Shown here one piece after another: positions 1 to 64,000 of a DNA stretch of 64,000 nt; the stretch's first letter is position 1; every line of letters starts with the position of its first letter. The position numbers were made by a program, and so were the translations under genes. This DNA comes from Pseudomonadota bacterium (GTDB lineage Bacteria > Pseudomonadota > Alphaproteobacteria > SP197): NCBI GenBank assembly GCA_039028155.1, contig JBCCIS010000001.1, positions 1-64,000 on the forward strand, in the 5' to 3' direction. Below the pieces are notes generated by a model. That model saw only the letters and a list, made by a program, of their open reading frames with translations. It had not been told where the DNA came from and ran no database searches.

Positions 1-234
1 AGCGCACGATCGGAATGCTGGCATAGATAACGATCGCCGCGATCGCCGCGACATCGCCGACCTTGAACAGCATGATCACGGTGTGGCGCTCGCGTTTCAT
101 CCAGCTGGTCTGCGACACCTTCCAGACCTTCCCGTCCTTCATCTACCTGATCCCCGTGATCATGCTGTTCAAGGTCGGCGACGTCGCCGCCATTGCGGCG
201 ATCGTCATCTATGCCAGCATCCCGATCGTGCGCT
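1..234. repeat. Inverted near-duplication at the left edge (arms 1-80 and 155-234)
   Basis: The reverse complement of bases 1-80 matches bases 155-234 at 74 of 80 positions, with a 74 nt unpaired stretch (81-154) between the arms. All six differences fall at third codon positions of the permease frame and are synonymous, so both arms encode the same peptide stretch (starting VIMLFKVGDV) on opposite strands. The similarity stops abruptly at base 80, and the minus strand beyond it does not continue as a permease. This looks like a chimeric junction with a sister allele or paralogue rather than a biological hairpin. Confidence 0.85.
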
Positions 235-578
235 ACACGACGTTTGGTCTGAGGAACGTTCCGTCGGAAACCATCGAGGCCGCCATCGTGTCGGGCTGCA
301 CACCGTTCCAAATCCTGTGGAAGGTGCGCATGCCGCTGGCGATCCCGGAGATCATGCTGGGCATCAACCAGACGATCATGTTCTCGCTCTTCATGGTCAT
401 CATCGCCGCCTTCATCGGTACGACGGACTTAGGCCAGGAGATCTTCCGTGCGCTGACCTTCGCCGATGCCGGCAAGGGCATCGTGCTCGGGCTGTGTGTC
501 GCCTTCATGGGTCTGGCGGTTGACCGCCTGATCACCGAGTGGTCGGCAAACCGCAAGAAGCAGCTGGGTATCGCCTAG
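81..578 (+). CDS. ABC transporter permease, glycine betaine/proline (ProW) type, 3' fragment
   Basis: This is the C-terminal part of an inner-membrane permease of the BPD transport family. Visible are the stretch CDTFQTFPSFIYLIPVIMLF, hydrophobic membrane segments, and the cytoplasmic coupling loop (EAAIVSGCTPFQILWKVRMP) that contacts the ATPase. The end FIGTTDLGQEI...NRKKQLGIA is typical of ProW-like subunits for quaternary-amine osmolytes. An in-frame TTG at 63 is not credible as a start, because bases before about 81 belong to the inverted near-copy, so the real 5' portion is missing. A paralogue in a neighbouring transporter may explain the inverted arm. No substrate-binding protein or ATPase lies in the window. 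Confidence 0.85.
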   Translation: MWRSRFIQLVCDTFQTFPSFIYLIPVIMLFKVGDVAAIAAIVIYASIPIVRYTTFGLRNVPSETIEAAIVSGCTPFQILWKVRMPLAIPEIMLGINQTIMFSLFMVIIAAFIGTTDLGQEIFRALTFADAGKGIVLGLCVAFMGLAVDRLITEWSANRKKQLGIA

Positions 579-616
579 CGCGTAGCCAGTCCCAGCCGAG
601 CTAGCGACGAACCCGG

Positions 617-1273
617 CTAGATATCCAGGAACGGATTGAGCATCCGTCCGACCGGGCCGGTCAGGCGCAGCGGCGCGTCGGTCACCGCTAGGCAGATGCA
701 GTCTTCGCCCTCGTCCGCAATCGGCCGATGTTCGACAGAGGCGTCGCATTCGGCGACGTCGCCGCGCACGAAATGTCCGGTCTCATCGCTGAAGCCGCCG
801 GCAAGCACCAAGGTCAGCTCGGTACCCTCGTGGGTATGCGACGGCATCGCGGTGCCGGGCTTGATCCGCATCAGTCGGGTGTGAAAACCCTCGGCTTCCG
901 TCAGCAGCTCAACCTTCTGCAATCCCCGGAACGACTTCCAATCGAGCTGTTCGATGTCGCCGTTCAAATAGTCACGCAGCGGGCGCGGCACGCGGATGTC
1001 GATATCGCCGTCGGTTTCAGGCGCGGCCTGCGGCGCATCGTCTTCGGGTTCGTCAAGACGCGCGAGAATGCGGTCGATGCCGCCTTCGTCCAGGGGTGCG
1101 GCGTCCTGCTGTTCAAGCATAACGCCGCCCAGGGCTTCCATACGCTTCACTTCGGCGCGGCAGCGCGGGCATAGCGCCAGGTGGGTTGCAATGACCAGGG
1201 CTAGCGGCTCGTCCAACGAGCCAGCCGCATAGGCCATGAGAAGATCGTCGCCAGGATGATGTTTCGGGTTCAT
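617..1273 (-). CDS. chrR: ChrR-type anti-sigma factor with C-terminal cupin
   Basis: This 218-residue protein should bind and silence the sigma factor encoded just upstream until singlet oxygen or related stress releases it. The N-terminal zinc-binding anti-sigma domain has His5/His6, His31, Cys35 and Cys38, matching the H-x-H-CxxC pattern of Rhodobacter ChrR. The C-terminal cupin keeps the metal set His145, His147, Glu151 and His181 (the PSHTHEGTELTLVLAG stretch), which in ChrR is needed for the singlet-oxygen response. It overlaps rpoE by 4 nt (ATGA), so the two are translationally coupled and transcribed from the rpoE promoter. Confidence 0.93.
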   Translation of the reverse strand: MNPKHHPGDDLLMAYAAGSLDEPLALVIATHLALCPRCRAEVKRMEALGGVMLEQQDAAPLDEGGIDRILARLDEPEDDAPQAAPETDGDIDIRVPRPLRDYLNGDIEQLDWKSFRGLQKVELLTEAEGFHTRLMRIKPGTAMPSHTHEGTELTLVLAGGFSDETGHFVRGDVAECDASVEHRPIADEGEDCICLAVTDAPLRLTGPVGRMLNPFLDI

Positions 1274-1932
1274 GCGGGGGTCTCCAGCGCGTGACGCAGT
1301 TTAGCCATAGCCAAGCGCAAACGCGACTTTACGGTACCAAGGGGCAGCTCTAGCTCTTCAGCGATCATGCTGTGCGATTTGTCCTCGAAATAGGCCATGC
1401 GCAGCAGTCGTTCTTGCTCTTCCGGCAATTCGGCGACAGCAGCGTGCAACAGACGGCCCTGCTCCGCCAAGTCCACCACGTCATCTGCAGCCCGTGCCGG
1501 TTCGGGCAGCAGCGCCGGATCTTCTGGGTCAATCTCTGGCCGACGTGTCCTTCTAAGGCTATCGATGCGACGGTTACGCGCGATCGTAAACACCCAGGTG
1601 CTGACCGCCGCCTTGCTGCGGTCATATTGTTCGGCACGCCGCCAGACCGTCAGCATGACCTCCTGGGTGACGTCTTCGGCCGATTCCTTGTCGGCGCCCT
1701 GCCGCATCAAAAACGCCTTCACCCGCGGTCCCAACTGCCGGTAGAGCTCAACAAAAGCAGTCCGGTCGCGGCGCACGGCGATTGCGTGCATAAGTTCTTC
1801 GGGCGTCGGCTGAACCTCGGCCTCAGCGGTCGGCAACGGACGTTTTTCCTTCATCAGCACCGTTCCCAGCACCAATGTCGCCTTTCGCGCGGGCAAAGCT
1901 GCCGCTGACTCAACCGCAAGTGCACTTTGCAC
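1270..1932 (-). CDS. rpoE: ECF sigma factor RpoE, ChrR-controlled (ECF11-like)
   Basis: This 220-residue group IV sigma factor has region 2 (EDVTQEVMLTVWRRAEQYD) and region 4 (the helix-turn-helix SMIAEELELPLGTVKSRLRL). With ChrR it forms the classic singlet-oxygen response pair. I chose the GTG at 1930-1932 as start because GGAGG lies at 1939-1943, six bases upstream. An internal ATG 26 codons in has no such site, although the first 26 residues look non-conserved. The promoter upstream matches the sigma factor's own expected recognition sequence, implying autoregulation. Confidence 0.93.
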   Translation of the reverse strand: MQSALAVESAAALPARKATLVLGTVLMKEKRPLPTAEAEVQPTPEELMHAIAVRRDRTAFVELYRQLGPRVKAFLMRQGADKESAEDVTQEVMLTVWRRAEQYDRSKAAVSTWVFTIARNRRIDSLRRTRRPEIDPEDPALLPEPARAADDVVDLAEQGRLLHAAVAELPEEQERLLRMAYFEDKSHSMIAEELELPLGTVKSRLRLAMAKLRHALETPA

Positions 1933-1957
1933 AGTTTTCCTCCCACATTTACAGGCC

Positions 1958-1987
1958 TACCTACGCTGCCAGTCAGCCAGCGGATCA
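1958..1987 (-). promoter_or_regulatory. Predicted RpoE-dependent promoter of rpoE-chrR
   Basis: On the minus strand TGATCC (1987-1982) is followed by exactly 18 bases and then TAGGTA (1963-1958). As I recall, TGATC(C) with an 18-base spacer and a TA-rich -10 is the layout of Rhodobacter sphaeroides RpoE promoters. Initiation near 1951 would leave a leader of about 19 nt containing the GGAGG of rpoE. The same layout recurs at 2049-2078 and, with one change in the -35, at 7422-7451. Confidence 0.75.
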
Positions 1988-2048
1988 CCGGTCAATGAGC
2001 CTGGACGCAAGTTCGGTCAATACGGGTAACTGACTGGCGGACACGGGC

Positions 2049-2078
2049 TGATCCGGCATCCCGGGGATGGCGTATACG
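2049..2078 (+). promoter_or_regulatory. Predicted RpoE-dependent promoter of the FAD-oxidoreductase/CFA operon
   Basis: TGATCC at 2049-2054, an 18-base spacer, and TATACG at 2073-2078. The -35 and spacing are identical to the divergent rpoE promoter 62 bases away. A start near 2085 would give a leader of about 86 nt before the ATG at 2171. This places the lipid-modification operon directly under RpoE. Confidence 0.7.
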
Positions 2079-2170
2079 CAACCGAACAAACCATTGCGGA
2101 ACGCCCGGCGCCTTCGAGATCAAGAAGGTCCGGTTGCTGGGCCCAAAATCGGCCCGAGGAACGACTCTTC

Positions 2171-3502
2171 ATGAAGATTGCGGTTATCGGTGGCGGTATC
2201 GCCGGCCTCAGCGCGGCCTGGCTTTTGTGCCGCCGGCACGACGTCAGCCTCTATGAGGGCGCCGGGCGGCTTGGCGGCCACGCCAATACGGTCGATGTCG
2301 CACTCCATGGCGAGACAGTCCCGGTCGACGCCGGCTTCATTGTCTATAACGAGCACAACTATCCGCATCTGACCCGCCTGTTCGATGCACTCGATGTGGC
2401 AACGGTGGCCAGTAACATGTCGTTCGCCATCTCGTTGAATGGCGGCAGGTTCGAATACGCCGGCAGCAGCCGAGGGCTCTTCGCGCAGCCAAGTAACGTC
2501 CTGCGCCCCACATTCTGGCAACTGGTACGCGATCTCCTTCGGTTCTACCGGAGCGCGCCCAGCTTCGCCGCCCGCCACGATCTCGACGCCATGACGCTTG
2601 GCGACCTGCTTCGTCAGGGCGGCTATTCAGATCTCCTGGCGCGCCGCCACATCCTGCCGATGGCGGCCGCCATCTGGTCGTCCAAGCTCACCGACATCCT
2701 GGACTTTCCGGCCCGCACCTTTGTGCAGTTCTTCGAAAACCACGGCCTGTTCAGTCTGGGCGAGAGGCCGCAATGGCGCAGCGTCCTGGGCGGAAGCCGC
2801 AACTATGTGGACGCGCTCGCCGCGCCGTTCCGCGACAACGTTCACCTGGCGACACCGGTCACCGCGCTGCGGCGCACACCGGCCGGTGTTTTCGTGCGTG
2901 ACAATACCGGTCACGAACAGCGTTTTGACGAGGTTGTCGTCGCGGCCCATGCGAACCAGGCGCTCGCCATGCTCGGCGACGGCGCCAGTGACGCGGAACG
3001 CCGGATCCTCGGCGCCTTCCGATATCAAGAAAACGACGCCGTCATGCACAGCGATACTGCTTTGATGCCGCGCCGCCGCCGCGCCTGGTCAAGCTGGAAC
3101 TATATGAGCGACGGCTGTCTCGATGATCTCGACCAGGTGTCGGTCAGCTATTGGATGAACCGATTGCAACGGCTGCCAACGAACCACGACGTGTTCGTTA
3201 CGCTTAACCCGGAGCGCCAACCGTCGCGCGATCTGACCCATGCCGCGTTCACATATCATCACCCGCAATTCGACAAGGCGGCGCTCGACGCGCAGCACGA
3301 ACTGCCGACCATCCAGGGTTACGATCGCATCTGGTTCTGCGGCAGCTATTGCGGTTATGGTTTTCACGAGGACGGCCTTCAGGCCGGCATTGCGGTCGCC
3401 GAGGCGTTCGGCGTGACGCCGCCCTGGGCCAACGACGTGACACCCATGAGCCCTGCCTGGCGAGCCGTCATGCCCGCGACACCGGCGATGGCCGCGGAAT
3501 AG
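2171..3502 (+). CDS. FAD-dependent amine-oxidase-like oxidoreductase of the RpoE regulon
   Basis: This 443-residue flavoprotein has an N-terminal Rossmann motif (IGGGIAGLSAAW, about residues 6-17) followed by the FAD ribose-binding region (YEGAGRLGGHANT). The C-terminal stretch IWFCGSYCGYGFHEDGLQAG is typical of the FAD-contacting end of this family. Homologues sit beside DUF1365 and cyclopropane synthase genes in singlet-oxygen regulons, and in Rhodobacter related genes take part in modifying phospholipid acyl chains. The exact reaction here (acyl desaturation or oxidation) is inferred. It opens a tightly packed operon behind an RpoE-type promoter; GAGGA lies about 10 bases before the ATG. 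Confidence 0.85.
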   Translation: MKIAVIGGGIAGLSAAWLLCRRHDVSLYEGAGRLGGHANTVDVALHGETVPVDAGFIVYNEHNYPHLTRLFDALDVATVASNMSFAISLNGGRFEYAGSSRGLFAQPSNVLRPTFWQLVRDLLRFYRSAPSFAARHDLDAMTLGDLLRQGGYSDLLARRHILPMAAAIWSSKLTDILDFPARTFVQFFENHGLFSLGERPQWRSVLGGSRNYVDALAAPFRDNVHLATPVTALRRTPAGVFVRDNTGHEQRFDEVVVAAHANQALAMLGDGASDAERRILGAFRYQENDAVMHSDTALMPRRRRAWSSWNYMSDGCLDDLDQVSVSYWMNRLQRLPTNHDVFVTLNPERQPSRDLTHAAFTYHHPQFDKAALDAQHELPTIQGYDRIWFCGSYCGYGFHEDGLQAGIAVAEAFGVTPPWANDVTPMSPAWRAVMPATPAMAAE

Positions 3503-3509
3503 CAGAGCG

Positions 3510-4331
3510 ATGGCAGCTGTCGTCACCAAGAAGAAAGAACCGTCCTGCCTTTACTTCGGGCGTGTCATGCACAAGCGGCTGATACCGTTCCGCCACCGCT
3601 TGGACTTTCGCATCTTCTCGCTGTTTATCGACCTCGATGCCCTGCCCCGCTTGTCCCGGCGCCTGCGTCTCTTCTCGCACAACCGGTGGAACATCTTCAG
3701 CTTCATGGACAGGGATCACGGGCCGCGCGACGGCAGCGCGCTTAGACCATGGCTCGATACGCAACTTAACGACGCCGGCATTGATCTCGACGGCGGGCCG
3801 GTGCGCCTTCTGTGTTTCCCGCGCATACTTGGCTACGTCTTCAATCCGCTGACGATCTGGTTTTGCCATCACAGCAGCGGGCGATTGAAGGCCGTTCTTT
3901 ACGAAGTCTCCAACACGTTTGGCGAACGGCACAGCTATCTGATCCCCGTCGACGCCGGTCATACGGTGGGCAAGACGGTTCGCCAGTCATGCGCCAAACG
4001 GTTTTATGTCTCACCGTTCATCACCATGAACGCGACCTATCACTTTCGCCTGACCGAGCCGGGTGAACGTCTGTCTGTCCTGATCCGGCAGTGGACCGAT
4101 GACGGCGAATTGCTGCTCGCCGCCCAGACCGGCACATGCGTGACCCTGCGTGACCGTTCGCTCATCCGTGCCTTTATCAGTTATCCGCTGATGACGCTGA
4201 AGGTTATCGCCGCCATCCACTGGCATGCCTTCCGCCTGTGGCGCAAGGGCGCGGTCGTGGAACCCCGTCCCGACGCGCCGGCCGATGCCGTTACCCATGT
4301 CGTGCCGCGGTTCGGCCAGGCCGCGGAATGA
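3510..4331 (+). CDS. DUF1365 family protein
   Basis: This 273-residue protein begins with the family pattern LYFGRVMHKRLIPFRHRLDFRIF, written here only in part, and contains the conserved RLLCFPRILGYVFNPLTIWF and FYVSPFI stretches. The biochemical role of DUF1365 is not established to my knowledge. Its near-invariant linkage to the preceding FAD oxidoreductase and the following CFA synthase suggests a step in acyl-chain modification of membrane phospholipids. It lies 8 nt after the oxidoreductase stop and 15 nt before the synthase. No clear signal peptide is visible, and a basic hydrophobic segment near residue 215 may contact the membrane. Confidence 0.85.
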   Translation: MAAVVTKKKEPSCLYFGRVMHKRLIPFRHRLDFRIFSLFIDLDALPRLSRRLRLFSHNRWNIFSFMDRDHGPRDGSALRPWLDTQLNDAGIDLDGGPVRLLCFPRILGYVFNPLTIWFCHHSSGRLKAVLYEVSNTFGERHSYLIPVDAGHTVGKTVRQSCAKRFYVSPFITMNATYHFRLTEPGERLSVLIRQWTDDGELLLAAQTGTCVTLRDRSLIRAFISYPLMTLKVIAAIHWHAFRLWRKGAVVEPRPDAPADAVTHVVPRFGQAAE

Positions 4332-4345
4332 GATAGAAGACAATC

Positions 4346-5554
4346 ATGGCAACCCAAATCGACTACGGCACCAACACCGGTAGCGGCCTCGCTGAGCGTG
4401 TGGTGCTCGCCATGGCCGAACGTATCGAAGCCGGGGAACTGGTCATCACCCTGCCCTATGGCGTCGATCGGCTGTTCAAAGGCCCAAAGCCTGGTCCGAC
4501 CGCGGCCTTGCAGATTGACCATCCCCGTGCCTATCGCCGCCTGCTGTTCGGCGGCACGATGGGTTTCGCCGAAGCCTACATGGACGGCGATGTCGACACG
4601 CCGGACCTCGCGGCACTTGTCGACCTCATGATCAAGAACCAGGCCGCCTTGCTCGGCGCTCTCGACAAACAGCGCTGGACGCGCGTGCTGAAGCGCGTGG
4701 CGCACAAACTGCGGCCGAACTCGCGGCGTGGCGCACGGCGCAACATTGCCCATCATTATGATCTCGGTAACGACTTCTACGCCCAATGGCTCGATCGTTC
4801 GATGACCTACTCATCGGCGATGTTCGATCACCCCGACCAATCGATCGCGGACGCCCAGGACAACAAGTACCGCAACATCGCACGCCTTGCGCGGATTGGC
4901 ACCGACGATAGTGTGTTGGAAATCGGCTGTGGCTGGGGCGGATTCTGCAGCTGGGCAGCGCGCAACATAGGTTGTCGGGTTACCGCGATTACCATTTCAC
5001 CGGCCCAGTATGCCTTTGCCGCCGAACGCCTGCACAACGAGGGGCTGAACGACAAGGTCGACCTGCGCTTGCAGGATTATCGCGACACCGACGGCACCTA
5101 TGACGGTATCGTCTCGATCGAGATGGTCGAAGCGGTTGGCGAAACCTATTGGCCGGCGTATTTCCAAACGCTGCGCAACCGGCTGCGCCCCGGCGGTCGT
5201 GCGGCGCTGCAGTCGATTACTATCGATGAAGCGTATTTCGAGTCCTATCGGCGCAGCGTCGACTTCATCCAGCAGTACATCTTTCCCGGCGGCATGCTGC
5301 CTTCCCCAACGCGGCTTCACGCCGAGGCCGAGCAAGCCGGCCTGACGCGCGTGGAGACAGAGAGGTTTGGTCCCGACTACGCTCGAACGCTGGCGTATTG
5401 GCGGCGTGCATTCGACACCGCCTGGCCACAGATCCAAACGCTTGGTTTCGACGAACGGTTCCGGCGCATGTGGCAGTACTATCTGATCTACTGCGAGGCA
5501 GGCTTCAACATCGGACGGATCGACGTGCTGCAGACCGCCCTGTCGCGCGACTGA
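4346..5554 (+). CDS. cfa: Cyclopropane-fatty-acid synthase family methyltransferase
   Basis: This 402-residue SAM-dependent enzyme methylates unsaturated acyl chains of membrane phospholipids. Visible are HHYDLGNDFYAQWLDRSMTY, the SAM-binding motif VLEIGCGWGGF, the stretch SIEMVEAVGETYWPAYF, and the C-terminal YCEAGFNIGRIDV signature. In the RpoE/ChrR regulon the homologue can be either a true cyclopropane synthase or a UfaM-like enzyme that makes methylated acyl chains for furan fatty acids, and sequence reading cannot separate them. It follows DUF1365 by 15 nt, so it shares the predicted RpoE promoter at 2049-2078. Confidence 0.9.
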   Translation: MATQIDYGTNTGSGLAERVVLAMAERIEAGELVITLPYGVDRLFKGPKPGPTAALQIDHPRAYRRLLFGGTMGFAEAYMDGDVDTPDLAALVDLMIKNQAALLGALDKQRWTRVLKRVAHKLRPNSRRGARRNIAHHYDLGNDFYAQWLDRSMTYSSAMFDHPDQSIADAQDNKYRNIARLARIGTDDSVLEIGCGWGGFCSWAARNIGCRVTAITISPAQYAFAAERLHNEGLNDKVDLRLQDYRDTDGTYDGIVSIEMVEAVGETYWPAYFQTLRNRLRPGGRAALQSITIDEAYFESYRRSVDFIQQYIFPGGMLPSPTRLHAEAEQAGLTRVETERFGPDYARTLAYWRRAFDTAWPQIQTLGFDERFRRMWQYYLIYCEAGFNIGRIDVLQTALSRD

Positions 5555-5591
5555 GGCTCACGAACCAGTAGCCTGTGAGAGCCCTAACCCG

Positions 5592-6236
5592 ATGAGTGAT
5601 CGTCTAACAGGTGCGACCCGTATGACTTCATATGCTGTGCTGGAAACAACGCCGACGTCTTTGCCGGTCCTTCGCCCAATGAACAACAAGAACAACACCG
5701 CACACTGGCCGCCACTTCTGATTGAAGAGTACTTTGCCGGCCGGACAACAGCGTGGGGGTTGTTTCGCGACCGCTTTGGCGTCGTGCGCCGGCAATTCAA
5801 CGTCTCCATCGACGGTACGTGGGATGATGAGACGCTGACGCTGGTTGAGGATTTCGTCTACGACGACGGTGAAAAAGAGCGGCGGATCTGGACGATCGAG
5901 AAGATCGGCGATGGCACCTATAGCGGCCGCGCCGACGGCGTAATCGGCGCGGCAAGCGGTCGCGCACACGCCAATACGCTAAACTGGCGTTATCGCTTCG
6001 CGCTCAATGTGGGAACGCGAACCTGGCACGTTACCTTTGACGACTGGCTGTTTCTGCAATCCGATGGCGTGTTGATCAACCGCGCCGACGTTACAAAGTT
6101 TGGCTTCAGACTGGGCGAGGTTGTGCTGGTCTTCGTCAAGCAGGCGGCTGACCTGTCGACCGCTGGTGACGGCGCCGAAGCGATGGAAACAATCGTCAAT
6201 CCTTCAGGGCAAGGCGGCGGCGTATCATGCCTATGA
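5592..6236 (+). CDS. DUF3833 family protein
   Basis: The 214-residue product contains the DUF3833 core from about residue 42 on (LLIEEYFAGRTTAWGLFRDRFG, RQFNVSIDG, LNWRYRFAL, FDDWLFLQSDGVLINRADVTKFGFRLGEV). DUF3833 proteins, of unknown activity, travel with CFA synthase and DUF1365. Most begin with a lipoprotein signal; none is seen here, so the first 30-40 codons may be untranslated and an internal ATG (M30) is possible. The 3' end overlaps the convergent SnoaL-like gene by 41 nt. A TGATCG-N18-TATGAC pair inside its 5' end (5597-5626) resembles a weak RpoE promoter. Confidence 0.75.
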   Translation: MSDRLTGATRMTSYAVLETTPTSLPVLRPMNNKNNTAHWPPLLIEEYFAGRTTAWGLFRDRFGVVRRQFNVSIDGTWDDETLTLVEDFVYDDGEKERRIWTIEKIGDGTYSGRADGVIGAASGRAHANTLNWRYRFALNVGTRTWHVTFDDWLFLQSDGVLINRADVTKFGFRLGEVVLVFVKQAADLSTAGDGAEAMETIVNPSGQGGGVSCL

Positions 6237-6642
6237 CGTGTCGCAGGACCGGCAGGCGTCCGTAAAACTGGCTGCCTGAATCCCAGTGATCGAGATGTTG
6301 GGTAACGCGGTCTGTGTCGTCAAAGTGCACTTCGCTCATGCCATCGATTGTCCAGGGTGCGCCCGTCTTCTTTGAGCGGAACGAAAACGTCCAGCGCAGA
6401 TAGACCGTGCGGTGCGAGATCGCCCGGTCGGTAATGACGAACGCGGGTTCGCGCGTATCCTCGAACATCCGTCCAAGCGCGGCGCGAAAGCTGGCGACCC
6501 CCACAACATCGTTGAAGGGGTCGCGAAACCGCACATTGGGATGGCAGAGCATATCGAGACATTGAAGCGTCTCCGGCTTCAACGTCTCGAAGAAACTGCA
6601 ATAGGCGGCAACCGCTTCTTCCAGCTTTGTTTCGTCGATCAC
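6196..6642 (-). CDS. SnoaL/NTF2-like family protein
   Basis: A small cone-shaped NTF2-fold protein of about 148 residues. The pattern HPNVRFRDPFNDVVGVASFRAAL followed by YLRWTFSFRSKKT and HLDHWDSGSQFYGRLPVLR is that of SnoaL-like proteins found next to an SDR in ChrR regulons. I chose the GTG at 6642-6640 because it overlaps the SDR stop as GTGA; a longer reading from 6717 would overlap the SDR gene by 79 nt. Its function in lipid or oxidative chemistry is unproven. Its 3' end overlaps the opposing DUF3833 gene by 41 nt. Confidence 0.8.
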   Translation of the reverse strand: MIDETKLEEAVAAYCSFFETLKPETLQCLDMLCHPNVRFRDPFNDVVGVASFRAALGRMFEDTREPAFVITDRAISHRTVYLRWTFSFRSKKTGAPWTIDGMSEVHFDDTDRVTQHLDHWDSGSQFYGRLPVLRHVIGMIRRRLALKD

Positions 6643-7415
6643 GTCGCACGCACCAAGCGTCGCGTCACCGCAAAGGCGAGCCGCGGCGGTAACATGTCGA
6701 GAAGCTTCAACAAGCAAGCCAGCCGGCGGGGGAAGATGATCTCGAAACGGGTGGAGCGAAGCCCCCGATAGAACGCTTCGGCGGCCTTGTCAGGCTCCAT
6801 CAGAAACGGCATCGGGAAGGTGTTCTTGTCAGTCAACGGCGTGCGCACGAAACCAGGATTAACGATCTGCATATGGACACCGTAGCCGTCCAGTTCCGGC
6901 TTCAAGGACTGCGCGAGATTGATCAGGCCCGCCTTGGTCATGCCATAGGCCGCGGCGCTGGGCAGGCCATGATAACCGGCGACCGACGCAACGATGGCGA
7001 TCGAACCGCCGTGGCGCGCGATCATCTGGGGTAACACCGCCTCCAGACAATGGACAGTGCCCATCAAGTTGAGATCGATGAGCGTTCGAAACGTCCCGGC
7101 ATCTAAGGATGCGGCCGCAACCGGTTCATGTGTGCCGGCGTTCAGGACCGCCTGATCGATCTGACCGAAGTCACGCTCGATCGACGCGACGGTCGCCGCC
7201 ACGGCGGCGCGATCCGTGACGTCGAGCGGATAGGCATGGATGTCACCCTTCAACCCCGCCGACTGGTCCACCACCTCAGCCAGCGCGGCGGCGCGGCGTG
7301 CGGACACAGCGACGTGCCAGCCGTCCTCCGCCATGCGCCGCGCCAGAGCCGCGCCCAGACCCGAACTGGCGCCTGTGATCCAGGCGCATGGTTGTCCCGT
7401 TTGTTCAACCGTCAT
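6639..7415 (-). CDS. Short-chain dehydrogenase/reductase of the RpoE regulon
   Basis: A 258-residue NAD(P)-dependent SDR with the cofactor motif TGASSGLGAALARRM, the NAG motif (VLNAGTH) and the catalytic Ser with YGMTK (Tyr-x-x-x-Lys). The C-terminal part is basic and hydrophobic, as in SDRs acting on membrane lipids. Together with the coupled SnoaL-like protein it is a regular member of the RpoE/ChrR-linked gene set. A CGATCC-N18-TAAACG promoter ends only 6 nt before the ATG, so the transcript may be leaderless. Confidence 0.88.
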   Translation of the reverse strand: MTVEQTGQPCAWITGASSGLGAALARRMAEDGWHVAVSARRAAALAEVVDQSAGLKGDIHAYPLDVTDRAAVAATVASIERDFGQIDQAVLNAGTHEPVAAASLDAGTFRTLIDLNLMGTVHCLEAVLPQMIARHGGSIAIVASVAGYHGLPSAAAYGMTKAGLINLAQSLKPELDGYGVHMQIVNPGFVRTPLTDKNTFPMPFLMEPDKAAEAFYRGLRSTRFEIIFPRRLACLLKLLDMLPPRLAFAVTRRLVRAT

Positions 7416-7421
7416 GATCGC

Positions 7422-7451
7422 CGTTTACGTCGTGGTTGCACCGTTGGATCG
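7422..7451 (-). promoter_or_regulatory. Predicted RpoE-type promoter of the SDR-SnoaL operon
   Basis: On the minus strand CGATCC (7451-7446), 18 bases, then TAAACG (7427-7422). It differs from the two TGATCC promoters at 1958-2078 only in the first base of the -35, and it keeps the 18-base spacer. Only six bases separate the -10 from the SDR start codon, so initiation would fall at or next to the A of ATG. Confidence 0.6.
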
Positions 7452-7470
7452 GCCATGGCGGCAGGCCGCG

Positions 7471-7896
7471 TCAGGATGCCGCTTTCTTGTCGCGGTGATA
7501 GGTCAGCGCCGATGCAATGCACGACGCCACCATCGCGCTCGGCAGGGCATCGTTCTTGTCGAAGACGATGGCGCGATTGCCCTCGAACGTCAGATCATCG
7601 CCAAACTGGGCGCGGAACGTTTCAATCAGGCTGGTATTGCAGTTGAAGTAGAGGGCGTAGCGCGTCGGTGAAGCCTTCTTCCAGCCGATCCGGATCGTGC
7701 TACCGCTTTTCGATGCCTCGGTCAGATAGGCCGGCTCGCCCCATTTCAGTGTCTCCGTCAATGGCCCAACGCCATCCATGGCGTCAGCCGTCTCGAAGAT
7801 AAGATCGCGCAGGGCCAACATGCGCAGACGCAAGGCCGTCGGCGCCGCGTCAAAGGCGGCGCAGACAGATTGTTCGATTTGAGGTGCCATGGCCAT
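7471..7896 (-). CDS. DUF1801 domain protein (YdhG-like)
   Basis: This 141-residue protein has the DUF1801 pattern: RDLIFETADAMDGVGPLTETLKWGEPAYL, then STIRIGWK and YALYFNCNTSLIETFRAQFG, ending in a helical tail. The fold is related to the iron-chaperone-like YdhG group, but the molecular role is unknown. It is upstream of the SDR operon on the same strand, separated by 55 nt carrying that operon's own promoter, so it is probably not part of the RpoE regulon. A copy of the palindromic repeat family lies 30 nt before its start. Confidence 0.75.
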   Translation of the reverse strand: MAMAPQIEQSVCAAFDAAPTALRLRMLALRDLIFETADAMDGVGPLTETLKWGEPAYLTEASKSGSTIRIGWKKASPTRYALYFNCNTSLIETFRAQFGDDLTFEGNRAIVFDKNDALPSAMVASCIASALTYHRDKKAAS

Positions 7897-7926
7897 CGCG
7901 ACGTCGCTCGTTCGGCGTCGTCACCC

Positions 7927-8063
7927 TAGAGCAGATCCTGTTTTGATGGAATCGCTTCGCGATGACATCAAGACAGGTGAAACTGCTCTACGCATAGATA
8001 GAGAACGGATTCACATGATCAGGTGGAACCGTCAAACGGTTCCCAGTAATCATGATCCGCTCT
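7927..8063. repeat. Palindromic repeat pair (TAGAGC...GCTCTA family), copy 1
   Basis: Two imperfect palindromes lie side by side. Unit 7927-7990 has ends TAGAGCAG/CTGCTCTA, inner arms CCTGTTTTGATG/CATCAAGACAGG and a tip ATCGCTTCGCGAT. Unit 7999-8063 has ends TAGAGAACGGAT/ATCCGCTCT and inner arms GGAACCGT/ACGGTTCC. The first unit is nearly identical to the one at 42724-42786. It fills the gap between a DUF1801 gene and a small membrane-protein gene. Confidence 0.85.
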
Positions 8064-8079
8064 CGCACAGGTGCAGGCT

Positions 8080-8114
8080 GCGCACCCCCTTGGGCCACAT
8101 CCAAGGGGGTGCGC
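8080..8114. terminator. Perfect 14-bp GC-rich stem-loop
   Basis: GCGCACCCCCTTGG (8080-8093) and its exact reverse complement (8101-8114) flank a 7-base loop. It lies 18 nt beyond the stop of the minus-strand gene at 8132, the position of a transcript end. Neither side has a T-tract, so it may be a transcript-stabilising hairpin or a Rho-dependent end rather than a canonical intrinsic terminator. Confidence 0.5.
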
Positions 8115-8131
8115 GCCATTAGAGCCTGATG

Positions 8132-8341
8132 TCAGCGGCGATCACGTCCGCGCTTGATCACAAAGGCGACGAGAGCCGCCAGGCCGATGGCGGCAGCGAT
8201 CAGGGGCAACGCTTCGATGACGGCATCGCCAAAGTGCCAATGGGGTGCGCCCGCCGCATCGTGGGCGTGGGCGGAGAGGGCGAACAGGCCCGGCAGAACC
8301 GTAGCCAGGGAGGCGGCGATCGAACGGGTGAAAAGCGTCAT
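8132..8341 (-). CDS. Small His-containing membrane/periplasmic protein
   Basis: A 69-residue protein. Residues 1-26 look like a signal peptide ending near AHA, followed by the His-bearing stretch HAHDAAGAPHWHFGD. A single C-terminal membrane helix (about residues 42-62) ends in the basic tail KRGRDRR. GGAAG lies 7 bases before the ATG. The start resembles the histidine-bearing N-terminus of HupE-type nickel proteins, but no further similarity is claimed. It is 34 nt downstream of the His-rich ureohydrolase gene on the same strand, so co-transcription and a link to metal supply are plausible inferences. Confidence 0.6.
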   Translation of the reverse strand: MTLFTRSIAASLATVLPGLFALSAHAHDAAGAPHWHFGDAVIEALPLIAAAIGLAALVAFVIKRGRDRR

Positions 8342-8375
8342 CGAGTTCTTCCTTTCTGGGGTTGGTGGGTTGGCG

Positions 8376-9560
8376 TTAGTCGGACATCACGCGGTCGCGG
8401 TGGCCGATCTTGCCCTCGACGACCATGGTGCCGAGGGTATCCAGGATCACGCGGCAGGCGAGCTGCGCGGTGTTGTCGTTGACGTCGTAGGGTGGCGAGA
8501 CCTCGACCACCTCCATGCCGCACAGACCTTCGCGCGCGATCAGGCGGACCATCTCAAGCGCCTCACGCGGCATAAAGCCGCCGGGTTCCGGCGTGCCGGT
8601 GCCCGGCGCGAAACCGGGATCGATGGAGTCGATATCGAACGAGAGATAGACCGCCTTGGCGTCTTTCCAGGCAAGCTCCAAGGCCATCTCGGCAGCCTTC
8701 TTGGTACCGAGCTCTTCGACATCGGTCATGGTCATGACGCTGGTGCCGCGCTCGTTGGCGACTTCCGAGCCGCGGCGCGAGCCATACCAGCCGCCGATGC
8801 CGATCTGAACCAGGTTCTTCGGCGGACAGTTGGCAAGTCCGACATCGTGCATGTGGGTATGAGCGTGGTGCGAAGAGCTCCTGTCGACGCTCTCATGGCC
8901 GTGGGATGTCCAGTACCAGGGTGTCGTGTGCATGCGCTCGTCCATATCCATGTCGGCCATGTCGATGTGACGGTCGAAATGGATGATGCCGACATTGCCG
9001 TCGATATGAGGCGCGATGCCGCGCACGTTCGGATAGCCCAGCGAATGGTCACCGCCGACCAGGATCGGAAAGGCGCCCGACGTATAGACATGGGAAACCG
9101 CGAGGCTCACCTGATCGAACGTCTTCTCGATATTGCCGGGGATGACGAAGATGTCGCCGGCATCGCACATGTCGAGCTCTTCGGGCAGGTCGACACCGCC
9201 GTCGACCGAATAACCGTCATAGACCGCCGAGATGCGCCGGACCGCCTGGGGCCCGAAGCGCGTCCCCGGGCGATAGGTCGTGCCGGTATCGAAGGGCACG
9301 CCGACAAAGGCCGCCTCATAGTCGCCGACCTTCTTGATGTCCTCGCAGTAAGTCGACTTCATGAAGGTATTGATCCCGGCAAAGGCCGGCAGGTGGCCGC
9401 GGCTGAACAGCGAGATCGTCCGGTCGTGGATCGAGTCCGCGGCCTCCAGCCCCAGTTCCAGGGTCCTGGCGATCTCTTCTTCTTGTTTGGTCTGGGAGAT
9501 CTTGCCCAAACGCTTCAGGTTCCGGTTGCCGCGCAACTCCCCCGACTTCGGATCAGGCAT
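8376..9560 (-). CDS. Ureohydrolase (arginase/agmatinase/guanidinase superfamily) with His-rich insertion
   Basis: This 394-residue enzyme should hydrolyse a guanidino compound to urea plus an amine. The dinuclear metal ligands are all present: His172 (GGDHS), Asp196-His198-Asp200 (FDRHIDMAD), and Asp309 and Asp311 (SFDIDSID). A long N-terminal extension of about 80 residues and the stretches HTTPW and PPKNLVQIGIGGW resemble, from memory, the clade containing the nickel-dependent guanidine hydrolase GdmH rather than ordinary SpeB. Between HTTPWYW and CPPKN lies an extra segment with seven His at 220, 222, 231, 232, 234, 236 and 238. No HypA/HypB-like chaperones or guanidine riboswitch are seen nearby. 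The true substrate is unresolved. Confidence 0.8.
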   Translation of the reverse strand: MPDPKSGELRGNRNLKRLGKISQTKQEEEIARTLELGLEAADSIHDRTISLFSRGHLPAFAGINTFMKSTYCEDIKKVGDYEAAFVGVPFDTGTTYRPGTRFGPQAVRRISAVYDGYSVDGGVDLPEELDMCDAGDIFVIPGNIEKTFDQVSLAVSHVYTSGAFPILVGGDHSLGYPNVRGIAPHIDGNVGIIHFDRHIDMADMDMDERMHTTPWYWTSHGHESVDRSSSHHAHTHMHDVGLANCPPKNLVQIGIGGWYGSRRGSEVANERGTSVMTMTDVEELGTKKAAEMALELAWKDAKAVYLSFDIDSIDPGFAPGTGTPEPGGFMPREALEMVRLIAREGLCGMEVVEVSPPYDVNDNTAQLACRVILDTLGTMVVEGKIGHRDRVMSD

Positions 9561-9732
9561 GTTTCTCCCCCGTGACGTTTTTTGCCTTGCCCCCGCACGC
9601 TAGTGGCTGGCGGCGCCCGCATCAATCGCCATATGGTCGATGCCATACATTGAAGGTGGATGACGTAGCGTGCGGCGTTTACGTCGACTAGGTTCTCGGG
9701 AACAGGCGCAGCAGCGAATTACGGGGGGCACC

Positions 9733-11148
9733 ATGGGCGCGAGACGTATCATCCGGAACGCCTGTGTCATCTCCGTCGACCCGGAGATCGGCACCCAGCG
9801 AGACGCCGACATCCTGATCGACGATGACCACATTGCCGCGATCGAGACCGAGCTGGATGTCGAAGATGCCGAGCCAATCGATGCCAGCGGCATGATCGCC
9901 ATGCCGGGCCTGGTTTGTTGCCACCGGCATCTTTGGATGACACTGCTGCGCGGCTTTATCTCCGACGGCACGTGGTCGAGCTATCTGGTCGAGACGTTCT
10001 GGGGCCGCCGGCCGCTCTACCGGCCAGAAGACAGCCACATCGCAGCCTATGCCGGCGCGCTGGACGCCATCGATGCCGGCGTCACCACGGTCTTGGACTT
10101 CCACGATTGCAGCGTCCGCGAAAGCCTTGCCGATGCCAGTCTGGACGCCCTCGAGAAGAGCGGCCTGCGCGCGGTCTTCGCCTATGGTCTTGAAGGGCCG
10201 CCCGATTTGGAGGGCACCGCCGGTGCCGAGTCGCTGTCGCCCACGCTGCCCTGGCATCGCGACGAGGCGCTGCGCCTGCGCAACGGCCGCCTGTCCAGCG
10301 ACGACGGCCTCATCACCATGGGCATGACCGCCCGCAATCTGGAGTTCCTGCCCTTTGCCTGTGCGGAGCACGATCTGGGGCTCGCCCGCGAGCTTGGCGT
10401 GCGCACGGTGACCACCCATGCGGGATCCGGTGCGCTGGGCAAGGGCGCGACCCTTGTCGATAACCTGCGGGACCATGACCTTCTGGGACCGGACATTCTG
10501 TTTTCCCACGGTCAGAGCTTCACCGACGAGGAGCTCGATACGTTGGCGGCCACGGGCGTCAAGATCGTGGTGTCAGTCGAAAGCGAGCTTGGCCAGGGCG
10601 CCGACCCCGTCACGTGGCGCGCCCTTCAGCATGGCGTGTCGGTGAGCCTGGGCGCCGATTCGGTCGGTAGTCTGGCGGGCGACATGTTTCGCCACATGCA
10701 GATGACGCTCAAAGTCGGGCGCGGCTCCAGGGCGCGGCTGTTAGATGAGCAGGGCATCGCGCCGACGGATGTGGCGCTCACGAGCCGCGACATGCTGGAG
10801 ATCGCCACCATGGGCGGCGCTCGGTCGCTGCGCCTGGATGACAGGATCGGCAGCCTGACGCCCGGCAAGCAGGCCGACATCATCCTGCTGTCGCGCGAGC
10901 GGGTCGGCATGATGTCCGGCGCCGAGCCCGAACAGATCGCCGTCCTGCAGGCCAATGGTCGCGACGTCGATACGGTGCTCATCGCCGGGCGGGTGCTGAA
11001 ACGCCATGGCGTCTTGCTGGATGCCGACCTCAAGGCTGTTGCGCGCAGTCTCGAGGCCTCGCGCGCCTATCTTGACGAGTCCTACGGGCACCTCGACACC
11101 GGCGGTTTGTGGGATACCTACAACACCAAGGTCGCTGCGGCGTCTTAA
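9733..11148 (+). CDS. Amidohydrolase, TRZ/ATZ (cytosine/guanine deaminase-like) family
   Basis: A 471-residue metal-dependent hydrolase that would remove an amino or chloro group from a heterocycle or guanidine-like substrate. Metal-site motifs are CHRHLWMTLLRG (HxH, near residue 72), TTHAGSG, FSHGQS and SLGADSVGS, and the C-terminal PGKQADIILL sheet is typical. A longer reading frame exists, but the ATG at 9733 is preceded by GGGGGG and matches the family N-terminus (RRIIRNACVISVD). It is divergent from the ureohydrolase gene by 172 nt and convergent with the amidase, suggesting a nitrogen-compound catabolic locus. The substrate is unknown. Confidence 0.82.
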   Translation: MGARRIIRNACVISVDPEIGTQRDADILIDDDHIAAIETELDVEDAEPIDASGMIAMPGLVCCHRHLWMTLLRGFISDGTWSSYLVETFWGRRPLYRPEDSHIAAYAGALDAIDAGVTTVLDFHDCSVRESLADASLDALEKSGLRAVFAYGLEGPPDLEGTAGAESLSPTLPWHRDEALRLRNGRLSSDDGLITMGMTARNLEFLPFACAEHDLGLARELGVRTVTTHAGSGALGKGATLVDNLRDHDLLGPDILFSHGQSFTDEELDTLAATGVKIVVSVESELGQGADPVTWRALQHGVSVSLGADSVGSLAGDMFRHMQMTLKVGRGSRARLLDEQGIAPTDVALTSRDMLEIATMGGARSLRLDDRIGSLTPGKQADIILLSRERVGMMSGAEPEQIAVLQANGRDVDTVLIAGRVLKRHGVLLDADLKAVARSLEASRAYLDESYGHLDTGGLWDTYNTKVAAAS

Positions 11149-11164
11149 GGCCCTTGCCGGTCTA

Positions 11165-12580
11165 TCAGCCGACCTGAACCGGAACAGCGAGTGCGCGCTC
11201 GATCAGGGCGCGGGCCTCGCCCTCGCCTTCCTGGAGCGAGCGGCCGAAGGCGAGCAGATCTTCGTCGGCCCAGGACGGCGCGACGATCTGAACGCAGAAC
11301 GGCATACCGTCCCTGCCGATCCCGACCGGCACGACCAGGACCGGTGATGCCGTCAACGAGAACGGCGTCGTGTAGGCTATCGCCCGCCAAAAGTATGCTT
11401 CGTCGAATGTCTCGCCGTGATGCGGCGCGACCGTCGGCGATGCCGGACAGACCAGAAAGTCATAGGTCTCGAACAGCCGGTTGACCGTCAGACGGAAGGC
11501 CTCCCAGCGGCTCATCAGGACAATGAAATCGCCGGCCGGTCGCTCGTCCAGCTTGCCGACGCTTTCGAGCCAGAACGCCATGGAAGGCGACATGGCATCG
11601 AGACCGGTCGCGGCCTCGACCGCCTGGCGCAGCAGGTGGCCGGCATCGGCGCTGAACAGGCTATAGGCGATGTCGCCGCCTTCGGCGAACAGGGCATGAA
11701 GATCCGGCATTTCGACGTGGTATTTGGGCCCGAGCGCGGCGCCAAAGGCCTCGATCGCCTCGACGATCTCCGGCTCTGGCGGCGCTACCGGACTGCCGCT
11801 TACCAAGGCGATCCTGGCACCGTCCGCGCGCGGAGCGCCTTGACGGCCAGTGACCCCGTCAGTTTTGGGATCGTCCGGGTCGGCGCCGCCGATGACCTGA
11901 AACACCAGTTCCAGATCCCGGACGCTGCGCGCAAGCGGGGCGATGCGGCACATCTGTCCCTTCATGCCGGAACAGCCGAACAGGTAGCCGGCCGCCGACA
12001 CGCGGCCCAGCGAAGGACGATGGGCGACGAGGCCGCAGCAATTGGCGGTGTTGCGGCTGCCGCCGCCGAAATCGCTGCCGATAACGAAAGGAAGGGCGCC
12101 GGCCTTGACCAGCGCCGCGCCGCCGCCGGTGCTGCCGCCCGGCGACCGGGCGAGGTCGATAGGGTTGTTCGTGCGTCCGTAGATCAGGTTATCGGTCTCG
12201 ATCGAGGTGCCGAGCTCCGGCGTGTTGGTCAGACCCAGAAGGACACCGCCAGCCGCGTCCAGCCGATTGACGACGGTGGCGCTGCAGGCGGAGACGTGAT
12301 CGGCATGGCCCATGGTGCCGAAGGTCGTAACCCAGCCCTCGACTTCCAGGCAGTCCTTGACCGCATAGGGTAGCCCCCAGAAAGGTCCAGAGGAGGGCGC
12401 CTGGTCTCGATCCGCCGCAATGCCGCGAGACCAATCGGGCCGTTGCTGCACCATGCCGTTGATCGCCGGCTCGACCGCATCGAGACGGTCGATATGGGCG
12501 GCAACGACCTCCCGGCTACTCGCCTCGTCGCGCGCGAGAAGCTCGCCGAGGGCGACGAGGTCGAGGTCACACAGGTTCAC
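11165..12580 (-). CDS. Amidase-signature family protein with displaced nucleophile
   Basis: A 471-residue amidase-signature protein. Lys75 (PYAVKDC) and the cis-Ser Ser150 (SPGGSTGGG) of the Ser-cisSer-Lys triad are present. The nucleophile motif, normally D-x-G-G-S-x-R, reads D170-F-G-G-G-S-R176, so Gly174 occupies the nucleophile position and a Ser follows at 175. Otherwise length and C-terminal features (SPVLVVPVGIGRDGMPFCVQ) are normal, so this is not a decayed pseudogene. It is convergent with the amidohydrolase gene, 16 nt apart. It may use Ser175, be a binding protein, or be inactive. Confidence 0.82.
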   Translation of the reverse strand: MNLCDLDLVALGELLARDEASSREVVAAHIDRLDAVEPAINGMVQQRPDWSRGIAADRDQAPSSGPFWGLPYAVKDCLEVEGWVTTFGTMGHADHVSACSATVVNRLDAAGGVLLGLTNTPELGTSIETDNLIYGRTNNPIDLARSPGGSTGGGAALVKAGALPFVIGSDFGGGSRNTANCCGLVAHRPSLGRVSAAGYLFGCSGMKGQMCRIAPLARSVRDLELVFQVIGGADPDDPKTDGVTGRQGAPRADGARIALVSGSPVAPPEPEIVEAIEAFGAALGPKYHVEMPDLHALFAEGGDIAYSLFSADAGHLLRQAVEAATGLDAMSPSMAFWLESVGKLDERPAGDFIVLMSRWEAFRLTVNRLFETYDFLVCPASPTVAPHHGETFDEAYFWRAIAYTTPFSLTASPVLVVPVGIGRDGMPFCVQIVAPSWADEDLLAFGRSLQEGEGEARALIERALAVPVQVG

Positions 12581-12827
12581 TGGGTCCTCCGGGAAACCGC
12601 ATGGTCAAGGTCGGCTCGTAAGGCGTCCATCCTGCCACCTGCGGCGACCACCTGTCTTGTTCCGCAGGTTCCAAGGCAACAGATCAGTACGGTCCCATCA
12701 GAAATATATGCAAGCGGCATCATTCTAATCGTTGCTCTTCAGCATAAGAACGCAACGCGCCGCAGCACGATACGAAGCCACTGCGATCAGGCAGCAAAAT
12801 AGCTTCTTGCGGCTCGCGTCAAATGCT

Positions 12828-12854
12828 GTATAGTACGTTTAATACGTACTATAC
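12828..12854. promoter_or_regulatory. Perfect 11-bp inverted repeat operator over a promoter
   Basis: GTATAGTACGT (12828-12838), spacer TTAAT, ACGTACTATAC (12844-12854), ending 2 nt before the ATG of the HTH gene. The left arm contains TATAGT (12829-12834), a good -10, with TTGCGG (12807-12812) 16 bases upstream. Binding here would block transcription, as expected for an autorepressor. A second half-site matching 10 of 11 bases (ACGTATTATAC, 13072-13082) lies inside the gene. The rest of the 276 nt upstream gap (12581-12856) shows no gene. Confidence 0.7.
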
Positions 12855-12856
12855 AA

Positions 12857-13384
12857 ATGCACACTAGGATGAGTGACACTCAGGTTCGATATCAGCTTTC
12901 GGTCAGGGATACGGCCGCGCAACTGGGGATTAGCGAGGGCGCTGTAAGACAGCGTATACGCCGCGGATCTCTTGAGGCACGGCGAAAAGGACGTCGCGTT
13001 CTGGTACTCCTGACGGAAGCCGACGTGGCGGCGGAGGGCTATCAGGAAGGCGACGACCTCGACCATACTGTACGTATTATACAAAATGTCGATGAAGCAC
13101 CATCACCCAACCCGAACACTACGGTGAGCCGCACGGAACTCGATCAGGCCAACGCCGCCTATGACGACTTGGCCGAAGCTTGGGCGCGCGACCTGCGCCG
13201 CCAACTCGAACGCTTGGAAGGCGAGGTCGAGCGGTTGCTGAAAGAACTCAGCGAAACGCGAGAACGCCATGCCGAGGAGATGCGCCGCAAGGACATCTTG
13301 CTCCAGGGTAACCAGGAAGCGCTGATGACATCGATCGCGCGGATCGCCGGACCCGCCGCCCAGACGCCGCCGGAATCCGAATAG
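12857..13384 (+). CDS. HTH DNA-binding protein with C-terminal coiled coil
   Basis: A 175-residue probable transcription regulator. Residues about 14-50 form a helix-turn-helix of the excisionase/MerR-like type (VRDTAAQLGISEGAVRQRIR, then a basic GRRVLVLL wing). Residues about 100-160 are rich in Glu, Arg and Leu with heptad-like spacing (RRQLERLEGEVERLLKELSE), a coiled coil for dimerisation. The start at 12857 lies directly against the operator, and a second ATG at 12869 is possible. The layout suggests autoregulation. It is not a recognised named family; such proteins occur on phages and plasmids as well as chromosomes, but no mobile genes are nearby. Confidence 0.75.
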   Translation: MHTRMSDTQVRYQLSVRDTAAQLGISEGAVRQRIRRGSLEARRKGRRVLVLLTEADVAAEGYQEGDDLDHTVRIIQNVDEAPSPNPNTTVSRTELDQANAAYDDLAEAWARDLRRQLERLEGEVERLLKELSETRERHAEEMRRKDILLQGNQEALMTSIARIAGPAAQTPPESE

Positions 13385-13425
13385 CCGCGCTTGCGCCGGG
13401 GGCCACCGCGCGCCAAGCTCGCACC

Positions 13426-13851
13426 ATGAGCGGCTACATAGAGACCTATCGCGGCATGGTGACCGCCTGGAACTGCGACCACCAGGGCCACATGAACACG
13501 GTGCAGTACTACGCCATGTTTGATCAGGCGGGCTGGCACATGCTGACCCGCGCCGGTTACAACAACGAGCGTCTGCGCGCCGACAAGCGCGGATTTGTCG
13601 ACGTGCGCGCGGATCTCGCCTTTATCGACGAGATGATCGTCAACGATCCCGTGGTGATCGAAAGCGGCGTGCGCAAAATCGGCAACTCGTCGCTAACCTA
13701 TCACTCGCGCATGTATCGCGGTGATGGCGGCAATCCTGTCGCCACGGCGACCACGACCACCGTCCACTTCGATCTGGAAGCGCGGGCCAAAACGCCCATT
13801 CCAGACGATATCCGATCTTGTTTTGAGGCGCTGCTGGTCGATGAGGGCTGA
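13426..13851 (+). CDS. Hotdog-fold acyl-CoA thioesterase (4HBT type)
   Basis: A 141-residue single hotdog domain. The opening (RGMVTAWNCDHQGHMNTVQYYAMFDQAGWHML) carries the Asp/Asn-His-x-Gly-His-x-Asn pattern of 4-hydroxybenzoyl-CoA thioesterase-like enzymes, which hydrolyse acyl-CoA esters in the cytoplasm. It follows the HTH gene by 41 nt on the same strand and could be co-transcribed with it. A related hotdog protein with the same WIDFNGHMN-type motif is at 44513. The substrate chain is unknown. Confidence 0.85.
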   Translation: MSGYIETYRGMVTAWNCDHQGHMNTVQYYAMFDQAGWHMLTRAGYNNERLRADKRGFVDVRADLAFIDEMIVNDPVVIESGVRKIGNSSLTYHSRMYRGDGGNPVATATTTTVHFDLEARAKTPIPDDIRSCFEALLVDEG

Positions 13852-13856
13852 GAGCC

Positions 13857-13882
13857 AGAGCCGTTTGACGCGATCTGCTCTA
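13857..13882. repeat. Short palindromic repeat remnant providing the nrtS stop codon
   Basis: AGAGC...GATCTGCTCTA: the right arm is the GATCTGCTCTA typical of the repeat family, with a short left arm at 13857. The terminal CTA (13880-13882) is, on the minus strand, the TAG stop codon of the nrtS gene. Confidence 0.6.
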
Positions 13883-14119
13883 AGCGGCTCGTGAAGCCTC
13901 CTGCTTGGCACGCACGCCAGCATAGGTGGCGACGCCATAGGGCACGCAATAGGTCAGGCACAGCTTGAACCAATTGATGGGATCGCCTTCGACCATGATG
14001 TCGCCCTGATTGATGACGACCAGCATGGTGCCGACCACGAACCCGACCTTCAGCGACCGCGCGACGATCTCGCGCGACCGGGCAATCGCGAAAAAGGACG
14101 TCTGGTCGTCGGCTCTCAG
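13880..14119 (-). CDS. nrtS: NrtS-like small nitrate/nitrite transporter (no standard start codon)
   Basis: Reading the minus strand gives a 79-residue membrane protein matching the NrtS pattern: VARSLKVGFVVGTMLVVINQ, then INWFKLCLTYCVPYGVATYA. NrtS proteins are two-helix inner-membrane carriers for nitrate and nitrite. No ATG, GTG or TTG precedes the conserved part in frame. The first usable codon is CTG at 14119, overlapping the stop of the upstream gene (CTGA), which suggests translational coupling with a rare CTG start; a start at another non-standard codon is also possible. The stop codon is supplied by a copy of the palindromic repeat. Confidence 0.75.
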   Translation of the reverse strand: MRADDQTSFFAIARSREIVARSLKVGFVVGTMLVVINQGDIMVEGDPINWFKLCLTYCVPYGVATYAGVRAKQEASRAA

Positions 14120-14613
14120 TAAAGCGAGTCCAGCGGGATGGAGTAGTTCACCGTCAGCGTCTCCATGCCCGGATTGCGATCATAGATGCTGGCATTCGAG
14201 ATATGGGTGAATTCAATACCCAGCCTGGAGCGGTCATCAAAGCGCCAGTCCAGCGCGACGGCCGAACGGAACTCAACGACCCCGCCCAGATCCTTACCGC
14301 TGCCCTCTTCATAGGCGCCGACGGCAAAGCTGGGACGGAAAACCACCCGTTTGCCGAAGAAGAAGTCCACGTAAACGCCGCCATAGCCGTAGAGCGAGCC
14401 ATCGGTCGTCACGAAACCACCCACCATGGGGGTCAAGATCAGGTCTTTGAAGTCCGACCGATACTCGACGCCGAACATGGCCGCTGTGTAATCGTCAAAG
14501 ATGTCGGACGCACCGCCATAGACCGCCAGGAAAGGTGGGTCGTCCTCAGCATCGGCGGGCCCGGCCCATACCGCTGCCATCGCGAGCGCACAAACGGCCG
14601 CCAAAAACCGCAT
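14116..14613 (-). CDS. PagL-like lipid A deacylase / acyloxyacyl hydrolase
   Basis: A 165-residue outer-membrane beta-barrel candidate. The signal peptide (residues 1-22, ending ADA) is followed by alternating strands rich in Tyr, Phe and Gly. The end FTHISNASIYDRNPG carries His137 and Ser139, with Glu151 twelve residues later, the same spacing as the His-Ser-Glu triad of PagL, which removes an acyl chain from lipid A. It should act in the outer membrane to modify LPS. The gene ends in TGA overlapping the nrtS reading frame downstream. Confidence 0.8.
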   Translation of the reverse strand: MRFLAAVCALAMAAVWAGPADAEDDPPFLAVYGGASDIFDDYTAAMFGVEYRSDFKDLILTPMVGGFVTTDGSLYGYGGVYVDFFFGKRVVFRPSFAVGAYEEGSGKDLGGVVEFRSAVALDWRFDDRSRLGIEFTHISNASIYDRNPGMETLTVNYSIPLDSLY

Positions 14614-14760
14614 TCCCCTACCCCTTCGTGACGTTGCCCCCGTCGAGCGCGCAAATTCCCCCGAAAACCCTTATCACCCCGGGCGAACGCGCTCTAGCGG
14701 GCGCATCCTACAGATAAGGGCGTAGGCGTCAAAGCCCCAAGGACGTATAGAATAGCGGTC

Positions 14761-15552
14761 ATGGAACAGGTGTTGGTGAGCAGCCTGGTTGGGATTTTCG
14801 TCCTTTTCGCCGCCTCCCAGGGATTGGCGCAGGTCGATCCGCGTCTTCACGAAGGTCCGACGGCGATCGTCGTCGAGGTGGTCGACGGCGATACCGTGAT
14901 ACTGGATGACGGCAGCCAGGTGCGCCTGGTCAACATTCAAACGCCGAAACTGGCGCTGGGCCGCGAAGACTTCGAGGAGCAGCCCCTGGCGCACGAAGCC
15001 AAGGCAGCGCTGGAAGAGGCGGTCCTCAACCGCCAGGTGACACTCGCCTTCGACCAGACCCAGATGGACCGCCACGGCCGCTGGCTCGCCCATCTCTACC
15101 GCGACGACGGCCTGTGGCTTCAGGGCCATATGGTCGATATCGCCCTGGCGCGCGTCTACAGCTTCCCCGACAACCGCATCATGGCGTCCGAGCTCCTGGC
15201 GCGCGAAGCGGACGCCAGAGCGCTCGACGCCGGTATCTGGGCCCTGTCGTTCTATGCGGTGCGTGAAGCCGGCGATCCCGACGCGGTGCCGGTCGATAGC
15301 TATGAACTGGTCGAAGGGCACGTTGTCGACGCCGCAGAGGTCAACGGGCGGGTCTTTCTGAACTTCGGCGACGACTGGAAGTCCGATGTGACGGCCACCG
15401 TGTCACCGGAAGATGCCCGGCTGTTCGACACCGAGACGATTGACCTGGCTTCGCTCGCTGGGCAAAGAATCCGGGTGCGCGGATGGGTCAACTGGCACAA
15501 CGGGCCGTCGATCAGTGTCAGCCATCCCGAACAGATCGAGGTTTTGGAATGA
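14761..15552 (+). CDS. Secreted SNase-like (thermonuclease-fold) protein, catalytic site altered
   Basis: A 263-residue exported protein (signal peptide about 1-23) with a staphylococcal-nuclease fold at about residues 34-150. Asp42 and Asp44 (VDGDTV), Arg55 and the later Arg (RHGRWLAHLY) match SNase. The loop normally reading R-L-x-x-x-D-T-P-E reads RLVNIQTPK, so the metal-binding Asp becomes Gln60 and the general-base Glu becomes Lys63. The C-terminal 100 residues form a separate beta-rich domain. It overlaps the next gene by 4 nt (ATGA), so it is coupled to the M48 protease and may act as a binding partner in the envelope. Confidence 0.75.
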   Translation: MEQVLVSSLVGIFVLFAASQGLAQVDPRLHEGPTAIVVEVVDGDTVILDDGSQVRLVNIQTPKLALGREDFEEQPLAHEAKAALEEAVLNRQVTLAFDQTQMDRHGRWLAHLYRDDGLWLQGHMVDIALARVYSFPDNRIMASELLAREADARALDAGIWALSFYAVREAGDPDAVPVDSYELVEGHVVDAAEVNGRVFLNFGDDWKSDVTATVSPEDARLFDTETIDLASLAGQRIRVRGWVNWHNGPSISVSHPEQIEVLE

Positions 15553-17018
15553 CATTGCTGAAACACTGCCGCCTGACACTTGCGGCCGGCATCCTGGCCG
15601 TCGCCGGCGCGCTTGCCGCCTGCACCACGAACCCGGCGACGGGCCAACAGCAGTTCACCTTGATGTCGCCGTCCGACGAGGTTCGGGTCGGCCAGCAGGA
15701 GCACCCCAAGATCCTGAACGAGTTCGGCGTCTACCAGGAGATGCCGCAGCTAAACGCTTATGTCGCGACGCTGGGTGGGCGCCTGCACAGCGTTTCGGAG
15801 CTGTCCCAGCAGTCGTTCACGTTCACCCTGCTGGACAGCGACATGGTAAACGCCTTCGCGCTGCCCGGCGGTTATGTCTACATCACCCGCGGCCTGATGG
15901 CGCTGGCCAACAGCGAGGCTGAGCTGGCGGGAGTCGTCGGTCATGAGATCGGCCATGTCACGGCGCGCCACTCCGCCCAGCGCGTTACCCAGCAGACCCT
16001 CGCCGGTCTCGGCGCTGTGGCGCTGGGTGCCGTCGTGGGTGACCCGCAATTGACCGAAATGGCGGGCCTGGGCGCGCTCGCCTGGGTCCAGGGCTATAGC
16101 CGCGCCCATGAGTTCGAGGCCGACCAACTGGGCATCCGCTATATGAGTCGGGCCGGTTATGATCCGATCGCCATGTCGACCTTCCTGAACAGCCTGGGCG
16201 AGAACAGCAATCTGTCGCGCCAGCTCATGTTCCAGGACGGCGAGGCGCAGATCGACTGGTTCTCGACCCACCCGCGCACGCCCGACCGTGTTGCCGCGGC
16301 GGCCCAGGCGGTCAGTGGCAGCGGCGGCGGTAACTGGGTCAACGGGCGTGACGAGTATCTAAGACGCCTTGACGGCATGATCTTCGGCGACAGCCCGGAA
16401 CAGGGTTTCATCCGCGGACGCACCTTCTCACACCCGATCATGCGCATGACCTTTGTCGTGCCGGAAGGTTTCCGCATGCTGAACTCGCCCGATGCCGTGC
16501 TTGCGCTCAACAAGGACGGCGCGTTCGTGCGTTTCGACGGCGCCCAGGCCCAGCAGAACGTGCCCATGACCACCTATCTAACCCAGCAATGGGCGCGTGG
16601 GCGCGAGGTCAACGACCTCGAAAAGATCGATATGGACGGCATGGAAGCCGCGACCGGCTGGCTGCAGGTCCAGGGCAACAGCGGCCCGATCACTCTGCGG
16701 CTGGTCGCGCTTCGCTGGGACGCCACCACCGTCTACCGCTTCATGATCGTCAGTCCGGCGCAGTACGCCGCGGCCCTGGAAATGCCCATGCGGCGCATGC
16801 TGGGCAGCTTCCGGCGCCTGTCCCAGGCCGAGGCGGCGGCGCTTAGGCCCCTTCGTCTAAGCGTCGTCGAAGTGCGCAGCGGCGACACCATCGACAGCCT
16901 CGCCCAGCGCATGGCCTTCGACGACTTCCGGCGCGAGCGCTTCATGGTTCTGAACGGCATCACGTCGAACAGCCAGCTTCAGCCGGGCATGCTGGTCAAG
17001 ATTGTCACCGAAAGCTGA
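15549..17018 (+). CDS. M48-family periplasmic lipoprotein metalloprotease (BepA/LoiP-like)
   Basis: A 489-residue zinc protease of the envelope. The lipobox LAAC places the lipidated Cys at residue 25. HEIGH (His132, Glu133, His136) is the zinc motif, followed by RAHEFEADQLG with the third ligand, and WFSTHPRTPDR. The C-terminal 50 residues (VEVRSGDTIDSLAQRM...NSQLQPGMLVKIV) resemble a LysM-like cell-wall-binding module. BepA-type proteases survey outer-membrane protein assembly. I chose the ATG at 15549, coupled to the preceding stop, because it gives a proper lipoprotein signal; an upstream in-frame start at 15483 would overlap the preceding gene. Confidence 0.88.
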   Translation: MTLLKHCRLTLAAGILAVAGALAACTTNPATGQQQFTLMSPSDEVRVGQQEHPKILNEFGVYQEMPQLNAYVATLGGRLHSVSELSQQSFTFTLLDSDMVNAFALPGGYVYITRGLMALANSEAELAGVVGHEIGHVTARHSAQRVTQQTLAGLGAVALGAVVGDPQLTEMAGLGALAWVQGYSRAHEFEADQLGIRYMSRAGYDPIAMSTFLNSLGENSNLSRQLMFQDGEAQIDWFSTHPRTPDRVAAAAQAVSGSGGGNWVNGRDEYLRRLDGMIFGDSPEQGFIRGRTFSHPIMRMTFVVPEGFRMLNSPDAVLALNKDGAFVRFDGAQAQQNVPMTTYLTQQWARGREVNDLEKIDMDGMEAATGWLQVQGNSGPITLRLVALRWDATTVYRFMIVSPAQYAAALEMPMRRMLGSFRRLSQAEAAALRPLRLSVVEVRSGDTIDSLAQRMAFDDFRRERFMVLNGITSNSQLQPGMLVKIVTES

Positions 17019-17031
17019 GCGCAGAAAACCC

Positions 17032-17169
17032 AGAGCGGATCGCGATTAGTCAGAGCCACTGAGTGGCTCTTATCTAATCGCGTGAATCCGCTCTCGATCA
17101 AATGGTTAGAGCGGCTTCACGCACTCTATCTGGATCGCAGGCGATTCAGATAGGATGCGAACTGCTCTA
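17032..17169. repeat. Palindromic repeat pair, copy 3, ending in a stop codon
   Basis: Unit 17032-17094: AGAGCGGATCGCGATTAG and its complement CTAATCGCGtgATCCGCTCT, with an inner GAGCCACT stem. Unit 17107-17169: TAGAGC...CTGCTCTA with inner arms CTATCTG/CAGATAG and ATCGC/GCGAT. The final CTA (17167-17169) is the TAG stop codon of the minus-strand M20 gene. The pair fills the gap after the M48 protease gene. Confidence 0.85.
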
Positions 17170-18417
17170 AGCCGACGCACGCTCCAACATGGCGTGCAGC
17201 AGGACGTTGCAACCGGCCTCAAGATCGTCCTTGGTCGCGTTCTCGGACTCGTTATGGCTGATGCCGCCCTCGCACGGTACGAAGATCATGGCGGTCGGCG
17301 CGACCCGGCTGACATAGACGGCGTCGTGGCCGGCGCCTGAGACCATGTCCATGTGGTCATAGCCCAGCAGGCGGGCCGCGCCGCGGACCGCGTCGACGCA
17401 GCCCGTGTCGAAGGCGACCGGCGGCGACACCCAGATTTCCTCGACGACGATGGTCACACCGCGTTCGACCGCGATCGCTTCGGCGGTCGCGCGCATGTCC
17501 CGGTCGAGACCCGCGAACGCCTCGGCATCGGGGTGGCGGATGTCGACCGACATCAGGACTTCGCCGGCAATCGTGTTGCGCGTGTGCTCGGGGTTGCAGT
17601 GGTTGATCTTGACCGTGGTACGGCCATGGGGGCCGGCGGCGCGCGCGTTGGCGTCGAGCCTTGTGATCAGCTCCGCGCTCGCCACCAGCGCGTCCTTGCG
17701 CATGGTCATCGGCGTCGGGCCGGCGTGCGCCTCCATGCCCCGCACAGCGACATCGTACCAGCGGATGCCCTGGACGCCGGTGACGACACCGACCGGCCTC
17801 TTCTCCGCCTCCAGGATAGGGCCCTGCTCGATATGGGCCTCGAAGTGGTGGCCCAGCGCATGACCGCCCGGATCCTCGGGCCCAAGGTAGCCGATGCGCT
17901 CGAGCTCGCCGCCCATGGTGTTGCCGTCGGCGTCCTCCTGGGCATGGGCATAGTCGAGCGCGAACTCGCCGGCGAAGACGCCGGAGCCGATCATGGCGGG
18001 CGCGAACCGCGCGCCCTCCTCGTTGGTCCAGCAGATCACCTCCATCGGTGCCTCTGTCTCGATACCGGCGTCGTTCAGGCAGCGCACGACTTCAAGGCCC
18101 GCCAGCACGCCATAAACGCCGTCAAACTTCCCACCGGTCGGCTGGGTGTCCAGGTGGCTGCCGGTCGAGACCGGCTTGGCGCCGCCATTGCGGCCAGGAC
18201 GGCGGGCAAAGATGTTGCCCATCTTGTCGACGGTGCAAGACATGCCCGCCTCCTCGCACCATCGCACAAAGAGGTCGCGGCCTTCCTTGTCATCATCGGA
18301 AAGCGCCAGCCGGCAGTTGCCGCCCTTTTCTGTCGCGGCAATCTTCGCCATTTCCATGATGCTCGCCCACAGGCGGTCAGCATTGATGGCGAGGCCTTCG
18401 TTGGTCTTGGCGTTCAT
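17167..18417 (-). CDS. Zn-dependent amidohydrolase, M20 family (N-carbamoyl-amino-acid hydrolase/allantoate type)
   Basis: A 416-residue dinuclear zinc hydrolase. GSHLDTQPTGGKFDGVYGVL carries the first metal His and the Asp, TNEEGARF the catalytic Glu, and HFEAHIEQGPILE another ligand, all typical of the allantoate amidohydrolase/beta-ureidopropionase/N-carbamoyl-L-amino-acid hydrolase group. It would release ammonia and CO2 from a carbamoyl or ureido compound in the cytoplasm. A DMT transporter gene ends 5 nt upstream of its start, suggesting export or import of a related metabolite. Its stop codon lies inside a palindromic repeat. Confidence 0.87.
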   Translation of the reverse strand: MNAKTNEGLAINADRLWASIMEMAKIAATEKGGNCRLALSDDDKEGRDLFVRWCEEAGMSCTVDKMGNIFARRPGRNGGAKPVSTGSHLDTQPTGGKFDGVYGVLAGLEVVRCLNDAGIETEAPMEVICWTNEEGARFAPAMIGSGVFAGEFALDYAHAQEDADGNTMGGELERIGYLGPEDPGGHALGHHFEAHIEQGPILEAEKRPVGVVTGVQGIRWYDVAVRGMEAHAGPTPMTMRKDALVASAELITRLDANARAAGPHGRTTVKINHCNPEHTRNTIAGEVLMSVDIRHPDAEAFAGLDRDMRATAEAIAVERGVTIVVEEIWVSPPVAFDTGCVDAVRGAARLLGYDHMDMVSGAGHDAVYVSRVAPTAMIFVPCEGGISHNESENATKDDLEAGCNVLLHAMLERASA

Positions 18418-18422
18418 GGCGT

Positions 18423-19301
18423 CTACCCTTTCGTTGTTTTTTGCCGTCGGGTCATCCTGATGATGAGAAGGCTGGCTGCAACCACCAAAACCGCGCCCAG
18501 TACCGTCCAGCCGGTCGGCACATGGTCATAGAGCAACCAGTCGAGAAGGGCCGAAAACACGACAGCCGAATAACCGAACGGCGCCAGAACGTAGGCCGGG
18601 GCGAAGTTGTAGGCGAACACCAGGCTGGTCGTGGAGGCCAAAAGACACACCCCGCTTAAGGCGATATGGATGAGGGTCTCGATTGGCACGGGCTGCCACT
18701 GCATGGCCGCGGGCACGGCCATCAGGACAGAGCCGGTGATGAAGATGTAGGTGGTCGTCCTTAGAAGCGGTTCGCCGACCTCGTCGATGCGGCGCGACAA
18801 GATGCTTTGGAAGGCGAACAAAACGCCGGCGCCTATGGCGAAAAGATAGCCGGATTCGAACGTCGTGTAGCTGGGATGAAGCACCAGCGCCATGCCGACG
18901 AAACCGAGGATGATGCCGATCCAAAGTTTGTTCGGCATCGTCTGGTTCCAGAACAGCATAAGAAGAACCGGAATCCAGAGCGGTGCGGCGTCGCGCAGGA
19001 GAACCGTGTCGACCAGCGAAATGGTTTGCAGCGCCACGAACAGCGACACGACCTGGATCACGCCGATCACCGACCGGACAATCAGCAGGCCAGTATGCTG
19101 GGAAACCAGGAAACGTCGCCCCCGCGCAAGCGCGAACGGCACCACGATCACCGCGCATAGAGTAAGGCTGCCGAATGAGATAAGGAACTCGCCGGCATGA
19201 CGCGACGCCAGTTGGACAAACAGACCGGCAGACGCAAAGCAGCAGCCGGCGAAGGTGACCAGCAGCGCACCGTAGAGGGTGTTTTCACGGGTTACCGCCA
19301 C
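18423..19301 (-). CDS. DMT-superfamily transporter (EamA)
   Basis: A 292-residue inner-membrane protein with about ten hydrophobic helices and two EamA repeats (around residues 10-145 and 155-285). The second repeat contains FAYNFAPAYVLAPFGYSAVVFSALLDWLL, the usual signature of drug/metabolite transporters. It lies upstream of the M20 hydrolase with a 5 nt gap, forming an operon. The transported compound is not predictable. Other EamA genes in this window are at 41799, 58169 and 59110. Confidence 0.87.
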   Translation of the reverse strand: MAVTRENTLYGALLVTFAGCCFASAGLFVQLASRHAGEFLISFGSLTLCAVIVVPFALARGRRFLVSQHTGLLIVRSVIGVIQVVSLFVALQTISLVDTVLLRDAAPLWIPVLLMLFWNQTMPNKLWIGIILGFVGMALVLHPSYTTFESGYLFAIGAGVLFAFQSILSRRIDEVGEPLLRTTTYIFITGSVLMAVPAAMQWQPVPIETLIHIALSGVCLLASTTSLVFAYNFAPAYVLAPFGYSAVVFSALLDWLLYDHVPTGWTVLGAVLVVAASLLIIRMTRRQKTTKG

Positions 19302-19342
19302 GGTGGACTACCTCTCAAACGCGAAAGCGTCGGCGAAACAGG

Positions 19343-19385
19343 AGAGCGGATCGCGAGTGATTCAGATGGAGTGCGATCTGCTCTA
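19343..19385. repeat. Palindromic repeat, copy 4 (short), ending in a stop codon
   Basis: A 43 nt palindrome with arms AGAGCGGATCGC and GCGATCTGCTCT. The last CTA (19383-19385) is the TAG stop codon of the minus-strand phosphatase-like gene. It lacks the central hairpin arms of the longer copies. Confidence 0.8.
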
Positions 19386-20183
19386 GGCCTCTACCTGCTC
19401 AACGACGGTGGCGTCGCGGTCGAGGCAGACCGCGAACAGCGGGCCGCCACCACCGCAGCCGGCATCAAGCGTCATCGTGTGATCGCCCAGCATGACGCCG
19501 CCGCCATCGGGATCGAAGCCGCGCACAACCATGCGGAAACCGCCAAACGGTTCTTGGATGGCGGCGAAACCGCCGGGGTTCCACCAGAAGGCGTCGCGCT
19601 GAGTCTCCAACGGACGCGTCGGGTCGAGCCCGGCATGGACGAACAGGATGGAGCCTTCCTCGGTGACCGCCGCGCGGCGAAGCTGGGTCATCAGTTCGCC
19701 ATGGCCGGGATGGCTGCGCTGGACATCGCGCAGAGCGGTAGTCCATCGGGTCAGGGCCGCGGCGCCGGCGCGCGCCGCCGTCATTCCCGTCTCAGGGTCG
19801 ACGCCATAGGCGGCGACTGTCTCGGCGACTCCGCGCTGCATCATCCAGTTCAACACTTCGTGTGGACTCAGCGCCAACTGGAGCTGCAGCAGCTTTTGCC
19901 ACATCTCCTCCTGGGCGCCGCGCAGGAAGACGATGTCCTGGGGCATCATGCCGGGCACCGCCATGACCTCGCGCCGGAATGTAATCAGTTCGTCCAGCGT
20001 TTCACGGATAGCGGCGCCGTACCCCAGGTAGTTCCCAAGGTAGACCAGGCGGTCGCGCGGCTGGAAATGGCGAGCGATCTGGTGGTGCAGGCGCGCCAGC
20101 CGCTCGGCCTCGCCATGAATGGCGGGCACGGCCCAGACCCGGTTCCAGCCGGTCAGTGTTCCAAATTTTGTACGGTCCAGCAT
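19383..20183 (-). CDS. Degenerate PPP-type metallophosphatase (pseudo-phosphatase)
   Basis: A 266-residue protein that follows the serine/threonine protein phosphatase (PPP) layout but has lost metal ligands. The GDIHG motif reads PAIHG (Asp to Ala21, His23 kept). GDYxDRG reads GNYLGYG (Asp to Asn51, second Asp to Gly54). GNHE reads GAQE (Asn to Ala90, His to Gln91). The later LFVHAGLDPTRPLETQ is intact. The fold is likely kept while catalysis is lost, so a scaffold or ligand-sensing role is the inference. It lies next to carD on the same strand. Its stop codon is provided by a palindromic repeat. Confidence 0.75.
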   Translation of the reverse strand: MLDRTKFGTLTGWNRVWAVPAIHGEAERLARLHHQIARHFQPRDRLVYLGNYLGYGAAIRETLDELITFRREVMAVPGMMPQDIVFLRGAQEEMWQKLLQLQLALSPHEVLNWMMQRGVAETVAAYGVDPETGMTAARAGAAALTRWTTALRDVQRSHPGHGELMTQLRRAAVTEEGSILFVHAGLDPTRPLETQRDAFWWNPGGFAAIQEPFGGFRMVVRGFDPDGGGVMLGDHTMTLDAGCGGGGPLFAVCLDRDATVVEQVEA

Positions 20184-20238
20184 GAAACGCCATCGCCCCG
20201 CCGGCTACTGATGACGGGGCGACAGCGTAACCGGGAGA

Positions 20239-20739
20239 TCAAGCGGCTTCGAGAACCTTTTCGATCTTCGTCGTCGCCTGGTCGGGCTCGACGCCCTCGA
20301 CCGCCGCAAGCTCGCGCGACAAACGATCAAGCGCGGCTTCATAAAGCTGGCGTTCGCTATAGGACTGGTCGGCCTGGCCGACACGGGTGTGCAGATCGCG
20401 CACGACTTCGGCGATCGACACGGGATCGCCGGAGTTGATCTTGGCTTCGTACTCCTGGGCCCGCCGACTCCACATGGTGCGGCGCACGCGGGCGCGGCCC
20501 TTCAGGGTCGTCAACGCGCTCTTCATGACGTCCTTTGTCGACAGCTTGCGCATGCCGGACGTCGCGATTTTGTGGACGGGAACGCGCAGGACCATCTTCT
20601 CCTGCTCGAAGTTCACGACCACCATGTTGAGCTTGGCTTCGCCGATGGTCTGCTCCTCAAGAGACTGAACGAGCCCGACTCCGTGAGTCGGATAGACCAC
20701 GTAATCACCAACGCTTAGTTTGATGTCCTGGGATGGCAT
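20239..20739 (-). CDS. carD: CarD/CdnL-type RNA polymerase-binding regulator
   Basis: A 166-residue transcription factor. The N-terminal Tudor-like RNA-polymerase-interacting domain (SVGDYVVYPTHGVGLVQSLEEQ) is followed by the helical C-terminal domain with the conserved basic stretch RRAQEYEAKINSGDP and RDLHTRVGQADQSYSERQLYE. CarD/CdnL proteins bind the beta subunit and stabilise open complexes at rRNA and housekeeping promoters. In alphaproteobacteria it commonly precedes fdxA, as here. The upstream 336 nt are unusually long and contain two strong stem-loops. Confidence 0.92.
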   Translation of the reverse strand: MPSQDIKLSVGDYVVYPTHGVGLVQSLEEQTIGEAKLNMVVVNFEQEKMVLRVPVHKIATSGMRKLSTKDVMKSALTTLKGRARVRRTMWSRRAQEYEAKINSGDPVSIAEVVRDLHTRVGQADQSYSERQLYEAALDRLSRELAAVEGVEPDQATTKIEKVLEAA

Positions 20740-21075
20740 ATGTTTCTCACCTGTTCACGCAATGGTTTTGTTATGCACCGGTCGCTTTTCGCGAACTCGT
20801 CGTTGCGCGAACCTCCCGAGTTCGCGCCCGATCAACCGTCTGAACGCTCGATATCCTACTGCTGGCGCCAACCGCGCCACACAGATACGGGCCAGCCCTG
20901 AAGCTGACCCGTCCATTCGCGCTCCGATCGCTTAATCAGACATTTAGAATAGCACAAAATGTCGCCATTCGGAAGCTGGCGGCAACAAAACCTAATAATT
21001 TCCGATACTTAATGCCGAACTGGCTGTGCTCTCGGCCCTTATGGTGTAGAGCAGGCTAGAGCGACTCGACATCGC
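20740..21075 (-). promoter_or_regulatory. Long intergenic region / carD leader with two stem-loops
   Basis: This 336 nt gap holds no gene that I can support. Two hairpins would form in a carD leader RNA. The first is ACGGGCCAGC/GCTGACCCGT (20887-20896 and 20903-20912; one G-U pair in the minus-strand RNA, 6 nt loop). The second is a perfect 10-bp stem CGCGAACTCG/CGAGTTCGCG (20790-20799 and 20817-20826, 17 nt loop). A TATTCT-like -10 lies near 20950 on the minus strand with only a poor -35. Next to the ferredoxin stop a small GAGCGA/TCGCTC hairpin may end that transcript. Confidence 0.45.
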
Positions 21076-21405
21076 TCAACCGCCCGGATTCGGGCTGAAA
21101 TGCTCCTTTTTGTCCTTCACATCGCGCCATGCGTCGGAGTCGGGCATCGGATCCTGTTGGCGGGTGATATTCGGCCATTCCTCGGCATACTTGCGATTCA
21201 GCTCCAGCCAGTCGGCCAGGCCGTCATCGGTATCCGGCTTGATCGCGTCGATTGGGCATTCCGGCTCGCACACGCCACAGTCGATACATTCATCAGGGTG
21301 AATGACCAACATGTTCTCGCCCTCGTAAAAACAATCGACGGGGCAGACCTCGACACAGTCAGTTAGTTTGCACTTGATGCATGCTTCGACGACAACATAG
21401 GTCAT
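21076..21405 (-). CDS. fdxA: Ferredoxin FdxA (7Fe-8S type)
   Basis: A 109-residue low-potential electron carrier. The N-terminal half carries [14 protein letters not shown] and the second cluster motif [12 protein letters not shown], matching FdxA ferredoxins with one [3Fe-4S] and one [4Fe-4S] cluster. The C-terminal extension ([20 protein letters not shown]) is the usual tail of this family. I chose the ATG at 21405 because GGAGGTG precedes it by a few bases; a start seven codons earlier lacks a ribosome-binding site. It lies in the conserved CarD - FdxA - TerB - S4 - helicase order. Confidence 0.93.
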
Positions 21406-21478
21406 CGGCACCTCCACAAAGAACACAAGGCCGGCGGCAACAAGCGGCTAGCGCTATCTAGGCAATTGGCGCACGAGG

Positions 21479-21946
21479 TCAAGCGGGTTCCGCATCGAGA
21501 GCGGCTTGCGCACGCCTTTTTGCGATCGCGCGATCGCGGTCCGTGACGTGCAGCAACGCAGCGATGCGGCGCGCCAACGAGTCCTCATAGGCATCCAGCG
21601 TGCCGTCGACCAGCAGGACCTGCCACAGCATCTGCATCAGGCCAATGCGCTCCTCGGCGTCGAACTGGTTCTTGATCACTCTGGTGAAACGCTCGTAATC
21701 CGCCGCGTTCTCCGCGATCGGGCGCGCCTGCTCGACCAGATCGGCGGCGCGCGCTTCCGAAAGGTCAAAACGGTCGGCGATCAAGGCCTGGACTTCGCTG
21801 ATCTCTTCGTCCGCGGCAAATCCGTCGACCAGTGCCGCTTCGACCAGAATCACCGCCGCGGCATGCCGCAGTTCCTCTTCGGGATCCGCCGGCTCGCCAG
21901 CACCTGCCTCTTCCAGCCCAAATAATGCTCGTACGCGGCCTATCAT
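21479..21946 (-). CDS. TerB-like (tellurite-resistance/DjlA-type helical) protein
   Basis: A helical protein of about 155 residues. The stretch AAAVILVEAALVDGFAADEEISEVQALI, then FTRVIKNQFDAEERIGLMQMLWQVLLVDGTLDAYED, is the twofold acidic helix repeat of TerB domains, which bind divalent metal through the Asp/Glu-rich turns. The precise role is unknown; in alphaproteobacteria it often lies between fdxA and the S4 protein. A TTG at 21982 could start the frame earlier, but neither start has a clear ribosome-binding site. Confidence 0.8.
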   Translation of the reverse strand: MIGRVRALFGLEEAGAGEPADPEEELRHAAAVILVEAALVDGFAADEEISEVQALIADRFDLSEARAADLVEQARPIAENAADYERFTRVIKNQFDAEERIGLMQMLWQVLLVDGTLDAYEDSLARRIAALLHVTDRDRAIAKRRAQAALDAEPA

Positions 21947-22057
21947 GGCGCGGGTTATGTCAGAGCGGCCGCGCCCTTTCAACCACAGGCTTGCTAAGGG
22001 TTTCTGGTGACAGTCAGTCTGATTGACAGCGCCGATTAAGCGCGAGCGCGAGACGAC

Positions 22058-22447
22058 CTAGCGACCGTCGACGCGTCGCTTCAGCGCTTCGATCGCGCGG
22101 CGCTCCTGTTTTGTCGGCCGCCCGGCGCCACGTTCGCGACGGCCCGCAGGTGCGGAACGTTCATCGGGCGTCGGCGGTGTCGGCGGCGCCAGGTCCTCAT
22201 AGAGTTCGCGGGCCTCGGGCGCCGGGCCGCGTCGTTCGCCCAGGGTGACGACGCGTATGACGCGGATATCGCGACCGTGGGGAAAGGTCAGCACATCGCC
22301 CGGCTTGACGGAACCATGGGTTTTCACCACCCGCTCGCTGTTGACGCGAATACGTCCGGCCGCCACCGCGCGCGATGCCAGCGTGCGGCTCTTGAAGAAG
22401 CGTGCGTACCAAAGCCATTTGTCGATGCGGATGGTGTCCATGCTCAA
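22058..22447 (-). CDS. S4-domain RNA-binding protein (Hsp15/RqcP-like)
   Basis: A 129-residue protein with an N-terminal S4 domain (RIDKWLWYARFFKSRTLASR, AAGRIRVNSERV, KPGDVLTF) and a basic, Pro- and Arg-rich tail. Hsp15-type proteins bind the 50S subunit carrying a stalled peptidyl-tRNA after heat shock. It overlaps the upstream helicase gene by 4 nt, so the two RNA-directed proteins are translationally coupled. Confidence 0.88.
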   Translation of the reverse strand: MSMDTIRIDKWLWYARFFKSRTLASRAVAAGRIRVNSERVVKTHGSVKPGDVLTFPHGRDIRVIRVVTLGERRGPAPEARELYEDLAPPTPPTPDERSAPAGRRERGAGRPTKQERRAIEALKRRVDGR

Positions 22448-24942
22448 CGGGCATTCTCCAGTTCCAAGAGTTTGGCGAACGGTGATGCACGATCGGCGGC
22501 GGTTGGCCGGCGGCGACGGCGGGCGCGCCGTCCACCGGATGCCGCCGCGATCGTCAGACCGTCTTTGTCATCGATGACGTGGAAGTCGAGCGCCGCCATA
22601 ACGGCAGGAAACTGCTCGCGCGACGAGGCGGCAAGCGACATCAGGTCCGGCGTTACAGGGACCCGTCCCTTGCGCACAGCCTTGCGGGCCTGCGCCGCGA
22701 GCCGCTCAACCATGTCGACGCGCAGCGCGCGCGGGCCCAAGCGCTGATAGCCGATCGCGCCGTAGAAGGCAGCCGGCAGGCGCGGATCGGCGTCAATCGC
22801 CACCTCACCCTTGACCGGTACGCTGGGGATCTCGCCGTCACCTCCATGCGCCGCCCATAACAGCGCGCGCAGATCAAGATGCCGCGACGACATGAAGGGT
22901 TTGAGGTAGACCGCATGAAGACCCAGACGCACGCCAAGCCGCGCCAAACCCTGACGCGCGTCGCGATCCAGATCGCCGATCAGCGACGCGACGTCCGGCG
23001 TCGCGACGACACCCAGATTCTCGACCAACTGATAGATCAAGCCTCTGGCCGGTCCCTTCATATCGGCCTTGCGGATGCGCAACAGCGGCCGGCAGGTCTC
23101 CGCGATCCGGCGATCCAGCCAGTCGCGCAGGCGCGCGGCGATACGGTCTTTCAGCGCCTTGTCCAAGAACTCGCTGCGCAGAACCTCGATGCGCGGCTTC
23201 AGCACATCGCTTCCCGGTTCCAGGCGCGCGACGCGGGAACCCCGCCACAGCACGTATAGCCGCGCACCGGTTCCGAATGCCGCGTCGTCATCCGCCTCGC
23301 AGGTGGCGACGCGGCGCGCCATTTCTGGATGCAGGGCACGTCGCGCCGCTGTCCAAAGGGTGCGGCCGTCGCCGTGGCTCGCTGCCTTGTCGGCGACAAA
23401 CCGGAAACCCTCCAGGTGACCGACCTCCTCGCCCTCGACGGTCACCGCACCGTCGGCGGCGACATGGGAGGCGAGCGAACCGTCGCCTTTGAGCCGGCGC
23501 GCGATGGTCGCGGCGCGCCGGTCGACGAAACGTTGGGTCAGGCGGTCGTGCAGCGCGTCGGACAGCCGGTCCTCGATGGCACGGGTGCGTTCCTGCAATT
23601 CGCCGTGGTCGCCGACCCAGTCGCTGCGGTGCGCGACATATGTCCAGGTGCGGATGTGCGCGATGCGGTTCATCAGCGTATCGATGTCGCCATCGGTGCG
23701 GTCGATCCGCTCGACGCTGCGCGCCACCCAGTCGTCGGCCAGACGATGGCCGGGGCCCATCAGGCTGCGATAAATATGCGCCAACAGGCGAACATGATGG
23801 TCGGCCAGCACCTTGCGGAAGTCCGGGATCTGGCAGACCTCCCACAGCAGCCGGACCGCGTCGCGGTTGGTCGCAAGGTCGGCAATCGTCTTATCGTGGG
23901 CCAGCGCGGCAAGCGCCATATGGTCGTCGGCCTGTCGCGCCCGGATCAGGCCGCGATGCTCGGGCCGCGCTTCGAGACTGCGCAGCAGCCCCTTGATCGA
24001 ACGCATGTCCAGATCCGCGTTGCGCCACATGAAGGTCTTGAGATCGGGAAAGGTGTGGCTTTCGATCGCCTGGATATCGGCGTCGGGCAGTTCCTGTACG
24101 GCGCCGGTCAGGCCGAAGGTGCCGTCGTTCATGTGACGCCCGGCGCGCCCGGCAATCTGGGCCAGCTCGGCGGCCGTCAGGTGGCGCGGGCGGGCGCCGT
24201 CGAACTTCCGCGTCGCGGCGAAAGCGACGTGGCGCACATCCATGTTGAGGCCCATGCCGATGGCATCGGTCGCGACGATATAGTCGACCTCGCCGTCCTG
24301 ATACATGGCGACCTGGGCGTTGCGCGCGCGCGGGCTGAGCGCGCCCAGCACCACCGCGCAGCCGCCGCGCTGGCGGCGCATGGTCTCGGCGAGTTCGTAG
24401 ACGTCGGCGGCCGAGAACGCGACCACCGCGCTTCTGGGCGGCAGGCGGGTGAGCTTTTTGGCGCCGGCGAAACTGAGCTTCGAGAAGCGCGGTCTGACGA
24501 TGAACTCCGCGCCCGGCACCAGCTTCTTGATCAGCGGTCGGGCCGTCGCCGCGCCCATGACCATGGTCTCGTCGCGCCCGCGCGCCCTGAGCAGGCGATC
24601 GGTGAAGACATGACCGCGTTCGGGATCGGCAGCGAGTTGAATTTCGTCGATTGCCAGAAAAGCGACCGGCATATCAAGCGGCATCGATTCGGTGGTGCAG
24701 ACGTAATAGCGCGCCGTCTTCGGCACGATCCGCTCCTCGCCCGTGATCAAGGCGACACAGGCGCGGCCGCGCATAGCGACGATGCGGTCATAGATTTCGC
24801 GGGCGAGCAGACGCAAGGGGAGCCCGATCATCCCGGTGCGATGACCCAGCATGCGTTCGACGGCCAAATGTGTCTTGCCCGTGTTTGTCGGGCCCAGAAC
24901 AGCGGTCAAACGCGGGGGCTCAGGACGGAGCTCCATGGACAT
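22444..24942 (-). CDS. Superfamily 2 RNA helicase, Suv3/MgpS-like
   Basis: An 832-residue ATP-dependent helicase. Motif I is GPTNTGKTHLAVERM, motif II DEIQ (LAIDEIQLAADPERGHVF), motif III GAATARP, and motif VI IAGRAGRH. This set, with the Suv3-like GPTNSGKT variant and a long C-terminal region, identifies the alphaproteobacterial homologue of mitochondrial Suv3 that unwinds structured RNA. The C-terminus is basic (RRARRRRRPT). It heads an operon with the S4 gene. Upstream (24943-25157) lies 215 nt containing a palindromic repeat pair. Confidence 0.9.
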   Translation of the reverse strand: MSMELRPEPPRLTAVLGPTNTGKTHLAVERMLGHRTGMIGLPLRLLAREIYDRIVAMRGRACVALITGEERIVPKTARYYVCTTESMPLDMPVAFLAIDEIQLAADPERGHVFTDRLLRARGRDETMVMGAATARPLIKKLVPGAEFIVRPRFSKLSFAGAKKLTRLPPRSAVVAFSAADVYELAETMRRQRGGCAVVLGALSPRARNAQVAMYQDGEVDYIVATDAIGMGLNMDVRHVAFAATRKFDGARPRHLTAAELAQIAGRAGRHMNDGTFGLTGAVQELPDADIQAIESHTFPDLKTFMWRNADLDMRSIKGLLRSLEARPEHRGLIRARQADDHMALAALAHDKTIADLATNRDAVRLLWEVCQIPDFRKVLADHHVRLLAHIYRSLMGPGHRLADDWVARSVERIDRTDGDIDTLMNRIAHIRTWTYVAHRSDWVGDHGELQERTRAIEDRLSDALHDRLTQRFVDRRAATIARRLKGDGSLASHVAADGAVTVEGEEVGHLEGFRFVADKAASHGDGRTLWTAARRALHPEMARRVATCEADDDAAFGTGARLYVLWRGSRVARLEPGSDVLKPRIEVLRSEFLDKALKDRIAARLRDWLDRRIAETCRPLLRIRKADMKGPARGLIYQLVENLGVVATPDVASLIGDLDRDARQGLARLGVRLGLHAVYLKPFMSSRHLDLRALLWAAHGGDGEIPSVPVKGEVAIDADPRLPAAFYGAIGYQRLGPRALRVDMVERLAAQARKAVRKGRVPVTPDLMSLAASSREQFPAVMAALDFHVIDDKDGLTIAAASGGRRARRRRRPTAADRASPFAKLLELENAR

Positions 24943-25027
24943 AGGATCGTCACGGACTGTGACATTTGCAAGTCAAAGCACAACAAAATGTGTGCCCTGA
25001 TTCACGACCACCAGGGATGGTGGCTGC

Positions 25028-25134
25028 TAGAGCGGATCATGGTCAGGTGAATCCGCTCGCCATCCATGAATAGAGCGGATTCACCCGTCCTGAAGGAACC
25101 GCGAGGCGGTTCCATCGAAACAGGATCTGCTCTA
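25028..25134. repeat. Palindromic repeat pair, copy 5
   Basis: Unit 25028-25058 is a short palindrome, TAGAGCGGATCAT...ATCCGCTC. Unit 25071-25134 has ends TAGAGCGGAT/ATCTGCTCTA and inner arms AGGAACCGC/GCGGTTCC with a GAG loop. The core GGAACCG...CGGTTCC matches the second unit of copy 1 (7999-8063). It lies between the helicase start and a small membrane-protein gene. Confidence 0.85.
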
Positions 25135-25157
25135 GAGCAGGTCAGTTCAGGAACGAA

Positions 25158-25520
25158 TCAGTTTGAGACGAGATCCGGGCTTTGGCCGTGATGTCGGCGT
25201 TGCAGCCAGCCAGCCACGGCACCGCTGATCGCCATCGGCAGCGCCAGGACCAGGAAGAGCAACAGCGTCACCGGGAAAAGGCTGGAAATCGCGCCTGCGA
25301 AGACAAAGGTCATCAGGCACTGGCCAAGGGCGACGGCGAGGCCATAGGACCAGCCACGCTGGGGCCAGCGCCAGGCGAAGACCGCCGCCATGGCCATGCC
25401 GGCCGGCACGCCGGCCACGAAAAAAAAGCCTGTATCCAGCAGTTCCCGACCGCCGGCGAAGGGCGCAAGAACCGCGATGATCAGGCCGCCGCAGACAACG
25501 GCTAGGGAGAAAGGTGACAT
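25158..25520 (-). CDS. Small four-helix inner-membrane protein, unknown
   Basis: A 120-residue protein with four predicted membrane helices (about residues 5-25, 30-50, 60-82 and 85-108) and a short polar C-terminus rich in His and Gln (QRRHHGQSPDLVSN). I recognise no family. It ends 24 nt from a palindromic repeat and starts 115 nt from the divergent PqiA-like gene. Its hydrophobicity and unbroken frame support a real gene, but no function can be assigned. Confidence 0.65.
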   Translation of the reverse strand: MSPFSLAVVCGGLIIAVLAPFAGGRELLDTGFFFVAGVPAGMAMAAVFAWRWPQRGWSYGLAVALGQCLMTFVFAGAISSLFPVTLLLFLVLALPMAISGAVAGWLQRRHHGQSPDLVSN

Positions 25521-25635
25521 GCGCGGAAGTCTACGGGATTCAGCAATCCGGATCGGTGACTTCCGTCACGTTGGCGGTATTCACCCCGCCAAGATCGGCC
25601 TTGGCGCACGCCGCCCCCTGGCCTAAAGACGGGTC

Positions 25636-26121
25636 ATGACAGGCGTCAAACGCGACCCGGTGACCGGCCTGATGCTGCTCGCAGCCTTGGTTTTGCTGGG
25701 ATTCGGGCTGTTCATGCCGGCTGTGACGGTCGAAAAGTTCTATATCTTCGACAGCACCAAATCGATCGCCGGCAGCATCGAGGCCCTGTTCTCGGAGGGG
25801 CACGTCCTGCTCGGCATCATCGTCGCGGCCTTTTCCCTGGTCTTTCCGCTGGTCAAACTGATCCTGTCGTTCCGCATCTGGACCGCGTCGAACCCGGCCT
25901 CACCGGGGGTGCAGCGCGCCATCCGCTGGACCGTCATGCTGGGCAAGTGGTCGATGCTGGACGTCTTCATGGCCGCCCTGGTTGTCGCCATCCTGACGCT
26001 GGGCATGGTGGCCAGCGTCGAGGTCCATGTCGGCCTATACGTTTTCGGCGGCGCCATCGTGCTCGCCATGCTGGGGTCTCACCGCCTCGAATCGAGCCTG
26101 GCGAAGAAGGATGACGGCTAG
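25636..26121 (+). CDS. Paraquat-inducible protein A (PqiA)-like membrane protein
   Basis: A 161-residue protein with four membrane helices. FGLFMPAVTVEKFYIF near the N-terminus and GKWSMLDVFMAALVVAILTLG are hallmarks of the PqiA domain, an integral membrane partner of MCE-type lipid-transport proteins. It is shorter than E. coli PqiA, which has two such domains and zinc-ribbon motifs. No PqiB/MCE gene is adjacent. A perfect 24-bp inverted repeat begins 11 nt after its stop codon. Confidence 0.82.
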   Translation: MTGVKRDPVTGLMLLAALVLLGFGLFMPAVTVEKFYIFDSTKSIAGSIEALFSEGHVLLGIIVAAFSLVFPLVKLILSFRIWTASNPASPGVQRAIRWTVMLGKWSMLDVFMAALVVAILTLGMVASVEVHVGLYVFGGAIVLAMLGSHRLESSLAKKDDG

Positions 26122-26131
26122 CGCTGCACCA

Positions 26132-26194
26132 GCCCGCTCCCCCACCCGACCACCCCTAGGATGCTGCCATGGGTGGTCGGGTGGGGGAGCGGGC
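26132..26194. repeat. Perfect 24-bp inverted repeat with 15-nt loop
   Basis: Bases 26132-26155 (starting GCCCGCTCCCCCACCCGACC) are the exact reverse complement of 26171-26194. The stem is very GC-rich and lies between the pqiA-like stop and the htpG promoter. Neither strand has a following T-tract, so it is not a textbook terminator. A stem this perfect suggests recent origin or constraint, for instance as a strong transcription end, a small mobile repeat or a double-strand processing site. Confidence 0.8.
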
Positions 26195-26241
26195 CGGCAC
26201 CGGCAGCGACACACATGGCAAGGCGTCAGCCGAGCGCCTGC

Positions 26242-26270
26242 TTGACGCCGCCGACAGGTTTCTTACATAG
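26242..26270 (+). promoter_or_regulatory. Predicted htpG promoter
   Basis: CTTGAC (26242-26247) and TACATA (26265-26270) with a 17-base spacer, 35 nt before the htpG start. The CTTGA -35 fits both housekeeping sigma and alphaproteobacterial RpoH promoters, as expected for a heat-shock chaperone gene. AAGGAGA at about 26295 is the ribosome-binding site. Confidence 0.6.
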
Positions 26271-26305
26271 CGCTCAGCAACCGTACATTTTCTAAGGAGA
26301 ACCGC

Positions 26306-28213
26306 ATGGCAGATAGTGCTGCGGCCGAGCGCCACGACTTCCAGGCCGAAGTCGCTCGTGTCCTCGATATCGTCGTCAACTCGCTTTATTCGAAGCGCGA
26401 GATCTTTCTGCGTGAGCTGATCTCGAACGCGTCCGACGCCTGCGACAAGCTGCGCTATGAAGCCCAGTTGGATAGCGCGCTGCTGAAGGACAACCCCGAT
26501 CTCAAGATCACCATCGCGACCGACGAGAAGGCGAAGACGCTGAGCGTGACCGACAACGGTATCGGCATGTCGCGCCAGGAGCTCATCGACAATCTCGGCA
26601 CCATCGCCGGTTCCGGCACCGCCAAGTTCGCGGCCTCGCTGGCCGAAGCCGAGAAGGACAAGGCCAAGAAAGAGAAGTCGGACGTCAACCTGATCGGCCA
26701 GTTCGGCGTCGGCTTCTATGCCGCATTCATGGTCGCCGACAAAGTCGTCGTGACGAGCCGCCACGCGAGCGCCGACGAAGCCTGGCAGTGGACGTCGGAC
26801 GGCCACGGCAGCTTCGAGGTCGAGGCCGTGCCCGCCGACACGCCGCGCGGCACGACGATCGAACTTCACCTGAAAAAGGACGCCAAGGAGTTCGCCGACG
26901 CCAGTCGCGTGCGCCACATCGTCACGACCTATTCCGACCACATCGGCCTGCCGGTCTGGCTGCATGCGGGCGACAAGTCCGAGCAGATCAACGAGGCGGC
27001 GGCGCTCTGGACGCGACCCAAGAAGGACATCACCGAGGACCAGTACAAAGAGTTCTATCGCCATGTCGGCCATGCCTTCGACGAGCCGTGGCTGACCCTG
27101 CACAACCGCGTCGAAGGCGTCATCGCCTATACCAGCCTGCTCTTCATTCCTGAGCGCCCGCCCTTCGACCTGTTCGATCCGGCACGCCGCCACGGCGTCA
27201 AACTCTACGTCCACAAGGTCTTCATCACCGACGAGTGCGAGGGCCTGGTGCCGCCCTGGCTGCGCTTCCTCAAAGGCGTCGTCGACTCAGAAGACCTGCC
27301 GCTCAACGTCAGCCGCGAGATGCTTCAGGCAAGCCCCGTGGTCGCGAAGATCGGCAAGGGCCTGGTCAAACGCGTCCTCGGCGAACTGCAGAAGAAAGCC
27401 GACAAGGCGCCCGACGACTATGTCGCGTTCTGGGAAGCCTTCGGCCAGGTCCTGAAGGAAGGCGTCTACGAAGACCCCGACCAGCGCGATACGCTCTTGA
27501 AGCTCGCGCGCTTCCGCTCGACCGCGGTCGAAGGCTGGACCAGCCTCGCCGACTACGTCGAGCGCATGAAGGACGGTCAGACACAGATCTTCACCATCAC
27601 CGGCGATGACCCGGCCAGCCTCAAAGCCAGCCCACAGATCGAGGCGTTCCGCGCCCGCGATGTCGAAGTGCTGCTGCTGACCGATCCCGTCGACGAGTTC
27701 TGGCCGATGTCGGCGACCGAGTTCGACGGCAAGCCCTTCACCAGCGCGACCCGCGGCGACATCGATCTCGACGCCATCGCCGGCACGAAGACCGACGAGG
27801 CCGACGACGACAAGAAAGACGAGACGCCGTCCGGCGATCTGGGCGCTCTGATCGCCATGGTCAAGCTGGCGCTTGGCGACAAAGTGAAGGACGTGCGCGA
27901 ATCAAAGCGCCTGACCGACAGCGCCTGCTGTTTGGTCGCCGATGAAGGCGATCTGGACATGCGGCTTCAGAAGATGCTGCAGGCCGCCGGACAGGCTCCG
28001 GGCGATGCCGCGCGCATCCTGGAGATCAACGCGAAACACCGGCTGATCCGCGCCATGGCGGATAAGGCACGCCAGGATGGCAGTTCAAAAGACGTCGAGG
28101 AAATGGCGTTTCTGCTGCTCGATCAGGCCCGCATCATCGAGGGCGAACAACCGCTTGACGGCGCCGCCTTCGCCAAACGCATGGCCGACACCATGGCACG
28201 CGCCTTGGGTTAG
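26306..28213 (+). CDS. htpG: Chaperone HtpG (bacterial Hsp90)
   Basis: A 635-residue dimeric ATP-dependent chaperone of normal family length. The GHKL ATPase domain shows YSKREIFLRELISNASDACDKL, here quoted in part, the ADP-binding VTDNGIGMS and GTIAGSGTAKF motifs, and GQFGVGFYAAFM. The middle domain has LPLNVSREMLQ with the catalytic Arg. An acidic Lys/Asp linker (TDEADDDKKDETPS) precedes the dimerisation domain. AAGGAGA stands upstream of the ATG. It is a single-gene unit behind its own promoter. Confidence 0.97.
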   Translation: MADSAAAERHDFQAEVARVLDIVVNSLYSKREIFLRELISNASDACDKLRYEAQLDSALLKDNPDLKITIATDEKAKTLSVTDNGIGMSRQELIDNLGTIAGSGTAKFAASLAEAEKDKAKKEKSDVNLIGQFGVGFYAAFMVADKVVVTSRHASADEAWQWTSDGHGSFEVEAVPADTPRGTTIELHLKKDAKEFADASRVRHIVTTYSDHIGLPVWLHAGDKSEQINEAAALWTRPKKDITEDQYKEFYRHVGHAFDEPWLTLHNRVEGVIAYTSLLFIPERPPFDLFDPARRHGVKLYVHKVFITDECEGLVPPWLRFLKGVVDSEDLPLNVSREMLQASPVVAKIGKGLVKRVLGELQKKADKAPDDYVAFWEAFGQVLKEGVYEDPDQRDTLLKLARFRSTAVEGWTSLADYVERMKDGQTQIFTITGDDPASLKASPQIEAFRARDVEVLLLTDPVDEFWPMSATEFDGKPFTSATRGDIDLDAIAGTKTDEADDDKKDETPSGDLGALIAMVKLALGDKVKDVRESKRLTDSACCLVADEGDLDMRLQKMLQAAGQAPGDAARILEINAKHRLIRAMADKARQDGSSKDVEEMAFLLLDQARIIEGEQPLDGAAFAKRMADTMARALG

Positions 28214-28274
28214 GTCTGGGGCCCGGCACTGGTAAACGTGCCGAATTAGGACAAGAACAACGCCGAAATGGCAA

Positions 28275-28309
28275 TTTTCCACAGATTTTCCGGGATTTTC
28301 GCCAATTTT
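28275..28309. other. Phased A/T-tracts (predicted intrinsic bend)
   Basis: Four runs of TTTT begin at 28275, 28286, 28296 and 28306, each preceded by one or two A. The spacing of 11, 10 and 10 bases matches the helical repeat, the classic arrangement for intrinsically curved DNA. They lie in the 178 nt gap after htpG, 83 nt before the histone H1-like start. Confidence 0.6.
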
Positions 28310-28391
28310 GCTTATGGAACGGCGCAGTTTGGCCGTACTTCTGCCCTTGCATGGGGTTGTATCCATGAACCGCAGGAGGGGAATTGAAGCA

Positions 28392-28565
28392 ATGAGCAAG
28401 TTTGAGGAAGTCCGCGATCTGGTCGCCAGCCTGGAAGCCGATTTCGAGGCGTTCTACGAGAAAGGCAACAAGGCCGCCGGCGTGCGCGTGCGCAAGGGCA
28501 TGCAGGATCTGAAGGCGATGGCGCAGGATATTCGCGTCGACGTCCAGACACGCAAGAACGCCTGA
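28392..28565 (+). CDS. Histone H1-like (Hc1-type) small nucleoid protein
   Basis: A 57-residue protein (MSKFEEVRDLVASLEADFEA opening, then FYEKGNKAAGVRVRKGMQDL and DIRVDVQTRKNA) that matches the helical N-terminal domain of chlamydial Hc1-like histone H1 proteins. These bind and compact DNA; this one lacks the long Lys/Ala-rich tail. An in-frame start 28 codons earlier exists, but GGAGGGG upstream of the ATG at 28392 and the family N-terminus support the short form. The 231 nt that follow (28566-28796) hold nothing recognisable. Confidence 0.8.
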   Translation: MSKFEEVRDLVASLEADFEAFYEKGNKAAGVRVRKGMQDLKAMAQDIRVDVQTRKNA

Positions 28566-28796
28566 TCGCCGCTGGGGCTTCGTGTCGACCGGCGGCCGTA
28601 TCATCCGGCGCCGGCTTCGGCACAGTTCGCCCGACGGCGGATGATATTGTTTTAGGTTCACCGGCGCTGTTCGCGGCGCCTCATTAACAGTCGCGAAGGT
28701 GCGCGGCGATGGCTGCGCCCGCGAGACATTTCTGTATGTTCCGACTTCTTGGTCCGGTTACTGGCGCGGCATTGAAACCGTGCTAGCGTCGCCGCC

Positions 28797-29675
28797 ATGG
28801 CGGCATTCACCATCAAGCCAGCGGCCGCAACCTTCGGTGCGACGATCGAGGGGCTCGACGTGCGCGACCTGGATGATGAGAGCGAGGCGACCGTCTTGCA
28901 GGTGATGGACGCGTACCGCGTGCTTGTCTTTCGCGATCAACGCCTGACACCGGACGATCAGAAGCGTTTTTCAGAACGGTTCGGGCCGTTGGTTCAGGTT
29001 CCCTACGTCAAACCGCTGGTCGACCATCCGGAGGTCATCGCGGTCTTGAAAGAGGCCGACGAGATCAATGTCTCGACCTTCGGCAGCTGGTGGCATTCAG
29101 ACTTCAGCTATCTGGAAGAGCCGCCGACCTATTCGATTCTGCACGCGCTGGAACTTCCGCCCGTCGGCGGTGACACGCTGTTCGCCGACATGATTGGCGC
29201 CTGCGACGCCCTCTCGCCCAGCCTGCGCGACACGCTTGCCGGGCTCAAGGTTATGCATAGCGGCCACATCTACGGTGCCAAGCTTGCCGATACCGGTGAC
29301 CAAGGGCGCATGCGAAGCGTCGAGGTGGCGACCGGCGATCCTGACGCCGATGTCGAGCGCGCGCATCCCATGCTGCGCTATCACGAGCCCACCGGGCGGC
29401 GCGCGTTGTTCGCCAATCCCACTTACACGACCCGCTTTGCCGGCATGACGCCTGACGAGAGCAAAGGCCTGTTGGACTACCTTTATGCTCACGCGACGCA
29501 GCCGCGCTTCACGTGGCGCCAGGTCTGGCAGCCCGGCGATCTTGTGATGTGGGACAATCGCGCGGTCCTGCACCTGGCCGTCAACGACTATGACGGTTAC
29601 CGGCGGCTGCTACATCGCACGACAGCTGGATCGGAGATCCCGGTTGGCGCACCGGACCAACAAGGAATGGCATGA
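28797..29675 (+). CDS. TauD/TfdA-family Fe(II)/2-oxoglutarate dioxygenase
   Basis: A 292-residue non-heme iron enzyme. WWHSDFSYLEEPP contains the His-x-Asp iron ligands, VLHLAVNDYDGYRRLLHRTT contains the distal His and the Arg that holds 2-oxoglutarate, and GGDTLFADM is typical of the TauD group. Relatives oxidise taurine, 2,4-D, alkylsulfates or carnitine; the substrate here is open. It overlaps the following esterase gene by 4 nt, so the dioxygenase product may be that enzyme's substrate. Confidence 0.88.
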   Translation: MAAFTIKPAAATFGATIEGLDVRDLDDESEATVLQVMDAYRVLVFRDQRLTPDDQKRFSERFGPLVQVPYVKPLVDHPEVIAVLKEADEINVSTFGSWWHSDFSYLEEPPTYSILHALELPPVGGDTLFADMIGACDALSPSLRDTLAGLKVMHSGHIYGAKLADTGDQGRMRSVEVATGDPDADVERAHPMLRYHEPTGRRALFANPTYTTRFAGMTPDESKGLLDYLYAHATQPRFTWRQVWQPGDLVMWDNRAVLHLAVNDYDGYRRLLHRTTAGSEIPVGAPDQQGMA

Positions 29676-30616
29676 GCACACGACATCTTCTCGATCCCGA
29701 ATTGCTCGCGTTGGTCGACGGCTTTCCCGACCTGTCGTTCGGGCCGGACGACATTTTGAAGACGCGCGCGCTGTTGAACGACGCGATGGCGAAACAGGCG
29801 CCACTGCCCGCGGGCGTCGCGCGAGAGGAACGGTGGATCCCGGGCTTGGACGGCGAGCCCGACGTGCGGTGTCTGGTCTACCGGCACGACGCGACACCGG
29901 ACGGCGCGCCCGCCTACCTGCACATGCATGGCGGTGGTTATGTCTCCGGCTCGCCGGATGGTGTTGAACCGCGCAACGCGCGGATCGCGGCCGAATGCGG
30001 CTGCCTCGTCGTCTCGGTCGACTACCGGCTGGCGCCCGAGCACCCGTTCCCGGCGGCGCGCGACGATGCCTATGCCGTGTTGGCCTGGCTCCATAATGAC
30101 ACCGCGGCGCTGCGCATTGATCCCGCGCGCATCGGCGTCGGTGGCGAGAGCGCCGGCGGCGGCCTGGCGGCATGCCTTGCGCTGACGGCACGCGACCAGG
30201 GCGACTATCCAATCGCCCTCCAGGTCCTGGTCAACGCCATGCTGGACGAACGCAGCGGCGGTCCGGATGCCCCCGGTGATCCGCTTCTCGGCGAGTACAT
30301 CTGGAGGCGCCAGGACAACCAGGACGCCTGGGCGGCCTATCTGGGCGGCGCGCCCGCCGTGGCGCCGGCCGTGCCGGCGCGGGCCGAAGACTTGGCCGGG
30401 TTGCCGCCGACCTGGGTATCGACCGCCGCGCTCGACCTCTTTCTCGACGAAGACATCGCTTATGCGCGGCGCCTGTTGGCGGCCGGGGTGAAGACCGAAA
30501 TGCGGGTCTATCCCGCCGCCTGTCACAGCTACTCGCTGGCCCGCGAGTCCGCCGTCGCCAGACGTTTCGAAAACGACTACCTCGATGCGATCAGGCGCGG
30601 GCTCGGTACGGTCTGA
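29672..30616 (+). CDS. Alpha/beta hydrolase, hormone-sensitive-lipase (Aes) family
   Basis: A 314-residue esterase. HMHGGGYVSGSPDG is the oxyanion-hole motif of the HSL family, GGESAGGGLAACLAL holds the nucleophilic Ser, STAALDLFLDEDIAYARRLL the Asp, and CHSYSL near the C-terminus the His. It is likely cytoplasmic, since no signal peptide is seen. It is translationally coupled to the dioxygenase upstream (ATGA overlap) and followed by an M20 hydrolase one nucleotide later, making a three-gene catabolic operon. Confidence 0.88.
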   Translation: MSTRHLLDPELLALVDGFPDLSFGPDDILKTRALLNDAMAKQAPLPAGVAREERWIPGLDGEPDVRCLVYRHDATPDGAPAYLHMHGGGYVSGSPDGVEPRNARIAAECGCLVVSVDYRLAPEHPFPAARDDAYAVLAWLHNDTAALRIDPARIGVGGESAGGGLAACLALTARDQGDYPIALQVLVNAMLDERSGGPDAPGDPLLGEYIWRRQDNQDAWAAYLGGAPAVAPAVPARAEDLAGLPPTWVSTAALDLFLDEDIAYARRLLAAGVKTEMRVYPAACHSYSLARESAVARRFENDYLDAIRRGLGTV

Positions 30617-30617
30617 G

Positions 30618-31868
30618 ATGGACGAGCTGCGCCAAAGCCTAGCCGACCAGATCGATCACGACGGCGATGAGCTCGTCGATTTTCTGAGCCAGTTCGTGCG
30701 TGCAAGGAGTCCCAATCCACCGGGCGACACGCGTGATGCCGCCGGCGTCTTGACCGGATTTCTCGATGCCACCGGTATCGACTATGAGATCATCGCACCG
30801 CAAGCCGACATGCCGAACATCGTCGCCAGTTTCGAGGGCGGCGCGGGCCCCGGACCGCATCTGGTGCTGAACGGCCATATCGATGTGTTCCCGGTCGAGG
30901 ACGCGAGCGTGTGGGCGCGCGACCCCTGGTCCGGCGATATCGACGGCGGCCGCGTCTGGGGGCGGGGCGTGATTGACATGAAATGCGGCACCGCCGCCGT
31001 CACGCGCACCTTCGCCTATCTGCACGATGTTGCCGATCGCCTGAAAGGGCGGTTGACCCTGACCTGTGTCTCCGACGAAGAGACTGTCGGGCCGTGGGGC
31101 GCGCGCTGGCTGGTCGAGAACCATCGCGACGCCGTACTCGGCGATTGCCTGCTGTCGGCGGAAGCCACGGGACCTCACGCTATCTACTTTGCCGAACGCG
31201 GTGTCTTCTGGCTGACCATCACCATCAAGACGCCGGGCAATCATGGCGCTTATGGTCACACGACGCCGAGCGCCAGCCGCATCGGCGCCGACCTGATCCG
31301 CGACCTCGCAGAGATCGAGACGATCGAGGGCCAGCTCTCCGACAACGTCGCGGCAATCCTCGACCGGGCCCAGGCAAGCATCGATGTCAGCCATGGCGCC
31401 GGCGCGTCGGAAATCCTGAACAAGGTGACGGTGAACGTCGCGCAGGTGAACGCCGGGATCAAAAACAACATGATCCCCGCGCGCTGCGAAATCGTGTTGG
31501 ACCTGCGCCTGCCAATTGGCCTGACCAAGGCCGATGTCATGCCGGCGATCGAGACGATCGTCGCACGCTACCCCGAGGCCAGCATCGATCACGGCGAAAT
31601 GCTGGATCCCAACTGGTGCGACCCCGACCATCCGCTGGTGCCGATCCTGCAAAGGAATGCCGAAGCGCTGACCGGTATCCGTCCCGATCCCATCGTCTGC
31701 CTGGGCATGACCGATGCGCGCCTGTGGCGTTACGCCGGCATACCCGCCTTCACCTATGGCTCGACGACGGAAGGTACCGCGGGCATTGACGAGAACGTCA
31801 CGATCGATGACTACCTGCACGTGGTGAAGGCGCACACGTTGTCGGCCTTCGACTATCTAACGGCCTGA
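30618..31868 (+). CDS. M20-family metallohydrolase (ArgE/DapE/succinyl-diaminopimelate type)
   Basis: A 416-residue dizinc deacylase/peptidase. VLNGHIDVFPVED carries the first His/Asp, GRGVIDMKCGTAAV the bridging Asp, and CVSDEETVGPWGA the catalytic Glu pair. The central dimerisation domain (TIKTPGNHGAYGHTTP) is present. It would cleave an N-acyl or peptide bond. I chose the ATG at 30618, one base after the previous stop. It closes the dioxygenase-esterase operon. The substrate is unknown. Confidence 0.85.
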   Translation: MDELRQSLADQIDHDGDELVDFLSQFVRARSPNPPGDTRDAAGVLTGFLDATGIDYEIIAPQADMPNIVASFEGGAGPGPHLVLNGHIDVFPVEDASVWARDPWSGDIDGGRVWGRGVIDMKCGTAAVTRTFAYLHDVADRLKGRLTLTCVSDEETVGPWGARWLVENHRDAVLGDCLLSAEATGPHAIYFAERGVFWLTITIKTPGNHGAYGHTTPSASRIGADLIRDLAEIETIEGQLSDNVAAILDRAQASIDVSHGAGASEILNKVTVNVAQVNAGIKNNMIPARCEIVLDLRLPIGLTKADVMPAIETIVARYPEASIDHGEMLDPNWCDPDHPLVPILQRNAEALTGIRPDPIVCLGMTDARLWRYAGIPAFTYGSTTEGTAGIDENVTIDDYLHVVKAHTLSAFDYLTA

Positions 31869-31952
31869 CCGTCTGACGGCGCAGGCGTTGACAAAACCCA
31901 AAAATTTGAGGTCATAGTCCTGTCGCGCTTAACCCAATCGAGGATCCGCGAC

Positions 31953-32843
31953 ATGACGACGATAGAGACCACCAAACCCCTGCACAGCGCGGCAACCGAC
32001 CCTGGGCGGCACGCCGACCTGCTGGCCGAATTGCCCGGCGACCCCGCGCGTCTGCCGGAGATCGTCTCCGGTTTCGTGTTGCACCCATGGCTCGCCGGTC
32101 AGCGCGATGTCACCATGACGGCCGAACACGATGCCGACCGGCAGAGCCGTTCCATGACGGTGCTGCTTGACCGCCTGCTCGCACGTGACGATCGGCCACT
32201 GACCCAACGCCGCGCGGCCAAAGACCGGTTCTTCGGCACCTGCCGCGACTACGCGCTGGTCACCTGTTCGATCCTGCGCCATCACGGTCACAACGCGCGC
32301 ATCCGCTGCGGCTTCGCCGATTACTTCACGCCGGATTTCCTGGAGGATCACTGGGTCGCCGAGGTTTGGTCCGCGGACGGCTGGCGCATGGTCGATGCCG
32401 AACTGGACGCGGTGACCATCGCGGACATGGGCACGACATTTCCCGCCGATGACGTCCCGCGCGAACGGTTCATGACGGCACCACAGGCGTGGCGCGACGT
32501 CCGATCCGGCAAGCTCGACCCCGACACCATGGGTGTGTCGTTCATCGGCATATCCGGATTGTGGTTCGCTGCCGCCAGCGTGTGCCGTGACCTCGCTTCG
32601 CTCTATGGCGTCGAACTTCTGCCCTGGGACTATTGGGACGAACCGGAGCAGCTTATGCTCGATGATGGTTGTTTGAAGAACCATCTCGATCGTATCGACG
32701 ACCTGGCCGAAGCGATGATGGCCGCGACGGCCGGGGCATCCATGCCGGACAAGACGGACCTGTGGCCGACCTGGCTCAGCTGGCCGCAGACACTTTCAAG
32801 CTATACCGGAGGCGATCCCGTACGCGTCGACCTGAACGACTGA
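31953..32843 (+). CDS. Transglutaminase-like superfamily protein
   Basis: A 296-residue protein with the transglutaminase core: FFGTCRDYALVTCSILRHHG (catalytic Cys), GFADYFTPDFLEDHWVAEVW (His) and MVDAELD (Asp). It lacks a signal peptide, so it is probably cytoplasmic. Such proteins may act as peptidases or amide-forming enzymes; the N- and C-terminal parts (WDYWDEPEQLMLDDGCLKN) are not recognised. It stands alone, 84 nt after the M20 gene and convergent with the HEAT-repeat gene. Confidence 0.78.
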   Translation: MTTIETTKPLHSAATDPGRHADLLAELPGDPARLPEIVSGFVLHPWLAGQRDVTMTAEHDADRQSRSMTVLLDRLLARDDRPLTQRRAAKDRFFGTCRDYALVTCSILRHHGHNARIRCGFADYFTPDFLEDHWVAEVWSADGWRMVDAELDAVTIADMGTTFPADDVPRERFMTAPQAWRDVRSGKLDPDTMGVSFIGISGLWFAAASVCRDLASLYGVELLPWDYWDEPEQLMLDDGCLKNHLDRIDDLAEAMMAATAGASMPDKTDLWPTWLSWPQTLSSYTGGDPVRVDLND

Positions 32844-32847
32844 CGGT

Positions 32848-33741
32848 TCAGCCGCCGATCTGCTCGCCCTCGGCGGCCCACCAGCTTGACCAGGCGTCGT
32901 GGTCCTTGCCGAAGGTCTCGCCGGTGATCTCCCTTAGCGACCAGGACGAAAACCAGCGGACGTCGTCGGACGGATCCTTCAGGCCCTCGATCAGCGCTTT
33001 GATCGCGCTCCGGTCGCCCAGCCGTCCCAACGACCACGCGGCCTCGCGCCGCACCCGCTCGTCCTCATCGAGCGCCAGGACGTCGATCAAGTCGGGCACC
33101 ACGACGGGATCGTCGAGATCACCGAGCAAGCTCGCAATGTCGGCGCGCACCGGTACCTCGGCGACATGAACGCTTGGCACCACCGATTCAATGCCCCACG
33201 CCGACACCATGACTTCGGCGAGGGCCCGGGCAAAGCCGTTTGCCCTTTCGAACGCATCGTTGAACGGTGCGTTCTGCGGTTTGTCGTAACCCAGATTGAC
33301 CGTCGCCAAGGTGAACGGCATCGGCGTCACGTTCTGGAACTCCTGATAATAGGAGTTGCCCCCTGAGCTATTCAGCAGAACCGCACCGTTGACTGACGCG
33401 CCTGTATAGAGATAGGCGCCGTCTGCCTCGAAATAGGTTCGGCCCAGCGCCCGGCCTTCGATCCAGACTTCGATGGTGTAGGGCGCCGCGCCACCGGCGT
33501 CCGGGTCGGCGAGATCGAAGCCCGCCTCGAACACCATGTCTTCGGCGGTTTCGAGAACCGGCAGTTCGAAATTCTCGAGTTGATGAAACCCCTGCTCGGG
33601 CGGAATGCGATAGTCATAGGACTGGTTGATCACCAGCAGCACGTCGGCGGCGCGCGCGCCTGCGGGCACGATAACGATCAGTGCGATACCGAAAGTCACC
33701 GCCACAGCAAGCGCAAGGCGCATTCCACGGACCGGTTTCAT
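32848..33741 (-). CDS. Exported HEAT-repeat protein, paralogue A
   Basis: A 297-residue protein starting at an ATG that gives a clean signal peptide (MRLALAVAVTFGIALIVIVP region, cleaved near ARA). The middle (about residues 35-180) is a beta-rich domain of unknown type. The C-terminal 110 residues hold HEAT/PBS-lyase-like repeats (DDPVVVPDLIDVLALDEDER, RREAAWSLGRLGDRSAIKAL, DVRWFSSWSLREITGE). It ends in KDHDAWSSWWAAEGE. It is a tandem paralogue of the gene at 33800 in the same order and orientation. HEAT repeats suggest a protein-binding role in the periplasm. Confidence 0.75.
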   Translation of the reverse strand: MKPVRGMRLALAVAVTFGIALIVIVPAGARAADVLLVINQSYDYRIPPEQGFHQLENFELPVLETAEDMVFEAGFDLADPDAGGAAPYTIEVWIEGRALGRTYFEADGAYLYTGASVNGAVLLNSSGGNSYYQEFQNVTPMPFTLATVNLGYDKPQNAPFNDAFERANGFARALAEVMVSAWGIESVVPSVHVAEVPVRADIASLLGDLDDPVVVPDLIDVLALDEDERVRREAAWSLGRLGDRSAIKALIEGLKDPSDDVRWFSSWSLREITGETFGKDHDAWSSWWAAEGEQIGG

Positions 33742-33799
33742 GACACCAGGATAATGCAGATCGCGTGCGGTTGGTATCTGACGCAGACTTACGGTTTCG

Positions 33800-34690
33800 T
33801 CAGCCTTCGGCGGCAAGGTCCTCGCCGGACCACCACTGTGTCCACGCATCGTAATCGGGGCCGAAGCTCTGACCGGTAATGGTGCGCAACGACCACGATG
33901 AAAACCAACGGACGTCGTCGGAACTGTCCTGTAACGCGTCGATCAAAGACGGGATCGCCTGCTCGTCACCGATCCGGCCCAACGACCACGCGGCTTCCCA
34001 GCGTGCCCGTTCGTCCTCGTCATAAATCAGCACGTCGATCAGGTCCGGCGTCACTGTGGGATCGCCGACATCGCCAAGGAACTTGGCGACACTGGATCGG
34101 ATCACCGGCTCGTGCTCATAGAGTGACGGCACGAGCGCGTCCATGCCCCATACCTGATGGAAGACACGTGCCAGTGACTCGACCAGCCCGCCTGGCTGTT
34201 CGAGTGTTGTGATGAACGGCGCGTTGCGCGGGTCCTCGTAACCCAGATTGATCGTCAACTCGAACTGTCGCTGAGTCTCGCTCAAGAAGTTCGAGCGCGC
34301 CGTCTCGCCAACGGACGATGTCAACACGACCGCGCCGTCCAATTGCGCGCCCGTATAGAGATACGCCTTGACCGGCTGAAAGTAGCTGCTGCCCAGCGCG
34401 CGACCCCGAATGGTGATCTCCAGAAGCACGTCATGGGGACTGTCATCTTCGGGGTAGACAATGTCCATGCCCGCGGCGAACAGCATGTCCTCGGCCAGCG
34501 CGAGCGCCGGCAGGTCGAAATCGTCGATCGTTGTGTAGGTGATCTGGGAGGGCTCGCGGTACTCATAGACCTGATCGACGATGATCAAGACTGTTTCCGC
34601 TTCGGCGCGCGCGCCATCCGACACCACGGCCAGGGCGGCGACGGCAAGCAATATTCGGATCAGGCATCGGTAGGGGAAGTCGCGTTTCAT
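33800..34690 (-). CDS. Exported HEAT-repeat protein, paralogue B
   Basis: A 296-residue protein with signal peptide (residues 1-29, ending ARA), a central domain parallel to paralogue A (RALGSSYFQPVKAYLYTGAQ against the matching ALGRTYFEADGAYLYTGAS), and C-terminal HEAT repeats (DPTVTPDLIDVLIYDEDERA, RWEAAWSLGRIGDEQAIPSL, DVRWFSSWSLRTITGQSFG). Near-equal length and end-to-end alignment show a tandem duplication, clearly diverged in the central domain. No function is known. A 58 nt spacer separates the copies. Confidence 0.75.
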   Translation of the reverse strand: MKRDFPYRCLIRILLAVAALAVVSDGARAEAETVLIIVDQVYEYREPSQITYTTIDDFDLPALALAEDMLFAAGMDIVYPEDDSPHDVLLEITIRGRALGSSYFQPVKAYLYTGAQLDGAVVLTSSVGETARSNFLSETQRQFELTINLGYEDPRNAPFITTLEQPGGLVESLARVFHQVWGMDALVPSLYEHEPVIRSSVAKFLGDVGDPTVTPDLIDVLIYDEDERARWEAAWSLGRIGDEQAIPSLIDALQDSSDDVRWFSSWSLRTITGQSFGPDYDAWTQWWSGEDLAAEG

Positions 34691-34785
34691 CGGCTCATTC
34701 TAGCGGCAAACACGCCCGATTTCGCCTGCCGGGCACCTGATTGACCTCAAACGCGCGTGATTTCGCCGGAGGTTGAGCCGAGTGC

Positions 34786-34920
34786 GAGCGGATCGTGGTT
34801 GAGTGGACCTGGTTGAAGGCTGCATCCAACCGCGTGAATCCGCTCCCTATCGAAGAACAGAGGAGATTCACCTGACTTTGACGGAATCGCGAAGCGATCC
34901 CATCAAAGAGATCTGCTCTA
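34786..34920. repeat. Palindromic repeat pair, copy 6, ending in a stop codon
   Basis: Unit 34786-34845 has ends GAGCGGATCG...ATCCGCTC with a long inner segment. Unit 34859-34920 has ends AGAGGAGAT/ATCTGCTCTA with inner arms GGAATCGC/GCGATCCC and ACTTTGA/TCAAAG. The final CTA (34918-34920) is the TAG stop codon of the minus-strand Sel1 gene. Confidence 0.85.
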
Positions 34921-35559
34921 AGGCTGGTGCGTGTCGCGCCAGGCGGCGACCAGCGCCTCGCCGTCGGCGATGTCCTCCGCGGACATGCTGTTCATTAACG
35001 AGGCCAGGTTGGTCGCCGCGAAGGCATCGCCGCGATCGGCGGCAAGGCTGAGCCACTGATAGGCCTCGGCATGACGGCCATCGCCGTCGCGCGCCAGAAG
35101 ATAACCGAGCAGCGATTGCGCGGCCGTGTCACCGGCATCGGCGGCGGGGGTCAGGCTCGCTTCCGCGCCCGCCATGTCAACCGCTCCTCCGCGGCCCTCG
35201 AGTTGCATCAAGGCCAGGCGATAAGCCGCACGCGGGTGACCCTGGGCCGCCGCTGTCCCATACCAGGCGCGCGCGGCTTCAAGATCGATCTCGTCGTGGA
35301 CGCCGTGCTCCAACGCGAAGGCCAGCAGATACTGCGCTTCGGCATCGCCGGCCTCGGCCTGTTCGCCATACCATGACAGCGCATCGCCATACCCGGCATG
35401 GACGCCCGGCGACACGGCTAGACCGGCGATCACAACAATGGCGCAACCAAGCATCACGCCGATACCGGGAATACGACGCCGCGCGCCGCTCAATCGAACC
35501 ACCATGACGATGGCCGTCCCCCCACTCACGCTCTGTTGGCGCGAGATTAGCCGTGACAC
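34918..35559 (-). CDS. Sel1-repeat protein, membrane-anchored or exported
   Basis: A 213-residue protein. A hydrophobic segment at about residues 32-53 (MLGCAIVVIAGLAVSPGVHA) is a signal or anchor after a basic N-terminus. Sel1-type helical repeats follow from about residue 60 (AEAGDAEAQYLLAFALEHG, ARAWYGTAAAQGHPRAAYRL, AYQWLSLAADRGDAFAATNL). Sel1 repeats mediate protein-protein contacts in the envelope. The annotated start may be too early: an internal start before the hydrophobic segment would also fit. Its stop codon comes from a palindromic repeat. MeaB starts the opposite end of the same strand run, 7 nt away. Confidence 0.75.
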   Translation of the reverse strand: MSRLISRQQSVSGGTAIVMVVRLSGARRRIPGIGVMLGCAIVVIAGLAVSPGVHAGYGDALSWYGEQAEAGDAEAQYLLAFALEHGVHDEIDLEAARAWYGTAAAQGHPRAAYRLALMQLEGRGGAVDMAGAEASLTPAADAGDTAAQSLLGYLLARDGDGRHAEAYQWLSLAADRGDAFAATNLASLMNSMSAEDIADGEALVAAWRDTHQP

Positions 35560-35566
35560 ACGCCGG

Positions 35567-36532
35567 TCACAATGGCCGGTCGCTTCCCTCCGTCAGGCGG
35601 GTTAACAACCCTTCGACCGCATCATCGAAGGCGACATCGCCGGAAAGCACGCTGTCGCACAAGGTTCCCAGCACATCTTGTTCGAGGCCATGGGCCCGAT
35701 CGCGGGCCAGGTCCGCCACGGCCGCGACCAGCAATTGGCCCATGCGCCGGCGCGCACCATCGATACCAGAGGCGGCCTTGCGCGCACCGAGATCTGTAAC
35801 AGTGTCGACGAGGTCGCCTACACCGTCGCCGCGCACCGCGATTGTTTTCAGCACCACGGGCCGCCGTTCTTCCGGCAGGTAGGACGAGGCGCCCTTCAAG
35901 GCTGCCTCTGTCTGCACGGCCTGGGGCAGATCCGTCTTGTTGACGACCAGCACATCGGCAATCTCGAGTATCCCGGCCTTCGCGGCCTGAACTTCGTCGC
36001 CGGCGCCCGGTGCCCACACGACGACACGGATGTCGGCCAGGCCGGCGATCTCGATCTCCGATTGACCGACGCCGACCGTTTCGACCAGGACGACCTCCTT
36101 GCCGCCGGCGTCCATCACGTCGACCAGTCGCGCGGTGTTGCGTGACAATCCGCCCAGATGGCCGCGCGAGGCGACGGAACGGACAAACACGTCGGGATCG
36201 CCGGCATGGTCCAGCATGCGCACACGGTCGCCCAGCAGCGCGCCACCGGTGAACGGGCTCGACGGATCGACGGCCAAGACGCCGATGGTCTTGTCGCGCC
36301 GGCGCAGTTCGCGGATCACCGCCGATACCAGGGTCGACTTACCGGCGCCCGGCGCACCAGTGATCCCGACGACAAGCGCGCGGCCGGTCCTGCCATGGGC
36401 GGCGCGCAACACATCGGCCGCTTCGCCGGTGTCATTCTCGACGGCTGTGATCGCGCGCGCGAGTGCGGCGCGGTCGCCGTCGAAGAGGCGATCGAGCCAG
36501 TTTATGGTTTGAGAAGGCGATGGCGCTGACAT
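35567..36532 (-). CDS. meaB: MeaB/ArgK-family GTPase, methylmalonyl-CoA mutase chaperone
   Basis: A 321-residue G-protein metallochaperone that loads and protects adenosylcobalamin in methylmalonyl-CoA or related mutases. Walker A is GITGAPGAGKSTLVS, followed by AVDPSSPFTGGALLGDR, the switch region ETVGVGQSE, and the guanine-specificity motif NKTD. The frame extends 74 codons further upstream, but the ATG at 36532 matches the family N-terminus (NWLDRLFDGD). No mutase gene is in the window. The start is 88 nt from the divergent ABC gene. Confidence 0.9.
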   Translation of the reverse strand: MSAPSPSQTINWLDRLFDGDRAALARAITAVENDTGEAADVLRAAHGRTGRALVVGITGAPGAGKSTLVSAVIRELRRRDKTIGVLAVDPSSPFTGGALLGDRVRMLDHAGDPDVFVRSVASRGHLGGLSRNTARLVDVMDAGGKEVVLVETVGVGQSEIEIAGLADIRVVVWAPGAGDEVQAAKAGILEIADVLVVNKTDLPQAVQTEAALKGASSYLPEERRPVVLKTIAVRGDGVGDLVDTVTDLGARKAASGIDGARRRMGQLLVAAVADLARDRAHGLEQDVLGTLCDSVLSGDVAFDDAVEGLLTRLTEGSDRPL

Positions 36533-36620
36533 GGTGGCGGCGCAGTCTACGCGCGCGGCGCACCGGCCGGAAGACCGACGCTCGATTGCGCATTCCGGCT
36601 TTTTGACGCAGGTTTTGGTG

Positions 36621-37688
36621 ATGGCCTCGACCAACAAATTGGAATTGATGTCGGTGACCGGCGCCGAAGGCGGCTGCATGCCGGTTGACGGCGTTTCCCT
36701 GAACGTTGAGCCCGGCGAAACCCTCGCTGTCTTGGGTCCCGAGCGCGCCGGCAAATCGTCGCTTATCCGTTTGATCGCGGGCTTCGGCGACGTCGTCGGC
36801 GGTCACATTTCGTTCAACGGCCATAATCTCGCGAAGATCGCGCCGCGCAAGCGGCCGTTCGCCCTGCTCGGTGAGCGCGATGCGTTGTTCCCGCACCTAA
36901 CCGTGCGCAAGAACATCGCCTATGGCTTGAAGGCCCATCGACTTGATTCCCGCGATATCGAGGAACGCATTGCGGAGAACCTCGCGTTTTTCGAGATCTC
37001 GTCGCTCTTGAACGACTATCCCGATGCCTTAAGCCGGTCGGACCGCCATAAGGTTGCCTTGGCCCGCGCACTGGCGACACGGCCGCTGGTCGTGTTGATG
37101 GACCAGCCGTTCGACGCGCTCGATCCCATGCTGGCCGGCAGCCTGATGTATACGCTGCGCGACATGCAACGCCGCGCCGGTTTCAGCATGATCATCGCGA
37201 CACGCGACAGCGATACGGCACTTGCCGTTGCCGACCGCGTCGCCGTCATGAGCGAAGGCCGACTGCTGCAGGTGGGCACGCCCGACGCACTCTTTGACCG
37301 CCCGGAACACGCCCTGGTCGCGACACTGACCGGCCCGGTCAACCTGCTTTACGGGACGGCCCATGGCAACGCGATCGAGGTCACCGGATTGGGGACCGTG
37401 CCGGCGAATGCGGCCGACCTGCCCACCGGTACGCCGGCGGTCTTGTGCCTGCGTCCCGATCTCTTGGAGCTATCCCTTTATCCGCCCGAAAACACTGAGA
37501 TCGCCGTTCGCCTGGAGGTGCGCGACGTCACATATGCCGCCGGCGGCCTGCGCGTGCGGTTGGAGAGCGGCGCGCACCGGCTGGCGGCGCGCCTCGACGG
37601 CCGGCGCCTGACATCAGACGACTTGCCTTCGGGACGCCAGATATGGTGTACCTGGGACCGCGACGCGGCCCACGTCCTGCGCGCGTGA
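36621..37688 (+). CDS. Orphan ABC ATPase (PotA/FbpC-like) with degenerate catalytic motifs
   Basis: A 355-residue protein with the fold of an importer ATPase plus a C-terminal TOBE-like beta domain (about 260-355). Walker A (GPERAGKSS, residues 39-47) is acceptable. The Q-loop Gln is Glu85 (LGERDALFPHL), the LSGGQ signature is LSRSD (137-141), the Walker B Glu is Gln162 (VLMDQPFDALDP) and the H-loop His is Arg195 (ATRDSDTAL). Every residue needed for hydrolysis apart from the P-loop is changed, yet the frame is intact. No permease or binding protein is adjacent; the neighbours are MeaB and a glycosyltransferase. It may bind nucleotide as a regulator. Confidence 0.8.
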   Translation: MASTNKLELMSVTGAEGGCMPVDGVSLNVEPGETLAVLGPERAGKSSLIRLIAGFGDVVGGHISFNGHNLAKIAPRKRPFALLGERDALFPHLTVRKNIAYGLKAHRLDSRDIEERIAENLAFFEISSLLNDYPDALSRSDRHKVALARALATRPLVVLMDQPFDALDPMLAGSLMYTLRDMQRRAGFSMIIATRDSDTALAVADRVAVMSEGRLLQVGTPDALFDRPEHALVATLTGPVNLLYGTAHGNAIEVTGLGTVPANAADLPTGTPAVLCLRPDLLELSLYPPENTEIAVRLEVRDVTYAAGGLRVRLESGAHRLAARLDGRRLTSDDLPSGRQIWCTWDRDAAHVLRA

Positions 37689-37724
37689 CACAACAATCGA
37701 TACCTAAAGATCCAGGGGGACTTC

Positions 37725-39017
37725 ATGAGTGACGGCAAGACCATCGTGTTCTTTCCGGAGGCCGCGTTCGGCCCGGCGCTAAACTCCGTCGGCATCGCGC
37801 AGGTTTGCCGCGACATGGGGCACAACTGTGTGTTCGTCGCCGATGTCGGCTTCGAAGGCGTGTTCGCCGGCTACGGCTTCGAGGAGCGGCTGATCCATAT
37901 GTCCGAGCCGATGGATGCCGAGGCCTCGGCGCAGTATTGGGTCGACTTCATCAACGGCCACCTGCCGAACTTCCGCACCCCGCCGATTGATCAGATCTCG
38001 ACCTATATCAAGGGCTGCTGGGAGGCGATCCTGGAGACGTCCGTGTGGGCGGAAAAGGAACTGCCCCAGACGCTTGCCGACATCAAACCGGACCTGATCT
38101 GCGTCGACAACGTCATCCTGTTCCCTGCGACCAAGCAGTACGGCGTGCCCTGGGTTCGCATCATCTCGTGCAGCGAAAACGAGATCGAGGATCCGGATAT
38201 CCCGCCGCACCTTTCCGGCTGTTTCGCCGACGACAAGGCCTGCTTCACGGCGTTCCGCGAGAAGTTCGATCGCGAGATCAAGCCGATCCACGACAACTTC
38301 AACAAGTTCCTGGCGGAATGCGGCGAAGACCCATACCCGCTGGGCCAGTTCTTCGAATCATCGCCCTGGCTCAATCTGCTGCACTATCCCAAACCGCTCG
38401 CCTATCAGCGCCGCCATCCCCTGGACCCGGAGAAGTTCCAGTACCTCGAAGGCTGCATCCGCGCCGAAGAGAGCTATGAGGTCCCGACGTTCAAGGAGAA
38501 CAACGACAAGCCGCTGATCTATGTCAGCTTTGGCAGCCTGGGCTCGTCCGACACCGATCTGATGAAGCGCCTGATCGCGACGCTGGGCAAGCTGCCCTAT
38601 CGCGTGCTGGTCAATGTCGGCGACTACGGTGACGCCTATGAGTCGGTCCCCGACAATTGCCACGTCGAAAGCTGGTATCCCCAGCCATCGGTTATCGCCC
38701 AGGTCGACGCGGTCATTCACCACGGCGGCAACAACAGCTTCAACGAGTGCCTGTTCTTCGGCAAACCGGCGCTGATCATGCCCTATTGCTGGGACGGCCA
38801 CGACAACGCCTCGCGTATCCAGGAAACCGGCTACGGCCTGAAGCAGGAACGCTATACCTGGTCCGACAGCGATATCGAGAACGCGCTCAACACCATGGTG
38901 ACCGACGAGGCGATGGCAAACCGCCTGGCCGATCTGTCCAAGCACATGCAGGCCCAGGACGGCCGACGCAAGGGTGCGGAGGCGCTCGATAACCTTCTCA
39001 AGGCCACCGCGTCGTGA
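37725..39017 (+). CDS. GT1-family glycosyltransferase (UGT/MGT-like)
   Basis: A 430-residue GT-B enzyme that would transfer a sugar from a nucleotide donor to a small acceptor. The donor-binding C-terminal domain shows VSFGSLGSSDTDLMKRL, HVESWYPQPSVIAQVDAVIH, HHGGNNSFNECLFFGKPALI and WDGHDNASRIQETGYG, the bacterial counterpart of the PSPG box. The acceptor-binding N-terminal half is unusual and acidic. AGGGGG stands 7-12 nt before the ATG. It overlaps the cupin gene by 4 nt, forming a two-gene operon. The acceptor is unknown. Confidence 0.85.
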   Translation: MSDGKTIVFFPEAAFGPALNSVGIAQVCRDMGHNCVFVADVGFEGVFAGYGFEERLIHMSEPMDAEASAQYWVDFINGHLPNFRTPPIDQISTYIKGCWEAILETSVWAEKELPQTLADIKPDLICVDNVILFPATKQYGVPWVRIISCSENEIEDPDIPPHLSGCFADDKACFTAFREKFDREIKPIHDNFNKFLAECGEDPYPLGQFFESSPWLNLLHYPKPLAYQRRHPLDPEKFQYLEGCIRAEESYEVPTFKENNDKPLIYVSFGSLGSSDTDLMKRLIATLGKLPYRVLVNVGDYGDAYESVPDNCHVESWYPQPSVIAQVDAVIHHGGNNSFNECLFFGKPALIMPYCWDGHDNASRIQETGYGLKQERYTWSDSDIENALNTMVTDEAMANRLADLSKHMQAQDGRRKGAEALDNLLKATAS

Positions 39018-39376
39018 GCGACACGACAGTTCCCCGGATGCCCGACGTCGCCAACCTGAACGAGAGCGACCTGGCCGACTGGGGTGTCGTGCCCGAGCCG
39101 CTCAGCGAGGCCGTATCGCGTACTTCCGGCAAGGTCATCGTGGGTGGCGGCGGGGCCTTTCCAGAGGCCGGCTATTGGCGCTGCACGCCGGGCAGCTGGC
39201 GCTGCGAGGTCGAGCGTGACGAATTCTGCCACTTTCTGGAGGGATCGTGCCTCTACACCCACGACAACGGTGAGGAGATCGCGATCAAGGGCGGCGATAC
39301 CGCCTGGTTCCCGGCGGGCTGGCGCGGACGTTGTGACGTCCACGATACGGTCGCCAAGGTCTATCTGATCCGATAA
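39014..39376 (+). CDS. Cupin_3 (DUF861) protein
   Basis: A 120-residue single cupin. PGSWRCEVERDEFCHFLEGSC and GGDTAWFPAGWRGRCDVHDTVAKVY match the Cupin_3 group (enzymes such as ureidoglycine aminohydrolase and small proteins of unknown role). The usual His pairs of metal-binding cupins are largely absent, as is common in DUF861. It is translationally coupled (GTGA overlap) to the glycosyltransferase, suggesting that it helps form or bind the sugar acceptor. Its stop codon overlaps a possible -10 (GATAAT, 39372-39377) for the downstream RNA candidate. Confidence 0.82.
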   Translation: MSDTTVPRMPDVANLNESDLADWGVVPEPLSEAVSRTSGKVIVGGGGAFPEAGYWRCTPGSWRCEVERDEFCHFLEGSCLYTHDNGEEIAIKGGDTAWFPAGWRGRCDVHDTVAKVYLIR

Positions 39377-39383
39377 TGGGGCT

Positions 39384-39555
39384 TGTGGGGGCGGCAGGGT
39401 TGCCGGTCCCTGTCGCGCGGCCCAGATCGGTGGAGAGCATCTGCCCTGGGGGGACCCCGACCTTAGCGGCGCGCAACGGGACCGGCTACTTCCCTGAGGA
39501 AGCCCGAACACCGAACAGGGCCGGTATCCGGTGGAGCCTCGGCACCGCCGGCCAT
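39384..39555 (+). ncRNA. Candidate structured RNA of about 170 nt (possibly 6S-like)
   Basis: The 365 nt gap 39377-39741 has no convincing gene but is rich in hairpins. Closing helices pair GGCGG (39390-39394) with CCGCC (39545-39549), and CCGG/CCCTG (39403-39412, one bulged T) with CAGGG/CCGG (39516-39524). Inside are GGGG/CCCC around 39448-39460 and CTTCC-CTGA-GGAAG with flanking CGGG/CCCG (about 39476-39507). GATAAT (39372-39377) could be a -10 giving a start near 39384; the -35 is poor. Size and long-range pairing recall 6S RNA, but I cannot confirm any family. The rest, 39556-39741, shows nothing. Confidence 0.35.
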
Positions 39556-39741
39556 GAACGGCGATGCCAGAGCTGTGAGGAGTCATATAAATCGGATATC
39601 GGCTAGAGTTTGTGACCGGCGTCACTCGTCATGGCTTCGTTCGCCGGATTGGTAGTGGTAATCACTATCTCGCTGGCCTGCGCCGCCTTCCGAGGCGACG
39701 CCGGCCGTGATGTCGCAGCATCAAAGCGCCAAGGGATCGCA

Positions 39742-41808
39742 ATGAAACATCTGCTCGCTTCCGTCAGTTTCGCCCTCACCGCCACGGTTTCGCTCGGCGC
39801 CTTCGCCGGCATGGATGAGGCCATGAACGCCTATAACTCGGGTCAATTCGAATCGGCCTATGAGGAGTTCGAGATCCTCTACGGTCAGGGAGACCCCGAA
39901 GCGGCCTATTACCTGGGCCGCATGCATCATCAGGGCGAAGGCGTTCCGCAGAATTTCTCGCAGGCGCTCAACTGGTACCGCACCGCGGCCGACGGCGGCA
40001 GCGCGGAGGCTTTTTTCGCGATGGGCCAGATGTACGAAAAGGGTCAGGGATCGCCGCAGGACTTCACAAGGGCCTTTGAGTCCTACCAGGGTGCGTCCAA
40101 TCGCGACCATATGACCGCGCGCAAGCGCCTGGCCATGATGCATGCAGAGGGGTTGGGAACGCCGGTCGACTATGGCGAGGCAGCGCGGCTGATGCAGACC
40201 GTCGCCGATACCGGCGATCCGGAGGCCGAGCAGTTGCTCGCCTATCTGATGGAGAGCGGCCAGGTGCCCAAGGATGTGGCGTCGGACGCCGACGAACCGG
40301 CCGTTGCAGCGGTCCCGGCAGAGCCACTGACACCTGCCGAACAAATGCGCCAACGGTTCGAACGTGCGCTGCTCAGCGTCGACATGGGTGAGCAGCCCGA
40401 TGCCGAGGCCGATCTGATCTGGGAGCTTGATGTCACCGAGGCCGACGACGGCACCATTACGCTCGATCTGCTTGGCCTGAACATGGTGGGCGAAGACGCC
40501 GCCTGGGAGATCGGCGACTCGCGCACCGTCATGACGCCGGTTGGTGACGCCATCTACAACACCACCGTCGAACTGCCTCAGGAGACCGTGTTCCTGGATA
40601 ACAAGGGTCAATCCGTCGGCGGCACGACACTTGGCAGCCAGAGTTTTAACGGCATCTATCATTTGGATTTCGGGCAGTTCGTCACGCTGGACGCCGCTTA
40701 CGACGACATCCTTGTCAAAGCGGAGCCGGTCGGCGAGCCGGCGTTTGAGGCCTCGATCGAGCGCGCGGCAGCCGTGATGAACATGGAGGAAACGGCGCCC
40801 GGCAAGTGGTCGGGCCCCTACACCGGCGGCTTGGAATCGTTGGCCGTCAGTATCGCGGGCGAAGGCGGCATGACCGCCGATCACATCTGGTTCGATACCG
40901 ATACCCAAGGCGCCGATCTCGCGTTCTTCTCCACCTTCCAACAGCACGTCGAGCGCCTGCAGTACGAAATGGCGGAAGACCCGGCGGCCATGGATCAGAA
41001 GGCGATTGGCCAGATGATGCAGCAGGCCTTCGCGGAGTTCCGGACCCTTATTGCTGAGCATCAGCCGCTGATCCAGAGCATCGACTTCGCGTTTGGCGCC
41101 AACGGAACCCGTGTTGTCGATGGCGACGGGGTGCTTCAGTTCGCCGCCGACGAGATGGGTTATGGCGTCGGCCTGACCAACCTTGATCAACCGCTGTCGA
41201 CCATGTCGATCAACTACGGTCACACCGGCCTTGAAGCCGCCACCGACGAAGAGGTGCCGGACGCCTATCTGCCGACCGAAATGGAGGTCGCTCTAGAGTT
41301 CGACCGCCTGCCGCTTGAACAAGCCATGACCATGGTGATGGAGATGATGGAAGGCGCGGCGGCCGATCCGTCGACCTTTGAAGAGCAGATGGAGATGTCG
41401 CTGATGTTCCTGGGATTGGGCATGCAGCAGCAGTTCGTCAGCTCCGGCAGCGTCTTCCGCATAAAGGCGTTCAACTACAACAGCGAAGCGCTCGACGCGA
41501 CCATGGTTGGTGAGGTCGCCGCATCGGCGGAATCGCCCTATGGCGCCGTCGGCGCGATCGATCTGCAGATCGTCGGTTTGGATCAGGCCGTCAAGGACCT
41601 ATCGGCCGACGCGGGCAAGGATCCCGACGCCCAGGACATGGTGACGACACTGACCATGATGCAGTCCATGGGCGCGCGCACGGAAGTCGACGGCCGTTCG
41701 GTCCACGACTACGCCTTCAACTTCACGCCCGAGGGCCAGATCCTGTTGAACGGCAACGATATGGGGCCGATGATCGGCGGCATGATGGGCGAAGAACCTC
41801 AGCCCTGA
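39742..41808 (+). CDS. Exported Sel1-repeat protein with large C-terminal DUF945-like domain
   Basis: A 688-residue protein. The signal peptide spans residues 1-20 (cleavage after AFA). Residues about 22-175 hold Sel1-like repeats (DPEAAYYLGRMHHQGEGVPQ, NFSQALNWYRTAADGGSAEA, DYGEAARLMQTVADTGDPEA). An acidic linker leads to a 450-residue beta-rich region with repeated Asp/Gly-rich strands that loosely recalls the DUF945/YdgA group. I preferred the ATG at 39742 over one 37 codons earlier because it starts at a good signal peptide. The 3' end overlaps the convergent EamA gene by 10 nt. The function is unknown; an envelope location is inferred. Confidence 0.75.
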   Translation: MKHLLASVSFALTATVSLGAFAGMDEAMNAYNSGQFESAYEEFEILYGQGDPEAAYYLGRMHHQGEGVPQNFSQALNWYRTAADGGSAEAFFAMGQMYEKGQGSPQDFTRAFESYQGASNRDHMTARKRLAMMHAEGLGTPVDYGEAARLMQTVADTGDPEAEQLLAYLMESGQVPKDVASDADEPAVAAVPAEPLTPAEQMRQRFERALLSVDMGEQPDAEADLIWELDVTEADDGTITLDLLGLNMVGEDAAWEIGDSRTVMTPVGDAIYNTTVELPQETVFLDNKGQSVGGTTLGSQSFNGIYHLDFGQFVTLDAAYDDILVKAEPVGEPAFEASIERAAAVMNMEETAPGKWSGPYTGGLESLAVSIAGEGGMTADHIWFDTDTQGADLAFFSTFQQHVERLQYEMAEDPAAMDQKAIGQMMQQAFAEFRTLIAEHQPLIQSIDFAFGANGTRVVDGDGVLQFAADEMGYGVGLTNLDQPLSTMSINYGHTGLEAATDEEVPDAYLPTEMEVALEFDRLPLEQAMTMVMEMMEGAAADPSTFEEQMEMSLMFLGLGMQQQFVSSGSVFRIKAFNYNSEALDATMVGEVAASAESPYGAVGAIDLQIVGLDQAVKDLSADAGKDPDAQDMVTTLTMMQSMGARTEVDGRSVHDYAFNFTPEGQILLNGNDMGPMIGGMMGEEPQP

Positions 41809-42683
41809 TCGCCTGTTGGGGCGGGCTTACGCCGCAACAGTGATTCCCGCCTGAAGACATAGATGCCGGCGCCGGCGACCACGGCGGCGCCGGTCAGCGT
41901 CAGCGCGTCCGGGAAGTTGCCGAAGAAGATCAGCCCGAAGATCACCGCGAGCACCATGTGCAGGAAGGTGAAGGGTGCCAGCAGCGACACCGGCGCATAG
42001 CGGTAGGCCAGGATCAGGCTGAAGTGGCCGCCGGTGCCGAAGATGCCGGCCAGCGCGAACAGCGCCCAGTCCCATGGCGCGGGCGTTTCCCAGACGAACG
42101 GCACCGCGATGCTGAGCGCCGCCGCGCCGACGATGGCGGTATAGAAGAGCGTCGTGTCCGAGCCATCGTGGCGCGCCAGGATGCGGGTCAGGATGGTGAA
42201 GAACGCCATGCAGACCGCGGTTCCAATGGGCAGAAAGTAGGCCCAATGGCGGATCTCCAGGCCCGGCCGCATGATGATGATGGCGCCAACCAGTCCAACG
42301 ACGATCGCCGTCCAGCGGCGCGCGCCAACCTTTTCCCCGAGCAGCGGTATGGCGAGCGCGGTTGTCAGAAGCGGTGCGACAAAACCAATCGCGACCGCAT
42401 CGGCCAGCGGGATGTACTTGACCGACAGGAAGAAGAGATAGGTCGTGATCGCCAGCAGCAGCGACCTCAAGAGCTGAAGGCCGGGCCGCGTCGTGCGCGC
42501 CGCCTGCACCATGCGCCGCGGCGTCAGGATCAAGGGCAGGATCGCCAGGGCGAAGATGTAACGGCCCCAGGCCACTTCGATCGGCGGATAGATCTGCGAT
42601 AGGTGTTTCGCCACCGTGTCGAGCGACACGAAGAAGATCAGCGACAGCAGAAAGTAGCCGATACCGCGAGGGATGTTATCCAC
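41799..42683 (-). CDS. DMT-superfamily transporter (EamA)
   Basis: A protein of about 294 residues with ten membrane helices and two EamA repeats. ADAVAIGFVAPLLTTALAIPLLGEKVGARRW and PVSLLAPFTFLHMVLAVIFGLIFFG are typical ends of the repeats. I chose the GTG at 42683 (VDNIPRGIGYFLL) because the 20 codons before it run toward a palindromic repeat and look non-conserved. A small-metabolite exporter is likely; the substrate is unknown. The gene is monocistronic and convergent with the Sel1 protein gene. Confidence 0.85.
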   Translation of the reverse strand: MDNIPRGIGYFLLSLIFFVSLDTVAKHLSQIYPPIEVAWGRYIFALAILPLILTPRRMVQAARTTRPGLQLLRSLLLAITTYLFFLSVKYIPLADAVAIGFVAPLLTTALAIPLLGEKVGARRWTAIVVGLVGAIIIMRPGLEIRHWAYFLPIGTAVCMAFFTILTRILARHDGSDTTLFYTAIVGAAALSIAVPFVWETPAPWDWALFALAGIFGTGGHFSLILAYRYAPVSLLAPFTFLHMVLAVIFGLIFFGNFPDALTLTGAAVVAGAGIYVFRRESLLRRKPAPTGDQG

Positions 42684-42723
42684 GGATGATCTGCCCGCGC
42701 CGGAATGGCGCCGAACTCCTGCA

Positions 42724-42786
42724 TAGAGCAGATCCTGTTTCAATGGAATCGCTTCGCGATGACATCAAATCAGGTGAATTGCTCTA
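42724..42786. repeat. Palindromic repeat, copy 7
   Basis: A 63 nt unit with ends TAGAGCAGATCCTG and TGCTCTA, inner tip GGAATCGCTTCGCGATGACA, and arms matching copy 1 (7927-7990) at nearly every position, although the two lie 35 kb apart. It is placed just upstream of the EamA gene start. Confidence 0.88.
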
Positions 42787-42887
42787 CTCACCGATAGAGA
42801 GCGGGCGGCGACCGCACGACTCACTTGGCATCCAAGGGACAAACCAAGCTAGAGTGCGCGCGAATTGGGGATAGTGGAGTCCAGACG

Positions 42888-44510
42888 GTGACAAACGATA
42901 TCGACGTGCTGGTCGTCGGCGCCGGACCAGTCGGTCTGTTCATGGCTTGCGAACTGGTTCGTCACGGCGCGAAGGTCCGCCTGATCGAGAGCGCCGACGG
43001 TCCGACCACGCTCTCCAAGGCGCTCGCCGTTCACGCCCGGACCATGGAGATCTTCCAAGACATCGGCATCGCCGAAAAGGCAATCGCCAACGGCGTCATT
43101 CTTCATGGCGCCGGCATATTCTCGAACGGAAAGTGCATCAGCTCGCTGGTCATGGACGAGCTCGATTCACCGTTCCCCTATATCTTGAGCCTGGAGCAGA
43201 GCAAGACCGAACAGATCCTGATAGATCATTTGTCGAGCCTGGGCGGCAACGTAGAGCGCGTCACCACGATGACCGGCTTTCATCAGGACGACGCCGGGGT
43301 CACCGCGACGATCGAACACGATGGTGTCGAAGAGGCGGTACGCGCGGCCTGCCTGGTCGGATGCGACGGCGCACACAGTACGACGCGCCACGCGCTCAGC
43401 CTGGAGTTCCAAGGCGATGCCTTCCCACAGACCTTCATGCTGGCCGATGTGAAACTGGACTGGGACCGGCCAGACGACGAGCTCACCGCGAGTTTGACCG
43501 ATCACGGACTCCTCTTTGTCGCGCCGCTGGCCGGCGGCCGAGCCCGCATCATTGCCGATGAGGCCGACGAGGACAGCGACGTGACGCTCGACATGGTGCA
43601 GACGATCATCGATGAAAGAGCGCCGGTTACCGGCAAGGTGAGCGACCCCGCGTGGATGACGGCGTTCCGCATCAGCGAGCGTCAGGTCGATCACTACCGT
43701 GTCGACCACGTGTTCCTCGCCGGTGATGCCGCCCACATTCACAGCCCGGCAGGCGGCCAGGGCATGAACACCGGCATTCAAGATGCTTACAACTTGGCCT
43801 GGAAGCTGGGACTCGCCATACGGGGCCGCGCCACCGATGCGCTGATCGAAAGCTACAACGGCGAACGCCATCCGATCGGCGCGGCCGTCCTGCGAAGCAC
43901 CGGCTTTGCCACGCGCGCGATTACGCTGCGCAATCCTGTGGCTCGCCACCTGCGCGACAAGCTCGCCGGTCTGCTCACAAGCATGGAAGTGGTGCAGGAG
44001 CGCATGCGCACCGATGCCTCGCAGCTTGCGGTCGGCTACCGCGACAGCGCGATTGTTAGCGAGCATCGCAGCGGCGGAACGCGCGCCTTCGCTCATGGTC
44101 CTCTGCCGGGACAGCGTGCACCCGACGGCGATCTCATGGACCCGCAAGACGGTGCTGCCGTCACCCTGTTCGACCTGTTGCGCGGGCCCACGCATGCCCT
44201 GGTGTTCTTCGCCGGTACGACCATGGATGACGGTGATGAAGGCGCGCGCGACGCGGTGTTGTCGGCCCTGCCCGACGACGTGGTTCGCGAGCTCCGCCTG
44301 ATCTTGATCACGACCGGCGACGAAGCCCTGCCGACGACGTGGGACGGTATCCGGGTTGTCGATACGGAGGCCGCGCTGCACCGTCGCTATGGTGCGGATC
44401 GTGCCTGCCTCTATCTGATCCGCCCTGACGGTTACGTCGGCTATCGCGCGCAACCCTTGGACGCCAAGTCGCTGCTCGCCTACTTCAATACGATCATGGT
44501 TCAAGCCTGA
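42888..44510 (+). CDS. FAD-dependent aromatic-ring monooxygenase (PheA/MhpA/TfdB-like)
   Basis: A 540-residue class A flavoprotein hydroxylase. The FAD motif is VLVVGAGPVGLFMACEL, the DG motif is VGCDGAHSTTRHAL, and the second FAD motif is FLAGDAAHIHSPAGGQGMNT followed by DAYNLAWKLGLAI. The C-terminal thioredoxin-like domain (about 400-540) ends RPDGYVGYRAQPLDAKSLLAYF. It would hydroxylate a phenolic or similar ring with NAD(P)H and O2. I chose the GTG at 42888 (VTNDIDVLVVG) with GTGGAG upstream over an earlier in-frame start. It is followed 2 nt later by a thioesterase and then an MFS transporter. Confidence 0.88.
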   Translation: MTNDIDVLVVGAGPVGLFMACELVRHGAKVRLIESADGPTTLSKALAVHARTMEIFQDIGIAEKAIANGVILHGAGIFSNGKCISSLVMDELDSPFPYILSLEQSKTEQILIDHLSSLGGNVERVTTMTGFHQDDAGVTATIEHDGVEEAVRAACLVGCDGAHSTTRHALSLEFQGDAFPQTFMLADVKLDWDRPDDELTASLTDHGLLFVAPLAGGRARIIADEADEDSDVTLDMVQTIIDERAPVTGKVSDPAWMTAFRISERQVDHYRVDHVFLAGDAAHIHSPAGGQGMNTGIQDAYNLAWKLGLAIRGRATDALIESYNGERHPIGAAVLRSTGFATRAITLRNPVARHLRDKLAGLLTSMEVVQERMRTDASQLAVGYRDSAIVSEHRSGGTRAFAHGPLPGQRAPDGDLMDPQDGAAVTLFDLLRGPTHALVFFAGTTMDDGDEGARDAVLSALPDDVVRELRLILITTGDEALPTTWDGIRVVDTEAALHRRYGADRACLYLIRPDGYVGYRAQPLDAKSLLAYFNTIMVQA

Positions 44511-44512
44511 GC

Positions 44513-45019
44513 ATGCCATCAACCGGCTCGGCGCTTGTCACGCATGATGATCTCGATGTTCGGGTGAAACCCGAGTGGATCGACTTCAACGGCCATATGA
44601 ACATCGCCTGTTACGTCACGGCATTCGACCTAGCGACCGACAACCTGTTCCTGCTTGTCACGCCGCAGATTTGGCAGGACGGCCATTTCACCGACGGTTT
44701 CTTCATCGTCGAGATGCACGTGACCTACGAGCGTGAACTCTTCGAAGGCGATCCCCTGCGCTTCGATAGTCAGATGCTGGGCATCGACGACAAACGCCTT
44801 CACTACCTGCACCGCATGTACCATGCGGAAAAAGGTTATCTGGCCGCGACCAACGAGATCATGTTTTTGTCGGTCGACACCGAGACGAGAAAAGTCGCGC
44901 CCATGCGCGACGACATTCATAACGCCTTCGCAGCGTTGATGGATCAGCACGCCGAACTACCGCGACCGCCACAAGCCGGCCGGGTCATGTCGGTCAAGGC
45001 GCGAAAGCCAGGCCGATGA
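44513..45019 (+). CDS. Hotdog-fold acyl-CoA thioesterase
   Basis: A 168-residue 4HBT-like protein with VKPEWIDFNGHMNIACYVTA (the Asp-x-x-Gly-His-Met-Asn motif) and FFIVEMHVTYERELFEGDPL. Proteins of this length and motif include the carnitine-associated and YbgC-like thioesterases. Its position between a ring monooxygenase and an MFS transporter, with a 2 nt gap and a 4 nt overlap respectively, indicates a role in handling a CoA-linked degradation intermediate. Confidence 0.87.
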   Translation: MPSTGSALVTHDDLDVRVKPEWIDFNGHMNIACYVTAFDLATDNLFLLVTPQIWQDGHFTDGFFIVEMHVTYERELFEGDPLRFDSQMLGIDDKRLHYLHRMYHAEKGYLAATNEIMFLSVDTETRKVAPMRDDIHNAFAALMDQHAELPRPPQAGRVMSVKARKPGR

Positions 45020-46230
45020 GCGACGATCGGTTCGACATTCCCATCGAGCGCGAGCCCGACGCACCTCGGCCCATGTCGAAGGGCGAGCGCTACCGCAGTC
45101 TGGCGGCGGTCATCGCCAGTGCCTTTGCCGCCTCCCTGACCTTCTCCATTTGCATGCCGCTACTGGCGCTGATCCTGGAACGCCGAGGCACGGATACCGT
45201 TTTGATCGGTCTCAACACGGCGTCGGCGTCGCTGGGTCTCTTGATCTTCACACTGGCGGCGCCGGTTATCGTCAACCGCTATGGCACGATGCGAACGCTC
45301 TATCTGGGCTTCGTATTGATGATCTTTTCGCTCGCGTTGCTCCCGGTGTTTAACAACGTCTGGGCGTGGTTTCCGCTGCGCTTCATCATGGGCATCGGCA
45401 TCGCGATTCATTGGGTCGTCAGCGAAACCTGGATCAACACCATTGTCGAAGACCGTATTCGCGGCCGGGTCATGGGGATCTATGTCACCGCTCTTGCCGG
45501 CGGCTACTTGGCCGGATTGAGCGTGCTCTACTTTGTGGGCTCTGAAGGCTACCTGCCGTTTTTCATCATCTGCGCCGCCATGGCGCTAGCCGTTTTTCCG
45601 CTGGTGTTCGCCCACAACCTGGCGCCGGGTATCAAGGCGACCGAAGGTTTCGGCATCTTTGGCGCGATCCGGCGCGCGCCCGCCACCATGAGCGCGGCAC
45701 TGACCGACGGTTTCGTCCTTGGCGGCCTGTTCGCATTCTTCGTAATCTATGTGCAGCGCCTGGGTTTCGACGAAAAATCGGCGATCGTCATGCTGATCGT
45801 CATGTCGCTCGGCCACGTCACGATGCAGTACCCGATCGGGTTCCTGGTCGATCTCGTCAATCGCCGCCTGCTGCTGATCGTGTTCGCCGTTCTGGTCGCG
45901 CTCGGTACCGTCGCGCTGCCCTTCGTCATCGATCACGTGATCTTGCGATGGGTTCTGCTCTTCATTTGGGGCGGCGTCATGGGCGGCATCTACACATGCG
46001 GCTTGGCGCTTGTCGGGCAGCGTTTCGCGAAGGATGAACTGGCCGGCGCGAACGCGACATTCATCTTTACTTATGAGCTGGGAACACTCGTGGGTCCGAT
46101 CGTCGGCGGATTTGCGATGAGTCTCTGGAATCCCAACGGCCTGCTGGCCGTGACGGTCAGTGCGGGCGTCCTGTTTGCGCTGTTTACAACCGCCCGGCAT
46201 TTGACGGCCAGCGGTAAGGCACTGGAATAG
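45016..46230 (+). CDS. Major facilitator superfamily transporter (YcaD/UhpC-like sugar or drug class)
   Basis: A 404-residue protein with twelve hydrophobic helices. The loop 2-3 region reads NRYGTMRTLYLG, and GEDRIRGRVMGIYVTALAGG-like sequence follows helix 4 (here EDRIRGRVMGIYVTALAGGY). The second half has PIGFLVDLVNRRLLL. The overall pattern resembles the YcaD/MFS_1 group. It overlaps the thioesterase gene by 4 nt and ends the operon, so it probably imports the aromatic substrate or exports a product. Confidence 0.85.
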   Translation: MSDDRFDIPIEREPDAPRPMSKGERYRSLAAVIASAFAASLTFSICMPLLALILERRGTDTVLIGLNTASASLGLLIFTLAAPVIVNRYGTMRTLYLGFVLMIFSLALLPVFNNVWAWFPLRFIMGIGIAIHWVVSETWINTIVEDRIRGRVMGIYVTALAGGYLAGLSVLYFVGSEGYLPFFIICAAMALAVFPLVFAHNLAPGIKATEGFGIFGAIRRAPATMSAALTDGFVLGGLFAFFVIYVQRLGFDEKSAIVMLIVMSLGHVTMQYPIGFLVDLVNRRLLLIVFAVLVALGTVALPFVIDHVILRWVLLFIWGGVMGGIYTCGLALVGQRFAKDELAGANATFIFTYELGTLVGPIVGGFAMSLWNPNGLLAVTVSAGVLFALFTTARHLTASGKALE

Positions 46231-46360
46231 ATAGTAAAAATTGGAACCATTCAAAGCCGAGAAAGTGGTGGACCTCGCGTAAAAGGCACGCCTATGCTGA
46301 CACGAAGCGGCCGGACTAGAAACAAGGGGCCGCACGAATTGGGGTGTAACTGGGGAGACA

Positions 46361-47383
46361 ATGATGACCTCACTGAAAATTCTGGGACTGGCAACCGCGG
46401 CTGTTTTGGCGGCAAGCCAGGCGTTTGCCGGCGCGACCGTCGACGAGATCAAGTCACGCGACGTCGTGCGCTGCGGCGTCAGCACCGGTCTTGCCGGTTT
46501 TTCGATTGCCGACAGCCAAGGCAACTGGACCGGCCTTGATGCCGATTTCTGCCGCGTCGTGGCGGCCGCCACGCTCGGCGATGCGTCAAAGGTCGAGTTC
46601 GTACCGCTGTCCGCGCAGCAGCGTTTCACAGCCCTTCAGTCGGGCGAAGTCGATCTGCTGTCGCGTAACACGACGTGGACCTTGACCCGCGACACCACGC
46701 TGGGCCTCGACTTTGTTGGCGTCACCTTCTACGACGGCCAGGGCTTCATGGTGCCCGCCGATCTGGGTGTTTCATCGGCCATGGAATTGGATGGCGCCGC
46801 TGTCTGCGTGCAGACCGGCACGACAACCGAGAAGAACCTGACCGACTTCTTCCGCGCGACCGGCATGTCGTTCGAGCCGGTGGTGTTCGAAGGTCTTGAA
46901 GAATCCAAGACCGCCTTCTTCGAAGGCCGCTGCGATGCCTATACGACAGACGCGTCGGGCCTGGCGTCGATCCGCGCCACCGATGCGCCGAATCCCGCTG
47001 ACTATGTCATCCTGCCGGAAATCATCTCCAAGGAGCCCTTGGGCCCGGCCGTGCGTAACGATGACAGCGAATGGTTCGATGTCGTTAGGTGGTCGGTTTT
47101 CGCGACCCTGCAGGCCGAAGAGCTGGGTATCAACTCCGGCAACATCGACGACATGATGAACAGCGAAGATCCCAATGTGCAGCGCGTGACCGGCACAGCC
47201 GCCGGCATGGGCGAAGCGCTGGGTCTTGACGAAGCCTGGGCCTATAACATCGTTTCCCAGGTCGGCAATTACGGCGAGATCTTTGAAGCCAATGTTGGCG
47301 CTGATACGCCGCTTGGCTTCCAGCGCGGTATCAATGCGTTGTGGAAGGATGGCGGCCTCATGTACGCACCGCCGATCCGTTAA
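46361..47383 (+). CDS. aapJ: General L-amino-acid ABC transporter, periplasmic binding protein
   Basis: A 340-residue periplasmic solute-binding protein of the AapJ/BztA family. The signal peptide is residues 1-23 (cleaved after AFA). VVRCGVSTGLAGFSIADSQG, LLSRNTTWTLTRDTTLGLDF and the Cys-containing AAVCVQTGTTTEKNL match the family. It binds acidic, amide and other L-amino acids. GGGGAG precedes the ATG pair at 46361/46364. It heads aapJQMP. A stem-loop after its stop probably raises its transcript level over the permeases. No clear promoter is visible in the 130 nt upstream. Confidence 0.93.
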   Translation: MMTSLKILGLATAAVLAASQAFAGATVDEIKSRDVVRCGVSTGLAGFSIADSQGNWTGLDADFCRVVAAATLGDASKVEFVPLSAQQRFTALQSGEVDLLSRNTTWTLTRDTTLGLDFVGVTFYDGQGFMVPADLGVSSAMELDGAAVCVQTGTTTEKNLTDFFRATGMSFEPVVFEGLEESKTAFFEGRCDAYTTDASGLASIRATDAPNPADYVILPEIISKEPLGPAVRNDDSEWFDVVRWSVFATLQAEELGINSGNIDDMMNSEDPNVQRVTGTAAGMGEALGLDEAWAYNIVSQVGNYGEIFEANVGADTPLGFQRGINALWKDGGLMYAPPIR

Positions 47384-47396
47384 CCAATAAAGCCAA

Positions 47397-47428
47397 ACCG
47401 CCGCCCTGCCGACAAGCAGGGCGGCGGT
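47397..47428 (+). terminator. aapJ-aapQ intercistronic stem-loop
   Basis: A perfect 13-bp stem ACCGCCGCCCTGC/GCAGGGCGGCGGT (47397-47409 and 47416-47428) with loop CGACAA, immediately after the binding-protein gene and 14 nt before the first permease gene. No T-tract follows. Such hairpins typically attenuate read-through or protect the upstream mRNA, so that binding protein is made in excess. Confidence 0.7.
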
Positions 47429-47442
47429 GACGCTTTAGCGCC

Positions 47443-48633
47443 ATGTCTAGCTATACGGGCGATCCCGGGGACGTCAAACCGTCGCGTCCTGCTTTCTGGA
47501 ACGACCCCGTCATTCGCGGGATCTTCTGGCAAATCGTCGTGGTCGGCGGCGTCGTGCTGCTCGCCGCGTTCCTCGTCTCCAACACCCTTTCCAATCTTGC
47601 GCGACAGAACATCGCCAGCGGCTTCGGCTTCTTCGATGCTGAGTCAGGATTTGCCATCGGCGAAGCGATCGTCCCGTTCGCGCCGACCGACACCTACCTG
47701 CGCGCGCTGATTGTCGGCCTGTTGAACACGATAAAGGTCGCCGTTATCGGCGTCTTTTTCGCGACGATCATCGGCACCATCGTCGGTGTCATGCGGCTAT
47801 CGCATAACTGGCTGATCGCCAAGATCGCCTCGATCTACGTCGAGGTGCTGCGCAACATCCCGCTGCTGCTGCAGCTGTTCTTCTGGTACTCGCTGATCGT
47901 CTCGACACTGCCACGGGCGAAGGACGCGCTTGGGCCGTTTCTCGGGTTCCACCTGTCGAATCGCGGGCTGAATGTGCCTGTGCCCGACGACTGGGCCTAT
48001 CTCGGTCCGCTTGTCGGCATCCTGTTAGCCACCGTGGTGACATGGGTCCTGCTGAAGCGCAGCAAGCGCATTCACGACGCCACCGGCGAGACCAAACCGG
48101 TCATGTGGCCGTCGATTGGCATCTTTGTGATGTTCATCTTCCTGGGCTGGGCGGCGACCGGTTTCCCGACCTCGATCGACACGCCGGCACTGCAGGGCTT
48201 TTCGTTCCAGGGCGGTGTCGATGTCTCGTCCGAGTTCCTAGCGCTGTGGTTGGGCCTGACCCTCTACACGGCCGCCTTCATCGCCGAGATCGTCAGAAGC
48301 GGCATTCTGGCGGTCAACAAGGGACAGTGGGAAGCGGCCGGCGCGCTGGGCCTCAGGCGCGGCCAGATCCTGCGTTTCATCGCCCTGCCCCAGGCCATGC
48401 GGGTCATCATTCCGCCGATGACCAGCCAGTATCTCAACCTCACCAAGAACAGCTCTCTGGCGGTCGCCATCGGCTATCCCGACATCGTCTCGGTCGCCGG
48501 CACGACAATCAACCAGACCGGCCAGGCGATTGAGGGAATCGCCGTGATCATGGCGGTTTACCTGACCTTGAGCCTGTCCATCTCGCTGTTCATGAACTGG
48601 TACAACAAGCGCATTGCGCTGGTGGAGCGCTGA
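47443..48633 (+). CDS. aapQ: General L-amino-acid ABC transporter permease, AapQ
   Basis: A 396-residue inner-membrane permease, longer than typical polar amino-acid permeases, as is normal for AapQ. The His/Glu/Phe-type coupling loop EAAGALGLRRGQILRFIALPQAMR and YVEVLRNIPLLLQLFFWYSL match the family. It forms a heterodimer with AapM in the membrane. It follows the aapJ stem-loop and precedes aapM by one base. Confidence 0.92.
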   Translation: MSSYTGDPGDVKPSRPAFWNDPVIRGIFWQIVVVGGVVLLAAFLVSNTLSNLARQNIASGFGFFDAESGFAIGEAIVPFAPTDTYLRALIVGLLNTIKVAVIGVFFATIIGTIVGVMRLSHNWLIAKIASIYVEVLRNIPLLLQLFFWYSLIVSTLPRAKDALGPFLGFHLSNRGLNVPVPDDWAYLGPLVGILLATVVTWVLLKRSKRIHDATGETKPVMWPSIGIFVMFIFLGWAATGFPTSIDTPALQGFSFQGGVDVSSEFLALWLGLTLYTAAFIAEIVRSGILAVNKGQWEAAGALGLRRGQILRFIALPQAMRVIIPPMTSQYLNLTKNSSLAVAIGYPDIVSVAGTTINQTGQAIEGIAVIMAVYLTLSLSISLFMNWYNKRIALVER

Positions 48634-48634
48634 C

Positions 48635-49735
48635 GTGTCAGATTCGGCCATAGAAAGTCCCGAAATGGTACGCCCACCGCGGCAGTCGGTCGGCGCGATC
48701 GGTTGGCTTCGGGCACACCTGTTCAGCTCTTGGTTCAACACCATCCTGACCGGCATCGCGGTCTGGATCATCATCGAGACCATCCCCGGCATCATTACCT
48801 GGGCCTTCGTCGATTCGGTCTGGGGCGATGCCTCGCCAGACACCTGTAAAGCAGCGGAAGGCGCCTGCTGGGCGTTCATCTACGAAAAGTACCGGTTCAT
48901 CCTGTTCGGCGTTTACCCCTGGGAGGAGCACGACCGGCCACTGATCGCCATGATCATCTTCCTGGCCCTTGTGCTGACAAGCTGCTTCCGGCGGGCTTGG
49001 GGCAGACCGCTGATCGCCGGATGGGTCGTCGGCCTGGCAGCGGTCGCCATCCTCATGTGGGGCGGCATTTTCGGCCTGACCTATGTCGACCAGAGCCAGT
49101 GGGGCGGCCTGCCGCTGACCTTGTTCCTGGCCACCTTCGGCATCGCCGGCGCGTTTCCGATCGCGATCCTGCTGGCGCTGGGGCGGCGTTCGGAAATGCC
49201 CGCCATCAAGGCTCTATGTATCGGATATATTGAGCTTATTCGCGGCGTTCCCTTGATCAGCATCCTGTTCATGGCATCCGTCATGTTCCCGCTGTTCCTG
49301 CCCCAGGGCCTGACCATCGACAAATTGCTGCGCGCCCAGGTCGGCATCATCCTGTTTTCCGCGGCCTATCTGGCGGAGGTCATCCGCGGCGGCCTGCAGG
49401 CGATCCCCAAGGGCCAGTACGAGGCGGCTGATGCGCTTGGGCTGACCTATTGGCAGTCGATGCGCAAGATCATCCTGCCCCAGGCGCTCAGGATAACCAT
49501 TCCACCCATGGTCAACACGTTCATCGGCGGCTTCAAGGACACCTCGCTGGTCGTCATCATCGGCCTGTTCGACCTCCTGATGACCACGCGCGTCGCCTTC
49601 CAGGACATCGAATGGAGACCGTTCTTCGTTGAGGGTTACGTGTTTTGCGCCCTCATCTACTTCTGTTTCTGTTTCTTCATGTCAAAATACAGCCAGTGGC
49701 TGGAGCGCGACTTGACGCGCGGTCATTCGCACTAA
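48635..49735 (+). CDS. aapM: General L-amino-acid ABC transporter permease, AapM
   Basis: A 366-residue permease partner of AapQ. IELIRGVPLISILFMASVMF and the coupling loop EAADALGLTYWQSMRKIILP are conserved, as is FIGGFKDTSLVVIIGLFDLL. The GTG at 48635, one base after the aapQ stop, is preferred to an upstream ATG inside aapQ because it keeps the usual AapM N-terminus. The gene ends 13 nt before aapP. Confidence 0.92.
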   Translation: MSDSAIESPEMVRPPRQSVGAIGWLRAHLFSSWFNTILTGIAVWIIIETIPGIITWAFVDSVWGDASPDTCKAAEGACWAFIYEKYRFILFGVYPWEEHDRPLIAMIIFLALVLTSCFRRAWGRPLIAGWVVGLAAVAILMWGGIFGLTYVDQSQWGGLPLTLFLATFGIAGAFPIAILLALGRRSEMPAIKALCIGYIELIRGVPLISILFMASVMFPLFLPQGLTIDKLLRAQVGIILFSAAYLAEVIRGGLQAIPKGQYEAADALGLTYWQSMRKIILPQALRITIPPMVNTFIGGFKDTSLVVIIGLFDLLMTTRVAFQDIEWRPFFVEGYVFCALIYFCFCFFMSKYSQWLERDLTRGHSH

Positions 49736-49748
49736 CGGAGGAGTTGTT

Positions 49749-50513
49749 ATGGCCAGTGCTGAAGAGCGTCCCAATTTGAGCCACGCCGTGGAGTTACGCC
49801 ACGTCCACAAATGGTATGGCGAGTTTCACGTGCTCAAGGACATCAACCTGGAAGTGCGTCAGGGCGAGCGCGTGGTGATCTGCGGACCCTCCGGTTCGGG
49901 CAAGTCGACCATGATCCGCTGCATCAACCGGCTGGAAGAGCATCAGCGCGGCCATATCCTGGTCGAAGGCACCGAATTGACCAACGATTTGAAGAATATC
50001 GACACGATTCGGCGCGAAGTCGGCATGGTTTTTCAGCATTTCAACCTGTTTCCGCACCTTACCGTGCTGGAAAACCTGACCTTGGGGCCTACTTGGGTAC
50101 GCAAGATCGCCAAAAAAGAGGCCGAAGAGACGGCCATGATGTATTTGGAGCGGGTCAAGATCCCCGAACAGGCCAGTAAGTATCCCGGCCAGCTTTCCGG
50201 CGGTCAGCAGCAGCGCGTCGCGATCGCACGATCCCTGTGCATGAAGCCCCAGATCATGCTGTTCGACGAGCCGACATCGGCCCTTGATCCTGAAATGATC
50301 AAGGAAGTGCTGGATGTCATGGTCGAACTGGCCAACGAAGGCATGACCATGCTGTGCGTGACCCATGAAATGGGTTTTGCCCGTACCGTCGGCGATACCA
50401 TGGTCTTCATGGATGAGGGCGAAATCGTCGAAATGGCGCCGCCGAGCGAGTTTTTCGCCAATCCGAAGAACGAGCGCACCCGGCTGTTCTTAAGTCAAAT
50501 CCTGTCTCACTGA
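49749..50513 (+). CDS. aapP: General L-amino-acid ABC transporter ATPase, AapP
   Basis: A 254-residue ATPase with intact motifs: Walker A GPSGSGKST, Q-loop MVFQHFNLFPHLTV, signature LSGGQQQRVAIARSL, Walker B IMLFDEPTSALDPEM and H-loop VTHEMGFA. This contrasts with the degenerate orphan ATPase at 36621. GGAGGAG stands before the ATG. It ends the aap operon and is followed by nested inverted repeats. Confidence 0.95.
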   Translation: MASAEERPNLSHAVELRHVHKWYGEFHVLKDINLEVRQGERVVICGPSGSGKSTMIRCINRLEEHQRGHILVEGTELTNDLKNIDTIRREVGMVFQHFNLFPHLTVLENLTLGPTWVRKIAKKEAEETAMMYLERVKIPEQASKYPGQLSGGQQQRVAIARSLCMKPQIMLFDEPTSALDPEMIKEVLDVMVELANEGMTMLCVTHEMGFARTVGDTMVFMDEGEIVEMAPPSEFFANPKNERTRLFLSQILSH

Positions 50514-50522
50514 GACCGAAAG

Positions 50523-50598
50523 GGGCCAATCTGGCCCAAATGGCCCGAAACCGGTCGTCCTGACGCTTTGGCGTCCCGGTTTGAATCAGTTTCGGGCC
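50523..50598 (+). terminator. Nested inverted repeats after aapP
   Basis: An outer stem GGCCCGAAAC (50542-50551) pairs with GTTTCGGGCC (50589-50598), and inside it AAACCGG/CCGGTTT and GACGC/GCGTC can extend or replace it. A separate GGGGCCA/TGGCCC hairpin starts at 50523. Alternative folding is possible. It sits 10 nt after the aapP stop, where transcription of the operon is expected to end; no U-tract is obvious. Confidence 0.5.
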
Positions 50599-50661
50599 GG
50601 ATTACGCCTCCAACCCTGGCATAGCTCTTGCATCTTAAGGCCCGGGTTTGGAGTACTAATC

Positions 50662-51210
50662 ATGCTGGTCACGTCGTTGATGCCGCGGGCGCGATATCAC
50701 CAATGGGCCAATGTTCAGTTGACCGATTTCCTGCTCAAGGCGGAGCAAACGGGAACGTTTGAACGCCACCAGGAAACGCGGTCGAAGGTTCATGATGTCC
50801 TGTGTCGGACCATGGCGGTCGATTGCCGATGGCTCGACCGGTTGGAGGGCCGCGAGGTCGACAATTATGTCTCACGGTTCGAAGCCATGGACTTCGCGGT
50901 GCTGCTGAAGGCCCGCTCGCTGCTGGACGCCCGCTTGATGGCGGCCGTGAAGCGGATTGGCACGGCCGCCGCCGATGAGACGGTCACCGCGTCGAACGGC
51001 ATCAAGATCGGCCTGACGGCGGTCGTGCGGTTCATGCTGGCGCGCAACCAACGGCAACGGTCGCATGTCGTCGGAATTCTGTCGGCGCTCGATATGATGC
51101 CGCCCTTGATGGGCGAACGCCTGTTCGAAGCCCGCACCCGCAAACGTGGTGGTCAGCCGTCAGAAATTTCAAACAGTATTGATTCGCCCGCCTTGGCCGC
51201 TGTGGGATAG
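50662..51210 (+). CDS. DinB-like four-helix protein lacking metal ligands
   Basis: A protein of about 182 residues. RARYHQWANVQLTDFLLKAE and VDCRWLDRLEGREVDNY match the first and second helices of DinB-superfamily proteins. The three His that normally bind metal (one in helix 2, two in an H-x-x-x-H of the last helix, usually near HHRGQ) are not in place: the last helix reads RNQRQRSHVVGIL. DinB proteins often act as bacillithiol or glutathione-type transferases; with the site gone, the function here is unclear. The ATG at 50662 follows a long spacer. An earlier start at 50581 is less likely. Confidence 0.65.
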   Translation: MLVTSLMPRARYHQWANVQLTDFLLKAEQTGTFERHQETRSKVHDVLCRTMAVDCRWLDRLEGREVDNYVSRFEAMDFAVLLKARSLLDARLMAAVKRIGTAAADETVTASNGIKIGLTAVVRFMLARNQRQRSHVVGILSALDMMPPLMGERLFEARTRKRGGQPSEISNSIDSPALAAVG

Positions 51211-51251
51211 TCAAGGCGCAACGCAGCAACAAGAACAAGGGAGCATTCTCT

Positions 51252-51635
51252 ATGCCCTGGGCGCGTACTGGGATCGCTTTAGGCGTTCTGTTTGTTCTGG
51301 CCGTGGGGCCGGTCAATGCCAACGAAGCAGAAGTCAGCGGTGAGGAACTGCGGGAACTGCTGACCGGGAACTCGATCGACGGCATGTGGGGCGATACCCA
51401 CTACATCCAATACTTCTCCGATACCGGCCGAACGCTCTACAAGGCCGACGGCAGTCCCGGCGATTGGGGCACGTGGCGCATCAACGACAGCGGCTACTAT
51501 TGCTCGACATGGAGAGGCGGTGCTGAGAACTGCTACACCGTCGTCGACATGGACGGGACTTTGTACTGGAAGTCCGAGAACGGCGGCGCGACCCACCCGT
51601 TCACCATCATCGAAGGCAACGTGACCGAAGAATAA
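51252..51635 (+). CDS. Small exported protein, DUF995-like
   Basis: A 127-residue protein with a signal peptide (residues 1-23, cleavage after VNA) and a compact beta-rich domain. TLYKADGSPGDWGTWRINDS, YYCSTWRGGAENCYTVV and the paired Cys recall DUF995 proteins, in which a short sheet with two Cys follows the start. AGGGAG precedes the ATG. The function is unknown; a periplasmic location and a disulfide between the two Cys are inferred. It is not obviously operonic with its neighbours. Confidence 0.65.
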   Translation: MPWARTGIALGVLFVLAVGPVNANEAEVSGEELRELLTGNSIDGMWGDTHYIQYFSDTGRTLYKADGSPGDWGTWRINDSGYYCSTWRGGAENCYTVVDMDGTLYWKSENGGATHPFTIIEGNVTEE

Positions 51636-51732
51636 GCTTCGGACCTCGTCAATCGACGCTTCATCCGTGGACGCGGAGTCCGCCTTACCGTTACGATTCG
51701 AACCGAGGGCTCGGAGGTGACGGGAGACGGTG

Positions 51733-53328
51733 ATGCGATTGGCGTTCGGTAGGTTCGTTGGGGCGGCACTGGCGCTTTTGGTTCTGCTGCCTGGATGGGC
51801 ATTGGCGTCCGCCATCCACATCGGCAACGGCGCCGAGCCAGAAAGCCTCGACATTCATCGCTCGTCGGGCGTGTCGGAAGCCAACATCCAGCGCGATCTG
51901 TTCGAAGGCTTGGTGACGCTTGGCCCTGACGCCGGTCTGCTGCCCGGAGCGGCCGAGAGCTGGACAGTCAGCGATGACGGCCTGGTCTACACATTCGCCC
52001 TGCGTCCCGATGCCCGCTGGTCGAATGATGACCCCGTGACCGCGCACGACTTCGTTTACGCGTTGCGTCGCGGCCTGGCGCCCGCGACGGCCGCCGACTA
52101 CGCCTTCATTCTCTATCCCATCAACAACGCCGAGGCGATCACGCGCGGCGACATCGATGACATGGATGAGCTCGGCGTTCGCGCCGTCGACGATCTGACG
52201 CTTGAGATCACCTTGAAAGCGCCGACGCCCTATTTCCTGGATATGCTGACCCACCAAATGGCGTTCCCGCTGCATCGCGAGAGCGTCGAGGCGCACGGCG
52301 ATCAATGGACCAAGCCCGGCAACATGGTGTCGAACGGCGCCTACGTCTTGGAGGACTGGGCGCCACAGGATCGCATCAAGCTCAGCAAGAACCCGGCCTT
52401 TCACGCCGCCGACGAGGTGCAGATCGAGACGGTCTACTACTACCCGACGGAGGATGTCGGCCAGGAGCTGAAACGCTACCGGGCGGACGAACTCGACATC
52501 ACCTACGACGTCCCCGCCGATCAGGTCGCCTGGCTCATCGACAATCTGAACGACGAGTTCGAGAACTTCCCCTATCTCGGCACTTACTATTACGCACTTA
52601 ACACCGCCGCGGCGCCGTTCAACGGCAATCCGGCGCTGCGCCAGGCGTTGAGCCTGGCCATCGACCGCGACCTTCTGACCGAAAAGATCACGCGCGCCGG
52701 CGAGGTGCCGGCCTATGCCTTCGTGCCGCCGGGCGTCATGAACTACACGCACCAGGTGCCCGACGTCGCCGCGTTGTCAAAGGAAGAGCGCGAGGCCAAG
52801 GCCAAAGCGCTCTACCAAGAAGCCGGCTATTCGTCGGATAACCCGTTGACCGTCGAGATCCTCTACAACACCAGCGACAACCACAAGAAGATCGCCATCG
52901 CGATCGCCGCGATGTGGAAACAGGTGCTGGGCGTCGAGGCAACGCTGCGCAACGAGGAATGGAAGGTCTATCTGGCTTCGCGCGACGAAAAGAACTTTGA
53001 GGTCGCACGCGCCGGATGGATAGGCGACTACAACGACGCCAACACCTTCCTGGAGCTGTTTTTGTCGGACGCCGGGCCGATGAACACGCCCGGCTTCGCC
53101 GACCCTGAGTTCGACGAGCTCGTGCGCGCGGCGGCTTTTCGAACCGATGTCGAGGAACGCGCGGCAATGCTGGCGCAAGCCGAGAACGTGCTGCTGGACG
53201 CCGCCGCCCTGATCCCGATCTACCACTACACGACCCAGCACATGGTCAAACCGCATGTCGGGGGCTGGATGAACAACGTCAAAGATGTCCATCCGACGCG
53301 CTTCCTGTGGATCGACGAAGAGTCTTGA
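51733..53328 (+). CDS. Oligopeptide ABC transporter, periplasmic binding protein (OppA/DppA family)
   Basis: A protein of about 531 residues with a signal peptide (residues 1-25, ending ALA). NGAEPESLDIHRSSGVSEAN, LFEGLVTLGPDAGLLPGAAE, and WSNDDPVTAHDFVYALRRGL match cluster 5 (peptide-type) binding proteins, and ending DVHPTRFLWIDEE is typical of OppA. It captures peptides or other small substrates in the periplasm for the two permeases that follow. A GTG one codon earlier (51730) is also possible. The upstream 94 nt hold an imperfect repeat and GGAGGTGA near 51713. Confidence 0.92.
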   Translation: MRLAFGRFVGAALALLVLLPGWALASAIHIGNGAEPESLDIHRSSGVSEANIQRDLFEGLVTLGPDAGLLPGAAESWTVSDDGLVYTFALRPDARWSNDDPVTAHDFVYALRRGLAPATAADYAFILYPINNAEAITRGDIDDMDELGVRAVDDLTLEITLKAPTPYFLDMLTHQMAFPLHRESVEAHGDQWTKPGNMVSNGAYVLEDWAPQDRIKLSKNPAFHAADEVQIETVYYYPTEDVGQELKRYRADELDITYDVPADQVAWLIDNLNDEFENFPYLGTYYYALNTAAAPFNGNPALRQALSLAIDRDLLTEKITRAGEVPAYAFVPPGVMNYTHQVPDVAALSKEEREAKAKALYQEAGYSSDNPLTVEILYNTSDNHKKIAIAIAAMWKQVLGVEATLRNEEWKVYLASRDEKNFEVARAGWIGDYNDANTFLELFLSDAGPMNTPGFADPEFDELVRAAAFRTDVEERAAMLAQAENVLLDAAALIPIYHYTTQHMVKPHVGGWMNNVKDVHPTRFLWIDEES

Positions 53329-53359
53329 GCCTACCCAGCAACCACGCGGCCGGCTAAGC

Positions 53360-54277
53360 GTGTACGCCTATTCGATCCGCCGCCTGATCGGCGCCATCCC
53401 GACCGTGTTCGCGGTCATCGTGATTGCCTTTGTCATGATCCGTCTGGCGCCCGGCGGACCCTTCGACAGCGAACGCAGCGTACCACCCGAAATCGCCGCC
53501 AACTTGGAAGCTGCCTACAAGTTGGACGCACCACTCAGCGAACAGTTCGTCAGCTATCTCGGTGACCTTCTGACCGGCGATCTCGGCCCGTCGTTTCGCT
53601 ACAAGGACTTCACCGTTACCGAGCTCCTGTGGTCCGCGTTCCCGGTATCCGCACAACTTGGTCTCGCCGCGATCATCCTCGCGGTCCTCGCCGGCACCGC
53701 TGCCGGCGCCTATGCGGCCATGCGCCGCAACACCATGGTCGATGCTGGCGTCATGACGCTGGCCATGACCGGCATCGCGCTACCCAATTTCGTTGTCGCG
53801 CCGCTGTTGACGCTCGTGCTCGGCGTTTACCTGAGTTGGCTGCCGGTCGGCGGCTGGGGCGGCCTGGCTCACGCTCTCTTGCCGATCATCGCGCTGGCCC
53901 TGCCCCAGATCGCCTATGTCGCCCGGCTGACGCGCGGCAGCATGCTGGAGGTTTTGCGCGCCGACTTCATCCGCACCGCCCGCGCCAAGGGCATGTCCGA
54001 TGCCCGTATCGTCGCGCACCATGCCTTGAAGGCCGCCGCGCTTCCTGTCGTGTCCTATCTGGGGCCGGCGACGGCGGCGATCATCACCGGCTCCGTCGTC
54101 ATCGAGCAGATCTTCGGTATTCCGGGCTTGGGCCGCTACTTCGTCCAGGGCGCCTTGAACCGCGACTACACGCTGGTCATGGGTGTTGTGATCTTCTACG
54201 CCGTCTTGATCGTGATCCTGAACTTGATCGTCGACCTTCTCTACCCGCTGATTGATCCCAGGGTGCGTTATGACTGA
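53360..54277 (+). CDS. Oligopeptide ABC transporter permease, OppB type
   Basis: A 305-residue inner-membrane permease with six helices. MIRLAPGGPFDSERSVPPEI is the N-terminal signature of the OppB/DppB group, ARAKGMSDARIVAHHALKAA the ATPase-coupling loop, and EQIFGIPGLGRYFVQGALNR the C-terminal motif. The GTG at 53360 is preferred because an upstream start at 53285 would overlap oppA. It forms the heterodimer with the OppC-type protein, whose gene overlaps by 8 nt. Confidence 0.9.
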   Translation: MYAYSIRRLIGAIPTVFAVIVIAFVMIRLAPGGPFDSERSVPPEIAANLEAAYKLDAPLSEQFVSYLGDLLTGDLGPSFRYKDFTVTELLWSAFPVSAQLGLAAIILAVLAGTAAGAYAAMRRNTMVDAGVMTLAMTGIALPNFVVAPLLTLVLGVYLSWLPVGGWGGLAHALLPIIALALPQIAYVARLTRGSMLEVLRADFIRTARAKGMSDARIVAHHALKAAALPVVSYLGPATAAIITGSVVIEQIFGIPGLGRYFVQGALNRDYTLVMGVVIFYAVLIVILNLIVDLLYPLIDPRVRYD

Positions 54278-55142
54278 CGCCCTGCTTCGGCAGCCGGTCA
54301 GGTCGCCGGCCGGTTACGCCTGGGTCCGGCTGCGGCGCAACCGCACCGCCATGCTGGGCGCGACGGTCCTCTTGATCATAGCCGCCGCCTGCATCGTCGG
54401 GCCCTGGTTCAGCCCCTTTGCGCTCGACGATGTTGACTGGGACAATCTGCAGACGCCGCCAGATTTCGGTGCCGGTCACCCGTTTGGCACCGACGCGAAT
54501 GGGCGTGACCTCCTGGTGAGGATCCTGATCGGCGGCAGGATCTCGCTCGCGATCGGCCTTGCCGCCAGCCTGGTCGCCGTCTTGATCGGCGTTACCTGGG
54601 GTGCGGTCGCCGGTTACGTCGGCGGGCGGGTCGACGGCATGATGATGCGTGCCGTCGACGTACTCTATGCGCTGCCCTTCATGTTCTTCGTCATCCTGCT
54701 GATGGTTTTTTTCGGCCGCGACATCTACCTGCTGTTCGTCGCACTCGGCGCGGTCTCATGGCTCGACATGGCGCGCATTGTGCGGGGCCAGACACTCAGT
54801 CTGAAGGAAAAGGACTTCGTCCGCGCCGCGCGCGCGCTCGGCACGCCGCCGCTACGTATCCTGGCTCACCACATCGTGCCCAATGCGCTCGGCCCCGTCG
54901 TTGTCTTCGCGACCTTGACGGTGCCACAGGTCATCTTGTTCGAATCGTTCCTGAGCTTTCTGGGTCTGGGTGTTCAGGAACCGATGACAAGCTGGGGCGT
55001 GCTGATCAGCGAAGGCGCCGATGTCATGGAGACGGCGCCGTGGATGCTGGTCTGCCCGGCGCTCTTCCTGACCGCCACCCTGTTCAGTCTGAACTTCCTG
55101 GGCGATGGTCTGCGCGACGCGCTGGACCCGCGCGACAACTAG
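54270..55142 (+). CDS. Oligopeptide ABC transporter permease, OppC type
   Basis: A 290-residue permease partner of OppB. HPFGTDANGRDLLVRILIGG, GRISLAIGLAASLVAVLIGV, RAARALGTPPLRILAHHIVP (coupling loop) and FESFLSFLGLGVQEPMTSWG are conserved. The ATG at 54270 overlaps the end of the preceding gene. The operon then stops: no OppD/OppF ATPases follow, and a DJ-1-like gene comes next. The transporter must use ATPases encoded elsewhere. Confidence 0.9.
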   Translation: MTDALLRQPVRSPAGYAWVRLRRNRTAMLGATVLLIIAAACIVGPWFSPFALDDVDWDNLQTPPDFGAGHPFGTDANGRDLLVRILIGGRISLAIGLAASLVAVLIGVTWGAVAGYVGGRVDGMMMRAVDVLYALPFMFFVILLMVFFGRDIYLLFVALGAVSWLDMARIVRGQTLSLKEKDFVRAARALGTPPLRILAHHIVPNALGPVVVFATLTVPQVILFESFLSFLGLGVQEPMTSWGVLISEGADVMETAPWMLVCPALFLTATLFSLNFLGDGLRDALDPRDN

Positions 55143-55174
55143 ACGGAACCCCACCGATCGCGCATCATCACGCG

Positions 55175-55783
55175 ATGACACAAGCAACCAAATCTGTCGG
55201 CATCTTCGTCTTCGACGGCGTCGAGCCGCTCGACACGGTCGGTCCGTTCGAAGCCTTTCTGTGCGCCGAAACGGATGATGAAGAAGCGCTCTTCGATGTA
55301 TTTCTGTTGGCCGAGACCCGCGCGCCGGTGACGGCGACCGGCGGGCTGATCATGACACCGCGGCACGGCTTCGGCGATCTACCATCCCTCGAGATCCTGC
55401 TTGTGCCCGGTGGCGCGGGGACGCGCACCCTGACCAAACGTCAGGACATCACATCTTGGCTCAAGCAGCGTCACGCCGAGACCGACCTCACGCTATCTGT
55501 CTGCACCGGCGCCCAGGTTCTCGCCGCGGCCGGTCTTCTGAAGGGTCGCAAGGCGACGACCCACTGGGCGACCTATGACTGGCTGCGCGCGATCGAGCCC
55601 GATGTCGATGTGCAGGAAGGCGCGCGCTATGTCGACAACGGCGACATCATCTGCTCGTCCGGCGTTTCCGCCGGCATCGATATGGCGCTTTTTGTGATCG
55701 AACGACTGCACGGCGCCGATGTCGCGGCACGTGCCGCCCGCAGCATGGAGTACGAGTATTGGCCGCAAGGTCGCGTCGCTTAG
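55175..55783 (+). CDS. DJ-1/PfpI superfamily protein (isocyanide hydratase-like)
   Basis: A 202-residue protein with the class I glutamine-amidotransferase-like fold. VGIFVFDGVEPLDTVGPFEA, LLVPGGAGTRTL and the nucleophile elbow SVCTGAQVLAAAGLL (reactive Cys) match. The C-terminal SSGVSAGIDMALFVIERLHG is typical of the AraC-linked and isocyanide hydratase groups. It begins 32 nt after the OppC gene. Many of these proteins are cysteine hydratases or chaperones; the substrate is unknown. Confidence 0.85.
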   Translation: MTQATKSVGIFVFDGVEPLDTVGPFEAFLCAETDDEEALFDVFLLAETRAPVTATGGLIMTPRHGFGDLPSLEILLVPGGAGTRTLTKRQDITSWLKQRHAETDLTLSVCTGAQVLAAAGLLKGRKATTHWATYDWLRAIEPDVDVQEGARYVDNGDIICSSGVSAGIDMALFVIERLHGADVAARAARSMEYEYWPQGRVA

Positions 55784-56184
55784 CCGCTCCCGCGCTCGTT
55801 GCCCTGTTGTCGGGGGTTCCCATTACCGGACACGCAAGCGAGATCGTGTTCGCCTGCATCGATCGCGACACCGCTGTCGAAGTCGCCGAACTGGCCAACG
55901 AGTATCACCTGCACGTTCTCGAGGTCGGGCGCGTCACTATCGCCGAACGCCATGGCTTCGGTGAGATGGTCGAGCGTGCCAAGCACCGCGCCGAGGTCGC
56001 CCGTGTCTCAGGCGTCTGCGCTTTTAGACCCGTCTTTCCGCACCGCTTTGTCGCGACAATCAGCAGCGGTCCCGAAGACCTGGCCGCCGCCGGCCTGTTG
56101 CGTCGGGTGCATGAGGTTGTCGCGCTGGAAAGCGGTGAGACGTTCTACCTGATCGTCATGGAGCAGCGGCCTGCTCAACCCTGA
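55759..56184 (+). CDS. Small exported protein of unknown function
   Basis: A 141-residue protein reading from a TTG at 55759 within the end of the previous gene. Residues 1-26 form a signal peptide (ALVALLSGVPITGHA). The mature part has VFACIDRDTAVEVAELANEY, a basic KHRAEVARVSGVCAFRPVFP stretch and two Cys. I recognise no family. The TTG start and 25 nt overlap with the upstream gene are the least certain parts, and the C-terminal 10 nt overlap the convergent ABC-F gene. Confidence 0.55.
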   Translation: MAARSRRLAAPALVALLSGVPITGHASEIVFACIDRDTAVEVAELANEYHLHVLEVGRVTIAERHGFGEMVERAKHRAEVARVSGVCAFRPVFPHRFVATISSGPEDLAAAGLLRRVHEVVALESGETFYLIVMEQRPAQP

Positions 56185-57995
56185 CCATCGGCGGATGACA
56201 ACGCCTCGCGCTGGCCTTCCAGTTCCAGCCAGCGTTCCTCGGCGGCATTGAGTTCGTCGCGGCAGCGCCCCAGTTCCGCACTGACCGCTTCGAACCCGCC
56301 GGGATCACGCTGATAGAAATCGGCATCCGCCAGTACGGCCTCGCAACGGGCGATCTGATCTTCAAGATCGCTGATGCGACTCGGCAACATGTCAAGCTCG
56401 CGCTGATCCTTATAGGTCAACCGTTGTCGCGGCGCGCCTTGCCGCGGCGATGTCGCCTGCGGTTTGCCGCGCGCGACCGCCTCCGATCGCTCGGTTCGTC
56501 CACTCGTGTCCCGTTGCACCAGATAGTCGTCATAGCCGCCGGGGTATTCGTCGACCTTGCCACCGCCTTCCAACACGAGGGTCGACGTCACCAGCCGATC
56601 GAGGAAGTCGCGGTCATGGCTGACCAAGAGCACGGTGCCCGGGAAGTCGCTCAGCACTTCCTGCAGGAGATCCAGGGTCTCCATGTCGAGATCGTTTGTC
56701 GGCTCGTCCATGACCAGCAGATCGCTGGTCTCAGCGAACAACCGCGCCAACAACAGGCGGCTTCGCTCACCGCCGGAAAGGGTGCGGATCGGCTGGCGCG
56801 CCTGGGCTTCGGCAAACAGAAAATCCTTCAGATAGGCGACGACATGGCGTGATTGGCCGCGCACCATCAGGTGATCGCCGCCGCCGGGCTGCAGCACCTG
56901 CCACGGCGTCATGTCCGGGTCGAGCTGTTTGCGGCGCTGGTCGAAATAGGTGACGTCCAAACCCTTGGCCAAGCGCAACCGGCCGGAATCCGGCGCCAGG
57001 TCACCTGTCAGAAGGCGGATCAGCGTGGTCTTGCCGGCGCCGTTCGGGCCCAGCACACCGACCCGGTCGCCGCGCAGGACCCGTGTCGAGAAGTGAGCGA
57101 TGATCGTGTGATCACCGTAAGCCTTGGCCAGGTCGATCGCCTCGATCACCAGCCGGCTTTTCGATCCACCGGCCTCGACATCGATCTTGGCGGTCGACTC
57201 AACATTGCGTGCCCGTTCGGCCCGTAACTGGCGCAGATCCGCGAGCGCGGCGACCCGTCGTTGGTTGCGTTTGCGACGCGCGGTGACGCCGCGTTCGCGG
57301 TACCGCTCTTCCTCGGCGATGCGCCGCTCGATCCTGGCGTCTTCGATCGCTTCGGCCTCGGCGATCTCGTCGGTCCAGGCCTCGAATTGTGAGAAACCCT
57401 GGTTGCGCTGACGCAGCGTCCCGCGATCAAGCCACAGCATGGCGCGTGACACGTTGCGCAGGAAGGCGCGGTCATGGCTGACCGTGACGACAGCGCCGGG
57501 AAAGCCGTCAAGAAAACCCTCCAGCCAGGTGATAGCGGCGATGTCCAGATGGTTGGTCGGCTCGTCCAGCAGCAAGACATCGGGCTCGGCAACCAAGGCG
57601 CGGGCCAGAAAGGCGCGCCTTTGTTCGCCGCCCGAGAGCGTTGCCATATCGCGTTCGCCGCCTAGTCCCAACCGATCGAGAACCGCGTCAGCGCGATAGG
57701 CGGCGGCATCGCCGTCAGGCCCGGCGGCGACGAACTGAACGACCGTGCCCCCCAACGGTTCGACGGCCTCCTGATCGACCAAGGCCACGCGTGTCCCCGG
57801 CTGCAAGAAGCGTTCACCGCGATCGGGTTCGACACGGCCCGCGAGAATCTTCAGCAAAGTCGACTTGCCGCTGCCGTTGCGCCCAACCAGGCAAAGACGC
57901 GCACCCGGCTCCACACCGAAACCGACTCCCTCGAAGAGCGGTTTGTGATCGACAAAAAGCGCGGCATCGCGCAGGGCGAGGATCGGGGCAACCAT
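56175..57995 (-). CDS. uup: ABC-F family ATPase (Uup-like)
   Basis: A 606-residue soluble protein with two ABC ATPase domains and no membrane segment. The first has VGRNGSGKSTLLKILAG, LSGGEQRRAFLARALVAEPD and DEPTNHLDI; the second has LGPNGAGKTTLIRLLTG, LSGGERSRLLLARLF and DEPTNDLDMETL. A C-terminal helical coiled coil (about 530-606) identifies Uup, which binds DNA and the ribosome and reduces precise transposon excision. A longer frame reaches 58283, but the ATG at 57995 gives the family N-terminus. Confidence 0.92.
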   Translation of the reverse strand: MVAPILALRDAALFVDHKPLFEGVGFGVEPGARLCLVGRNGSGKSTLLKILAGRVEPDRGERFLQPGTRVALVDQEAVEPLGGTVVQFVAAGPDGDAAAYRADAVLDRLGLGGERDMATLSGGEQRRAFLARALVAEPDVLLLDEPTNHLDIAAITWLEGFLDGFPGAVVTVSHDRAFLRNVSRAMLWLDRGTLRQRNQGFSQFEAWTDEIAEAEAIEDARIERRIAEEERYRERGVTARRKRNQRRVAALADLRQLRAERARNVESTAKIDVEAGGSKSRLVIEAIDLAKAYGDHTIIAHFSTRVLRGDRVGVLGPNGAGKTTLIRLLTGDLAPDSGRLRLAKGLDVTYFDQRRKQLDPDMTPWQVLQPGGGDHLMVRGQSRHVVAYLKDFLFAEAQARQPIRTLSGGERSRLLLARLFAETSDLLVMDEPTNDLDMETLDLLQEVLSDFPGTVLLVSHDRDFLDRLVTSTLVLEGGGKVDEYPGGYDDYLVQRDTSGRTERSEAVARGKPQATSPRQGAPRQRLTYKDQRELDMLPSRISDLEDQIARCEAVLADADFYQRDPGGFEAVSAELGRCRDELNAAEERWLELEGQREALSSADGQG

Positions 57996-58168
57996 GGCGC
58001 GACGGCATAGCACAGGCAACGACCCGTCCCCAACCGTCGGTGCTTGCCGCGCCCACACGCCGATGACAGGATGCCGCCATGGGGGCGCCGATGACCGAAC
58101 CAATTCGTGGGTTAACCACTGTCCACTGGGCCGCGGCCTAGCGTGGCGCCCAACCTGGCAGAACGCGG

Positions 58169-59113
58169 TTGAGCCGCGACGACGCGGTTGCGCGATCCAG
58201 CCTGCGCCACGTCTTGTGGAGCCGGCTTTGGATCTATTTCGCGCTGATCTTCTGCGGCGGTATCTGGGGACTGGTGCCGACATTGGCCAAGTCAGCCGTC
58301 TCGGACGGCGCCCACCCGTTTGGCCTGACCTGGTGGCAGGCGGTTGGGGGCGGCACCATGGTGCTCCTCATCTCACTTACCCGCGGCAAACGATTGCCGC
58401 TCGACCGCCAGCACATCGGCTTCTACGTCTTCTGCGGCATTGCCGGGACCATCGTCCCGACACTCGCGCTTTTTTATTCTGCGCATCACGTTTCCGCCGG
58501 GATTGTCGCCGTCTTGATGGCATCGGTCGCGATCGCCGCCTATCCCTTGTCGATCATCTTCGGCATCGACCGCATGCAGCCGGTGCGGGTGCTGGGTCTC
58601 TGTCTGGGTCTTGCCGGCGTTGCTATGCTGATCCTGCCCGGCTCCGGCATCGGCGCCGGTGATCCCTTATGGATTGTGATCGCGCTCCTGATCCCTTTCG
58701 GCTATGCGGCCGAGAACGTCTTTGTCGCGATCAAGAGCCCGCGTCAGACCGATACGACGACTCTCGTGGCCGGCATGCTGCTGATGGGCGGCGTAATGAT
58801 TACGCCCGTCGTTATCGCGACCGACACCTGGTACCCCATCACTTGGCCGTTGAACGAGGCCGAGCTGGCGGTGATCGGCATCTTCGTCATTAACGTGCTG
58901 AGTTACGTGCTGTTCCTGGCGCTGATCTACGCGGCTGGACCGGTCTTTGCCTCGATGTCCGGTTACTTCTCGGTGCTCACCGGCATCGTCTGGGGCATGG
59001 TCTTGCTGGGCGAAGACCACGGCGCCTGGTTCTGGGCAGCGTTGCTCAGCATGCTGGCCGGCATGGCGCTGGTCCGGGAGCGTGCCGTCCATCGCCGGGC
59101 CGACACGCCGTGA
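58169..59113 (+). CDS. DMT-superfamily transporter (EamA), first of a pair
   Basis: A 314-residue inner-membrane protein with two EamA repeats and ten helices. FALIFCGGIWGLVPTLAKSA opens the first repeat; the second repeat closes with YAAGPVFASMSGYFSVLTGI and the conserved VWGMVLLGEDHGAWFWAALL. It starts at a TTG. It overlaps the following EamA gene by 4 nt; both share the VFAS...GIVWGM end and similar openings, suggesting a recent duplication or a heterodimeric exporter. The substrate is unknown. Confidence 0.85.
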   Translation: MSRDDAVARSSLRHVLWSRLWIYFALIFCGGIWGLVPTLAKSAVSDGAHPFGLTWWQAVGGGTMVLLISLTRGKRLPLDRQHIGFYVFCGIAGTIVPTLALFYSAHHVSAGIVAVLMASVAIAAYPLSIIFGIDRMQPVRVLGLCLGLAGVAMLILPGSGIGAGDPLWIVIALLIPFGYAAENVFVAIKSPRQTDTTTLVAGMLLMGGVMITPVVIATDTWYPITWPLNEAELAVIGIFVINVLSYVLFLALIYAAGPVFASMSGYFSVLTGIVWGMVLLGEDHGAWFWAALLSMLAGMALVRERAVHRRADTP

Positions 59114-60027
59114 GCACACCAAGTACGGCAACTGCCGGTTCCAGACGTCTGTGGTTCATTTTTCTGATCTTGCTGAGCGGCGGTTCCTGGAGCCTGGTGT
59201 TCTCACTCGGCAAGATCGCTGGAGAAGGTCCCCACCACGCGTTGGGTCTGGCCTTTTGGCAGGGCGTCGGCGGCGGGCTCATGCTGCTCACTTACGCCGC
59301 CCTTCGACAGAAGCGTCTTCCACTGGATAGGCGCAGCCTGGGTTTCTATCTGATCTGCGGCATCTTCGGCACCGCCCTGCCGACGACGTTGATCTTCGAG
59401 ATAGCGCCAGAGGTCGGGGCCGGCACGCTCGCTATCACCATGGCGCTCGTGCCGCTGATAACCTATGGCGCCGCCATCGTGCTCGGCATCGACCGCGGTG
59501 CGGCCCTACGCATCACGGGATTGAGCCTGGGTTTCATCGCCGTGTTGTTGCTGATGCTGCCCTCGGCACTCGAAGAAAGCATGGTGGGCTTGCTTTGGCT
59601 GCTTTTCGCACTCGCCATCCCCGCCAGCTATTCGACCGAGAACCTGCTTCTCGCCCTGCGCGGCCCCAAGGGTATCGACGCGATCGCGCTGGTCGGCGCC
59701 TTTCAGATCGCCGGCGCCGCGCTGCTTTTGCCGATCACGTTGGCGACCGGCACCTTCACCTGGATGGATGGGCCGTGGGGCGATCCGGAATGGGCGGCGC
59801 TTGTCATGTTGCTGATCAATGCGCCGAGTTACACGCTCTTCCTCTACGTGCTCCAACGCACAGGGCCTGTGTTTGCCTCTCAGACCACGTACGTCGTCAC
59901 GGTATTGGGTGTCGTCTGGGGCATGGTCCTGTTCGGGGAAGCACACTCCGCCTGGTTCTGGGGCGCACTCGTGGCGATGATGGCCGGCATCGCGCTGGTG
60001 CAAGAACGGAAGGTCGAACGAGACTAG
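59110..60027 (+). CDS. DMT-superfamily transporter (EamA), second of a pair
   Basis: A 305-residue EamA protein. LSGGSWSLVFSLGKIAGEGP and FASQTTYVVTVLGVVWGMVL parallel the preceding gene, while the central helices differ. The GTG at 59110 overlaps the previous stop (GTGA). Its own 3' end overlaps the convergent recX gene by 4 nt. Like its partner it is probably an exporter or importer of a small metabolite. Confidence 0.85.
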   Translation: MSTPSTATAGSRRLWFIFLILLSGGSWSLVFSLGKIAGEGPHHALGLAFWQGVGGGLMLLTYAALRQKRLPLDRRSLGFYLICGIFGTALPTTLIFEIAPEVGAGTLAITMALVPLITYGAAIVLGIDRGAALRITGLSLGFIAVLLLMLPSALEESMVGLLWLLFALAIPASYSTENLLLALRGPKGIDAIALVGAFQIAGAALLLPITLATGTFTWMDGPWGDPEWAALVMLLINAPSYTLFLYVLQRTGPVFASQTTYVVTVLGVVWGMVLFGEAHSAWFWGALVAMMAGIALVQERKVERD

Positions 60028-60593
60028 TCGCCCGCACGATCCTCGAGCAGTTCATCCAAGGCGTCCTCATCCTCAGCCTCGATCACGGCCCGCGCGATCT
60101 CGATACCGAACCCCTTGCGCGCCAAGGATGCCAGATCGCGTTGACGGCGTTCCTCGCGCGATGCGGGGTCGCGAAACGGGCCGAGGCGGCGGCGACGCGC
60201 ATAAGCGGCCGCCGCGATCCAGTCGTCGTTCTCCTGCTCGACCTGCGCCAGGGCCGCCGCAATCGTGTCGCCATCGACACCCTTGGCGGCCAGTTTCATG
60301 CGGATCGAGCGGGCTGATTCACCGGCGCGTCTGAGCGACAACACCCGCATGTCGGCATAGGCCCGGTCGTCCAGCATACCGGCGCGCTCCAGCTTCGCGA
60401 CGGTCTCGTCGATCCACTGCTCGGCTTGCGCCTGATCGACATCGGTCTCGCGCGCCGCGCGCCAGACCTTCCGTCGCAAGACGGCCTTCACGTTCTCCGA
60501 CGAGCTGCTGTAGCGCTCCAGATAATAGACCGCCGCGTTGTAGAGATAGTCAGGCGTGATGCGTCTGGGACGACGGCGGCGGCGTTCGGCCAT
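60024..60593 (-). CDS. recX: RecX-family regulator of RecA
   Basis: A 189-residue all-helical protein of three-helix RecX repeats: YNAAVYYLERYSSSSENVKA, LRRKVWRAARETDVDQAQAE, AKGVDGDTIAAALAQ. RecX binds RecA filaments and blocks their activity. It ends in acidic residues (EAEDEDALDELLEDRAGD). recA is not in this window, so the gene is unlinked from it. It starts one base after the stop of the M24 gene upstream. Confidence 0.88.
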   Translation of the reverse strand: MAERRRRRPRRITPDYLYNAAVYYLERYSSSSENVKAVLRRKVWRAARETDVDQAQAEQWIDETVAKLERAGMLDDRAYADMRVLSLRRAGESARSIRMKLAAKGVDGDTIAAALAQVEQENDDWIAAAAYARRRRLGPFRDPASREERRQRDLASLARKGFGIEIARAVIEAEDEDALDELLEDRAGD

Positions 60594-60594
60594 G

Positions 60595-61848
60595 TCAGGC
60601 GATAACGGGCAGTTTTGCCGGTGTCTGCTGCAGGAACTCCGCGCCGTCTTCGGTGAATACCATCATGTCGATGAACATGGACATGCCGGCCAGATTGGGC
60701 AGGTAGAAGTTGGCCTCGTAGTTCGTCGTCATACCGGGCTCGAACACTTCGTCGCCGGGATCGGTGTGGACGTCGTAGTACCACGGCCCGACCCAGTCGG
60801 GCGGAAATGACATGCCGAGATCGTAGCCGCCGACCCAGCACTGGTCGTCCCAGATGCCGGCCTCTCGGTAATAGGTCTCGATGGTGTCGAGCAGTTCGCG
60901 CACCGGCAGGTTGGGACGTATCACGCCTTCCAGCATCGCCTTCACACCGGTGATGGCGTCTAGATAGCGGTCTACCTCCGGATGCGGTTCACCGATACAG
61001 AACGTGCGCGCCATGTTGGTGTGGTAGCGGTTATAGACGCCACACAGATCGATGTTCACGACATCGCCCGCCATGATCTTGCGCCGTGATGCCAGCGCAT
61101 GCATGCAAGCACTCTTGGCGCCCGACGAGACCGGCATGGTGATAGACGGATTCTCGCCGCCCGCCTGCGCCATCGCACGCACGACTTCGCCATAGACGTC
61201 GAGCTCGGTGACGCCGGCGCCGATCGTATCGCGCGCGGCCTGCATGCCGATATCGCCGATGCGCGCGGCGGTGCGGGTATAGGCAATTTCCTGGGGCGAC
61301 TTGATCTTGCGCACGCCGCCGACGATGTCGGTGCCGTCAACGACGGTCGCGCCCTTGCCTTCCATGAGCGCTTGAAGCATTTCACTGACGCCGCGATTGG
61401 GACGGTAGCTAAACATCTCCAGCCCGACGCGCCCCTTCAGCCAACCCTCATCCGCCAGGCCGCCGACGATGAACTCCAGCATGGAGTCCATCGGCTGCGC
61501 ATCACCGCCGAAGATACGGAGGTCGCGGGAGATTGCGGTGAAGCCGGCCAGGACCTGTTCGTTCTGGACCTCGAAATGGATGAAGTCGTCGGCATCGACA
61601 TTGACCGCCACCCCGCTGACCGGAAGCCACGCCTTCGGTCCCTGGGCCTGATACCACTCGGCGCGAAAACCGGAGAGGTAACAGATGGCTTCCGGCGAGG
61701 TCAGATAGAGCGTGTCGATCGAGGCCGCGGCCATCGCCGCGCGCACCCGCTCCAGCCGGCCACGGTACTCCTCCAACGAAAACACCGTTTCCATCTCCGG
61801 CCGGATGAACCGAAGCGTCCGTTCCTTATGGCTCATGGTCTGTGACAA
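60595..61848 (-). CDS. M24-fold (creatinase/ectoine-hydrolase/DddP-like) protein with altered metal site
   Basis: A 417-residue pita-bread-fold protein. The N-terminal creatinase domain (about 1-165) precedes the catalytic half. Canonical M24 ligands Asp-Asp-His-Glu-Glu map to Asp (VNIDLCG), Asn (YHTNMARTF), Tyr (VGGYDLGMSFPPDWVG), Glu (NYEANFYL) and Asp (FIDMMVFTEDG). The GY-x-x-G-x-x-x-PPDW motif recalls creatinase, DoeA and DddP relatives, which are not ordinary aminopeptidases. It may hydrolyse creatine-, ectoine- or sulfonium-like compounds. It is divergent from hyuA by 125 nt, and the two may share regulation. Confidence 0.75.
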   Translation of the reverse strand: MSQTMSHKERTLRFIRPEMETVFSLEEYRGRLERVRAAMAAASIDTLYLTSPEAICYLSGFRAEWYQAQGPKAWLPVSGVAVNVDADDFIHFEVQNEQVLAGFTAISRDLRIFGGDAQPMDSMLEFIVGGLADEGWLKGRVGLEMFSYRPNRGVSEMLQALMEGKGATVVDGTDIVGGVRKIKSPQEIAYTRTAARIGDIGMQAARDTIGAGVTELDVYGEVVRAMAQAGGENPSITMPVSSGAKSACMHALASRRKIMAGDVVNIDLCGVYNRYHTNMARTFCIGEPHPEVDRYLDAITGVKAMLEGVIRPNLPVRELLDTIETYYREAGIWDDQCWVGGYDLGMSFPPDWVGPWYYDVHTDPGDEVFEPGMTTNYEANFYLPNLAGMSMFIDMMVFTEDGAEFLQQTPAKLPVIA

Positions 61849-61973
61849 CAGCTCCTCCCCTCGTGTTGCGCGCCATCCTAAAGCTGTGGTTGTACGGCAA
61901 CAAACGCTCGATTCCCGCCAAGCTTTTCGCCATAGTTCGCCGCTTCCGCCGACCCCTCCCTCGGAGACACCAC

Positions 61974-63968
61974 GTGGCGCTTACCCTCGGCATCGATACC
62001 GGCGGCACCTACACGGATGCCGTGTTGTTCGACACGGCCACCGGCACCGTCATGGCCAAGGCAAAGTCGCTGACCACCAAACACGACCTGACCGAAGGCG
62101 TGCGCGGTGCGGTCGACAAGGTGATCGGCAAGAGCGGCACGGAGATCGGTCTGGTCTCGATCTCGACCACGCTGGCGACCAACGCCATCGTTGAAGGGCA
62201 AGGCAGCCCCGCCGCCTTGGTGCTGGTCGGCCATCAGCCGCGCGACCTCGAACGGCCCGACATCGCGAGCGCGCTTGCCCAGGATCCAGCCATCCTGGTT
62301 GCCGGCGGCCACGACGCCACTGGCGACGAGACTGCCGAACTGGACCTTGAGAGCGTGCGCGACTTCGCCCAGGCCCAGCAGGGCCGTGTCGCCGCCTTCG
62401 CGGTCTCGGCCATGTTCGCCGTTCGCAATCCCGCCCACGAGATCGCCGTGCGCGACCTGATCCGCGCGGAGACCGGTTTGCCGGTAACCTGTGCACACGA
62501 ACTGAGCTCAAACCTGGATGCGCCACGGCGCGCCCTGACGGCGCTGTTGAACGCACGGCTGATCCCCCTGATCCAGGACCTGATCCTGGCCGTGCGGGGC
62601 CTGATGCAGGGTTATGGCATCGCAGCACCCTTGATGGTGGTGAAGGGCGACGGTTCCTTGATCGATGCCGACGTGGCGCTCGTCTCGCCGGTCGAGACGA
62701 TCATGTCGGGGCCGGCGGCAAGCGTCGTTGGCGCGCGCCAGCTTGCCGGGCTCGACGACGCCTTTGTTTCCGATATCGGCGGCACCACGACCGACGTCGC
62801 GTTGGTGACCGAGGGTACGCCGCAGTTGAGCCGCGATGGCGCGGAAGTCGGCGATTTCCGCACCATGGTCGAGGCGGTGTCGGTCCACACCAGCGGGCTT
62901 GGCGGCGACAGCGAACTGAACCTGGACGGGCATGGCCGCATGGTCGCCGGCCCGCGCCGCGCGGTGCCGCTCAGCCTGCTCGCCAGCAGTCATCCGGCCG
63001 TGCTGCGCGAGATGGAACGCCAGGTCGAGCGCGGCTACGCCAACCAGTGGGACGGCCAGTTCGCGCTTCGCCAGCGCGCACTCGACACCTCGCTCGACAC
63101 CATGTCGTCGTCGCAGCGGCGCCTGTGGCAGCGGCTGGAAAACGGCCCAGTTTCGCTCGCGGCACTCTACCTGGACGAGACGCCAACCTTGGCGCTGCGC
63201 CGCCTGACCGGTCGCGGCCTGGTCATCCTGTCACGCCTGACGCCGAGTGACGCGGCCCATTTGCGCGGGCTTCAGGCAACATGGGACCCGCGCGGCGCCG
63301 AACTGGGCGCGACCCTGTGGCTGCGCCAGTGGCAGGCCAGCGGCCACCATGCGCCCGATGATATGGAGAGTTTTTGCGAGGCCGTTTTCGAGACGGTCAG
63401 GACCCAGTCCGCACGCGCCCTGCTGGCCTCGGCCGTCGCCGAGGAATACGGCCAAAGTCTGCCCACCGGACGCGCCGCCGAGCTGTTCATCGACCGGCCG
63501 CTTTCCGGCGAAACCGGCCGCCTGTTCGCCATGAAGCTGGAGCTGCATCACCCGATCGTCGCGATCGGTGCGCCGGCGGCCGCCTATTACCCGCCGGTCG
63601 GCCAACGCCTGGGCACCAGTGTGGTGGTGCCCGAGCACGCCGAAGTCTGCAACGCCGTTGGCGCCGTCGCGGGCGGCGTGACCCAGCGGGTCGACGCCCT
63701 GATCACAACGCCGTCCGAAGGCCTCTACCGGTGCCACATGCCCGACAATGTCGCCGACTTTAAGGACCTGGAACGCGCCGCCGAACACGGCATGGCGGTC
63801 ATTTGCGAGTCTGCCGCCAAGCTAGCCGAGGCGGCCGGTGCCGTGGATGTCACCTTGACGACCCAGCGCGACGACAACGTGGTGCGCGGCTCAGATGGTC
63901 TTGAAACCTTCATCGAAAGCCGCCTCAGGGCAACGGCCACCGGTCGCCCGAGACTGAGCAAAACCTGA
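61974..63968 (+). CDS. hyuA: Hydantoinase/oxoprolinase family protein (HyuA-like)
   Basis: A 664-residue ATP-dependent hydantoinase or oxoprolinase subunit. LTLGIDTGGTYTDAVLFDTA is the phosphate-binding start, TTLATNAIVEGQGSPAALVL and FVSDIGGTTTDVALVTEGTP are ATPase-fold motifs, and VETIMSGPAASVVGARQLAG is the family core. I chose the GTG at 61974, eight bases after GGAG, over an upstream in-frame ATG that would add 44 poorly matching residues. The partner HyuB would be expected downstream, but the window ends 32 nt later with no further gene visible. Confidence 0.88.
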   Translation: MALTLGIDTGGTYTDAVLFDTATGTVMAKAKSLTTKHDLTEGVRGAVDKVIGKSGTEIGLVSISTTLATNAIVEGQGSPAALVLVGHQPRDLERPDIASALAQDPAILVAGGHDATGDETAELDLESVRDFAQAQQGRVAAFAVSAMFAVRNPAHEIAVRDLIRAETGLPVTCAHELSSNLDAPRRALTALLNARLIPLIQDLILAVRGLMQGYGIAAPLMVVKGDGSLIDADVALVSPVETIMSGPAASVVGARQLAGLDDAFVSDIGGTTTDVALVTEGTPQLSRDGAEVGDFRTMVEAVSVHTSGLGGDSELNLDGHGRMVAGPRRAVPLSLLASSHPAVLREMERQVERGYANQWDGQFALRQRALDTSLDTMSSSQRRLWQRLENGPVSLAALYLDETPTLALRRLTGRGLVILSRLTPSDAAHLRGLQATWDPRGAELGATLWLRQWQASGHHAPDDMESFCEAVFETVRTQSARALLASAVAEEYGQSLPTGRAAELFIDRPLSGETGRLFAMKLELHHPIVAIGAPAAAYYPPVGQRLGTSVVVPEHAEVCNAVGAVAGGVTQRVDALITTPSEGLYRCHMPDNVADFKDLERAAEHGMAVICESAAKLAEAAGAVDVTLTTQRDDNVVRGSDGLETFIESRLRATATGRPRLSKT

Positions 63969-64000
63969 GAAACACTAGGGTTTTGGGCGATTTCCGGCTT

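Follow-up and report, generated by a model that had tools for sequence, protein, structure and literature searches.

The window analysed here, a stretch of DNA of 64,000 nucleotides, carries on its minus strand a gene (8376-9560) for a GdmH-related ureohydrolase of 394 amino acids with a histidine-rich insert. On the same strand, 34 bp after the stop codon of the enzyme, lies a gene (8132-8341) for a tiny exported membrane protein of 69 amino acids. A PRK08204-like amidohydrolase is encoded divergently on the plus strand (9670-11148), but its membership in the system is unsupported; both this gene and a nearby amidase gene were considered as pathway partners and set aside, as neither is conserved as a neighbour in the relatives. 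A gene at 35567-36754 was recognised by eye as encoding a MeaB/ArgK-like G-protein chaperone.

The enzyme belongs to the arginase family (PF00491, E 6.7e-78). It retains all six metal ligands, H172, D196, H198, D200, D309 and D311, which match H182, D207, H209, D211, D299 and D301 of the Nitrospira inopinata guanidinase, and the domain together with these His/Asp residues places it in the ureohydrolase (arginase) superfamily. Among solved structures, the nearest are the Ni/Mn guanidinase 9fek and GdmH 7esr, both by sequence (444 and 440 bits, respectively, against 153 for the next family) and by predicted fold (Z 48.6 and 48.1, against 36.7 for metformin hydrolase). This agrees with the first-pass annotation, which had described a GdmH-like ureohydrolase with intact metal ligands. 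The grouping by sequence and fold, an N-terminal extension and the nesting of the insert-bearing clade among GdmH-like sequences assign the enzyme to the GdmH type. Its catalytic histidine, His211 (motif MHTTPW; 8928-8930, minus strand), is the equivalent of H222 in the N. inopinata guanidinase. Comparison with the nearest relative gave a dN of 0.008 and a dS of 0.48, which indicates strong purifying selection. We regard the enzyme as a ureohydrolase of a separate subfamily that derives from GdmH and probably depends on Ni(II). Paralogues of the ureohydrolase family are unusually numerous in the genome from which the window comes, at roughly 15 (contigs C39, C5, C10, C26, C43, C24, C37, C98, C27, C2, C16, C30 and C1).

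The feature that had drawn attention to this gene, i.e. seven histidines within residues 220-238, is confirmed exactly by translation of 8376-9560 (H220, H222, H231, H232, H234, H236 and H238), although the segment had been placed at 8846-8901 and the correct bases are 8847-8903 (minus strand). The inserted loop itself lies within residues 216-237 (8850-8915, minus strand) and is 21 residues longer than the corresponding part of GdmH. The phmmer alignments to both guanidinases end at PWYWT and restart at HDVGL, omitting the whole stretch between. Counted back from NLVQ, HDVGLANCPPK pairs with HATNLPNVPAK, so that H238 aligns with the histidine of PWFHATN in GdmH and is ancestral, and the six histidines within the insert proper (residues 216-236/237) are new. 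A naive binomial estimate for at least seven histidines in 19 residues, at the 4.6% histidine content of the clade, is 1.4e-5, a post hoc value that is indicative only. The insert follows directly after the catalytic H211 segment and precedes the conserved H238, in keeping with its original placement by active-site motifs; the vicinity of the histidine cluster to the active site is suggested by sequence position only. AlphaFold assigns residues 208-240 a pLDDT below 50, whereas a loopless relative is predicted at the same site with a pLDDT of about 85, except for residues 204-208. This difference suggests a loop that is flexible, depends on metal or takes its shape from adjacent subunits.

When 84,980 species genomes and the window's relatives were scanned, about 33 distinct insert-bearing homologues (74-98% identical) emerged, along with 47 loopless relatives whose identity does not exceed 68%. 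Nine positions are invariant in the 33 distinct homologues: H231, H234, H236, M237, H238, D239, V240, G241 and L242. The first six of them form the distal core H231-x2-H234-x-H236-M-H238-D239 (8844-8870, minus strand). The residues W217 and T218, which adjoin the insert, are invariant as well. On the other hand, the proximal half (residues 219-230) varies in sequence and length, giving inserts of 17-31 residues overall, and it looks like a tether. Extra histidines recur there in several lineages, and in all insert regions the 18-32 residues after PW contain 5 to 10 histidines, H238 included. An invariant distal core next to a variable proximal half indicates that the insert is under selection, and an origin by chance or low-complexity drift is ruled out by the invariant columns across the 33 distinct homologues.

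With the loop columns left out of the tree, the insert-bearing sequences form one group of single origin (support 100/100). Its sister (94/85) consists of two actinobacterial sequences (L049 and L052), which are loopless. The clade is rare: of 385 genomes sampled from the class, three have it, one of them being the window's own (88-100% identical). Among its hosts are members of the methylotroph genera Hyphomicrobium and Methyloceanibacter and of Aminobacter. The loop is confined to this clade and missing from the GdmH structures and the GdmH-like relatives, as the first reading of the sequence had supposed. No description of a histidine-rich insert in any ureohydrolase was found in the open-access literature, which is a weak negative. 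The insert is therefore a real, conserved and clade-defining feature of a diverged lineage within the guanidinase family.

Control of GdmH by the guanidine-I riboswitch is usual, although not universal. No such riboswitch was detected in positions 1-30,000 of the window, nor at any of 24 loop loci, as compared with 9 of 11 loopless loci (p 8e-7). Guanidine hydrolysis is marked by two residues, Thr97 and Trp305 in the Synechocystis GdmH and Thr105 and Trp313 in N. inopinata (PMC11410670). The enzyme keeps the former as Thr95 (9276-9278, minus strand), but the tryptophan is replaced by Thr323 (8592-8594, minus strand), and this position is T or S in every loop member that covers it. The loss of the tryptophan, together with the riboswitch distribution, makes guanidine an unlikely substrate of the loop clade, and the earlier designation of the enzyme as a guanidine-type hydrolase was not upheld. 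Weak matches to the guanidine-II riboswitch occur near loop genes in Hyphomicrobium (L045, 6665-6714; L040, 14588-14629), and divergent guanidine-I riboswitch pairs were seen upstream of loopless guanidinase genes (L068, 9158-9863; L060, 5072-5678; L086, 3100-3572).

Another substrate is suggested by the genomic company of the loop gene. Of the 27 loop genomes, 10 encode a homologue of the alpha subunit of DmgH (dimethylguanidine/metformin hydrolase), as against none of the 22 loopless ones (p 0.001, with taxonomy as a confounder); the window's genome contains no DmgH homologue. At one locus (L035) the gene order is hypB, hypA, DmgH alpha, DmgH beta, loop enzyme and tiny exported protein. The loop enzyme itself differs from the DmgH/MefH heteromers, with which it shares 25-27% identity, and the DmgH pairs are encoded by separate genes. 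From the DmgH association, the L035 operon and the hosts (Hyphomicrobium, Methyloceanibacter and Aminobacter) we infer that the substrate might be a small N-alkylguanidine, e.g. methylguanidine. A search of the open-access literature for a methylguanidine hydrolase retrieved no description, again a weak negative. In relatives G003 and G011 hypB and hypA stand beside a ureohydrolase pair resembling dimethylguanidine/metformin hydrolase (L098, 1-2393; L099; L030), and in L030 the loop gene lies between two pairs of this kind.

The gene neighbourhood also bears on the metal. A nickel permease gene, starting within about 100 bp, directly follows the loop gene in 13 of 31 loci (HupE in 8 and a NicO-type permease in 5). 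Among the 47 loopless genes, 12 are likewise followed by one of these permeases, and the frequency at the loop loci is not significantly higher (p 0.14). The adjacency therefore speaks for nickel use by these enzymes as a family and not for a function of the loop, and nickel seems to be a trait of GdmH relatives in general. At locus L040 a TonB-receptor-like gene, read by eye, comes after hupE. The window's genome has two ureases and one NicO-family gene located elsewhere; neither HupE nor HypA was found in it. LysR regulators adjoin the loop gene in 17 of 34 loci, and an SsuA-type ABC importer stands beside it in about one third; guanidinase operons have been reported to contain an importer of this type, too (PMC8390497). 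Upstream of the loop gene, several loci (L042, L047, L029 and L026) share a gene for an AllG-like subunit of oxamate carbamoyltransferase; some loci also have genes for a MetX-like hydrolase, an FMN reductase and a type III glutamine-synthetase-like protein, and a longer pathway may be encoded there.

In cyanobacteria, the HypA and HypB (GdmAB) genes adjoin GdmH, although this arrangement is not universal. They did so in five cyanobacterial controls, but not in the window. HypA and HypB occur together in 11 of the 27 loop genomes, and neither was found in the other 16; among the loopless genomes HypB was found in 11 of 22 and HypA in 12 of 22 (one partial). The frequencies do not differ (11/27 versus 11/22, p 0.57). 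In loop genomes HypAB rather tracks DmgH, lying beside a DmgH-like pair in 10 of the 11 cases, and only one of the 17 genomes without DmgH has HypAB. The idea that the loop acts in place of HypA/HypB, put forward in the first-pass annotation, was rejected on these counts, as well as on the L035 operon, which combines the loop with hypAB. The characterised comammox guanidinase works without HypAB, and its nickel acquisition is stated to be unclear (PMC11410670). The loop enzyme appears to do likewise, as do many loopless guanidinases; about half of the loopless GdmH genomes also have no HypA/B, so that independence of HypAB does not require the loop. It could nevertheless help in nickel loading.

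The tiny protein is predicted to have a signal-like N-terminus, a histidine-bearing periplasmic segment (HDAAGAPHWH) and one transmembrane helix. The gene, pointed out at the outset as an exported neighbour, is evidently real, as it is preceded by a Shine-Dalgarno-like AGAAAGGAAG and shows a dN of 0.11 and a dS of 0.36 against the nearest relative (dN/dS about 0.32). A search of Pfam and NCBIfam with the 69-residue protein gave nothing convincing, with no Pfam match and hence none to PF04955 (HupE/UreJ). Tiny histidine-bearing proteins occupy the same post-enzyme slot, which is also the permease slot, in five lineages (the window, L026, L034, L035 and L037), although they are too diverged to be clustered by BLAST. 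The scan for further members required an A-H motif, and without this filter only window/L018, L034 and L037 were recovered; the observation that each protein would begin with histidine if cleaved at AxA is therefore partly circular. The protein of L026 resembles the first segment of HupE (HLVTGADHLLVL). Metal-capturing Ang domains with an N-terminal histidine have been reported on HupE/UreJ-2 permeases (PMC12537917), and by analogy a role of the tiny protein in nickel capture is plausible.

Based on these observations, we tentatively favour, at somewhat less than even chances, the view that the insert is a Ni-binding arm built into a GdmH-derived, probably Ni-dependent alkylguanidine ureohydrolase. 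The His/Met cluster of the HxxHxHMHDVGL core would capture incoming Ni(II), which the core would then hold near the mouth of the active site, so that the loop might load the dinuclear site, or retain its metal, without a need for HypA/HypB. The enzyme would split a small N-alkylguanidine such as methylguanidine into urea and an amine, and the urea released could be used by urease, of which the window's genome has two. There, the tiny exported protein may help in nickel capture. The boldest form of this proposal, rather unlikely as a whole, is that the enzyme has a nickel chaperone of its own built in as a loop, with the HxxHxHMHD arm taking Ni(II) delivered by an importer and inserting it into the dinuclear site of an alkylguanidine (e.g. 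methylguanidine) hydrolase, while a new kind of tiny membrane peptide with an N-terminal histidine aids nickel uptake.

Two other explanations are serious rivals to the Ni-binding arm. The insert could be a substrate-shaping lid, which takes over the lining or gating function of the lost Trp305 and whose invariant His and Met residues contact the substrate or neighbouring subunits rather than loaded metal. Its location between the catalytic H211 and the conserved H238 would suit such a role, as would the invariance of the flanking W217 and T218; moreover, loopless L049 and L052 already have Ser at the Trp305 position, which places the specificity shift and the insert on the same lineage. However, an invariant HxxHxHMH is an unusual choice for a lid, and a lid does not account well for a proximal half that is free in length and in which histidines recur. 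We regard this explanation as possible, though on balance doubtful. Those same variable histidines would also be left unexplained if the insert were a structural Ni or Zn site, ordering the loop or the interface within the hexamer without delivering metal. Its invariant candidate ligands (H231, H234, H236, H238 and M237), four to five in number, are about what one site needs, and the loop remains unmodelled without metal, but H238 is already conserved in insert-free enzymes and so has another role; a purely structural site thus seems unlikely.

Far less probable still is a guanidine hydrolase whose nickel store takes the place of HypA/HypB. GdmH is the best match in sequence and structure, the enzyme keeps the counterpart of Thr97 and every metal ligand, and the window's genome has no HypA. 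On the other hand, such an enzyme is difficult to reconcile with the T or S at the Trp305 position in all loop members covering it, with the absence of the guanidine-I riboswitch from loci of this type, and with HypAB being as frequent with the loop as without it and even sharing one operon with it.

The conserved histidine arm within these enzymes offers a direct test case for built-in metal loading. The loop clade also points to an uncharacterised ureohydrolase specificity beside the metformin and dimethylguanidine hydrolases, one that may be relevant to the breakdown of guanidine-type pollutants.

Among known systems, GdmH (7esr/7oi1 of Synechocystis and 9fek of N. inopinata) is the closest to the loop enzyme, with 53% identity over the fold, a Z of 48, the N-terminal extension, the six metal ligands, Thr97 and the catalytic histidine in common, and with Ni permease genes and, in one third of the loop loci, an SsuA-type importer nearby. 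Unlike GdmH, the loop enzyme has the 21-residue histidine-rich insert and Thr at the Trp305 position, and its gene is often adjoined by a LysR regulator instead of a guanidine-I riboswitch. DmgH/MefH (8ryi and 8snf) are likewise Ni-dependent ureohydrolases of the same superfamily, with homologues in 10 of 27 loop genomes and once in the operon of the loop gene; however, they are obligate alpha-beta heteromers with hypAB adjoining, whereas the loop enzyme is encoded on its own by one gene and shares 25-27% identity with them. The tiny protein, if cleaved at AxA, would share with the HupE/UreJ-2 permeases bearing Ang domains a signal peptide followed by a mature N-terminal histidine and a membrane tether, but it has a single transmembrane segment, no permease domain and no sequence-family match. 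Finally, clustered histidines that are thought to bind Ni also occur in known proteins that handle nickel, such as the UreE tail, HypB and the NicO loop, the last of which was observed here. In those cases the cluster belongs to a separate chaperone or transporter, whereas here it is located inside the catalytic enzyme.
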